A DNA stretch of 32,471 nucleotides from Phycisphaerae bacterium. GTDB taxonomy: Bacteria > Planctomycetota > Phycisphaerae > UBA1845 > PWPN01. This document shows, piece after piece, positions 1-32,471 of this stretch. The position numbers and the translations under genes are program-made. The DNA lies in NCBI GenBank assembly GCA_012729395.1, contig JAAYDF010000222.1, forward strand, positions 1-32,471. Direction: 5' to 3'. Under the pieces are notes generated by a model, which had not been told where the DNA came from, searched no databases, and was given only the letters and a program-made list of their open reading frames with translations. Within the stretch, counting starts at the first letter, position 1. Each line of letters begins with the position of its first letter.

Positions 1-24
1 GGTTGTCGCACTTCGGTCACTCTA

Positions 25-60
25 TCGCCGTCCCCGGCCGCCAGGGGCGGCGGCCGCTAC
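25..60. repeat. Partial copy of a GC-rich palindromic intergenic repeat
   Basis: This stretch nearly matches 15637-15673: both read as a TCGCCGTCC block, then CGGCCGCCAG, then GGCGGCGGCCGCTAC, with only a few differences. The sequence can fold on itself (GGCCGCC against GGCGGCC). Only the 3' half of the longer element at 15577-15673 is present. It lies outside any convincing gene and looks like a REP-like dispersed palindrome. Confidence 0.6.
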
Positions 61-117
61 CGTGTGGGGCCCCACGGCCGCTACCGTGTGGCGCCCCACG
101 GCCGTTACCGTGTGGGG
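52..117. repeat. 24-bp tandem repeat, about 2.75 units
   Basis: The unit starts GGCCGCTACCGTGTGG and repeats at 52, 76 and 100. The third copy has one C-to-T change and is cut short. The joins contain the perfect palindrome GTGGGGCCCCAC (64-75) and a near copy of it (88-99). The array starts inside the end of the dispersed palindrome at 25-60, so it may have grown by slippage from that element. No protein reading of this region is convincing. Confidence 0.7.
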
Positions 118-292
118 GCGGGCGTTCATAGCGGTCGCCCGCTTCACACGACGGTGCGTTGACGCCTGCCGGCCGTCCCTGCATGATGCATCGACAGTCA
201 GCGGCTTTTGGGGCGGCTCCTGGGCTTGCGCGGGAGCGGCTTGCTGAGAGGGCACGCGTTCGGCACGACGGCACACCGGCTTGGAGCAGCTT

Positions 293-1663
293 ATGTCCGA
301 TGCACCTGTAGAGGCACCTCCATCAGTAAGGCTCGATATGCCGAAGCAGACCGGCGGCCGACTGCTTTCCCTCGACGTGTTTCGCGGGATCACCATCGCG
401 GGCATGATCCTGGTCAACAACCCGGGGAGTTGGGGCAGGATCTACGCACCGCTGGGCCATGCGAAGTGGAACGGCTGGACGCCGACGGATCTCGTCTTCC
501 CATCGTTTCTGTTCATCGTCGGCGTGGCCATGACTTTCTCGTTTGATCGCCGATCCGCCGACGGGGCGGCCCGCTCGCGGCTGTTGGGTCATGTGATTCG
601 ACGCACGCTGATCCTGTTCGGTCTGGGGATGATCATGTACAGCTTCCCGGACTGGCGGCTGATGGCCCCGTATCTTCTCACGATCGCCGGTCTGTGGCTG
701 CTGTTCCGGCAGGAGCCGCCGCTATCCTGGCCGGCGGAATCCTCATCCCGGCTGCTCAAGATCATGGCCTGGGTAGTGCTCGGAGCGGCCGTTGTCTGGT
801 TTGCCGCCGACTTCGCGTACTTCCAGGTGCCGCACCCGCCGGCCACACCCAAGACGGCGCCGCTGCGCGTGCCAGGCGTGCTGCAACGCATCGCGGTCTG
901 CTACTTCCTGGTGGCGATGATGATGATGTACCTGGGCGTGCGCGGGCGAGCGGTGCTGACCGCGGGCATTCTGCTGGGGTACTGGTGGATCATCAAGCAC
1001 CCCTGGGCGATCACGGTGCCGGAGGTCTACCCGGCAGGCGCCCGGCCGGAGGGCATCCTGCACTTCTGGCTTGACGCGAAGCTGCTAGGCGCCCACGTGT
1101 ACTCCGACCTGCCCGATCCCGAGGGGATCCTCAGCACGCTGGGTGGCGTGTGCACCTGCCTGCTGGGCGTGCTGACGGGCACATGGCTGCGGAGCCGGCG
1201 CAACGATGCCGACAAGCTCATCGGCCTGTTCTTCGTGGCCAACCTGCTCATGGTGGCCGGGCTGTGGATGAACTACAGCGTGCCGATCAACAAGAAGATC
1301 TGGACCAGCTCCTACGTCCTGCTGGCCGGCGGGATCGCGATGCACGTCCTGGCCATGTGCTATTGGCTGATCGACGTCAAAGGCTGGCGCCGCTGGTCGG
1401 CGCCGTTCATGGTCTTCGGGACCAACGCCATCCTCGTTTACTTCGCGTCCGGTATCGTGGGCCGCCTGCTGGGTTTCTATACCTTCGGCGTCGACGCTCC
1501 TTCGCTGCGGGCTTGGCTTTACGCCAAGGGTTTCGCTGCTCACTTCTCCGAGACGGGATACGGTCCGTACAACGCCTCGCTGGCGTTCGCCCTGGCGTAT
1601 GTGCTCTTCTGGCTGATCGTCCTGATCCCGCTGTACCGCAGGCGGATTTTCCTCAAGGTTTGA
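293..1663 (+). CDS. Membrane acyltransferase, NagX/DUF5009 (HGSNAT-like) family
   Basis: A 456-residue polytopic inner-membrane protein. The N-terminal segment (SLDVFRGITIAGMILVNN, then a WTPTDLVFPSFLFIVG stretch) is the signature of the family related to heparan-alpha-glucosaminide N-acetyltransferase. Family members are thought to move acetyl groups from cytoplasmic acetyl-CoA to amino sugars across the membrane. The inner motif LRVPGVLQRIAVCYF is also typical, and there are about ten hydrophobic segments. I chose the ATG at 293 because GGAG lies six bases upstream; an in-frame TTG at 281 is less likely. It stands alone, well separated from the next gene. The substrate cannot be read from the sequence. 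It could take part in recycling or modifying amino-sugar polymers, but that is inference from the family. Confidence 0.85.
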   Translation: MSDAPVEAPPSVRLDMPKQTGGRLLSLDVFRGITIAGMILVNNPGSWGRIYAPLGHAKWNGWTPTDLVFPSFLFIVGVAMTFSFDRRSADGAARSRLLGHVIRRTLILFGLGMIMYSFPDWRLMAPYLLTIAGLWLLFRQEPPLSWPAESSSRLLKIMAWVVLGAAVVWFAADFAYFQVPHPPATPKTAPLRVPGVLQRIAVCYFLVAMMMMYLGVRGRAVLTAGILLGYWWIIKHPWAITVPEVYPAGARPEGILHFWLDAKLLGAHVYSDLPDPEGILSTLGGVCTCLLGVLTGTWLRSRRNDADKLIGLFFVANLLMVAGLWMNYSVPINKKIWTSSYVLLAGGIAMHVLAMCYWLIDVKGWRRWSAPFMVFGTNAILVYFASGIVGRLLGFYTFGVDAPSLRAWLYAKGFAAHFSETGYGPYNASLAFALAYVLFWLIVLIPLYRRRIFLKV

Positions 1664-2131
1664 CGAGCCTGTCACTCGCCTCTCGCGGGGCCACATGGGG
1701 CCAGGTGCCGCGGGGGCGGTCTGGTCCAGCCGCGGCCCTGGATCCGCAGTTGAAGGTGGCTGCTTCTTCAGGCATTGCAGGGCCGGAGCCGGTCCCCGTT
1801 TCGCTCGCGTTCCCGCGTTTGCGCACGTCTCATACTCCCCGGATATCTGATGGCGCCGGTTCGGGTGGTATGCCGGCTAAACTGCTGTAACGTCCTGTGT
1901 TGTCGGTGTTTATGGGTGTCTTGGGGGCGTGGTGATCTGTTTCGTGTTCATGTCTGATGAAGAATTCATGTTGATTTCATGTTCGGCTCGCCAAAATGCC
2001 AAGTGCGGAGTCTGTGAGTCGCGGTTGAGATCAAGGTACGGCGCGAGAAATCGGGAGGATCGGGCTGTTGAGGCCGCGCCCTGGTGGGGAAGGCGGGTGT
2101 CTCTCGTTGCCGATTGGTGAGGAGGTTGAAC
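1664..2131. other. Intergenic region, no gene seen
   Basis: About 470 bases between the acyltransferase and the PEP-CTERM gene. The second half is more AT-rich than the flanks and presumably carries the promoter for 2132. I found no convincing sigma-70 or sigma-54 promoter and no strong terminator. The only obvious feature close to the gene is a GAGGAGG ribosome-binding site at 2119-2125. Confidence 0.5.
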
Positions 2132-2761
2132 ATGAGGCTGTTAATGGTTCTTGGAGTGGTTGGGGTGATTGCGGGCCCGGCGCTGGGCGGGATCGTGATC
2201 AGCGAATGGATGTACAACGGGCTGGGCGATGGCAAAACCGGCGAGTACATCGAGTTCACGAACGTCGGGGCCGAGTCGGTTGATATGACCGGTTGGAGTT
2301 TCGACGACAGCAGTCGGCTTGCCGGCACGGTCAGCCTCAGTGCGTTCGGTGTGGTCGCGCCTGGTGAATCGGCGATCCTGACGGACGATTCCGTGGCGGT
2401 TTTCGAGGCGGTTTGGGGTTTGGACGGCGTGAAGATCGTCGGGGACAACACGGCCAATCTGGGTCGCAGCGATGAGATCAACCTCTACGATGCGGCGGGC
2501 AACCTGGTCGATCGGTTGACCTACGGCGACCAGGACTACCCAAGCACGGTGCGGACCCAGAACCAAGGCTGCAACATACCGGCCGCGGATTACGATTACA
2601 CCGTTGTCCAGACAGGCTGGGAGTTGGCGACGGTTGGCGATGCGTACGGTTCTTGGACGTCCTCGCGTGGTGAGATCGGGAGCCCCGGGCAGGTTCCCGA
2701 GCCGGCCACGCTGGTCTTGCTTGTGGGGGGCTTGGTGCTGCTGGCGCGGCCCAAGCGCTGA
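2132..2761 (+). CDS. PEP-CTERM sorted lamin-tail-domain protein
   Basis: A 209-residue exported protein. The N-terminus is a signal peptide (about residues 1-19, ending GPALG). A lamin-tail (LTD) fold follows, recognisable from ISEWMYNG, the EYIEFTNVG strand, VDMTGWSFDD and NLVDRLTYGD. The C-terminus is a PEP-CTERM signal: VPEPAT, a short hydrophobic helix, then a basic RPKR tail. Such proteins are sorted by an exosortase, which is not in this window. The start at 2132 is supported by GAGGAGG six bases upstream. LTD domains are small immunoglobulin-like modules found on surface proteins, often with CotH kinases. The LTD is nearly duplicated in the next gene at both DNA and protein level. Function beyond surface display is unknown. 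Confidence 0.88.
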   Translation: MRLLMVLGVVGVIAGPALGGIVISEWMYNGLGDGKTGEYIEFTNVGAESVDMTGWSFDDSSRLAGTVSLSAFGVVAPGESAILTDDSVAVFEAVWGLDGVKIVGDNTANLGRSDEINLYDAAGNLVDRLTYGDQDYPSTVRTQNQGCNIPAADYDYTVVQTGWELATVGDAYGSWTSSRGEIGSPGQVPEPATLVLLVGGLVLLARPKR

Positions 2762-3039
2762 CGGTCACGCCGGGCAGCGGCAGGGCGTCGCATCGGGCTT
2801 TCGTGGTGCGGGCGTTCCTCTTGTGTGTGTGCAGCCGGAGGGAACTGTACCGCCGAGAGGGCGTCCGGCCGCGAGCGCCGGCTCGCGGCATGGAGAGGTT
2901 ATATCGGGTTCCGTGGTGGGGCAGTCGCTTGAGCTGTGTGGCTTGGATGGATGGGCTGCTTTGCCGCGGAGTGATCTGATGTGTGTGGGGTGACTTGGGT
3001 GGTCGATGCTCGTCGGCGTCGGTGTCGAAGGAGGCGAAG

Positions 3040-5448
3040 ATGAGACGGTTGATGTTTCTCGCGATGCTTGTTTCGGTTGTTCGCGTGGCGTCTGGGCAGA
3101 TTGTGATCACCGAATGGATGTACAACGGTTCCGGGACGGGCAGCACGGGGGAGTTCGTCGAGTTCACGAACGTCGGGACCGAGTCGGTTGATATGACCGG
3201 TTGGAGTTTCGACGACGACAGCCGCATTGCCGGGACCATCAGCCTGAGTGCCTTTGGAGTGGTCCTCGCTGGCCAATCGGTGATTCTGACGGATGAACCG
3301 GCCGAGGATTTCGCCACGATATGGAGCTTGAGCGGGGTCAAGATTATCGGCGGCAGCACGGCGAACCTGGGCCGCAATGACGAGATCAACCTGTACGATG
3401 CGGGGAGCAATCTGGTCGACCGGCTGAGTTATGGCGACGAGACCTATCCGGGTACGGTGCGGACTCAGTACCGGAGCTGCAACATACCGGCCACGGGTTA
3501 CAGTTACACCCAGGTGCAGGCGGGTTGGGTCTTGGCCTCGGAGGGGGATTCGTTTGGTTCGAAGGTTTCGACGCGAGGGGAAGTCGCCAGTCCCGGACGG
3601 ATTGTGAATTGTTCAAAGTACGATCTTGACTGCGACAGCGACGTGGATGTCGTGGATGTCAATGCTTTCCGCCCTTGTCTTGCGGGATCGGGTGTTTTTT
3701 ACGATCCGCTGCCGTCCGGTTGCTCCATGACGCCGGATGCGGAGGGTTACATCGGGGCCGATCTCGACCGCGACGAAGACGTGGATCAAGATGACTTCGG
3801 CATGCTTCAGCGATGCTACAGTGGTCCCGGGGTTCCGCTGGATCCATCGTGTCTTGAGAGCTCGGGTGGCAGCGGCACAGCGGAGATCATCCTGAACGGC
3901 AATTCCATCACCGTGACGGGCGACGGTGTGACCGTGGACGGTACGAAGGCCACGGTGATAGCGGCGGGCACATATCATGTGACCGGTGCGCTGGCCGACG
4001 GGCAACTCGCGGTCAACGCCAACACCGAGGGCGTCGTCGAGCTGATCCTGGATGGGGTCAACATCAGCAACTCCACGACCGCTCCGATATGCATCCTGAG
4101 CGCCGACGAGGCTTCCATCGTCCTGGCGGCGGGGAGCGCCAACTATCTTTCCGACCCAACGACCTACGTCTTCGAGAATCCCGAGGAGGATGAACCCAAC
4201 GCGGCTCTGTTTAGCTACGATCGCCTGACCATCTCGGGCAGCGGGTCGCTGACGGTGACCGGGAATTACAACGACGCGATTGCCAGCAAGGATGAGCTGA
4301 TTATCACGGGCGGCACGATTACGGCGAACGCGGTGGATGATGGGATTCGGGGCAAGGATTACCTGTTCGTGACTGGTGGGACCATCACCGTCGTCGCGGG
4401 CGGGGATGGTTTGAAGTCAGACAATGAGGAGGATACCGCGCTGGGATTCATCTCCATCGGGGGCGGTTCTCTGAATATCACCTCGGGTGGCGACGCCATC
4501 ACAGCCCAAACCAGTGCCACCGTTACCGCGGGGAGTCTCGTTCTGAAATCGGGTGGGGGTAGCAACGTCACCATCCCTGATACCTTGTCCGCCAAGGGCA
4601 TCAAGGCCCCCGTCAGCGTGGTCATCGAGGGCGGGACGTTTTCGATCAACGCCGCCGATGACGCCGTGCACTCCAACGACAGCATGACCATCAACGGCGG
4701 CACCTTCAGCATTGCCACCGCGGACGATGGCTTCCACGCGGACAATACGCTGGTGATCACCGATGGGACCATCAACATCACCAAGTCGTATGAGGGCATC
4801 GAGAGCAAGGCGCTTACCATCAACGGCGGAGAGATCCATACTGTATCGAGCGATGACGGCATCAATGGAGCCGGTGGGGTGGATGGCTCGGGCACCTGGC
4901 CCCCCGGACCCGGACAGCCGCCGGCCGGAAGCGGGTCTCTCGCGATCAACGGGGGGTATATCGCGGTGATTGCCGCCGGCGACGGCATTGATGTGAACGG
5001 CAATATCGTGATGACCGGAGGCACGGTGATCGTCCACGGTCCGACCTCGGACAACAACGGGGCCATGGATTACGATGGTTCGTTCAATATCAGTGGTGGG
5101 TTCCTGGTGGCGGCCGGGAGTGGCGGGATGGTCCAGACCCCGAGTACCTCGTCGACGCAGCGATCGGTTCATCTGAGGTACCAGTCAAGCCGGCCGGCCG
5201 GCACGCTGCTCAACATTCAGCGGTCGGGCACCAGTCTCCTGACCTTCGCGCCCTCGAAGGCGTATCGGTCGGTGGTGTTCTCCGCACCGACGCTTGTTTC
5301 GGGATCCGGCTACAGCGTTTATAGGCAGGGGAGCTGCTCAGGCACCCTGAAGGACGGTCTGTACACAGGAGGAACCTATACGCCCGGCACGTTGTCCACG
5401 ACGTTCACGATATCGAACATTGTGACGACCGTGAACAACCTGCCCTGA
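3040..5448 (+). CDS. Secreted LTD / dockerin-like / Cthe_2159 beta-helix protein
   Basis: An 802-residue modular extracellular protein. Residues 1-19 are a signal peptide and 20-185 a lamin-tail domain. Residues about 190-275 hold two EF-hand-like loops (DLDCDSDVDVVDV and DLDRDEDVDQDDF), as in planctomycete dockerin-like modules. From about 280 to 700 is a Cthe_2159-type carbohydrate-binding domain: parallel beta-helix turns with repeated GGTI/INGG, DDGI, GDGLKSDN and SAKGIKA motifs. A conserved tail of about 100 residues follows. The Clostridium thermocellum family founder binds cellulose-like and pectic polysaccharides, and some turns here carry Asp-rich ladders suited to calcium. The start at 3040 has AAGGAGG five bases upstream. 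No PEP-CTERM signal or membrane anchor is visible. A close paralogue is encoded at 9476. Binding target is unknown. Confidence 0.85.
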   Translation: MRRLMFLAMLVSVVRVASGQIVITEWMYNGSGTGSTGEFVEFTNVGTESVDMTGWSFDDDSRIAGTISLSAFGVVLAGQSVILTDEPAEDFATIWSLSGVKIIGGSTANLGRNDEINLYDAGSNLVDRLSYGDETYPGTVRTQYRSCNIPATGYSYTQVQAGWVLASEGDSFGSKVSTRGEVASPGRIVNCSKYDLDCDSDVDVVDVNAFRPCLAGSGVFYDPLPSGCSMTPDAEGYIGADLDRDEDVDQDDFGMLQRCYSGPGVPLDPSCLESSGGSGTAEIILNGNSITVTGDGVTVDGTKATVIAAGTYHVTGALADGQLAVNANTEGVVELILDGVNISNSTTAPICILSADEASIVLAAGSANYLSDPTTYVFENPEEDEPNAALFSYDRLTISGSGSLTVTGNYNDAIASKDELIITGGTITANAVDDGIRGKDYLFVTGGTITVVAGGDGLKSDNEEDTALGFISIGGGSLNITSGGDAITAQTSATVTAGSLVLKSGGGSNVTIPDTLSAKGIKAPVSVVIEGGTFSINAADDAVHSNDSMTINGGTFSIATADDGFHADNTLVITDGTINITKSYEGIESKALTINGGEIHTVSSDDGINGAGGVDGSGTWPPGPGQPPAGSGSLAINGGYIAVIAAGDGIDVNGNIVMTGGTVIVHGPTSDNNGAMDYDGSFNISGGFLVAAGSGGMVQTPSTSSTQRSVHLRYQSSRPAGTLLNIQRSGTSLLTFAPSKAYRSVVFSAPTLVSGSGYSVYRQGSCSGTLKDGLYTGGTYTPGTLSTTFTISNIVTTVNNLP

Positions 5449-5724
5449 CCGGGGAATCGCAGAGAGCCGGTGGCGAGCGTGTCAGCCTCATTGGGCCTCA
5501 GATGCGGCCCCTGGGAGGATTAGGTGGATTGGCGGAAGCGTGAGGGAGGGTACTTCTCTATCAGCCAAGGGAAGGGGTCACGACGTCCGTAGCGAAGGGC
5601 TCGGTACGACAGAGGCAGGCGTGTGCCGGTGTGTGGAGCTGTCGCTCGCGTTTCACTCCCATGGCGGCGACTCGATACTCGCTGGGTTGGGCCGGCTCGC
5701 CCGCTTGCGACAGGTGGCAAGGAT

Positions 5725-6426
5725 ATGCGTGTGAACCATCAGATGAGGTCAGGCGGTTTGGGTTTCACTCTCATTGAAGTCCTGGTGGTCATAGCCATCA
5801 TCTCTTTGCTGATCAGTATTCTGATTCCTTCGCTGGCGCGTGGCCGCGAGAATGCTCGCTCGGTAGTCTGCCGCAGCAACCTCTCGCATCTGGGCCGCGC
5901 CATGCTGATGTACGGTCAGGAATTCCGCGGCATGCTGCCGTACGAGAATCGGCCGGACCCCGCCGATCCGTTACAGCACGGGCGTCTTTGTTGGTATGAC
6001 GCGGTGGACCGGTATCTCAAAACCGCGGAGAACCAGAAGGGGGTGAAGATCTGCCCGACGGTCGAGCGTGACGACCCGCAGCGCATCGAGGGCTACCGGA
6101 TGAACAGCAAGCTGGCGGAGTCCAACGCGGCCAGTCCGTACTATCGTCCCTATCGGAAGGTCGATACTCTGAAACGTCCCTTCGAGACGGTGATGCTCTT
6201 CGACGCGGACGTGGGAGGCGAGGTGGTTTCGCTCAAAGGGCGCTGGCGGATCAGCCGGGATGACGTCAACTACCGTCACAACGACGCCACGAACCTTCTT
6301 TACGTCGAAGGAAACGTGGAGAACAGTAAGCGTCGTCCGCTTCGCCAGCGATCCATCAACAACACACCGGTGATCTGGCAGCCACCCGATCTGGGTGCCT
6401 GGGATCCTGATCCGGAGACCGAGTGA
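5725..6426 (+). CDS. Type II secretion pseudopilin-like protein, H-X9-EG type
   Basis: A 233-residue protein with a class III signal: a short basic leader, then G13 | FTLIE, followed by a hydrophobic helix (VLVVIAIISLLISILIPSLA). A prepilin peptidase would cut before F14. The body resembles the large planctomycete family of pseudopilin-like proteins whose C-terminal part carries an H-X9-DG motif. Here it reads RHNDATNLLYVEGNV, so the D is replaced by E. The ATG at 5725 is chosen, though a GTG at 5731 is also possible with AAGG at 5719. Its stop shares a base with the next start (TGATG), so it is probably translated together with the VTC and DUF4956 genes. Its role here is unknown; it may help to assemble or export the neighbouring surface proteins (inference). 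Confidence 0.82.
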   Translation: MRVNHQMRSGGLGFTLIEVLVVIAIISLLISILIPSLARGRENARSVVCRSNLSHLGRAMLMYGQEFRGMLPYENRPDPADPLQHGRLCWYDAVDRYLKTAENQKGVKICPTVERDDPQRIEGYRMNSKLAESNAASPYYRPYRKVDTLKRPFETVMLFDADVGGEVVSLKGRWRISRDDVNYRHNDATNLLYVEGNVENSKRRPLRQRSINNTPVIWQPPDLGAWDPDPETE

Positions 6427-7169
6427 TGATCGTGGCAGCCCCCGTCGCCTCCGGCACTTTTGCCCGTCGCGTGGAGCATAAGTACTGGCTTCCACCCGGT
6501 GAGCTGGATGCCACGATCGAACGGTTGCAGACCTTCGTTCCCATTTTTCGATATTCATCGTGCTGGTGGGCCAGTATCCGCACGGTGTGTTTGGACACGC
6601 CGGAGGGGCAGTGCTACCGGGATTACCTCGATGGCCTGGCTGTTCGGTGGAAGGTTCGCATCCGGCAGTACGGCGCCCAAGGCCGGTTTGGGGACCGGTG
6701 CTGGTGCGAGATCAAGATGAAGAACCGAGGAATCAGCTCGAAGCGGCGGTTCAATTCCCCGCTTTCGGAGGTGTGCCGGTTGGTGGATGGTGGGCGGATC
6801 GCCGAGGAGAGCATTGCGGACCAAGGCCCGGAGACCCTCGAGGTCTTCCGGCGGATTGCCTGGCTGATTCGATCCAAACGGTTGCGTCCGAAGGTGCGCA
6901 TCGACTATGAACGCCTTTCCTTCCAGAATGGCCCGGACGACAGTGTGCGTATCACGCTGGATCGGAATCTTTGCTTTATGGCGGCGGGGCGCCCGCAACG
7001 TGGAAGCATGCAGGGGCTGATCCTGGAACTGAAGTACAACGGTTTGGCGCCGCCATGGTTTGACGAACTTCACGACTACATTTCGCTTCACCGGGCTCAC
7101 CGTTTCTCGAAGTATGCGCGGGCGGTCGGTGCCCTGGACAGTGCGGTTTTATCAGGAGCCCTCTCATGA
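6426..7169 (+). CDS. VTC-domain (polyphosphate polymerase-like) protein
   Basis: A 247-residue soluble protein with the whole VTC triphosphate-tunnel fold. The charged strands that line the tunnel are in order: EHKY (17-20), KVRIR (76-80), EIKMK (95-99), KRR (106-108), PKVRIDYER (155-163), VRITLDR (174-180), ELKY (201-204) and SKY (228-230). In yeast the related Vtc4 domain makes polyphosphate from ATP. Bacterial relatives are annotated as polyphosphate polymerases, but their activity is mostly unproven. The start ATG overlaps the stop of the pseudopilin gene, with GGAG eight bases upstream, and its own end overlaps the DUF4956 start (ATGA). This suggests one transcript and coupled translation. 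All expected basic and acidic residues are present, so it is probably active. Confidence 0.88.
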   Translation: MIVAAPVASGTFARRVEHKYWLPPGELDATIERLQTFVPIFRYSSCWWASIRTVCLDTPEGQCYRDYLDGLAVRWKVRIRQYGAQGRFGDRCWCEIKMKNRGISSKRRFNSPLSEVCRLVDGGRIAEESIADQGPETLEVFRRIAWLIRSKRLRPKVRIDYERLSFQNGPDDSVRITLDRNLCFMAAGRPQRGSMQGLILELKYNGLAPPWFDELHDYISLHRAHRFSKYARAVGALDSAVLSGALS

Positions 7170-7726
7170 GCATGACCGATCACGTTTTGGATGCCCATCC
7201 TTGGTTGGACAGGCTGTTTAGCGATATTGCCGGCACTTCGGGCGAGGACTACGGCGTCGAGTCGGTGATAGCTCGGATGGTTTCAGCCGCCCTGGTTGGC
7301 TGGCTTATTGGCCAGGTCTATCGTCGAACGTTTACCGGCGTGAGGTTCAATCCCGCTTTGCCGGACACCCATGTTCTACTGGCCTTGGGAGGAGCCCTTA
7401 TTTGGCTTGTGGTTGGTAACAGCATCGTGCGCGCGTTTGGGCTCGCCGGGACGGTCGGATTGATTCGCTACCGAACCATCGTGCCCGACCCCAAGGACAC
7501 GACCATTCTGCTGTTCAGCTTGGTCATGGGGATGGCCTGCGGGATTGGACTGCTTGTAGTAGCTTGGGTGGGCACGCTTATTCTCTTGATGGCGATGGTT
7601 TTGCTCCATTGGGGGCATAGGAGAGTCCGCCAGACCGAGTCGGAGAACACCAGCATCATTGAGTTGTTCAAAGCGGATTCGCCGCCGGAGAAGAAGGCGG
7701 AGCAACCGGGGAAGGATGTCTTGTGA
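7166..7726 (+). CDS. DUF4956 integral membrane protein
   Basis: A 186-residue inner-membrane protein with about four hydrophobic segments: residues near 30-48, 70-90, 105-125 and 128-150. The family signature RAFGLAGTVGLIRYRT followed by DPKDT is present between the second and third helices; related proteins read R(A/T)FGL(V/A)G..(I/L)IR(F/Y)RT..DP.DT. Its biochemical role is unknown. DUF4956 proteins commonly sit beside VTC-domain genes, and here the start overlaps the VTC stop by four bases (ATGA), with AGGAG seven bases upstream. The two products are therefore likely made in similar amounts and may form a membrane complex. The highly charged C-terminal tail is probably cytoplasmic. Confidence 0.87.
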   Translation: MSMTDHVLDAHPWLDRLFSDIAGTSGEDYGVESVIARMVSAALVGWLIGQVYRRTFTGVRFNPALPDTHVLLALGGALIWLVVGNSIVRAFGLAGTVGLIRYRTIVPDPKDTTILLFSLVMGMACGIGLLVVAWVGTLILLMAMVLLHWGHRRVRQTESENTSIIELFKADSPPEKKAEQPGKDVL

Positions 7727-8178
7727 GACGGTGCCGCGAATGGGCCGTGAGGTGCGATACGATTCGTCACAGGTGTCCGGGACGTGTGGTGTGCTGGTTG
7801 ATACTCAGCAACGCCGTGGCAAGGGCAGAGAGTCTGCCGCAGTGATTGATTGGGATGGTAGAGATCCGGAGGCGCATCGTTCCTACCGGCCGTGCCGCGG
7901 CGGTGATCGTGCATGGCGGTGATCGTGGGGTCTCTCGCCCGTGCTCTATGAGTGCCGGCACGCACCGGCCCTACCTATGCTGTTGCCTCGCCCAAGGGAG
8001 TGCGCGGCTGTTGTGGCTCCCGGCCGTGGTCTGTGTGCGCTGACGGACATGGCATACCGTGCAAGAGGCCGCCCATGCCGGCGAAGAGTTCATCCTACTA
8101 TTCTGCGGGATACTCTCAATGAACGGGCAATGGAGGCTTCGCGGCGGCGTTCAAGCTAGTGGATCTGTTCTGCGCGGA
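7727..8178. other. Intergenic or decayed region, no intact gene
   Basis: About 450 bases between DUF4956 and the broken VTC/HlyD segment. Short open stretches occur on both strands, but none has recognisable domains or a good ribosome-binding site. The region upstream of a VTC C-terminal fragment should hold the VTC N-terminal half. None of the expected motifs (ExKY, R-x-R strand) can be read here in any frame, so that half has been deleted or is fully decayed. Confidence 0.5.
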
Positions 8179-8478
8179 TATGAGACTTGTGTGCCGCGTC
8201 AGGCGGTGGCGTCTCTGTTGTCAGGCGGGCTCCGGTGTTTGCCGGGGACGACTGATGATCGCCGGAATATCGAGCAATTTCTGCACTACCGGCAGGAGAG
8301 TGGGGCTGTGCCGGTGATACGCGTTCGGTACGTGCGTCGCGCTTTCGAGAGTCGGTCCGCGGATGACGTGCGTGTCACCTTCGACCGGCGGCTGAGCTTC
8401 AACGTGACGCGTGAAGAGGAGGTGGGCCTCAACGGGCTCGGCTGGCAGCCGTTGCGCGGAGATCTGGTGGTGTTGGAG
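8179..8478 (+). pseudogene. Remnant of a second VTC-domain gene (C-terminal half)
   Basis: Read in the frame of 8059-8619, this part encodes FLHYRQESGAVPVIRVRY, then RRAFES, VRVTFDRRLSF and a final LVVLE. These are the later strands of the VTC domain and match in order those of the intact gene at 6426 (PKVRIDYERLSF, VRITLDRNLCF, LILELK). The sequence is diverged, so it is a different paralogue and not a recent copy. The N-terminal half and the closing ELK...SKY end are missing. The frame runs directly into an HlyD-type coiled coil at about 8479. A deletion that fused two neighbouring genes is the simplest reading. The exact left end is uncertain. Confidence 0.6.
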
Positions 8479-9363
8479 GACGATCTGGTTCAGGCTTCAC
8501 TGGCCACGGCTGCCGCGGAGGCCTCGCGTCTTCGGGCTGAGCTGGCTGCCGCGGAGGGCCGAATCGTCGTTGAGTCCGCAGTTCAGGAGGCCGAGCATCT
8601 GGCGGAGGCCAGACGATGAGCCGTGGACGTGGAGATGAACAGACTGAAAGAACTCGAAATCGCAGCGCTGATCGAAACGGATCGGGTCAGGCTGGAGTTC
8701 TTGCGTCTTCAGATGGCAGTGTTGAGCAAGCTGCAGGCTCAGCAGACGGTGTCCAACCTGACTTCCAGGGAGGCCGAAGCAGAGTGCCGGGCTATCGAGA
8801 AAAGCGTCCAAGAGAATGAGAAGACGTTGGCCCAGGCGCGTCTGGATTTGGCGCAGGCACGCCAGCGGCAGGAAGCCTTCGAGAAGAATCACGTGGTCCC
8901 ACAACAGGTGGATCAGGTTCTCGAACCACTGCGAGCGGCGATCACCGTGCAGGAACGGCTTATGGAAGAGCTGGGCATCCGACGCGAGATGCTCGTTCTC
9001 AAGAGTCCCATGGACGGCGTTGTTCAGCAGGTGTGGCTCGGGCCGGGCGAGTCGGCTTGGATCGGAGAGCCGGTTCTGACGGTGGTTTCGCCGCGTCCTT
9101 TCGCGGTTGTGGCCTACGCGACCGCCGACCAGGTTGGCCTTCTTGAGTCGGGTTCGCCGGTTCGGTCTCAGGTGGCGAGAGACGGCGGCGACAGGCAGTC
9201 GAAGGGTTCGCACGTTGTGGCGATTGGGCCGATGGCGGAGAAACCGCCTACTCAGTTATGGCGAAACCCGACAGTCCCTGAGTGGGGTTGGCCCGTGAAG
9301 ATCGCCGTTCCCCCCACGTTGGGTGTGCTGTGCGGCCAAATGGTCGGGGTATGCCGGCGGTGA
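8479..9363 (+). pseudogene. HlyD-type membrane fusion protein remnant with in-frame TGA
   Basis: The same frame continues from the VTC remnant as LVQASLATAAAEASRLRAEL, a typical HlyD alpha-hairpin. It meets TGA at 8617-8619 and resumes without a frame change to 9363. The second part has a long coiled coil (about 8635-8985), a half-lipoyl motif (LKSPMDGVVQQVWLGPGE) and a beta-barrel ending WRNPTVPEWGWPVKI, as in planctomycete HlyD adaptors. The N-terminal membrane helix and first half-lipoyl segment are absent. No good ribosome-binding site precedes GTG 8623 or ATG 8635. HlyD adaptors link inner-membrane exporters to the outer membrane. This copy is probably not functional unless the TGA is a sequencing error, and even then it would lack its membrane anchor. 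Confidence 0.7.
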
Positions 9364-9475
9364 AGGCTCGATCGACATGTGAGGCGTATGTGGACGTGTG
9401 TCGGCATTCCAGGCGTGAACCCGTCATGGCGAAGTGGTGTTGGCCGGAGAGATCGGGACGGGTAGGAGCAAGACG

Positions 9476-11248
9476 ATGTGCAGGTCAATGATGATGCGTG
9501 GGTTGGTGTGCAGCGTGTTCTCATTGATGGTTATGGGTGTTGAATGTGTCAGTGACGTTGGGTCTTCGGGCGGTAGCGATACCGGTTCCGTCGACGACTC
9601 GGGCAAGACGGGCGATACGGAGAACCAGCAGGGTGCCGGCCATGAGAGCACGGGCGACTATACTTGGGACAGCTCCGAGGTGACGTTCATCACCTGCGAG
9701 GGTAGCTCGGCGGTGGTGCATGGGGCTGGCGCTACCGCCGTCGGCGGGGTCATCACGATCACTTCTGCGGGGACATACAGCGTCAAGGGTAGTCTGACCG
9801 ACGGGCAGATCATCGTGAATGCGGACAGTAGTTCGCTCGTCAGGCTGGTTCTTAACGGAGTCTCCATTCGCGGCTCCGCGAGAGCGCCCGTGCACGTTTT
9901 GCGGGCGGATAAGGTCGTGATCATGCTTGCGGATCAGACCTCCAACCTCATCGAGGGGGGGACGACGTACGTGCAGCAGGGCACGACGACCGACGAGCCC
10001 AACGCGGCCATTTTCAGTATGACCGATCTGTCCATTTCGGGTAACGGGTCCCTGTCAGTCACCGGCGATTACGGCGACGGCATCACGAGCAAGGACGGGC
10101 TCATTATCGCCGGCGGGACAATCAGCGTGAATACGATCGATGATGGCATTCGGGGCAAGGACTACCTCATCCTGCGCAACAGCACCGTCGACGTGGTCTG
10201 CGGTGGCGATGGGCTGAAATCCGACAACACGGCTGATGCGGCGTTGGGGTTTATCACTGTGCAGAGCGGTTTACTGCATGTGACCTGCGGCGGGGATGCC
10301 ATCACGGCGGAAACGGAGGTCCACATGGCGGGCGGCAATGTGGTCCTGAGCTCGGGCGGAGGTAGTACGGCCACGATTTCGAGCACATTGTCCGCCAAGG
10401 GAATCAAAGCGGGGGTCAACGTGGTCATTGACGGCGGGACCTGCTCGATCAACTCGGCGGAGGACGCCGTCCATTCCGATGACAGCATGACCATCAACGG
10501 CGGCACCTTCACCGTTTCAGCGAAGGATGACGCATTTCGTGCCGAGGCCGTCCTGATCATCAACGATGGGGTCATCAACGTCACCAAGTGCTACGAGGGG
10601 ATCGAGAGCAAGGCCATTACCATCAACGGCGGGAGCATCCAGATCGTGGCCAGCGACGACGCGATCAATGGTGCCGGCGGAGTGGACGGCTCGGGCTACG
10701 CGCGCTGGCCGGGCAAGCCTATGCAAACCGGGAATGCCTCGCTTTCAATACACGGCGGTCACGTCGCTGTGTACTCGACGGGAGACGGCATCGACGTGAA
10801 CGGTGCCATCGTCATGACCGGTGGGACGGTCATCATTCACGGGCCCACATCGAACAATGAGGGAGCCATCGATTACGACTCGTCGTTCAACATCAGCGGC
10901 GGCACGCTGGTGGCGGCAGGGAGTGCGGGCATGGCCCAGGCTCCAAGTACCACGTCGACGCAGCGGTCGGTGCATCTGAAGTATCAGTCGGCCCGGCCGG
11001 CCGGTACTATCATCAATATCCAGCGGTCCGGCAGCAACCTGCTGACCTTCGCTCCGACCAAGACCTACCGGTCGGTGGCCTTCTCCTCACCGGCGCTTGT
11101 CCAGGCTTCTGGATACGGCGTGTACAGGGGCGGCAGTTCAACAGGGACAGTCAAGAACGGTCTGTACTCGGGCGGTGTCTATACCGGCAGCCTATCGAGT
11201 ACATTCAGCATCCAGAACGTGGTCACGAACGTGAACAACCTGCCGTAG
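9476..11248 (+). CDS. Secreted Cthe_2159-type carbohydrate-binding beta-helix protein
   Basis: A 590-residue protein. The first 26 or so residues are a hydrophobic export signal. A low-complexity Ser/Gly/Asp/Thr linker follows (about 28-60), then a Cthe_2159 beta-helix domain (about 65-490) with turns such as IRGKDYL, GDGLKSDN, SAKGIKA and MTINGGTFT. A tail of about 100 residues ends NVVTNVNNLP. It is a clear paralogue of the protein at 3040, alike across the helix and tail, but lacks the lamin-tail and dockerin-like modules. AGGAG at 9464-9468 lies seven bases before ATG 9476. A Cys ends the signal region (GVEC), but Glu at position -1 argues against a lipobox. It probably binds an extracellular polysaccharide and calcium (family inference). 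Confidence 0.85.
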   Translation: MCRSMMMRGLVCSVFSLMVMGVECVSDVGSSGGSDTGSVDDSGKTGDTENQQGAGHESTGDYTWDSSEVTFITCEGSSAVVHGAGATAVGGVITITSAGTYSVKGSLTDGQIIVNADSSSLVRLVLNGVSIRGSARAPVHVLRADKVVIMLADQTSNLIEGGTTYVQQGTTTDEPNAAIFSMTDLSISGNGSLSVTGDYGDGITSKDGLIIAGGTISVNTIDDGIRGKDYLILRNSTVDVVCGGDGLKSDNTADAALGFITVQSGLLHVTCGGDAITAETEVHMAGGNVVLSSGGGSTATISSTLSAKGIKAGVNVVIDGGTCSINSAEDAVHSDDSMTINGGTFTVSAKDDAFRAEAVLIINDGVINVTKCYEGIESKAITINGGSIQIVASDDAINGAGGVDGSGYARWPGKPMQTGNASLSIHGGHVAVYSTGDGIDVNGAIVMTGGTVIIHGPTSNNEGAIDYDSSFNISGGTLVAAGSAGMAQAPSTTSTQRSVHLKYQSARPAGTIINIQRSGSNLLTFAPTKTYRSVAFSSPALVQASGYGVYRGGSSTGTVKNGLYSGGVYTGSLSSTFSIQNVVTNVNNLP

Positions 11249-11273
11249 TCTTGCGCCTGGGGCCAGCATGGAG

Positions 11274-11293
11274 CCGCGAAAGGTTCCTTGCGG
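11274..11293. terminator. Weak hairpin between convergent genes
   Basis: CCGC at 11274-11277 can pair with GCGG at 11290-11293, with a bulge and an inner AAGG/CCTT pairing. It lies in the 72-base gap between two converging genes, where a bidirectional terminator would be expected. There is no T-run, so the call is tentative. Confidence 0.25.
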
Positions 11294-11320
11294 ATGGCGA
11301 GCTGCACCCAGATGCGTTGT

Positions 11321-12934
11321 TCATTCGTCAGCGTTCTCGACGCCGAACGTGAGAGTCAGCACGAAGCGCGAGTCGGCGTTGATGTCGGTGTCAGCTTTCC
11401 CGCCGACGGCTTCCATCGCACGGCGAACGAGGGGCAGTCCCAGCCCGCAACTGAGGCTGGTCCGCTTGGTGCGTGCGCTGTCGCCTCGCCAGAATCGATC
11501 AAACACCCGGACGAGGTCGTTCTTCTGGAGCGTGCACCCTGTGTTGATGATCCGGAGCGTGCAGCCTGAATTGCCGTTCTCGCCTACCACGGTGATACGT
11601 CCATCATCAGGTGTGTATGTGACCGCGTTATGCAGGGCGTTAGACAGGACTACCTCAAGGAGTTGCGGATCGGCCGTGACCATGAGGTCGGGGGGGCATT
11701 GGTCATCGAAGACGATTCGCCGCTGCTCAGCCGTACCGCTGACCAGAGACCATTGCCGGGCAAGCACGGGCTTCATGGCAATCAAGTCGAGTTGTGCCTT
11801 GATGTGCCCGGATTCGAGGCGGGCCAGAGTCAGGAGTTTCTCGATCAGGCCCTGGAGGCTCCTGGCCGATTCCAGCGTATCGCCCAGGGCCTGTCGGTAT
11901 TCATCCTCACCGCGTGATCGGCTCAGCGTGATCTCGGCGATGGTGGAGATCTCCGCGGCCGGGGTGCGCAGCTCGTGGGCTACGTCTGCGGTCAGGGCCC
12001 GCTCGCGTTCGAAGGCCTCGTCCAGCCGGCCGAGCAGTCCGTTGAGCTGGTTGACCACCGGCTCGATCTCATGAGGCACGTCGCGTGGCGCGATTCGTTC
12101 CTTGAGGCCCAGTTCGTCCATCGCAGCGATTCTGTGCGCCACGGTGGACAGCGGTCTCAGCCCGCGCGTCACGACGAGCCAGGCGACTCCGGCTGACACC
12201 GCCATCGTGCCGATGGCCGTCACCGCCAGCAGCAATACCAGGAAGTGCAGCTCTCTGTCCATCGCAGCCGTGCTAGCGGCGACAACCGCGGTCAGCTCGG
12301 CGGGTATGCGTCGTGGCGGCCCGGGGCCCATCGACGCGGGGCTTTGGAACCGCAAACCCACGGCGCGGCCCGGCGTGCCGTCGGGTAGCAGAATCCGGGC
12401 AAAGCTCAACTTGCCGGGCGTGGTCTCTAACCGGGGCAGATCCGCCTCACCCAGAGTCGGCGAACGTACCACCAGTGTATCCCTGCCGGTGTTGCGTCGT
12501 CCGCGCGGTTCCCATTCGTCAGGCAGCGAGGGCGGCAGGTCATAGGGGTTGTCCCAATCGAAGGGGAGTAGGTCCGGCGGAAGGGGGGGCGGACCCGACC
12601 GGGCGGTGTCCTCTTCCTCCCGTGGCGCGGATGTGCGCGTCTGACGCCAGGGCGGCAGATGGATCGGTTGGTCGCTCCAGAATTGAAACAGAGCGTCCTG
12701 ACGAAGCTGGCCCGCCGGCAGGCTCGCCGCACGAGTGATGTCAAACTCAGGCCCCCATGGTCCTTGGTGAAACAACAACGCAAGCGAGTTGGCGCTGCTG
12801 GCGAGCGTTTCATCGAACGCCCGGTGAAGCTGGTGCTTCTGGACCATGTAGATGGCGGTGTCTGCCGCTACCAGGAGGGTCGCCAATCCCAGCAACATTC
12901 CGATGATGAGCCTGGATCGCAGCGATCGCATCAT
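11321..12934 (-). CDS. Two-component sensor histidine kinase
   Basis: A 537-residue inner-membrane sensor. Transmembrane helices are at about 9-31 and 230-254. Between them is a periplasmic domain of roughly 195 residues with Pro-rich stretches (near 95-140) and no recognised ligand fold. HAMP spans about 254-308. The dimerisation/phosphotransfer motif AHELRTP puts the phospho-accepting His at 320. The ATP-binding part has an N-box (NALHNAVTY, about 432-440), F-box (VFDRFWRGD) and G2 box (GLGLPLVRR). The G1 box reads INTGC where DxGxG is usual, a change seen in some active kinases of this class. Its ATG overlaps the response-regulator TGA (ATGA), so the pair is co-transcribed. The signal and target genes cannot be read from the sequence. 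Confidence 0.92.
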   Translation of the reverse strand: MMRSLRSRLIIGMLLGLATLLVAADTAIYMVQKHQLHRAFDETLASSANSLALLFHQGPWGPEFDITRAASLPAGQLRQDALFQFWSDQPIHLPPWRQTRTSAPREEEDTARSGPPPLPPDLLPFDWDNPYDLPPSLPDEWEPRGRRNTGRDTLVVRSPTLGEADLPRLETTPGKLSFARILLPDGTPGRAVGLRFQSPASMGPGPPRRIPAELTAVVAASTAAMDRELHFLVLLLAVTAIGTMAVSAGVAWLVVTRGLRPLSTVAHRIAAMDELGLKERIAPRDVPHEIEPVVNQLNGLLGRLDEAFERERALTADVAHELRTPAAEISTIAEITLSRSRGEDEYRQALGDTLESARSLQGLIEKLLTLARLESGHIKAQLDLIAMKPVLARQWSLVSGTAEQRRIVFDDQCPPDLMVTADPQLLEVVLSNALHNAVTYTPDDGRITVVGENGNSGCTLRIINTGCTLQKNDLVRVFDRFWRGDSARTKRTSLSCGLGLPLVRRAMEAVGGKADTDINADSRFVLTLTFGVENADE

Positions 12935-13605
12935 GATTCCGCTCCGAGCACATAGCCGAGGCCGCGCCGCGTCTGAATGAGACTGTTCTGGTCGGGGCGG
13001 TCCAGCTTGCGACGCAGACATCCAATGTACACATCGACGACATTGCTGACCGTCTCCGATCCGAAGTCGTAGAGGTGTTCCCATATCTCGGTGCGGCTCA
13101 CGGTTTCGCCCGCCCGCTGAGCCAGGTATTCCAGGAGCTTGTACTCCATCGCCCGCAGCTCGATCTCCCGTTCGCGGAGCCAGACGCGTCGCTTGGCGGT
13201 GTCAATGCGCAAATCCCCGATCTCGATCACCGGGCTGTGCTTGCCGTAGCGGCGACGGACAAGTGCCCGAATGCGGGCGAGCAGTTCTTCGAAGGCAAAC
13301 GGCTTGACCAGGTAATCGTCGGCGCCCAGATTGAGGCCGGCGACGCGGTCGGCTACGGTGTCCTTGGCGGTGAGAAGCAGAACATGGTCATCACGGCCTT
13401 GCTCCCGCAACCGGCGAAGAATGCTCAGCCCATCCAGGCCGGGCAGCATCAAATCGAGGATGATCACGTCGTACGGGCTGTTCTGCGCATACCAAAGCCC
13501 TTCGTTGCCATCTCCTGTGGCATCGACGACGAAGTCGGCCTCCTTGAGGCCTTTTCGCAGCCAGGTTCGCAGTTTCGCCTGGTCCTCGACGATCAATACG
13601 CGCAT
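12931..13605 (-). CDS. OmpR/PhoB-family response regulator
   Basis: A 224-residue DNA-binding regulator. The receiver domain (1-115) has the acidic pair E7/D8, phosphorylation site D51 (IILDLMLPG), T79 and K101. The C-terminal winged helix (about 128-222) has the usual ELRAMEYKLLEYLA and VVDVYIGCLRRKLD helices and the RRGLGYVL hairpin. It lies directly upstream of the kinase gene and overlaps it by four bases, so the kinase at 11321 is its partner. It is transcribed away from the PSD1 gene at 13905, with a shared upstream region of about 300 bases. Regulated genes are unknown; the surface-protein locus next door is a possible but unproven target. Confidence 0.95.
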   Translation of the reverse strand: MRVLIVEDQAKLRTWLRKGLKEADFVVDATGDGNEGLWYAQNSPYDVIILDLMLPGLDGLSILRRLREQGRDDHVLLLTAKDTVADRVAGLNLGADDYLVKPFAFEELLARIRALVRRRYGKHSPVIEIGDLRIDTAKRRVWLREREIELRAMEYKLLEYLAQRAGETVSRTEIWEHLYDFGSETVSNVVDVYIGCLRRKLDRPDQNSLIQTRRGLGYVLGAES

Positions 13606-13904
13606 GCTCGTTACCCACGCCGGAGTCGTGCGGGCAGCCCAGGGTGCATCTCACCGGGCATGCTGCTGAAACCCGCAGGCACCTTGGTCTGGCCGTCCGG
13701 ATCAACCCCCTATGATACCCGAAAACGCGTCGCGATTCGTGACGACCCGACTCGCCGCCCCCAGACCGTCCGAGCCCCCAGCCTGTCACACCGAGTCAGA
13801 CGCCATGCCAGACCTCGCCGTGGTATCCGGCCGCGCGGATCGCTAAAATCGGAGGGGTTCAGCTCGAAGGTTGGCCGTCGAGCGACGGGGTGCGTTGGGC
13901 GGAC
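13606..13904. other. Divergent intergenic region
   Basis: About 300 bases separate the divergent response-regulator and PSD1 genes, and the promoters of both must lie here. I could not pick out convincing -35/-10 or -24/-12 elements, nor clear repeated operator half-sites. Confidence 0.4.
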
Positions 13905-15491
13905 ATGGATGGTCACGGCCGAAGCGGTGAGGCGTGGCCGGTCACCTTCTGTCTGTGCCTGGGGCATCCCTCGCGTGGCCGTTGTGGAGAATCCTCGGTG
14001 TCGGCGTTCGAAGCCCAGAGCGGCGGAGACTGGACGGGGGCGATCGACGCTTGCGTGCTGGCGGCGATCGAACGGCAAGGCATTGAGCCGGCCGGCCTGT
14101 GCTCCGACGAGGTCTTCGTTCGCCGCGTTCACGTCGACCTCATCGGTACACTGCCGCAGCCAGCGGAGCTGCGGGCCTTTCGCGACGACCGCCGGCCCGA
14201 CAAGCGGCTCCGCCTCGTCGACGCCCTCCTCGAACGCGACGAATATGCCGACTACTGGGCCCTCCGGTGGTGCGACGTGCTGCGGGTCAAGTCGGAGTTC
14301 CCGATCAACCTCTGGCCCAACGCGGTGCAGGCCTACCATCGCTGGATCCGCGACGCCGTCCGGACCAACAAGCCCTGCGATGTATTCGCTCGCGAACTTC
14401 TGACCGCTAGCGGCAGCAACTTCCGCGTGCCGCCTGTTAACTTCTACCGGGCGGTACAGGGTCGCGAGCCGTCGGGCATCGCCCAGGCGGTGGCGCTGAC
14501 TTTCATGGGTACCCGCATCGAGCCCTGGCCCGCCGAGAAGCGAGCCAACTTGGCGGTCTTCTTCTCGCGGATCGCCTTCAAGCCGACCGCCGAATGGAAG
14601 GAGGAAATCGTTCACCTCGATCCCACGCCGATCGAGCCGTACGACGCGGTACTTCCCGACGGGCGAAGCGTGCGCATCCTGTCCGAGCAGGATCCGCGCC
14701 GCGTGTTTGCCGATTGGCTGATCAGCCCGAGCAATCCATACTTCGCCGCCAATATCGTCAACCGGCTTTGGGCCTGGCTGTTCGGGCGGGGCATCGTTCA
14801 CGAATGCGACGACATGCGGCCGGATAACCCGCCCAGCAATCCTGAGCTGCTGGACCTGCTGGCCGCGGAGTTGGTCAAAGCTCGCTACGACCTCAAGCGC
14901 ATGCTCCGGCTCATCTGCGGCTCGCGGACGTACCAGCAATCCGCGATCCCGAGGAGCGAGCATCCCCAAGCCGAGGCCCTGTTCGCCTGCTACCCGGTGC
15001 GACGCCTCGACGCGGAGGTGTTGATCGACGCGTTGTTCATGCTCTTCGGCGGCGGGGAGACCTACACCAGTCTGATCCCCGAGCCGTTCACCTTCATCCC
15101 GCGACATAATCGCACCATCGCCTTGGCCGACGGGAGTATCACCAGTCCGTTCCTGGAGATGTTCGGCCGGCCGACGCGGGATACCGGTCTGGTGGCGGAA
15201 CGCAACAACGCTCCGACCGACGCCCAGCGCCTGCACCTGCTGAACTCAACGCAGATCCAACGCATGATCGAGACCAGCCCCAAGCTGCGGCAATGGATCG
15301 CAGCGGCTCGAAACAATCGCCCCGAGCTTGTTCGCCAAGTGTATGTCAACATCCTCTCGCGTCAGCCCACCCGCGAGGAGCTGGCTGACGCCGAGGGCTA
15401 CCTGCAAACGCGAGGCCTGCGCCTGGACCATGCGGCCAACGATCTGGTCTGGGCACTGATCAACAGTAAGGAATTCCTGTATCGGCATTGA
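13905..15491 (+). CDS. DUF1549/DUF1553 (PSD1-type) planctomycete protein
   Basis: A 528-residue protein. The N-terminal part carries DUF1549 features (RRVHVDLIGTLPQPAELRAF, LLERDEYADYWALRWCDVLR). The C-terminal part carries DUF1553 features (FADWLISPSNPYFAANIVNR, LWAWLFGRGIVHECDDMRP, a YVNILSRQPTREE segment and a final LINSKEFLYRH). These families are greatly expanded in planctomycetes, and their function is unproven. Many relatives have an N-terminal cytochrome c-like domain and run to 700-1000 residues; this one has none. The start is uncertain: ATG 13905 has only a weak GGGCGG upstream and GTG 13890 is possible. A short Cys-rich hydrophobic stretch near the start may be an export signal. 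It is followed by a DUF1501 gene, the usual partner. Confidence 0.85.
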   Translation: MDGHGRSGEAWPVTFCLCLGHPSRGRCGESSVSAFEAQSGGDWTGAIDACVLAAIERQGIEPAGLCSDEVFVRRVHVDLIGTLPQPAELRAFRDDRRPDKRLRLVDALLERDEYADYWALRWCDVLRVKSEFPINLWPNAVQAYHRWIRDAVRTNKPCDVFARELLTASGSNFRVPPVNFYRAVQGREPSGIAQAVALTFMGTRIEPWPAEKRANLAVFFSRIAFKPTAEWKEEIVHLDPTPIEPYDAVLPDGRSVRILSEQDPRRVFADWLISPSNPYFAANIVNRLWAWLFGRGIVHECDDMRPDNPPSNPELLDLLAAELVKARYDLKRMLRLICGSRTYQQSAIPRSEHPQAEALFACYPVRRLDAEVLIDALFMLFGGGETYTSLIPEPFTFIPRHNRTIALADGSITSPFLEMFGRPTRDTGLVAERNNAPTDAQRLHLLNSTQIQRMIETSPKLRQWIAAARNNRPELVRQVYVNILSRQPTREELADAEGYLQTRGLRLDHAANDLVWALINSKEFLYRH

Positions 15492-15576
15492 GAAATGAGA
15501 CGCGAATTGGCGAGTCAGGAATCGAGAATTGAGAAAGCACCCACGTGAGTATGACAGCGATGGATGGGGCTTTCCG

Positions 15577-15673
15577 GTAGCGGCCGTCCCCTCCGCCGCA
15601 GCGGACAGGCTGTGGCGGCCGGCGCCTGAAGATCTCTCGCCGTCCAGCGGCCGCCAGAGGCGGCGGCCGCTAC
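15577..15673. repeat. 97-bp GC-rich element with inverted ends
   Basis: It begins GTAGCGGCCG (15577-15586) and ends CGGCCGCTAC (15664-15673), which are exact reverse complements. The inside is rich in GGCGGCC/GGCCGCC palindromes. The 3' half recurs at 25-60. It lies between the PSD1 and DUF1501 genes and carries no gene. It looks like a REP- or MITE-like dispersed element. Confidence 0.65.
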
Positions 15674-15734
15674 AAAGCAGCGGTGTCATATTAGGCCGCG
15701 AGCGACGCGGTGGGTGCTTGCGGGAGACGATGCG

Positions 15735-17087
15735 ATGAACCGTACCGAGAATGGGCATTCGGTCAGCAGGCGCAGCGTGCTCGGTGGCGCATTGCTTGGG
15801 GCGGCGGGTATGGCCCTGCGCGATGTGCCGGTGCTCTGGGCTCTGCCCGCGGGCGCGGCGAAACCCGCGCCGGGTAAGCAGGCCCGGGCCCGGTCGGTGA
15901 TCCAAATCTGGATGTGGGGCGGACCGTCGCATCTCGACACCTTCGACCCCAAGCCCCAGGCCGGGTATGACTACTGCGGCCCACTCAACAAACCCATCGC
16001 TACCAACGTCGACGGCATCCGCATCTGCGAATCGCTCCCCCTCCTGGCCACCCACGCCGACAAATACGCGATCATTCGCAGCATGACCCACGGGAACAAC
16101 GGCCACGAGACGGCGTCCTACATCGTGCAGACCGGCCGGGTGCCCGATCGCCAGGTTTTCCCCACGGCGGGGGCGGTGGTCTCGATGTTCAAAGGCTACG
16201 ACCACGGTTACCAGGGCATTGTCCCGCCGTACATTGTGCTGACCGAGCCGCAGGGCCGATTCTCCGAAGCGGGTTTCCTAGGCCAGCGGTACAAACCGTT
16301 CGCCACCGGCGGTGACCCGAACCAGCAACGCTTCGTCGTCGAGGGCATTGTGGCCGCGGGCATCTCCGACGAACGCCAGCACCAGCGGCGCGAGCTGCTG
16401 CACAAACTCGACGCCCTGGGCCGGGCTATGCCCGCTCACCCTGAGTTCCAGGCCCTCGATCGCTGCGAGCAGAACGCCTACGACGTGATGTTCGGTGACG
16501 CCCGCAAGCTCTTCGATCTCTCCAGCGAGAGCGACGCGGTGCGCGAGCGCTACGGCCGCAATACGTTCGGGCAATCCTGCCTGGTGGCCCGCCGGCTGGT
16601 CGAGAACGGCGTGCCCTGGGTGACCATCAACTACAAAGGTTGGGACACCCACAAGCAGCACTTCGAGATCATGCGGCGAAAGCTGCCCGAGATGGACCGC
16701 GGCATGGCTGCGCTGCTCGGTGATCTCGCCGACCGCAGTCTGCTCGATACCACCATCGTCTGGTGGACCGGCGAGTTCGGCCGGACGCCCAAAGTGCAGT
16801 GGGAATCGCCCTGGAACGGCGGACGCGGGCATTACGGCCAGTGTTTCTGTACACTCTTAGCTGGCGGGGGATTCCAAGGCGGACGCGTCGTCGGGGCTTC
16901 CGACTCCAAGGGCGAGCAGGTGGCCGACCGCCCGGTCCGCCCGGAGGATGTGATCGGCACCATCTATCAACAACTGGGCATCGATCCGGAGGGCCCGTTG
17001 CCCAACTCGAGCGGTCTGGACGTGAGCGTGTTGCCGACGGCGGAGCAAGGGAGGCAGAGCGCCGGTCGGCTCAGAGAGATCATCTGA
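15735..17087 (+). CDS. Tat-exported DUF1501 (sulfatase-like fold) protein
   Basis: A 450-residue protein. The N-terminus has a twin-arginine signal (SRRSVLGGALLGAAGMAL), so it is probably exported folded. DUF1501 hallmarks are present: IQIWMWGGPSHLDTFDPKP near the mature start, IRSMTHGNNGHETASY, WVTINYKGWDTHKQHF, then WWTGEFGRTP and GRGHYGQCF. The family is related to the alkaline phosphatase/sulfatase superfamily, and the conserved Asp/His residues here could bind metal. Its substrate is unknown. ATG 15735 is chosen because GGGAG lies eight bases upstream. It follows the PSD1 gene at 13905, the standard planctomycete pair, and the two probably act together in the periplasm. Confidence 0.92.
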   Translation: MNRTENGHSVSRRSVLGGALLGAAGMALRDVPVLWALPAGAAKPAPGKQARARSVIQIWMWGGPSHLDTFDPKPQAGYDYCGPLNKPIATNVDGIRICESLPLLATHADKYAIIRSMTHGNNGHETASYIVQTGRVPDRQVFPTAGAVVSMFKGYDHGYQGIVPPYIVLTEPQGRFSEAGFLGQRYKPFATGGDPNQQRFVVEGIVAAGISDERQHQRRELLHKLDALGRAMPAHPEFQALDRCEQNAYDVMFGDARKLFDLSSESDAVRERYGRNTFGQSCLVARRLVENGVPWVTINYKGWDTHKQHFEIMRRKLPEMDRGMAALLGDLADRSLLDTTIVWWTGEFGRTPKVQWESPWNGGRGHYGQCFCTLLAGGGFQGGRVVGASDSKGEQVADRPVRPEDVIGTIYQQLGIDPEGPLPNSSGLDVSVLPTAEQGRQSAGRLREII

Positions 17088-17159
17088 TGCCGTAAAAGAG
17101 GCGAGCGCGGGGAGTTCAAGAGGGGTGCAGTCGGGCACTCGTTTCATTCCCGCGACAGA

Positions 17160-19625
17160 ATGGCGAAATCCCCAATGCCTGGTGATCAGTCAACAAACAA
17201 GCCCGAGTCGAGAACGCCCACCGCGCGCCACGCTCGCTTCCTCCGCATTCCAGCATGCCGACGCACTCTCCGGTGGTTTGCGGCGATCACCGTCGCGCTC
17301 CTGCTCGTTTCTCCGGCCGCGGGTCAAGCCAACCGTAGAGAGCCTTACATCGGTTACCTTTATCCCGCCGGCGGGCAGCAGGGGACGACCTTTCAGGTCC
17401 TCGTCGGCGGCCAGAACCTCCAGCGGGTCAGCGATGCTTACGTCTCCGGCAGCGGCGTTCACGCGACCGTGGTGCGAACCTATCGGCCGCCGGCCAACCT
17501 GGAGCCCGAACAACGCGAGCTGCTCCAGCAGCGCATGCGGGAGCTGTTCGCCGCACGGCTGAGCGAGTTGCCGCCCGAGGTCCGCCAGCGTGTCGAACGG
17601 GCTCGCGCCTTCGCGGGCCCCGATCGCGGCGCCCGACGCCCCCAAACGAAGCCGGCCGGGACCGACGAAGTCACTCTCCGAGAGCATCCCCTGCTTGCCG
17701 ATCTGGAGAGCCTGACCCTTCGCGGGCTGATCCACACCCGCGACGAACTCGCCCGCTACCGCACCAGACAACGCAGCGCCCAGATCGAGGAGTCGGTGCT
17801 CATCACCATTACCATCGACGCCAAGGCGGCGGCAGGCGATCGCGAAATCCGGCTCGGCACGCCCCAGAACCTGACCAACCCAATGCGTTTCCAGGTCGGC
17901 TCCCTGCGGGAAATCCGCGAGGATGAACCCAACGATCCGGGGCTGTACCCCTTCCTGCCGCCGGAGACGCCTCTCGAATCGCCCATCGTCATCAACGGAC
18001 GGATCAAGCCCGGCGACGTCGACCACCACCGCTTTCACGCTCGCCAGGGCCAGTCTCTGGTCATCGAGGCCCGTGCCCGCCACTTGGTCCCCTACGTCGC
18101 CGATGCCGTGCCCGGCTGGTTCCAAGCCACCCTGACCCTCTACGATCCGCAGGGCCGGCAAGTGGCCTTTGCCGACGACTACCGCTTCGATCCCGACCCG
18201 GTGCTCTGCTACGAGATCCCCGAGGACGGCGTTTACCAGGTGGAGATCCGCGACGCGATCTACCGGGGCCGCGAGGACTTCGTCTATCGCCTGACCATCA
18301 GCGAGCAGCCCTTCATCACGCAGCTATTCCCGCTCGGCGGCCGGGCGGGCACCCGCACCGTCGCGGAGATCGGTGGCTGGAATCTGGGCAGCGGTCAGCT
18401 ACCCCTGCTCACGCCCACGGGCATTCCCGGCCTGCGACAGGCCGCGCTCAAGCCACCGTCGCAGGCCTCCAACCAGGTCATCTACGCGGTGGACATGTTG
18501 CCGGAGTCCGACGAAGCCGAGCCGAACGACACCTACGAAACCGCCCAGCCGATCGACCTGCCGCGAATCATCAACGGCCGCATCCGCCCGGCCGGCGACG
18601 CCGACGTCTTCTCCTTCAAGGGTACGGCGGGTCAAACCGTCGTGGCCGAGGTCCATGCCCGGCGTCTGCATTCGCCGCTGGATGCGCTCGCGCAGTTGAT
18701 CGATCCTTCCGGGCGGGTGGTCGCATGGAACGACGACCACGAAGACCTCGCCTCGGGCTTGCTGACCCATCATGCGGACTCATACCTGAGGGTCCGCCTG
18801 GCCGAGAGCGGCACCTACGCGGTGCGCCTGGCCGATGCCACTCAGCAGGGCGGCGACGACTTAGCTTACCGTCTGCGCATCAGTGCTCCCCGTGCGGATT
18901 TTGCTCTGAGGGTCACCCCGTCGAGCATCGCCATCCCGGCCGGCTGGTCGGCACCCCTGTGCGTGTATGCCCTGCGCAAGGACGGTTTCGACGGGGCAAT
19001 CGACATTGTGCTGAAAGACGCACCCCGCGGGCTGACGCTCGGCGGCGGGAGGGTTCCTCGCGGACAGGATAAGGTATACTTGACGATCTCGGCGGCCCAA
19101 GGCCGGCGAGCCGATGGACCAGTGGCTTTGCAGCTCGAGGGCCAGGCCAGGGTCGGCGGGAACATCATGCGCCGCCCCGTCGTCCCGGCCGAGGATATGA
19201 TGCAGGCGTTTGCCTACCGGCATCTTGTGCCCTCGCAGGAGCTGCTGGCCCTGATCGTCGGCAACCGCCGGCCCGTTGCTGAGATAGTGGTGGACACCGA
19301 TCGACCGGTGCGACTGGTGCCGGGAGGTACTGCCGAGGTCCGCGTCAAGGCCTCTTCGCGTTCGCGGCCACGGGAGGTGCAGTTCGCCTTACGCGACCCG
19401 CCCGCCGGTGTGGCGCTGAAGGCCGTGCACGAGGGCTCCGATGGGGTTACGCTAACCCTCACGGCCAACAGCCAGGCTGCCGATGCGGGTGCGGGCGGCA
19501 ATCTGATCGTCGAAGCCTACACTCTGCCCGGCGGTGCACAAGCGGCAGGTCAGCCGGTGGACCCCAAACAACGGACAGTGCTGGGCATCTTGCCCGCCAT
19601 ACCGTTTGAAGTGGTGCGGCGTTGA
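17160..19625 (+). CDS. Exported protein with two PPC domains
   Basis: An 821-residue protein. After a basic N-terminal extension there is a signal-peptide-like helix (about 38-56, ending SPAAGQA). An IPT/TIG-like start follows (YIGYLYPAGGQQGTTFQVLV). Two bacterial pre-peptidase C-terminal (PPC) domains begin at about 253 (EDEPNDPG, then GRIKPGDVDHHRFHA) and about 453 (EAEPNDTYETAQPI, then GRIRPAGDADVFSF). The last 220 residues form more beta-rich repeats. No protease catalytic motif is visible, so it is not a peptidase by itself. Similar proteins sit beside DUF1501/PSD1 pairs in planctomycetes, as here 72 bases downstream of DUF1501. It is probably a periplasmic or surface binding protein. 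No clear ribosome-binding site precedes ATG 17160; an internal ATG at 17175 is possible. Confidence 0.82.
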   Translation: MAKSPMPGDQSTNKPESRTPTARHARFLRIPACRRTLRWFAAITVALLLVSPAAGQANRREPYIGYLYPAGGQQGTTFQVLVGGQNLQRVSDAYVSGSGVHATVVRTYRPPANLEPEQRELLQQRMRELFAARLSELPPEVRQRVERARAFAGPDRGARRPQTKPAGTDEVTLREHPLLADLESLTLRGLIHTRDELARYRTRQRSAQIEESVLITITIDAKAAAGDREIRLGTPQNLTNPMRFQVGSLREIREDEPNDPGLYPFLPPETPLESPIVINGRIKPGDVDHHRFHARQGQSLVIEARARHLVPYVADAVPGWFQATLTLYDPQGRQVAFADDYRFDPDPVLCYEIPEDGVYQVEIRDAIYRGREDFVYRLTISEQPFITQLFPLGGRAGTRTVAEIGGWNLGSGQLPLLTPTGIPGLRQAALKPPSQASNQVIYAVDMLPESDEAEPNDTYETAQPIDLPRIINGRIRPAGDADVFSFKGTAGQTVVAEVHARRLHSPLDALAQLIDPSGRVVAWNDDHEDLASGLLTHHADSYLRVRLAESGTYAVRLADATQQGGDDLAYRLRISAPRADFALRVTPSSIAIPAGWSAPLCVYALRKDGFDGAIDIVLKDAPRGLTLGGGRVPRGQDKVYLTISAAQGRRADGPVALQLEGQARVGGNIMRRPVVPAEDMMQAFAYRHLVPSQELLALIVGNRRPVAEIVVDTDRPVRLVPGGTAEVRVKASSRSRPREVQFALRDPPAGVALKAVHEGSDGVTLTLTANSQAADAGAGGNLIVEAYTLPGGAQAAGQPVDPKQRTVLGILPAIPFEVVRR

Positions 19626-19649
19626 TACCCTGTAACCTGAGGTAAGGGA

Positions 19650-20828
19650 ATGGACTACTGGAGCGAGGACGGAAAGGCGGGATCGCCCCGGGTGAGCGTC
19701 TCGCGCTTTCACGGGGAGGATGGCACCGACGAGTATCACCTGATCGTTGTGCCTCGCCTAGCTGGCAGCATCGAATCCCAACTGGCCGACATCGAGCACG
19801 CGTACCGTGCGGCGATCGCGTCAGCCGGGCTGAGTATGAGCACCGCCGTGCTGAGGCGGTTCTTCTGCAGTGACCCGCACAACCAGACCGACGCCCTCAA
19901 CGCATGCTCGATCTCGCGACCTCACCAGGCCGACAACCCCTGCGCGGTGTCCTGGGTGGGTCAGATCCCGGCCGCACCGGCCAAGGTGGCCCTGTGGGCC
20001 TACCACCTCAGCGACCCCCGAGGTGAGTTGAACAAGCGGCAATCGGGTCACACCCTGACCCTCGTGCGCGGCGACCTCGCTCACCACTGGACAACACGCC
20101 TGACCTGCCCCGGCCACAGCGGCTGTCGCGACCAGACCCGCGGCATCTTCGACGCCTACGACCGCTTTCTGACCGAGGGCGGTATGCGGCTCGCCGATCA
20201 CGTCGTACGTACCTGGCTCTTTGTCAGAGACATCGACGCCGATTATGCCGACTTGGTCGTGATGCGGCGCGAGTTCTTCGCCGCCCGCGGCCTGACGCCG
20301 CAGACGCACTTCATCGCCAGCTCGGGCATTCAGGGCGCCGACGCGGATATCGCCGCCCGCGTGACCCTCGACGCCTACGCCGTCGGAAACCTCCATGAGC
20401 AGCAAATTTACTTCCTGGCCGCGCCCGAGCACCTCAGCCCGACGCACGTTTACGGCGTGACTTTCGAGCGCGCTACGTCCGTCGCCTACCACGACCGAGA
20501 ACACATCTTTATATCCGGCACCGCCAGCATCGACCACCGCGGCAACATCCTGCATCACGGCGACGTGGGCCGTCAACTCGAACGCACACTGGACAACGTC
20601 GAAGCGCTGCTTCAGCAGGCAGGTGCCGCTTTCCGCGACATGGGCCATTTCATCGTCTATGTCCGCGATCCCGCCGACCACGCCGTCGTCGATCACCGGA
20701 TGCGCGAGCGGTTCGGCTCCGCACCCATCGTGGTGATCACCGCGCCCGTTTGCCGCCCAGGCTGGCTTGTCGAGGTCGAGGGTATGGCCGTTCTCCCCGC
20801 GTCCCACTCTGATTGCCCGGCGTTCTGA
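19650..20828 (+). CDS. RidA/YjgF-family protein, two-domain type
   Basis: A 392-residue cytoplasmic protein. The C-terminal third is a RidA/YjgF fold: HIFISGTASID, then LERTLDNVEALLQQAGA, HFIVYVRDPAD and ITAPVCRPGWLVEVEGMAV. The Arg before PGWLVEVE lies near the position of the RidA catalytic Arg. The N-terminal half (TWLFVRDIDADYADL followed by a TPQTHFIASSGIQG stretch) is a second, diverged copy of the fold. This layout resembles chorismatases (FkbO/Hyg5 type) as well as uncharacterised Rid proteins. It could therefore be an imine/enamine deaminase or act on an aromatic substrate; I cannot decide between them. AAGGGA lies just before ATG 19650. It follows the PPC gene by 24 bases and may be co-transcribed with it. 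Confidence 0.7.
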   Translation: MDYWSEDGKAGSPRVSVSRFHGEDGTDEYHLIVVPRLAGSIESQLADIEHAYRAAIASAGLSMSTAVLRRFFCSDPHNQTDALNACSISRPHQADNPCAVSWVGQIPAAPAKVALWAYHLSDPRGELNKRQSGHTLTLVRGDLAHHWTTRLTCPGHSGCRDQTRGIFDAYDRFLTEGGMRLADHVVRTWLFVRDIDADYADLVVMRREFFAARGLTPQTHFIASSGIQGADADIAARVTLDAYAVGNLHEQQIYFLAAPEHLSPTHVYGVTFERATSVAYHDREHIFISGTASIDHRGNILHHGDVGRQLERTLDNVEALLQQAGAAFRDMGHFIVYVRDPADHAVVDHRMRERFGSAPIVVITAPVCRPGWLVEVEGMAVLPASHSDCPAF

Positions 20829-20905
20829 CGCCCTGTTCAAGAGGCGAGACGCAAGGCCATCGCGACGACAGCCTTGCTCCCTGGCGAGGCGTCCGTTTCG
20901 CTCCC

Positions 20906-20933
20906 TTGTCATGGCTAGATTTTCTGCTATGCT
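20906..20933 (+). promoter_or_regulatory. Candidate sigma-70 promoter for the porin/acs genes
   Basis: TTGTCA at 20906-20911 and TATGCT at 20928-20933 are 16 bases apart. The -10 box is preceded by TG one base away (TGCTATGCT, extended -10). Transcription would start near 20940, leaving a leader of about 165 bases before the OprB start. This is a sequence match only. Confidence 0.5.
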
Positions 20934-21024
20934 GTCTGACTCGGAAAGCAGTTCGACGGGCCGGCGACGACAGGTGTCCGACGGCTTACAGCATCGATCC
21001 GGGCAGCCTCGTCACTAAAAATCA

Positions 21025-21063
21025 GGGGAAGAGACCTTCTCCCGCTCCGTAGGCGGTGCGGAG
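21025..21063 (+). promoter_or_regulatory. Two adjacent hairpins in the porin leader
   Basis: GGGGAAG (21025-21031) pairs with CTTCTCC (21036-21042) around an AGAC tetraloop, with one G-U pair. Two bases later CTCCG (21045-21049) pairs with CGGAG (21059-21063) around a nine-base loop. They lie in the predicted leader of the OprB gene. I do not recognise a known riboswitch. They could act in RNA stability or control. Confidence 0.4.
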
Positions 21064-21104
21064 AGTCCCTTGTCGGCCGGGCATGGTATGGCAGGGTCTC
21101 GAAA

Positions 21105-22448
21105 ATGCAACTCTTGTTGGGCCATCAAGTTGTGTGGATTACAGCCCTGGTTTTGGGCTTGGTAGGCCATGGGCTGGCGTCTGACTCGGCCACGCAGCCG
21201 GCCGAGGAACCCGCTGCGACGACGCAGCCCGCCGCTCCGCCCCGTGATCAGCCCTTCGGGTTGTCCGCCAAAACACTCAGCGGCGACTGGTTTGGGCTCG
21301 GGCCGCAGATGCGCGACTTGGGTATTGGGGCGAGCTTCTTCTGGAACAGCCACTTCATGTCGAACCTGGCTGGCGGTAACAACACCGGCGGCCCCAAACA
21401 CAGCGCCACCTACGATGCCATTATCTCCTTCGACTTGGGCAAGATGGGCCTCATCCCCGACGCCGACGTACTGGTTCACGCCCGCCAGCAGTGGGGTCGA
21501 AGTATCAATCCCTGGATCGGCCCACCGACCAAGGCTACGCGAACACACTCCAGTGCCCAACAGGTCAACGACGACGCCGACTACGACCTGACCCTCTACG
21601 TCGATCAGCTCTGGTATCGCCAGCATTTCCTCGACCGCAAAATCGCTTTGCAGGTCGGGTATCTCGACTACCAGACCATCGTGGACAAAAACGTCTTCGC
21701 CAACAGCGAAGACCGCCAGTTCATGAACGAAGCCCTGGACAATAACCCGCTTTTCCCGACGGCATCCGCGACCGGGTTGGGGGCCGCGTTGTACGTCAAA
21801 CCTTGCGATTGGTACGAGCTGATCGTTGGTACGCTCGACGCCGAGCGTTTGCCACTCTACAAGCCCGGCTTCTCGACCACCTTTCACGACCACGCCTACT
21901 TCCTCGCGTGGATCGAGAATATCTTCAAGGTTCAGATCCCCTCACCGCGGGGCCCACTGGCGGGCAATTACCGCGTCGGTACCAGCTACGACCCGCTGCC
22001 TCGGGTTCGTTTCGGCGATCCCGGCATGCCCACCGATCGCGACGGGGACAACTGGACCTTCTACATGAGCCATGACCAGATGCTCTATCGGGAGAACGAC
22101 AAGGATTCGCAAGGCTTGGGCATGTTCTTTCGCTATGCCTATAGTCCCAGCGCGATGTATCGTTACAAGCAGTTCTGGTCGATGGGCCCGGTCTACACCG
22201 GGTTGATCCCGACGCGCGACCGCGACGTTCTGGGGTTTGGTTTTGCGCAGTTGGCGGATTCCGGCGCTTACCGCCGCTGGCGAGATTCGAACTCCGGTAA
22301 CGAGACGATTTACGAACTGTACTATGCCGCAGAGGTCACTCCCTGGCTTGTGGTCACCCCGGATATTCAATACATCGACAATCCGGGCGGTAACGACTCG
22401 ATCAGTCATGCCATCGCCGGCGGAGTGAAGATACGCGTTACTTTCTGA
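21105..22448 (+). CDS. OprB-family carbohydrate-selective porin
   Basis: A 447-residue outer-membrane beta-barrel protein. Residues 1-25 form a signal peptide and an Ala/Pro/Thr-rich linker follows (about 26-50). The barrel starts at LSGDWFGLGPQMRDLGIGAS, the typical OprB opening. Later features are YLDYQTIVDKNVFANSEDRQFMNE (in two strands), LYVKPCDWYELIVG and a closing segment ending in Phe (GVKIRVTF), the signal recognised by the BAM machinery. OprB porins let sugars and other small molecules through the outer membrane. Here it lies 45 bases upstream of acetyl-CoA synthetase and close to an organic-acid transporter. The actual substrate may thus be a small carboxylate rather than a sugar (inference). 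AGGG at 21093 precedes the start by eight bases. Confidence 0.87.
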   Translation: MQLLLGHQVVWITALVLGLVGHGLASDSATQPAEEPAATTQPAAPPRDQPFGLSAKTLSGDWFGLGPQMRDLGIGASFFWNSHFMSNLAGGNNTGGPKHSATYDAIISFDLGKMGLIPDADVLVHARQQWGRSINPWIGPPTKATRTHSSAQQVNDDADYDLTLYVDQLWYRQHFLDRKIALQVGYLDYQTIVDKNVFANSEDRQFMNEALDNNPLFPTASATGLGAALYVKPCDWYELIVGTLDAERLPLYKPGFSTTFHDHAYFLAWIENIFKVQIPSPRGPLAGNYRVGTSYDPLPRVRFGDPGMPTDRDGDNWTFYMSHDQMLYRENDKDSQGLGMFFRYAYSPSAMYRYKQFWSMGPVYTGLIPTRDRDVLGFGFAQLADSGAYRRWRDSNSGNETIYELYYAAEVTPWLVVTPDIQYIDNPGGNDSISHAIAGGVKIRVTF

Positions 22449-22459
22449 TTCACGTGGGG

Positions 22460-22485
22460 TTGCCGGCTCGGGACCCGGCAAGGAG
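22460..22485 (+). promoter_or_regulatory. Hairpin touching the acs ribosome-binding site
   Basis: TTGCCGG (22460-22466) pairs with CCGGCAA (22475-22481) around an eight-base loop. The 3' arm overlaps the first bases of AAGGAG (22480-22485), the ribosome-binding site of acetyl-CoA synthetase. It might dampen translation or act as a processing site between porin and acs. There is no T-run, so it is not a classical terminator. Confidence 0.45.
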
Positions 22486-22493
22486 TACAAAGC

Positions 22494-24479
22494 ATGTGTG
22501 CAGTCGAGACGGTTAGCGCCGCAGGGCGTGTGTTTGAGCCATCACCCGATGTCGCCGCCAAGGCGCATGTCAAGTCGATGGATCAGTATCGCCAGATGTA
22601 CGAACGGTCCATCAAGGATCCCGAGGGATTCTGGGGCGAAGTGGCCGAGGGCTTCCATTGGCACAAGAAGTGGAGCAAAGTCCGCGATTACGACTTCAAG
22701 GGCGACATCTCGATCAAGTGGTTCATCGACGGGAAGACCAACATCACCTACAACTGCCTGGACCGTCACCTCGACAAACGCGGCGACCAGGTGGCGATCA
22801 TCTGGGAAGGCAATTCTCCCGGCGAGGATGCCAAGCTGACCTATCGCCAGTTGCACGAGCAGGTCTGCAAGTTCGCCAACGTGCTCAAGGCCAAAGGGGT
22901 CAAGAAGGGGGATCGCGTCTCGATTTACATGCCCATGGTCAAGGAGCTGGCCATCGCCATGCTCGCCTGTGCCCGCGTTGGGGCCATCCATTCGATCGTG
23001 TTCGGCGGGTTCAGCGCCGAATCGCTGGCCGACCGTATTGTGGACTCGACCTGCAAGGTGGTGGTCACCACCGACGGCGTATACCGCGGGAGCAAAGCGG
23101 TCACCCTCAAGGCCAACGCCGACGAGGCGATGGTCCTGGCCGGCAAACAGGGCTGCGAAGTCACCACCTGCATCGTCTATGAGCGCGTCGGGCAGGACAA
23201 GCTGCCCGTCAACATGCAAAGCGGTCGCGACCATTGGTGGCACCACCTGATGAAGGACGCCTCGCCGGTCTGCGAGCCGGAATGGATGGACGCCGAGGAT
23301 CCACTGTTCATCCTCTACACCTCCGGTTCGACGGGCAAGCCCAAGGGTGTTCTGCACACCATCGGCGGGTACATGGTGTTCGCGGCTACCACCCACAGGT
23401 ATATCTTCGATTATCAAGACGGTGACGTCTACTGGTGCACCGCTGACATCGGCTGGGTGACCGGGCATACCTACATCGTCTATGGCCCACTGTGCAACGG
23501 GGCGATCAGTATCATGTTCGAGGGCATCCCGACCTATCCCGACGCGGGCCGCTTCTGGGACGTGGTCGATAAGTACAAGGTCACTCAGTTCTACACCGCC
23601 CCGACGGCCATCCGGGCGCTGATGCGCGAGGGCGAGTCGCACGTCGACAAGCGGAGCCTGGCCAGCTTGCGGCTGCTGGGCACCGTGGGCGAGCCGATCA
23701 ACCCCGAGGCCTGGGTATGGTACCACAAGCACGTCGGGCACGAACGCTGCCCAATCGTGGATACCTGGTGGCAGACGGAGACCGGCGGCATCCTGATCAC
23801 GCCTTTGCCGGGTTGCACGCCCACCAAGCCGGGCTCGGCGACCTTACCGTTCTTCGGCTGCAAACCGATTCTTCTCACGCCCGAGGGCAAGCGTATCGAC
23901 GGGCCGGGCGCCGGCGTGCTGTGTATCGAGGAGCCCTGGCCGGGCATGATGCGGACCGTTTATGGCCAACATCAGCGGTTCAAGGAGACTTACTTCAGCA
24001 GCTATCCGGGCTTGTACTTCACCGGCGATGGGGCCCGTCGCGACGAGGACGGCTACTACTGGATCACCGGACGCGTGGACGACGTGATCAACGTGTCCGG
24101 TCACCGGATCGGGACGGCGGAGGTCGAGAGCGCCCTGGTGTCGCACCCGGCCGTGGCCGAGGCCGCCGTCGTCGGATTCCCCCACCAGATCAAGGGCCAA
24201 GGCATCTACGCCTATGTCACCCTCAAGGTGGGACACGAGTACACGGATGAGCTCAAGAAGGGTTTGCTGGTTCATGTTCGAAAGGTGATCGGCCCGATCG
24301 CCACTCCGGATGTGATTCACTGGGCGCCGGGCCTGCCCAAGACCCGTTCCGGCAAAATCATGCGGCGCATCCTGCGCAAGATCGCCGAGGGCGAGTCCGA
24401 CAAGATCGGCGACACCACGACCCTGGCTGATCCGTCTGTGGTCGCGAATCTCGTCGATTCCTACACACCCGTCAAATGA
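22494..24479 (+). CDS. acs: Acetyl-CoA synthetase (AMP-forming)
   Basis: A 661-residue enzyme, the normal length for Acs. It makes acetyl-CoA from acetate, ATP and CoA in the cytoplasm, by way of acetyl-AMP. The N-terminal acetyl-CoA synthetase domain carries [17 protein letters not shown]. The P-loop is [11 protein letters not shown] (about 275-285). The acetate-pocket and adenylate segment is [10 protein letters not shown], followed by [20 protein letters not shown]. The conserved catalytic lysine is K621 in TRSGKIMRR, which in many species is switched off by acetylation. AAGGAG lies eight bases before the start. It follows a porin and precedes an OFA transporter, consistent with uptake and activation of acetate or a similar short acid. 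Confidence 0.97.
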
Positions 24480-24500
24480 ATACATGACTCGACACGCCGC

Positions 24501-24523
24501 CGGGGAGGGGACTTCCCTCCCCG
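24501..24523 (+). terminator. Strong hairpin between acs and the transporter gene
   Basis: CGGGGAGGG (24501-24509) pairs perfectly over nine bases with CCCTCCCCG (24515-24523) around a GACTT loop. Only a short T-rich stretch (GTTCTTCC) follows. It could terminate part of the acs transcripts or protect the acs 3' end, leaving lower expression of the transporter gene downstream. Confidence 0.55.
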
Positions 24524-24585
24524 CAGCGTTCTTCCATCATCGCGTCGGTCTTGCCTTTTCGGAATCTCTTCAGAGGGGCTGACCT

Positions 24586-25932
24586 ATGGACACAACAGTA
24601 CCGGCAACATCTCCGCAAGTGATGAACCGTTGGCTCGTCGTTCTGGGGGCGATCCTGATCCAACTCTGCCTTGGGGCCATCTACGCCTGGTCCGTCTTTA
24701 CGCCCGCTTTGCAGACCGAGCCCTACAACTTCAGCGCGACTCAGACCCAGGTCATTTTCGCGGTGGGCTTGGCAACCTTTGCGGTGGTCATGATTCTGGG
24801 CGGCCAGTGGCAAGCCAAGGCCGGTCCCGCTTTGGTAGTCCGTGCCGGAGGGGTGCTTCTTGGTTTGGGTTATATCCTGGCCAGGTTCGGCGGCTCCTCC
24901 CTGCCCGGTCTGCTTATCACCGTCGGGGTGATCGCGGGAGCAGGCATTGGGCTGGCCTATGTCGTGCCCATCGCTGTCGGAGTCAAGTGGTTTCCTGACA
25001 AGAAGGGGCTCATCACCGGCTTGGTTGTGGCCGGGTTTGGATTCGGGGCCCTCCTGTGGATCAAGGTGGCCGACCCGGGCGGAGCAAGGCTCATCGCACG
25101 CATAGGCGTTGAGAACGTCTTCATGGTCTACGGGATCGCCTTCTTGGTCCTGGTGATGCTCGGTTCGATCTGGATGAAGAACCCACCCGCGGGCTGGCGG
25201 CCCGAGGGGTGGGAGCCGGCCAATGTGGGCGGGAATCAGGTGACCGGTGAGCACGCCCACTTCGAGCCCCGCGATATGCTTCGTACGCCCCAGTTCTACA
25301 TGCTCTGGGCCATATTCATCTTCGGGTCCATGGCCGGCCTGATGGTCATCGGCATCATCAAACTCTTCGGCATCGATGCTCTGCAGGCTCGCGGTGGTCT
25401 GGATGAGGTCCAGGCGTCGGCCGTGGCCGGCACGGCCATGGGTGTCTTCTTCGCCATCTCCAACGGTATCGGGCGAATCGCCTGGGGCACGCTTTCCGAC
25501 AGGATCGGCCGGAAGGCCTCCTTCGTGATCATGATGGGTACGCAGGGGCTTATGATGTTCGCCTTCTTCCACATGGGGGGCACGCCGGCCCTGCTATATG
25601 TCGGAGCGGCCGTTGTGGGGTTCAATTTCGGCGGCAACTTCGCCCTATTCCCGACCGCCACCGCCGATTACTTCGGCAACAAGAACGTCGGCAAGAACTA
25701 CGGCTGGGTGTTCACCGCCTACGGCGTCGGCGGCATCGCGGGCCCGATCATGGCTGGTAGGTTCAAGGACTTCGGCAAAGCGGCTATCGAAGGAGCCGCC
25801 AGCGAGGCAGACGCCCTGGCTGCCGCGATGAACGCGTGGTATCCTGCCTTCATCATCGCCGGCGCCGCTTGCCTGGCCGCCGCGGTTCTTGGCTTGCTTC
25901 TGAAAGCTCCCAAGCCGCCTCAGGCTGTCTGA
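24586..25932 (+). CDS. OFA-family MFS transporter (organic acid)
   Basis: A 448-residue inner-membrane carrier with about 12 transmembrane helices. Helix 1 contains CLGAIYAWSVFTPAL, typical of the oxalate/formate antiporter (OxlT-like) family. The KWFPDKKGLITGLVVAGFGF segment between helices 4 and 5 is another family mark, and the second half has the MFS loop GTLSDRIGRK. Known members carry oxalate/formate, or pyruvate-type acids. Because it lies just after acs, acetate, pyruvate or a related monocarboxylate is the likeliest cargo (inference). GAGG at 24573 precedes the start. A 9-bp hairpin separates it from acs, so it may be transcribed with acs at a lower level. Confidence 0.9.
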   Translation: MDTTVPATSPQVMNRWLVVLGAILIQLCLGAIYAWSVFTPALQTEPYNFSATQTQVIFAVGLATFAVVMILGGQWQAKAGPALVVRAGGVLLGLGYILARFGGSSLPGLLITVGVIAGAGIGLAYVVPIAVGVKWFPDKKGLITGLVVAGFGFGALLWIKVADPGGARLIARIGVENVFMVYGIAFLVLVMLGSIWMKNPPAGWRPEGWEPANVGGNQVTGEHAHFEPRDMLRTPQFYMLWAIFIFGSMAGLMVIGIIKLFGIDALQARGGLDEVQASAVAGTAMGVFFAISNGIGRIAWGTLSDRIGRKASFVIMMGTQGLMMFAFFHMGGTPALLYVGAAVVGFNFGGNFALFPTATADYFGNKNVGKNYGWVFTAYGVGGIAGPIMAGRFKDFGKAAIEGAASEADALAAAMNAWYPAFIIAGAACLAAAVLGLLLKAPKPPQAV

Positions 25933-26056
25933 CAGCGCCGGCGCAAACGTTGTGCGGAGCCGCAATCACCGGAAAGCGGTGGCACTGGCCGGGCAGGGGC
26001 ACTCCCTGTCTGGCGACGCGAGGCCGCAGTGCCGGCCCTGGGCCCAAACGAAGCTT

Positions 26057-26356
26057 ATGATCCAGTTAACCCGCAATGGTTCCGACGTGCTTCTCCCGGT
26101 CAAGGTGGTGCCCAAGGCCTCCCGTGACCGTATTGTGGGTGAGTTGGACGGATCGCTCAAGGTGGCCGTGGCCGCGCCGCCCGAGAAAGGAGCCGCCAAT
26201 CAGGCGGTCTGTCGACTCATCGCCAAAACTCTCGGGATACGCGTGCAGCAGGTCACGGTCGAGACCGGCCACGGCTCGCCCCGCAAAACGCTGCGCCTCG
26301 AGGCCGTCACACCCGACCAGGTCCGCGCGATCCTACAGCCGCAGCCATCAGAGTGA
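26057..26356 (+). CDS. DUF167 (YggU-like) protein
   Basis: A 99-residue small protein. It contains the whole conserved core: VKVVPKASRDRIVGELDG, the APPEKGAANQAVCRLIAKTLG stretch (in two parts) and VTVETGHGSPRKTLRLE. The length is normal for the family. Its function is unknown; structures show a small alpha/beta fold that may bind nucleic acid. The ATG at 26057 fits the family N-terminus (MIQLTRNGSDVLLPVKV), though no good ribosome-binding site is visible. It faces the convergent ferredoxin oxidoreductase gene across 54 bases. Confidence 0.88.
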   Translation: MIQLTRNGSDVLLPVKVVPKASRDRIVGELDGSLKVAVAAPPEKGAANQAVCRLIAKTLGIRVQQVTVETGHGSPRKTLRLEAVTPDQVRAILQPQPSE

Positions 26357-26410
26357 TGTCCGCGGGCGATCACCGCTCGTGTGGTTGAAACGGCAACTCG
26401 ATCACCGTGC

Positions 26411-29400
26411 TCAACCGGCCGAGGTCAGGCGACGTTGTTGGGCATGACGCAGGTCGGCCAGAAGCTGCTCGGCCTTGGAGCGGGCGGCCTCCATCTTCGG
26501 GCGCCGAATCTCGGCATAGCCGGTGACCGACTCGACCGTCCGCAGGGCTTCCAGGTAGACGCCATAATCGTCCCCCGCCGGTTGAATGTGTGCGAGCCCG
26601 TCGACCAGCCTCTCGTACCACGCCAGGAACAGACGCTCCTCGTGACGCCACCGGGGAATCACTCGACGCAGAAAACGCAGATTACGCAGCACGTAAAGCG
26701 TCCAATGGGGAGTCCGAATATCAACCTGCCGCCCGAAAAACCGCGGATGGAACGTCCGCCGGTAACGGATCCGGTCGCCGTTGGCCGGGTTCACGTTGTA
26801 ACGCTGCCGGTCACGCCGCAGTTTCTCGAAGCGGGTCAGCAGGTGCGCGACGCAGAACTCATCCTTGATGAGCATGAGCTTGGCGAGGTTCCAGATGACT
26901 GCCCGGGTGGCGGCGAAGCCGTGAGTCTCGCTGTCGGCCAGGAAGGTCCGGCGAATGCGCTCGACGTACCGGCGAGCGTAGCGCAGACCGCCCCACTCGA
27001 TGAGATCGTAAATGCGGATGGCGAGGTCACTCATGCTCTCGCGATCCAACTCGCGGCAGGCCCGCAAGGTGGTGAAGACCATGTGCTTGTAGGCCCGGGC
27101 GAGCTTGGTGTCGGGAAGCCTTCGCCGGCCGCCCACCCCGGGACGATCGCCTCGCAGGGCCCGCCTCTTGCCCAGTCGCCGCATGTTCAGATACGCGGCC
27201 TTCTCGCGTACCGTCCGGGCCAGCGTGCGCGGGCCGGCCTGCTGCTCGCCAAACAGGTCGGCGAACAGGTCCGGCCGACTGACCAGCTTGCGGCCCACGT
27301 CGAACGCTCGCAAGTTCTTCTTGAAGTCCGCACGGATCGTCTGCCGGATCCCCTCCTTGAGCGATTCGAGCGAGACGGGAATCAGCCCACGCTGGTACGC
27401 GACACCCAGCATGGTGATGTTGGCGTACAGCTTGGTGCCGAAGATGCGCTCGCAGAGCGAGGTGATGCGAGCGGAGAAGTACATGCCCGGCCGGCTCACC
27501 TGCCGCAGCGCGGCCTCCAGCCGCTCGACGTTGATGGAGTCTTGGCCCAACAGCATGCGGATGGTCGGGCTCGCATCGGTGTTGACCACCGTGGCGGTGC
27601 GCTCGGGATCGGCGACGCGGAACTTCTCCTTCGCGTTGACCGCCCGCACCGCTTCGAGCGGATCCAGCCCGATGAGCAGATCGGCTTTGCCGTACCCGAG
27701 GGTCATGCCCGCCGACTGCCCCGTGGGCGAGAAGATAATCTGCGAGTAGACCGACCCATTCCGGATCGCCAACCCCTTCTTGTCGCTGAACTGAACGCTG
27801 TAGCCCTCGTGCTGACCCGCCACCACCAGAATGCTCGCCGCCGTGCCGATGCCCATCCCGCCCACGCCCGCCAGCCATGCCCGCCAGACCCGCTCGCTGC
27901 GGCGCACCGGAACGTCGGGAATGTCCTCCAGCATGATCTTGTGACCGCGGGGGGTCGGAGGCCGCCGCCGCGTGATGATCACCTCCTCGAACGACGGGCA
28001 CGCGTCCACCCGGGCACAGGCCCCGTCATTCACGCACCACGAAAGATCCGTCTGGATCTTCGGACCGTAGTCCGTGCTAACGACCGTCAAGCCCGGACAA
28101 CCGGTGTTGTTCGTGCACTCCAGGCAGTACTCGCAGACCTCCGGGGTGACATTCATCTGTACCTGCCGGCGCACAAACCCGATCTTGCTCTGCTCGGCCC
28201 GCTCGGCCCGCATCCGCTTGCGGTGGAAGGTGATGCCGCATTCCTTGTCGGCGATCAGCACCTTCACGCCGTCGGCCAGGATGGTCTGCTCCAGCGTGCG
28301 ACGGTAGGCCTTGCGGTCCTCGGGGTTCACCCGGGTGACCGGACAAGCTCGGCCGGTCACCGCCGCCACGATATTCTCGATTTCTTGAGCGGGGATCGGC
28401 CGATCCAGCAGATCCTGCGACAAGGTGGGTAAAGGCTGGTGCCCCGTCATCGCGGTCGTGTCGTTCGCCAAAATGATGTAGGTGATGTCCTGCCGGCCGG
28501 TGATCGAGTTGCTGATCGCCGTGATCCCCGAGTGAAAGAAGGTCGAGTCACCCATGAACACGACCTGCTTGTTGGTGATGAACGGGTCGATGCCGCTGCC
28601 CGTCCCCCCGCCAAGCCCCATTCCCGAGTAGTTGTGCATCAACGGCGTGTTCGGCTCAAACATCAACATGGTGTAGCAGCCGGTGTCCCCGTGAAACACC
28701 AGATCGATCGCCCCGCATCCGTGCCGGCGACGCATGTAGGCCTCGTCCGCGAACTGCCTCTTGATCTGCAACAGCACGCTGGCCGAATCGCGGTGCGGAC
28801 AACCGGGACAGAAGGTCGGCGTACGCGCCGACAGATCCTCCTCCAGCCGAGATGTCCGAGAGATGATGCTCAGCTCGCTGTCGATGTCCTTGGCGGCCAC
28901 ACGGGCCAGCGGTGAGTCGATCGCTCGCAGGAAGCGGGGCAACCGGTCCACGACAATCGAGGCGTTCAGCCCCAGAGCCGAGGGGAACCCGCTCGACTCC
29001 TTGGGGAACTGCTTGCCCCACAACGAGGCGATCGGTCCCTGCCGCGACTGGGAGAAGCGGATGGCGATCTCGGCTACTTGATCCTCGATGAACGAACGCC
29101 GCTCCTCGACGACCAGGATGTGCTTGAACCGGGCCAGCAGAGGTTCAATGCGCCGCCGGTTTAACGGGTAGGTGACCGCCAGCTTGAGGATGGGAATCCG
29201 CTTGTCCAGCCCGATGTCCGACAACGCCTGCCGTACATACTGATAGGCCAGGCCGCTGGTGATAATCAGCAACTCATCGACGCCGGACACATCATGCAGC
29301 CGGTTGAGCCCAAGCCGATCCACCTCACGATGGAGTCGCTCAAACCGCTCGGGCAACTCCAGCTCACGACGGCCGGTCCGCGGCGGAAGCAGAACCTTGT

Positions 29401-30055
29401 TGGCCAAGTCCAGGTTGTAGGTCTGCAGCTCGTAGGGATGATTGGTGTTGGTTAACGGGTAATGATTGGGTCGGCACACAACCGAACCACCGCCGTCGGC
29501 CAGCGTCGTGGTGATGAGGTAGCCGACGTACAGATCCGCCGCCCGCGACAACTGAAAACCGACATTGACGAAGTCCTTGATCTCCTGGGGCGTGCTCGGC
29601 TCAAGCACAGGAAGGAATAGGTGGCGGGCCAGAAAACGCGAGTCCGCCGGTACCTGCGTCGACTCGCTCCACGGGTCGTCACCCACCACGATGACCGTCC
29701 CACCCTCGGGGTGCGGACCCGCGAGGTTGCCCAAAGCCAACGCGTCGCTGGCCACGTGCAGCCCGACACTCTTGAACACCACCAAGGCACGCAACGGACC
29801 CATCTGCAAACCGTTCGCCGCCGCCACCGCCAAAGCTTCATTGTTCGCCAGTCGGGCCTCGATGCCCCGCTCCTTCAGCAGGTCAGAGCAGTCCGCCAGC
29901 ACGTCGAAGAACGTCGCCACCGGCGAGCCCGGGTACCCCGTCATCAGGTGGACCCCGCCCTCCGTTTCCAACGCCCCCTTGAACAGCAACTCGTTGCCGT
30001 TGAAGGCCTCAGTCCCCGATTCGCGCAGGAACCTGCTTGGAATCTTCTTGCTCAT
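26411..30055 (-). CDS. Fused indolepyruvate:ferredoxin oxidoreductase (IorA-IorB)
   Basis: A 1214-residue cytoplasmic enzyme that would decarboxylate aryl 2-oxoacids to acyl-CoA and reduce ferredoxin. Residues about 10-400 are the pyrimidine-binding and transketolase-like parts. FCPGCPHR is at 415-422. The thiamine diphosphate site is GDS...NSI...AND (about 502-532). A ferredoxin-like part has Cys 641, 644, 647, 653 and Cys 674, 680, 686. The gamma-type (IorB) domain starts near 722 (WRAWLAGVGGMGIGTAA). The final 280 residues are a basic, helix-rich extension like DUF6537. The ATG at 30055 (MSKKIPSRFL) is preferred on the family N-terminus; GGAGC sits very close to it, so an upstream start is possible. 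In most anaerobes the two subunits are separate genes. Confidence 0.92.
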   Translation of the reverse strand: MSKKIPSRFLRESGTEAFNGNELLFKGALETEGGVHLMTGYPGSPVATFFDVLADCSDLLKERGIEARLANNEALAVAAANGLQMGPLRALVVFKSVGLHVASDALALGNLAGPHPEGGTVIVVGDDPWSESTQVPADSRFLARHLFLPVLEPSTPQEIKDFVNVGFQLSRAADLYVGYLITTTLADGGGSVVCRPNHYPLTNTNHPYELQTYNLDLANKVLLPPRTGRRELELPERFERLHREVDRLGLNRLHDVSGVDELLIITSGLAYQYVRQALSDIGLDKRIPILKLAVTYPLNRRRIEPLLARFKHILVVEERRSFIEDQVAEIAIRFSQSRQGPIASLWGKQFPKESSGFPSALGLNASIVVDRLPRFLRAIDSPLARVAAKDIDSELSIISRTSRLEEDLSARTPTFCPGCPHRDSASVLLQIKRQFADEAYMRRRHGCGAIDLVFHGDTGCYTMLMFEPNTPLMHNYSGMGLGGGTGSGIDPFITNKQVVFMGDSTFFHSGITAISNSITGRQDITYIILANDTTAMTGHQPLPTLSQDLLDRPIPAQEIENIVAAVTGRACPVTRVNPEDRKAYRRTLEQTILADGVKVLIADKECGITFHRKRMRAERAEQSKIGFVRRQVQMNVTPEVCEYCLECTNNTGCPGLTVVSTDYGPKIQTDLSWCVNDGACARVDACPSFEEVIITRRRPPTPRGHKIMLEDIPDVPVRRSERVWRAWLAGVGGMGIGTAASILVVAGQHEGYSVQFSDKKGLAIRNGSVYSQIIFSPTGQSAGMTLGYGKADLLIGLDPLEAVRAVNAKEKFRVADPERTATVVNTDASPTIRMLLGQDSINVERLEAALRQVSRPGMYFSARITSLCERIFGTKLYANITMLGVAYQRGLIPVSLESLKEGIRQTIRADFKKNLRAFDVGRKLVSRPDLFADLFGEQQAGPRTLARTVREKAAYLNMRRLGKRRALRGDRPGVGGRRRLPDTKLARAYKHMVFTTLRACRELDRESMSDLAIRIYDLIEWGGLRYARRYVERIRRTFLADSETHGFAATRAVIWNLAKLMLIKDEFCVAHLLTRFEKLRRDRQRYNVNPANGDRIRYRRTFHPRFFGRQVDIRTPHWTLYVLRNLRFLRRVIPRWRHEERLFLAWYERLVDGLAHIQPAGDDYGVYLEALRTVESVTGYAEIRRPKMEAARSKAEQLLADLRHAQQRRLTSAG

Positions 30056-30430
30056 GCTCCGTGCGGGTCTCGCAGTATTGAAGGCTCGGCTTCCGGAATC
30101 ACCCTGGCCGCAGGGCAGCTCCGGCCATCGCCACTCGTAGAGCATCATAGCGGCTTTGGCCCCGGACACACAAACCGCTCGCAGCCGTTGCGTAGGGTAA
30201 CTGTTGGAGCGAGTGCGTGCCTAATAATGGGTAGTTTTGCTCACTGGCCGGGTGCGGATGTGATTGGGGGTGTCAAAATTGCCGGTCGATTGTGGCAGAC
30301 TGATTGCATTATCCGTCCACGACAGCCTCACAGGATAAGTTGTCTTCAAGCGGCTTGGCGCGTGGCCGGCGGATCGATGTCCGTCTTCGTGGTTCGGCTG
30401 CAAGGAGCCACGGAAAGAAGAGCTTGCGTC
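30056..30430. other. Divergent intergenic region
   Basis: About 375 bases between the oxidoreductase and the truncated beta-helix gene. The right half is more AT-rich and holds the candidate sigma-54 promoter at 30293. I see no gene or RNA in it. Confidence 0.5.
30293..30308 (+). promoter_or_regulatory. Candidate sigma-54 promoter for the beta-helix gene
   Basis: TGGCAGACTGATTGCA fits the -24/-12 consensus TGGCAC-N5-TTGCA, with GG and GC exactly ten bases apart and one mismatch in the conserved part. Transcription would begin near 30319, about 110 bases before ATG 30431. No activator site was identified. Confidence 0.5.
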
Positions 30431-30924
30431 ATGTCCGCATTTCGTTTGTTCTCAGCTTATGCCGCGTTCGGAGTGGCCGTAGTCAGCCTGTGTGTGGGCA
30501 CATCGGCGACGGCGTCGGTGGTCATTCATGTCGATGGTTCCTCGGGCCAGCACGCATGGTCGGGGTTGTGCGCGACCTGGGATGGGGCAACCTGCGGACC
30601 GAAGGAGACCATCCAGGCAGGCCTTGATGCCGCTCAACCGGGCGACACAGTGCTGGTTGCCGACGGCTTGTACCAGGGAGCGGGGATTGTGAACCTCGAC
30701 TTCGGCGGCAAGGCCGTGGCGCTTCGCTCGGTGAACGGGGCAGCCCATTGCGTGATCGATTGCGAGGGTGCCAGTCGTGGGTTCTATTTTCATAGCGGCG
30801 AACGTCCGGAAAGCGTGGTCGAAGGTTTCAGCGTGCGCAACGGGTTCAGCATGGCCAGCGGCGGCGGGATCTACGCCTCTCGCTCTCCCGCTCGGATTGA
30901 AGACTGTGTTACTGAGGATAATTC
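30431..30924 (+). pseudogene. Secreted beta-helix protein, 5' part cut by an insertion sequence
   Basis: The first 164 or so codons of a secreted protein. Residues 1-29 are a signal peptide (ending TSATAS). Right-handed parallel beta-helix sequence follows: TIQAGLDAAQPGDTVLVADG, ALRSVNGAAHCVIDCEG, VEGFSVRNGF and SGGGIYASRSPARIEDC. This matches the large planctomycete group of polymorphic-repeat surface proteins. At 30925 the frame runs into an insertion sequence and stops at 31000 after about 25 unrelated residues, so the product is truncated. The rest of the gene must lie beyond the window. AAGAAGAG before the ATG is a possible ribosome-binding site. Confidence 0.82.
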
Positions 30925-30939
30925 GTCGTCCCTGAAAAA
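30925..30939 (+). repeat. Left terminal inverted repeat of the IS
   Basis: GTCGTCCCTGAAAAA, the exact reverse complement of 32457-32471. Pairing stops after 15 bases. Confidence 0.92.
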
Positions 30940-31016
30940 GTCGCTTTGCGGTTTTTTCCGGTCGGCACGGGCCATCCGCGGGCTGAGGGTGGGCGGATGA
31001 CTCCTGATCCTGGCCA

Positions 31017-32348
31017 TCAGGCGGCGTAGCCGAGGGCTGAATTCGGGCTTTGGAGCAGGAGAATCTCGCTCCTCAGCCGGCGAATTAGCGCAAAAAAGAA
31101 CCACCGGAGCAGTTTGCGCAGATTGGCCCCAGCGGCGGCCAGCACCGCGTTGATCGCATCGCCTCTTAATCCTGCCAGGAAGCACCGGTCCATCCGGTGG
31201 TCGCTCTTGAGGTGGCCGATCTTCGGCTCTATGGCACTACGCCTTCGCCGACGCCGTCGTTCGGATCGCGAGCAACCGTGGCTGCTTTGGCCGGCCACGT
31301 GAATCTGAGCGCTGCCGGTGTAATCATGCCCACGATACCCCTTGTCCACGTACGCATCGGTGATGGGGACGCCGGTATTCGACTCGGCCGACGTGATGGT
31401 TGCGTTCAGCGTATGTCCGTCGTAGGGATTACTGGCCATCAGTTGTGAGGCCACGATCCAATTGCTGCGGTTGGTGGTCGCCAGGGCCACTTTCTGGCCG
31501 AATTCGTAACGTTTGTGGGCTTTACCCTTGCTGATGCACTGAACCTCCGGTTCGTGCAGGCTGTAGAGCTTGTGCGAATCCTGCCGCTGTTGCTGGCGAA
31601 TGCGCTCCGCACGCGACAACAGCGCAGCCAGATCTTCGTCCAGTTCACCGGCGTTACGACGAATGTCTCGAATCAGCCGACCCACGTAGGTGCGAAGCTT
31701 ACGCAGTTGCCGACGCATCCGCCGATACTGCTTGGCGTGGGCGTAGCGGCCGGCCATGACCGCTGCCTTCTTGCCTACCCGAACGTACGACTGCCGCAAC
31801 CAGATGCCCCGCGACTTGGCCGCCGCCACCAACTTGACCAAAGCCTTGTACAACAGCTTCGAGTCGGTCGGATAGGTCACGTTCTTCTCTTGAACGGTCG
31901 TATCCACATTGATCTGCTGGAGATCTCGCGTGGACAACTGCTTTTCACGCAACGCCAGGCTGATGGTTTCTTTGAGCAACTCTTCCAACCGCTCAGGCCC
32001 CACCCGGCCTCGCCAGCGGCTCAGGCTGCTCGGATGAAGCGGGCACTCGTGCTGCATGTGCGTGTAGCCGCAGAAGTACTGCCAATACGGGTTCTCCACC
32101 CAACGTGCCACCACCGACTCGTCCGATTGATTGAACGTGTACTTGAGGTACTGAATGCCGACCATCAGCCGAGTGGCCTTGGCCGGAGCCCCCATGTCCT
32201 GGCTGTAACTGCCCGCGAAAGCCGCGTCGAAACGTGGCCAGTCGATCTTCCGAGCCAGCTGAATCAACTCGTGGGCGGGGTTGAGAATCTGATCGAAATG
32301 GGCCTGGAATAGCTGAAAAACGTCGCAAGGCTGAGGCTTGGGTTTCAT
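31017..32348 (-). CDS. IS5-family DDE transposase
   Basis: A 443-residue transposase. The N-terminal DUF772-like part contains RLMVGIQYLKYTFNQSDESV and VENPYWQYFCGYTHMQHECP, typical of IS5-family elements. The catalytic DDE triad is readable: Asp in INVDTTVQEKNVTYPTD, Asp in ITDAYVDKGYRGHDY, and Glu in SAIEPKIGHLKSDHRMDR. The last fits the Y(2)R(3)E(6)K signature at R-SAI-E-PKIGHL-K. The middle (about 190-290) is Arg-rich and helical. I chose ATG 32348 (MKPKPQPCDVF) as the family start; an upstream in-frame codon would add 30 residues with no family match. The reading frame is complete, so the enzyme may be active. Confidence 0.93.
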   Translation of the reverse strand: MKPKPQPCDVFQLFQAHFDQILNPAHELIQLARKIDWPRFDAAFAGSYSQDMGAPAKATRLMVGIQYLKYTFNQSDESVVARWVENPYWQYFCGYTHMQHECPLHPSSLSRWRGRVGPERLEELLKETISLALREKQLSTRDLQQINVDTTVQEKNVTYPTDSKLLYKALVKLVAAAKSRGIWLRQSYVRVGKKAAVMAGRYAHAKQYRRMRRQLRKLRTYVGRLIRDIRRNAGELDEDLAALLSRAERIRQQQRQDSHKLYSLHEPEVQCISKGKAHKRYEFGQKVALATTNRSNWIVASQLMASNPYDGHTLNATITSAESNTGVPITDAYVDKGYRGHDYTGSAQIHVAGQSSHGCSRSERRRRRRRSAIEPKIGHLKSDHRMDRCFLAGLRGDAINAVLAAAGANLRKLLRWFFFALIRRLRSEILLLQSPNSALGYAA

Positions 32349-32456
32349 GGAATCCGTTCCCAAATTGCAAGGTTCTGGCAAGCCATCCGTGGTTTCCTTG
32401 CAAAATATACACCCCGCCAAGCGACATTGCAGCCCCAAAACATTGGGCTTTTAACA

Positions 32457-32471
32457 TTTTTCAGGGACGAC
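32457..32471 (-). repeat. Right terminal inverted repeat of the IS
   Basis: TTTTTCAGGGACGAC, the exact reverse complement of 30925-30939, ending on the last base of the window. Confidence 0.92.

Follow-up and report, generated by a model that had tools for sequence, protein, structure and literature searches.

Adjacent lamin tail domain genes in a Phycisphaerae bacterium are probably an old pair sharing a short converted tract

Introduction

Several described systems border on the locus examined here. PMC1569441 describes PEP-CTERM/exosortase protein sorting, including the Cys, N-x-x-R and H-x-x-x-G motifs of the exosortase, and the domain Cthe_2159 is discussed in PMC6712302. For planctomycetes, PMC6461901 proposes a "planctosome" model in which a lamin tail domain (LTD) protein serves as an outer-membrane tether, together with dockerins. 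Genes for CotH, polyphosphate polymerase and DUF4956 proteins are placed beside Pel loci in PMC7112168 and PMC12345266, and VTC and CotH genes share one Clostridium perfringens locus according to PMC2879425. The one open-licence paper found to name Cthe_2159 with "lamin tail" lists them, in the passages concerned, as separate proteins. In open-licence full texts we found no description of a fusion of LTD, calcium-type loops and Cthe_2159, and nothing joining "lamin tail" with "PEP-CTERM". Here we analyse two neighbouring genes, A and B, that lie in a 32,471-nucleotide stretch (the window; contig JAAYDF010000222.1 of assembly GCA_012729395.1) and combine these elements.

Results

Gene A (2132-2758, forward strand) encodes a predicted signal peptide, an LTD and a PEP-CTERM tail (VPEPATLVLLVGGLVLLARPKR). 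Its start was assigned to the ATG at 2132, preceded by GGAGG, the listed open reading frame beginning at 2084. The LTD scored 69.5 bits against a Pfam cut-off of 34.3 (PF00932), and a structure model of the protein resembles the lamin tail fold, the closest structure being the human lamin B1 tail (3jt0); by sequence, gene A matched no PDB entry at E<=0.01. The first-pass annotation had assigned this copy a PEP-CTERM sorting signal, and this was borne out: a PEP motif, a hydrophobic stretch and a basic end can all be read at the C-terminus, and the tail scored just over the cut-off of TIGR02595 (16.2 bits; cut-off 16), just below that of Pfam hmmscan (19.5 bits; cut-off 20.7) and above cut-off in a profile scan of its own genome (24.0 bits). 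In that scan 49 of 51 PEP-CTERM matches exceeded the cut-off, gene A included. Two exosortase matches over cut-off were also present in the genome, and the one locus read of the two carries the Cys, N-x-x-R and H-x-x-x-G motifs.

Gene B (3040-5445, forward strand; listed open reading frame from 2983) encodes a predicted signal peptide, an LTD that extends to about 3597 (61.8 bits, cut-off 34.3), two acidic calcium-type loops at about 3620-3860 and a Cthe_2159 module whose profile match starts at 3937 (PF14262, E 2.1e-95). When modelled, the Cthe_2159 part matched structures 4peu/4phb with TM-scores of 0.84-0.91 by target length. This copy had been described as continuing into dockerin-like and Cthe_2159 modules; the latter stands, as do paired acidic loops, but no Dockerin_1 match was detected in the gene B protein at E<=1. 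Among B-type proteins, two of six matched Dockerin_1 (best E 0.00018), and the acidic loop positions D195-D206 and D241-D252 were invariant in all six aligned proteins, for which calcium binding is predicted. Dockerin-cohesin docking as the mechanism for B was rejected because the genome gave no cohesin match at E<=0.1 and the window protein no Dockerin_1 match.

The layout of B recurs in six other genomes (G046, G098, G087, G028, G188 and G110, the last cut by a contig end), with 53-64% identity. Judged by sequence, B is a conserved fusion of an LTD, two calcium-type loops and a Cthe_2159 beta-helix, and further families of the class have it too. The B protein of G110 covers 22% of alignment columns and was included in one Cthe_2159 tree and left out of the other. 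LTD-PEP proteins are likewise found in many genomes, gene A being one of many such proteins of about 205-270 residues. The A-B tandem itself recurs in G046, and G188 carries a similar LTD tandem with a different second protein, its two LTDs grouping together (the A position in locus L066 and the B position in L141 were taken from tblastn). Both architectures thus already exist elsewhere, and the module shuffling proposed for this genome was not upheld. Cthe_2159 is patchily distributed: among 114 genomes of the order, 6 had a match at E<=1e-20, and among 392 genomes sampled from the phylum, 1 had a match at E<=1e-15. Transfer of B from one genome to another may therefore have occurred, in which case the way it groups would say little about age.

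The LTD stretches of A (2132-2689) and B (3040-3597), both on the forward strand, are homologous and align without gaps over 186 codons (558 nt), with 73% DNA and 65% protein identity; a 300-nt direct repeat at 2128/3036 is also 73% identical. A shared LTD with different C-termini was correctly recognised at first pass, with bounds (2190-2690 and 3100-3600) that are corrected here. The long near-identical DNA stretches reported there hold for one patch, a 59-nt segment with a single mismatch (2250-2308 in A, 3158-3216 in B; forward strand) around an exact core of 38 nt (2271-2308 in A); its lengths were computed and its coordinates placed by eye on the sequence. Outside this patch, identity is 60-86% per 50-nt window. 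Flanking 50-nt windows are dissimilar, at 20-32% upstream and 32-38% downstream, and only 52% of fourfold-degenerate sites agree (n=62), a value falling inside the 25-62% seen among B-type LTDs of different genomes. Since synonymous sites are strongly diverged and the flanks dissimilar, the claim that the duplication was recent is not supported.

Searching the genome with A as query returned A and B as the sole matches at E<=1e-3. The other three LTD matches of the genome all lie within one open reading frame on contig C228, and just one of them was matched by the gene A module (28% over query residues 18-131), a match dropped as short. On this comparison A and B are mutually the nearest LTDs of their genome. 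Across genomes, the LTD of B is 75% identical to that of G046 B, an LTD-Cthe_2159 protein from another family, and 73% identical to those of G098 B and G087 B, as against 65% for gene A.

Phylogenies were built after leaving out four LTD matches marked as short (one each in loci L085, L149, L138 and L081), by which 66 remained. B grouped with B-type LTDs in five protein trees (31, 65, 20 and 23 rows, and a second set of 20 from which the patch was removed), with modest inner supports; the 65-row tree excludes a long-branch row in L082, and rows of the 20- and 23-row trees were picked by locus. DNA identities, codon runs and DNA trees were compared on 11 hand-picked LTD sequences. With the patch included, the DNA tree joined A and B as sisters (87/88), whereas without it B joined G046 B (92/90), a switch that suggests local gene conversion.

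An older tandem duplication in this lineage after the arrival of B, with A derived from the LTD of B or the reverse and A then gaining its PEP-CTERM tail, would make the two true sisters without being recent; we regard it as unlikely, though with some claim to attention. The pairing in the full DNA tree agrees with it, as does the 20-row protein tree, in which A adjoins the B group (94/89) rather than the A-type LTDs of G046 and G098, leaving room for a duplication inside the B lineage. No approximately unbiased (AU) test rejects A and B as sisters, with p of 0.064 on 20 protein rows, 0.133 on the same number with the patch removed, 0.173 on DNA codon positions 1+2, and 0.367 and 0.157 on patch-free DNA. 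Placing A among the A-type LTDs is likewise not rejected (p 0.096; 20 rows, patch removed), nor is a single clade of all B-type LTDs (p 0.078 on 20 rows, 0.164 on 23 rows). Against such a duplication, the protein and patch-free DNA trees place B with the B proteins of other genomes, the best protein tree uniting A and B scores 8.2 log units lower (20 rows), and LTD-PEP proteins of similar size in many genomes mean that a new tail for A need not be invented. On balance, sisterhood of A and B is disfavoured, though not to the point of rejection by the AU tests. The observation put forward at first pass as contrary to a duplication, that each LTD would group more closely with LTDs elsewhere, was made for half of the pair: for B in the protein and patch-free DNA trees, with the qualifications of the full DNA tree and the AU tests.

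The window contains just two exact copies of the 20-mer GAGTCGGTTGATATGACCGG, at 2273-2292 and 3181-3200, both inside the patch; none of 100 shuffles contained it. Where A and B encode the same residue, as many as 19 such codons in a row are identical, compared with a shuffled mean of 8.4 for this maximum (p=0.0014). Excluding Met and Trp codons, p was 0.0028, the lowest among 55 pairs, of which A/B was the one named in advance, and not significant after correction for 55. DNA or RNA constraint, shared codon preference or chance acting on simply old paralogs could also be proposed for the patch, and we consider this distinctly improbable. The G+C content at third codon positions, 0.77 in A and 0.75 in B, differs from that of most of nine relatives (0.64-0.91), which is compatible with it, and four other pairs of the 55 gave nominal p of 0.012-0.035, so that A/B is not alone in showing such a run. 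The low rank of the A/B value speaks against it, as does the absence of the 38-mer from the fetched relatives, the eight of 227 fetched loci that contain it all being this same stretch. The patch was probably copied between A and B by gene conversion.

Downstream of B, a pseudopilin gene (5623-6423) was considered as a partner and rejected. A strict prepilin motif occurred within 600 nt after LTD-PEP genes at 5 of 23 loci, the window being among the 23 and not among the five; at the B-type loci L066, L068, L141, L142 and L144 nothing matched the pseudopilin at E<=1e-8, and L142 has a weak match at a distance of about 5 kb from B. Adjacent genes for a VTC-domain protein (6423-7166, forward strand) and a DUF4956 protein (7166-7723, forward strand; also a weak MgtC match), both assigned by Pfam, separate B from a second Cthe_2159 gene (9434-11245, forward strand). 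The latter encodes no LTD and is sister to the Cthe_2159 module of B; the duplication of this module is the clear lineage-specific one in the window. Genes for a histidine kinase (11324-13084) and an adjoining response regulator with receiver and Trans_reg_C domains (12934-13605) follow on the reverse strand, and counterparts of the kinase adjoin LTD genes in G046 and G098, the gene order of the G046 type being regulator-kinase-A-B. The gene order in G087 is kinase-CotH-VTC-DUF4956-HlyD-OEP; the genome studied here has no CotH match, and a CotH kinase partner was rejected on that ground. A scan of 1660-5700 for promoters found no sigma-70-like site, and four terminator-like sites were counted there (shuffle mean 2.7).

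Discussion

Taken together, we consider it probable that A and B are old adjacent genes for LTD surface proteins, rather than products of a recent duplication, and that a tract of about 60 nt was copied between them by gene conversion. A recent tandem duplication with module shuffling is hardly credible, for although A and B are adjacent on the same strand and share the patch, it is contradicted by the synonymous divergence, by flanks without similarity and by the B architecture being kept in six other genomes. The analysis corrects a natural misreading, in which one identical patch was taken for the recent duplication of a whole module.

Both proteins would be secreted. An exosortase would cut A at its PEP motif and deliver it to the envelope or to exopolysaccharide, while B would bind calcium and, through Cthe_2159, an acidic or cellulose-like polysaccharide; the common LTD may hold the two in the same surface layer. 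Two destinations for A and B, as suggested in the first-pass annotation, are plausible, with two exosortase genes in the genome. More speculatively, an LTD-PEP-CTERM gene and, directly after it, a gene for an LTD with a calcium-loop tail could form a recurrent two-gene surface unit (in this genome and G046, and in G188 with a different second protein), in which the LTD couples anchored and polysaccharide-binding partners and its coupling face is kept similar in both by gene conversion; we think this rather doubtful. If the LTD does couple a protein sorted by exosortase to a polysaccharide binder that is secreted, a testable role for bacterial LTDs would follow.

Compared with the "planctosome" model (PMC6461901), the likeness lies in a planctomycete LTD protein, there proposed to act as a tether alongside dockerins; this genome differs in having no cohesin match, and A and B carry no Pfam peptidase or convertase domain. 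The window resembles the CotH/polyphosphate polymerase/DUF4956 group (PMC7112168, PMC12345266 and PMC2879425) in its VTC and DUF4956 genes, and differs from it by the missing CotH match. With the PEP-CTERM/exosortase systems (PMC1569441), gene A shares a signal peptide, PEP motif, hydrophobic stretch and basic end, and the genome has exosortase genes; gene A differs in its Pfam hmmscan score just below cut-off, and its processing is predicted. Gene B is akin to Cthe_2159 of Clostridium thermocellum (4peu/4phb; PMC6712302) by its Pfam E-value and structure match, but its copy is fused behind an LTD and two calcium-type loops and has a long C-terminal part past the 262-position profile. Like other LTD proteins (PF00932), A and B both score over cut-off, and the model of A is nearest the human lamin B1 tail; here, however, the domain is bacterial, with a predicted signal peptide, and is followed by a sorting tail in A or by calcium-type loops and a beta-helix in B.

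A lamin tail domain with two C-terminal fates

The 32,471-nt contig belongs to a 5.74 Mb genome in 370 contigs and carries two ORFs with a lamin tail domain (LTD; PF00932), both on the plus strand. Gene A (ORF 2084-2758) encodes a signal peptide, an LTD and the C-terminal sequence VPEPATLVLLVGGLVLLARPKR, and gene B (ORF 2983-5445) a signal peptide, an LTD, a Cys-containing segment with two acidic loops and a Cthe_2159 module, the signal peptides being called by eye. The first-pass annotation was right that one domain is followed by different C-termini. An alignment of six B-type proteins (LTD, loops and Cthe_2159) showed no variation at the acidic positions of either loop or at four cysteines surrounding the loops. 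AlphaFold models were modest (mean pLDDT 64 for A and 73 for B). The lamin B1 tail was the top PDB match to the A model (probability 1.00, E = 5e-4) and the sole one at E ≤ 0.001; the B model matched 4peu and 4phb best, with weak lamin tail matches (E ≥ 0.04) ranking next.

Among the LTD modules kept, 23 of 66 sit in ORFs with a PEP tail, detected with our own pattern, and these LTD-PEP proteins of 205-270 residues come from many genomes; three of the 23 ORFs (L118, L120 and L126) are in records that we take, from their names, to be of Pseudomonadota type. B-type proteins were found in the compared genomes G046, G098, G087, G028, G188 and G110, the last copy being cut by the contig end. Both C-terminal fates thus exist well beyond this genome, and the module shuffling proposed for it is not borne out. 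Within the order, a search with the Cthe_2159 part of B (E ≤ 1e-20) found it in 6 of 114 genomes, all six with an LTD-fused copy; in a phylum-wide sample of 392 genomes, the window's own was the only one to have Cthe_2159 at E ≤ 1e-15. Because of this single occurrence, Cthe_2159 is rare in the phylum, and it may have been exchanged between lineages.

A and B as an old pair with a near-identical patch

The direct repeat between A and B covers 300 nt at 73% identity with an ungapped repeat tool, or 186 codons by alignment, and comparison of the flanks revealed no likeness beyond the LTD module. Of the long near-identical stretches described earlier, what holds is a patch (2250-2308, shared with 3158-3216) of 38 nt exact, or 59 nt with one mismatch, which contains the 20-mer originally cited; the repeat as a whole is far less alike. 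Since fourfold-degenerate sites of A and B agree at only 52% (n = 62), comparable with the values for window B against the B genes of G046, G098, G087, G028 and G110 (62, 44, 43, 46 and 25%), the pair is, on this measure, a deep divergence rather than the recent copy first proposed.

In one LTD protein tree window B joined G046 B (branch supports 91/76), with A adjoining them (97/93). In four others window B lay among four or five B-type LTDs that were poorly separated from one another, and A again adjoined these (94/89 in one of the four). Sisterhood of window A and B was not rejected by the AU test on protein (p = 0.064; 0.133 with the patch left out); for the A-B tandem of G046 the test rejected it (p = 0.00015). 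The chief evidence against regarding A and B as old relatives with later conversion comes from the DNA trees, in which all 558 columns pair A with B (87/88). Without the codons at nt 2252-2317, B grouped with G046 B (92/90) and A dropped into a poorly separated part; B and G046 B also grouped when patch and signal peptide were both omitted (88/88), and codon positions 1 and 2 gave no supported grouping around A and B. Because the tree switches once the patch is removed, we conclude that the A-B pairing signal resides in the patch. Gene conversion is the likeliest cause of the patch identity. An identical-codon run test lends support (p = 0.0014; with Met and Trp codons excluded 0.0028, which is the smallest value among 55 pairs and not significant after correction).

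More than one LTD ORF occurred in 7 of 69 scanned loci, and in three of these seven (the window, G046 and contig C23 of G188) an LTD-PEP gene is directly followed by a longer LTD gene, counts that are biased as frequencies because the loci were mostly gathered by LTD similarity. The second protein of the G188 tandem (L196, 8850-11256) has 537 aa and a calcium-loop-like end without Cthe_2159; both LTDs pair with each other (92/84), and the tandem is apparently independent of the window A-B pair. In G028 and G098, A-type and B-type genes lie on different contigs.

Duplication of the Cthe_2159 module

From tree topology, it is for the Cthe_2159 module that a duplication within this lineage is more evident in the window. 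A second Cthe_2159 gene, without an LTD (9434-11245, plus strand), is the sister of the B module (100/100; 99/96 and 99/97 with plasmid-record outgroups). A topology that unites every B-type module to the exclusion of the second gene is a borderline alternative, given AU p values of 0.044 and 0.051. With 63% protein identity and 48% at fourfold sites, this duplication is likewise not recent.

Predicted roles

The genome contains exosortase genes, one of which was read and has the expected motifs. Together with the proposed PEP-CTERM sorting set out in PMC1569441, the binding of celluloses and polygalacturonic acid that PMC6712302 describes for Cthe_2159 proteins, and the proposal in PMC6461901 of the LTD as an outer-membrane tether in planctomycetes, this suggests a surface location for both proteins, A being a predicted exosortase substrate and B a putative calcium-dependent polysaccharide binder. 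A full-text search of open-licence literature found no paper with both "lamin tail" and "PEP-CTERM"; the one paper with both Cthe_2159 and "lamin tail" mentions them as separate proteins.

Neighboring genes

On its minus strand, at 11324-13605, the window also encodes a histidine kinase and a response regulator. Counterparts of the two lie beside LTD genes in relatives: immediately upstream of A-B in G046 (77% for the regulator, 54% for the kinase), immediately upstream of A in G098 (83% and 54%) and, as a more distant pair (38% and 30%), preceding B in G110. The pair also occurs in G055 (86% and 57%), whose 13.3-kb stretch gave no match to A or B. In the stretches analyzed around the G028 and G188 LTD genes, a search at E ≤ 1e-8 detected neither kinase nor regulator. 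The loci with the pair, LTD-adjoining or (G055) LTD-free, are L066, L143, L144 and L195. Separately, a prepilin-type gene (strict motif) follows the LTD-PEP-CTERM gene within 600 nt in 5 of 23 loci (L074, L075, L076, L145 and L147), the expectation from motif density being about 0.004 per locus.

In G087 (L198, contig C270), the row that comes after a kinase end reads CotH, VTC, DUF4956, HlyD and outer-membrane efflux protein. Of this row the window has VTC, DUF4956 and HlyD, along with a shortened VTC-like ORF, and a genome search found no CotH match in its genome. At 8059-9360, the partial-VTC ORF ends like the start of the G087 HlyD and the next ORF is the remaining HlyD; this segment has the appearance of a relic of a VTC-HlyD row. 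According to PMC12345266, its authors did not find their three-gene order of CotH, polyphosphate polymerase and MgtC-domain protein outside Pel loci; at L198 the CotH-VTC-DUF4956 row adjoins a kinase and an efflux pair.

Follow-up and report, generated by a model that had tools for sequence, protein, structure and literature searches.

Next to pel operons of Gram-positive bacteria, CotH, a polyphosphate polymerase and DUF4956 have been described as accessory genes (PMC7112168). A literature search for the VTC domain in combination with DUF4956 or HlyD gave no account of the VTC–DUF4956–HlyD locus considered here, and the pel paper (PMC7112168) was the only one covering a related gene group. 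Like that accessory group, the planctomycete locus clusters CotH, VTC and DUF4956, and the VTC proteins that it encodes in relatives, here called type B, match the yeast polyphosphate polymerase Vtc4 (PDB 3g3q) with an E value of 1.5e-8. In the window, which is the whole stretch of DNA analysed (32,471 nt from a Phycisphaerae bacterium), only fragments of the group survive. We consider it probable, at about 0.88, that they are the dead remnant of a VTC–DUF4956–HlyD locus that was fused by deletion, suffered a separate break at the N-terminus of VTC and carries an internal stop. The relevant features are listed below.

6423-7169, plus strand: intact type-A VTC gene; its subtype differs from that of the remnant, and the copies in relatives have no HlyD neighbour
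7166-7726, plus strand: DUF4956/MgtC-like membrane gene of type A, intact, which forms a pair with the type-A VTC gene
7727-8190, no strand: gap of 464 bases before the remnant, in which neither a VTC N-terminus nor CotH nor any other relic was recognised
8191-8478, plus strand: type-B VTC remnant, about residues 99-194 of 279, without the N-terminal 98 and the C-terminal approximately 85 residues
8464-8478, plus strand: putative deletion joint, LVVLE codons that may come from either parent; VTC alignments stop and HlyD alignments start here
8464-9360, plus strand: HlyD-type adaptor remnant, about residues 81-379, the C-terminal three quarters
8617-8619, plus strand: in-frame TGA that interrupts the HlyD remnant, in a column where relatives carry a sense codon
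9434-11248, plus strand: intact Cthe_2159 carbohydrate-binding gene; a homologue lies directly 3' of HlyD in the relative G077

Apart from the single TGA, no stop interrupts the frame between 8179 and 9363. The preliminary description had reported a VTC piece running in frame into an HlyD piece, and this was confirmed by the frame itself, by profiles and by protein matches to relatives. The VTC part matched Pfam VTC (PF09359, E 5.4e-8) over profile positions 123-177 of 235 only, and the part 3' of the TGA matched HlyD_3 (PF13437, E 3.1e-9). When proteins of an intact relative were used as queries, residues 99-195 of a 279-residue VTC aligned to 8191-8481 (E 1e-24), and residues 81-378 of a 379-residue HlyD aligned to 8464-9357, across the TGA (E 9.8e-108). 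Judged from these alignments, chance is excluded as the source of the matches. Residues 5-100 of the chimera align to VTC and residues 96-393 to HlyD, the overlap being LVVLE; the break, previously placed at 8470-8490, thus lies close by but slightly to the left. The VTC homology starts at 8191 and not at the frame start, and the piece, which had been called half a VTC gene, is a middle segment with both ends gone. It is 53-55% identical to the VTC of the relative G075 and retains 12 of the 12 invariant residues that fall within its stretch. In the HlyD remnant the N-terminal membrane helix is gone, as is the first part of the lipoyl hairpin, and the alignment begins at residue 81 of the relatives. 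Recoding of the TGA as a sense codon was considered and rejected, as adjacent genes stop with TGA.

Within the bacterium's own order, VTC, DUF4956 and HlyD are separate genes, lying in this sequence, in five relatives (G075, G031, G016, G077 and G108) and in nine more distant ones (G028, G032, G041, G044, G089, G093, G095, G107 and G111); in G008 the three genes are present but divided between two contigs. The intact arrangement spans at least four families of the order. A strong HlyD match was obtained in 13 other genomes of the order, and all 13 carry a VTC of the remnant's subtype at the same locus (on two contigs in G008), and DUF4956 lies between VTC and HlyD in every order relative that has the genes on one contig. 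In the phylum sample, VTC and DUF4956 were found upstream at 22 of 24 further HlyD loci, and the remaining two had neither within the available stretch. A contig search for relatives found two, which are the G075 and G008 loci. The homologues are thus separate and intact, and no VTC-HlyD fusion was found among the order relatives or in the sampled phylum; the earlier suggestion of a deletion scar, which a conserved chimera in other species would have contradicted, is supported. The proposal that the ancestral VTC gene stood beside the adaptor, so that relatives should show an intact neighbour pair and the deletion should have taken the end of one gene and the start of the next, holds in part: the two genes are intact and share a locus, and both ends were removed, but HlyD is not the next gene, since DUF4956 intervenes in relatives and was lost as well.

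A CotH gene lies just upstream of VTC in G075, G008, G108, G095 and G093; in G031 it follows HlyD. A TolC-like outer-membrane protein gene directly follows HlyD in G075, G008 and G108 and is located further downstream in G031. Loci running from CotH through VTC, DUF4956 and HlyD to an outer-membrane efflux protein were observed at L044 2625-9966, L082 1246-7301 and L047 4860-10776 (with CotH after HlyD in L047); no ABC or RND pump was recognised inside these three, which are candidates for an envelope-spanning polymer exporter. The VTC and DUF4956 genes are separated by 0.6-0.7 kb in G075 (L044 5840-6455) and G008 (L046 5842-6570), whereas in other relatives they are adjacent or overlapping.

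The position of the joint suggests how the fusion may have arisen. In six intact relatives, the VTC strand preceding the IKF motif carries V(V/I)(L/F)E, and HlyD has (A/V)VL(E/D/A)D where the lipoyl hairpin starts. In G075 the two genes have the 10-base word CGTGCTTGAG in common, in phase and exactly at the place of the joint, and CGTGCTTGAG is the sole in-phase common word of at least 9 bases between them. In other relatives the longest words common to VTC and HlyD lie at other places, and words of at least 9 bases are also found elsewhere. A second, diverged VTC-DUF4956-HlyD locus would have stood directly downstream of the type-A VTC-DUF4956 pair, and a deletion of approximately 1.1-2.0 kb, as estimated from relatives, would have taken the C-terminus of VTC, all of DUF4956 and the N-terminus of HlyD, with the V-V-L-E codons of VTC becoming joined to their counterparts in HlyD. 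Recombination between short direct repeats would be a likely route, and on the sequences such a repeat-mediated step is plausible. Because the V-x-L-E motifs have the same codon phase in both genes, the fusion would automatically be in frame, whatever the spacing of the repeats. A single deletion, as first envisaged, is not sufficient, since the N-terminal approximately 98 residues of VTC are also missing upstream; they were not found in any of the six frames of 7690-8260 by a type-B profile and low-stringency BLAST. A second, separate break near 8185 would have removed them, and a nonsense codon, the TGA, interrupts the HlyD part.

The source assembly is MAG-like, with 370 contigs, and is rated 99.55% complete. 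Given its fragmentation, a misjoin is conceivable, as is a wrong base in the TGA; the assembler might have connected two pieces of one intact locus, or pieces from two strains, with no real deletion behind the scar. We regard such an artefact as improbable: no other copies of the missing type-B VTC, DUF4956 and HlyD parts were found in the genome, the N-terminus of VTC is missing too, the TGA is an independent lesion, and Cthe_2159 comes next after the 3' end of HlyD, just as in the independent genome G077. This last placement also makes the right flank, as read from the sequence, probably native to the lost locus. CotH was absent from the genome by Pfam, although control genomes did yield it, and no CotH or TolC-like relic was seen in the window, apart from an out-of-frame echo of the HlyD tail. 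Since both the missing parts and CotH are absent from a genome of this completeness, we concluded that the type-B system is gone from it. The scar records that the bacterium formerly carried a second copy of the system. The preliminary description was right that a second VTC gene, from the locus of an HlyD adaptor, had been lost; the subtype of the remnant is distinct from that of the intact VTC gene at 6423-7169.

Another explanation is that the fusion, or a 246-codon ORF from the GTG at 8623, is expressed as a useful new gene. The remnant keeps 89% of the invariant HlyD sites, compared with 80-92% in intact relatives, and 94% of the conserved VTC sites, compared with 83-95% in intact homologues, and its branch lengths and codon-position G+C are ordinary. 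Such conservation is, however, equally expected of a recent pseudogene, and the fusion was found in no other genome searched. Of the 41 invariant VTC residues 29 are lost, 23 before the remnant and 6 after it. The remnant does not have the complete set of invariant R/K/E residues of a functional VTC (motifs RxKxRxRxY, ExKR, KxR and ExKF...KY), nor the membrane anchor at the N-terminus and the full lipoyl hairpin of an HlyD adaptor. With these residues and the anchor lost and a stop inside, the predicted fusion product cannot work as either parent, and we consider a functional new gene very improbable. The homologues being intact, separate and full-length, and the remnant truncated and interrupted with its missing parts nowhere else in the genome, it is probably an ordinary pseudogene. 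No erosion of conserved sites of the kind that marks old decay was seen in it, the damage consisting of the breaks and the stop; because its conserved residues survive as in intact homologues, the loss looks recent relative to divergence. That the VTC piece is instead a broken duplicate of the type-A VTC gene about 1 kb away can be practically dismissed, since it is 43-55% identical to its best HlyD-linked VTC matches, type-A relatives match it weakly (E 4e-3 to 3e-6), and the type-A family occurs without HlyD in G002, G011 and G062.

In those three genomes type-A VTC is likewise paired with DUF4956, and no other searched genome of the order has both VTC subtypes together. With the intact type-A pair beside it, the type-B locus may have become dispensable. 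The gap at 7727-8190 gave no sign of a mobile-element or repeat origin, being single-copy in the genome except for one 24-base match. Several other features of the window were observed. Two Cthe_2159 genes (2983-5448 and 9434-11248), with 62% protein identity and 71% DNA identity over 1.26 kb, enclose the type-A pair and the scar and are a possible recombination substrate. At 2084-2761, an ORF with a lamin-tail domain is similar to the N-terminus of the next LTD-Cthe_2159 protein (2983-3500, 63%), a local duplication being likely. Close to the contig end (region 30400-32438), a transposase gene (DUF772/DDE) lies on the minus strand at 31017-32438; the ORF before it, possibly cut by the insertion, resembles the beginning of a beta-helix surface protein.

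The scar itself is a minor finding, which records the loss of one of two VTC systems that coexisted in the lineage. It is of value indirectly, as a pointer to a VTC–DUF4956–HlyD module that is conserved across Planctomycetota and apparently uncharacterised; in several genomes this module is accompanied by CotH and a TolC-like outer-membrane protein, and it suggests a testable route of polymer export through a two-membrane envelope. In the lost system, VTC with DUF4956 would have made a phosphate polymer or a related product at the inner membrane, and HlyD with a TolC-like outer-membrane protein would have linked them across the envelope.

Compared with VTC (PF09359) and Vtc4, the remnant in the window keeps the middle only, without those 29 of 41 invariant residues. 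Compared with HlyD and other membrane fusion proteins (PF13437, PF16576), it has the coiled-coil hairpin and the C-terminal lipoyl/barrel part, whereas the N-terminal membrane helix and the first lipoyl half are deleted and the TGA lies inside. The planctomycete locus differs from the Gram-positive pel accessory group in that HlyD is added and several genomes also have a TolC-like outer-membrane protein; judging from synteny, these additions suggest an envelope-spanning export system, and any novelty is possibly confined to this export module. We propose only tentatively, and regard as rather unlikely, that the intact CotH-VTC-DUF4956-HlyD-outer-membrane channel locus encodes an undescribed planctomycete machine in which VTC and DUF4956 would replace the ABC or RND pump and export polyphosphate or another phosphate polymer via HlyD and the TolC-like channel.
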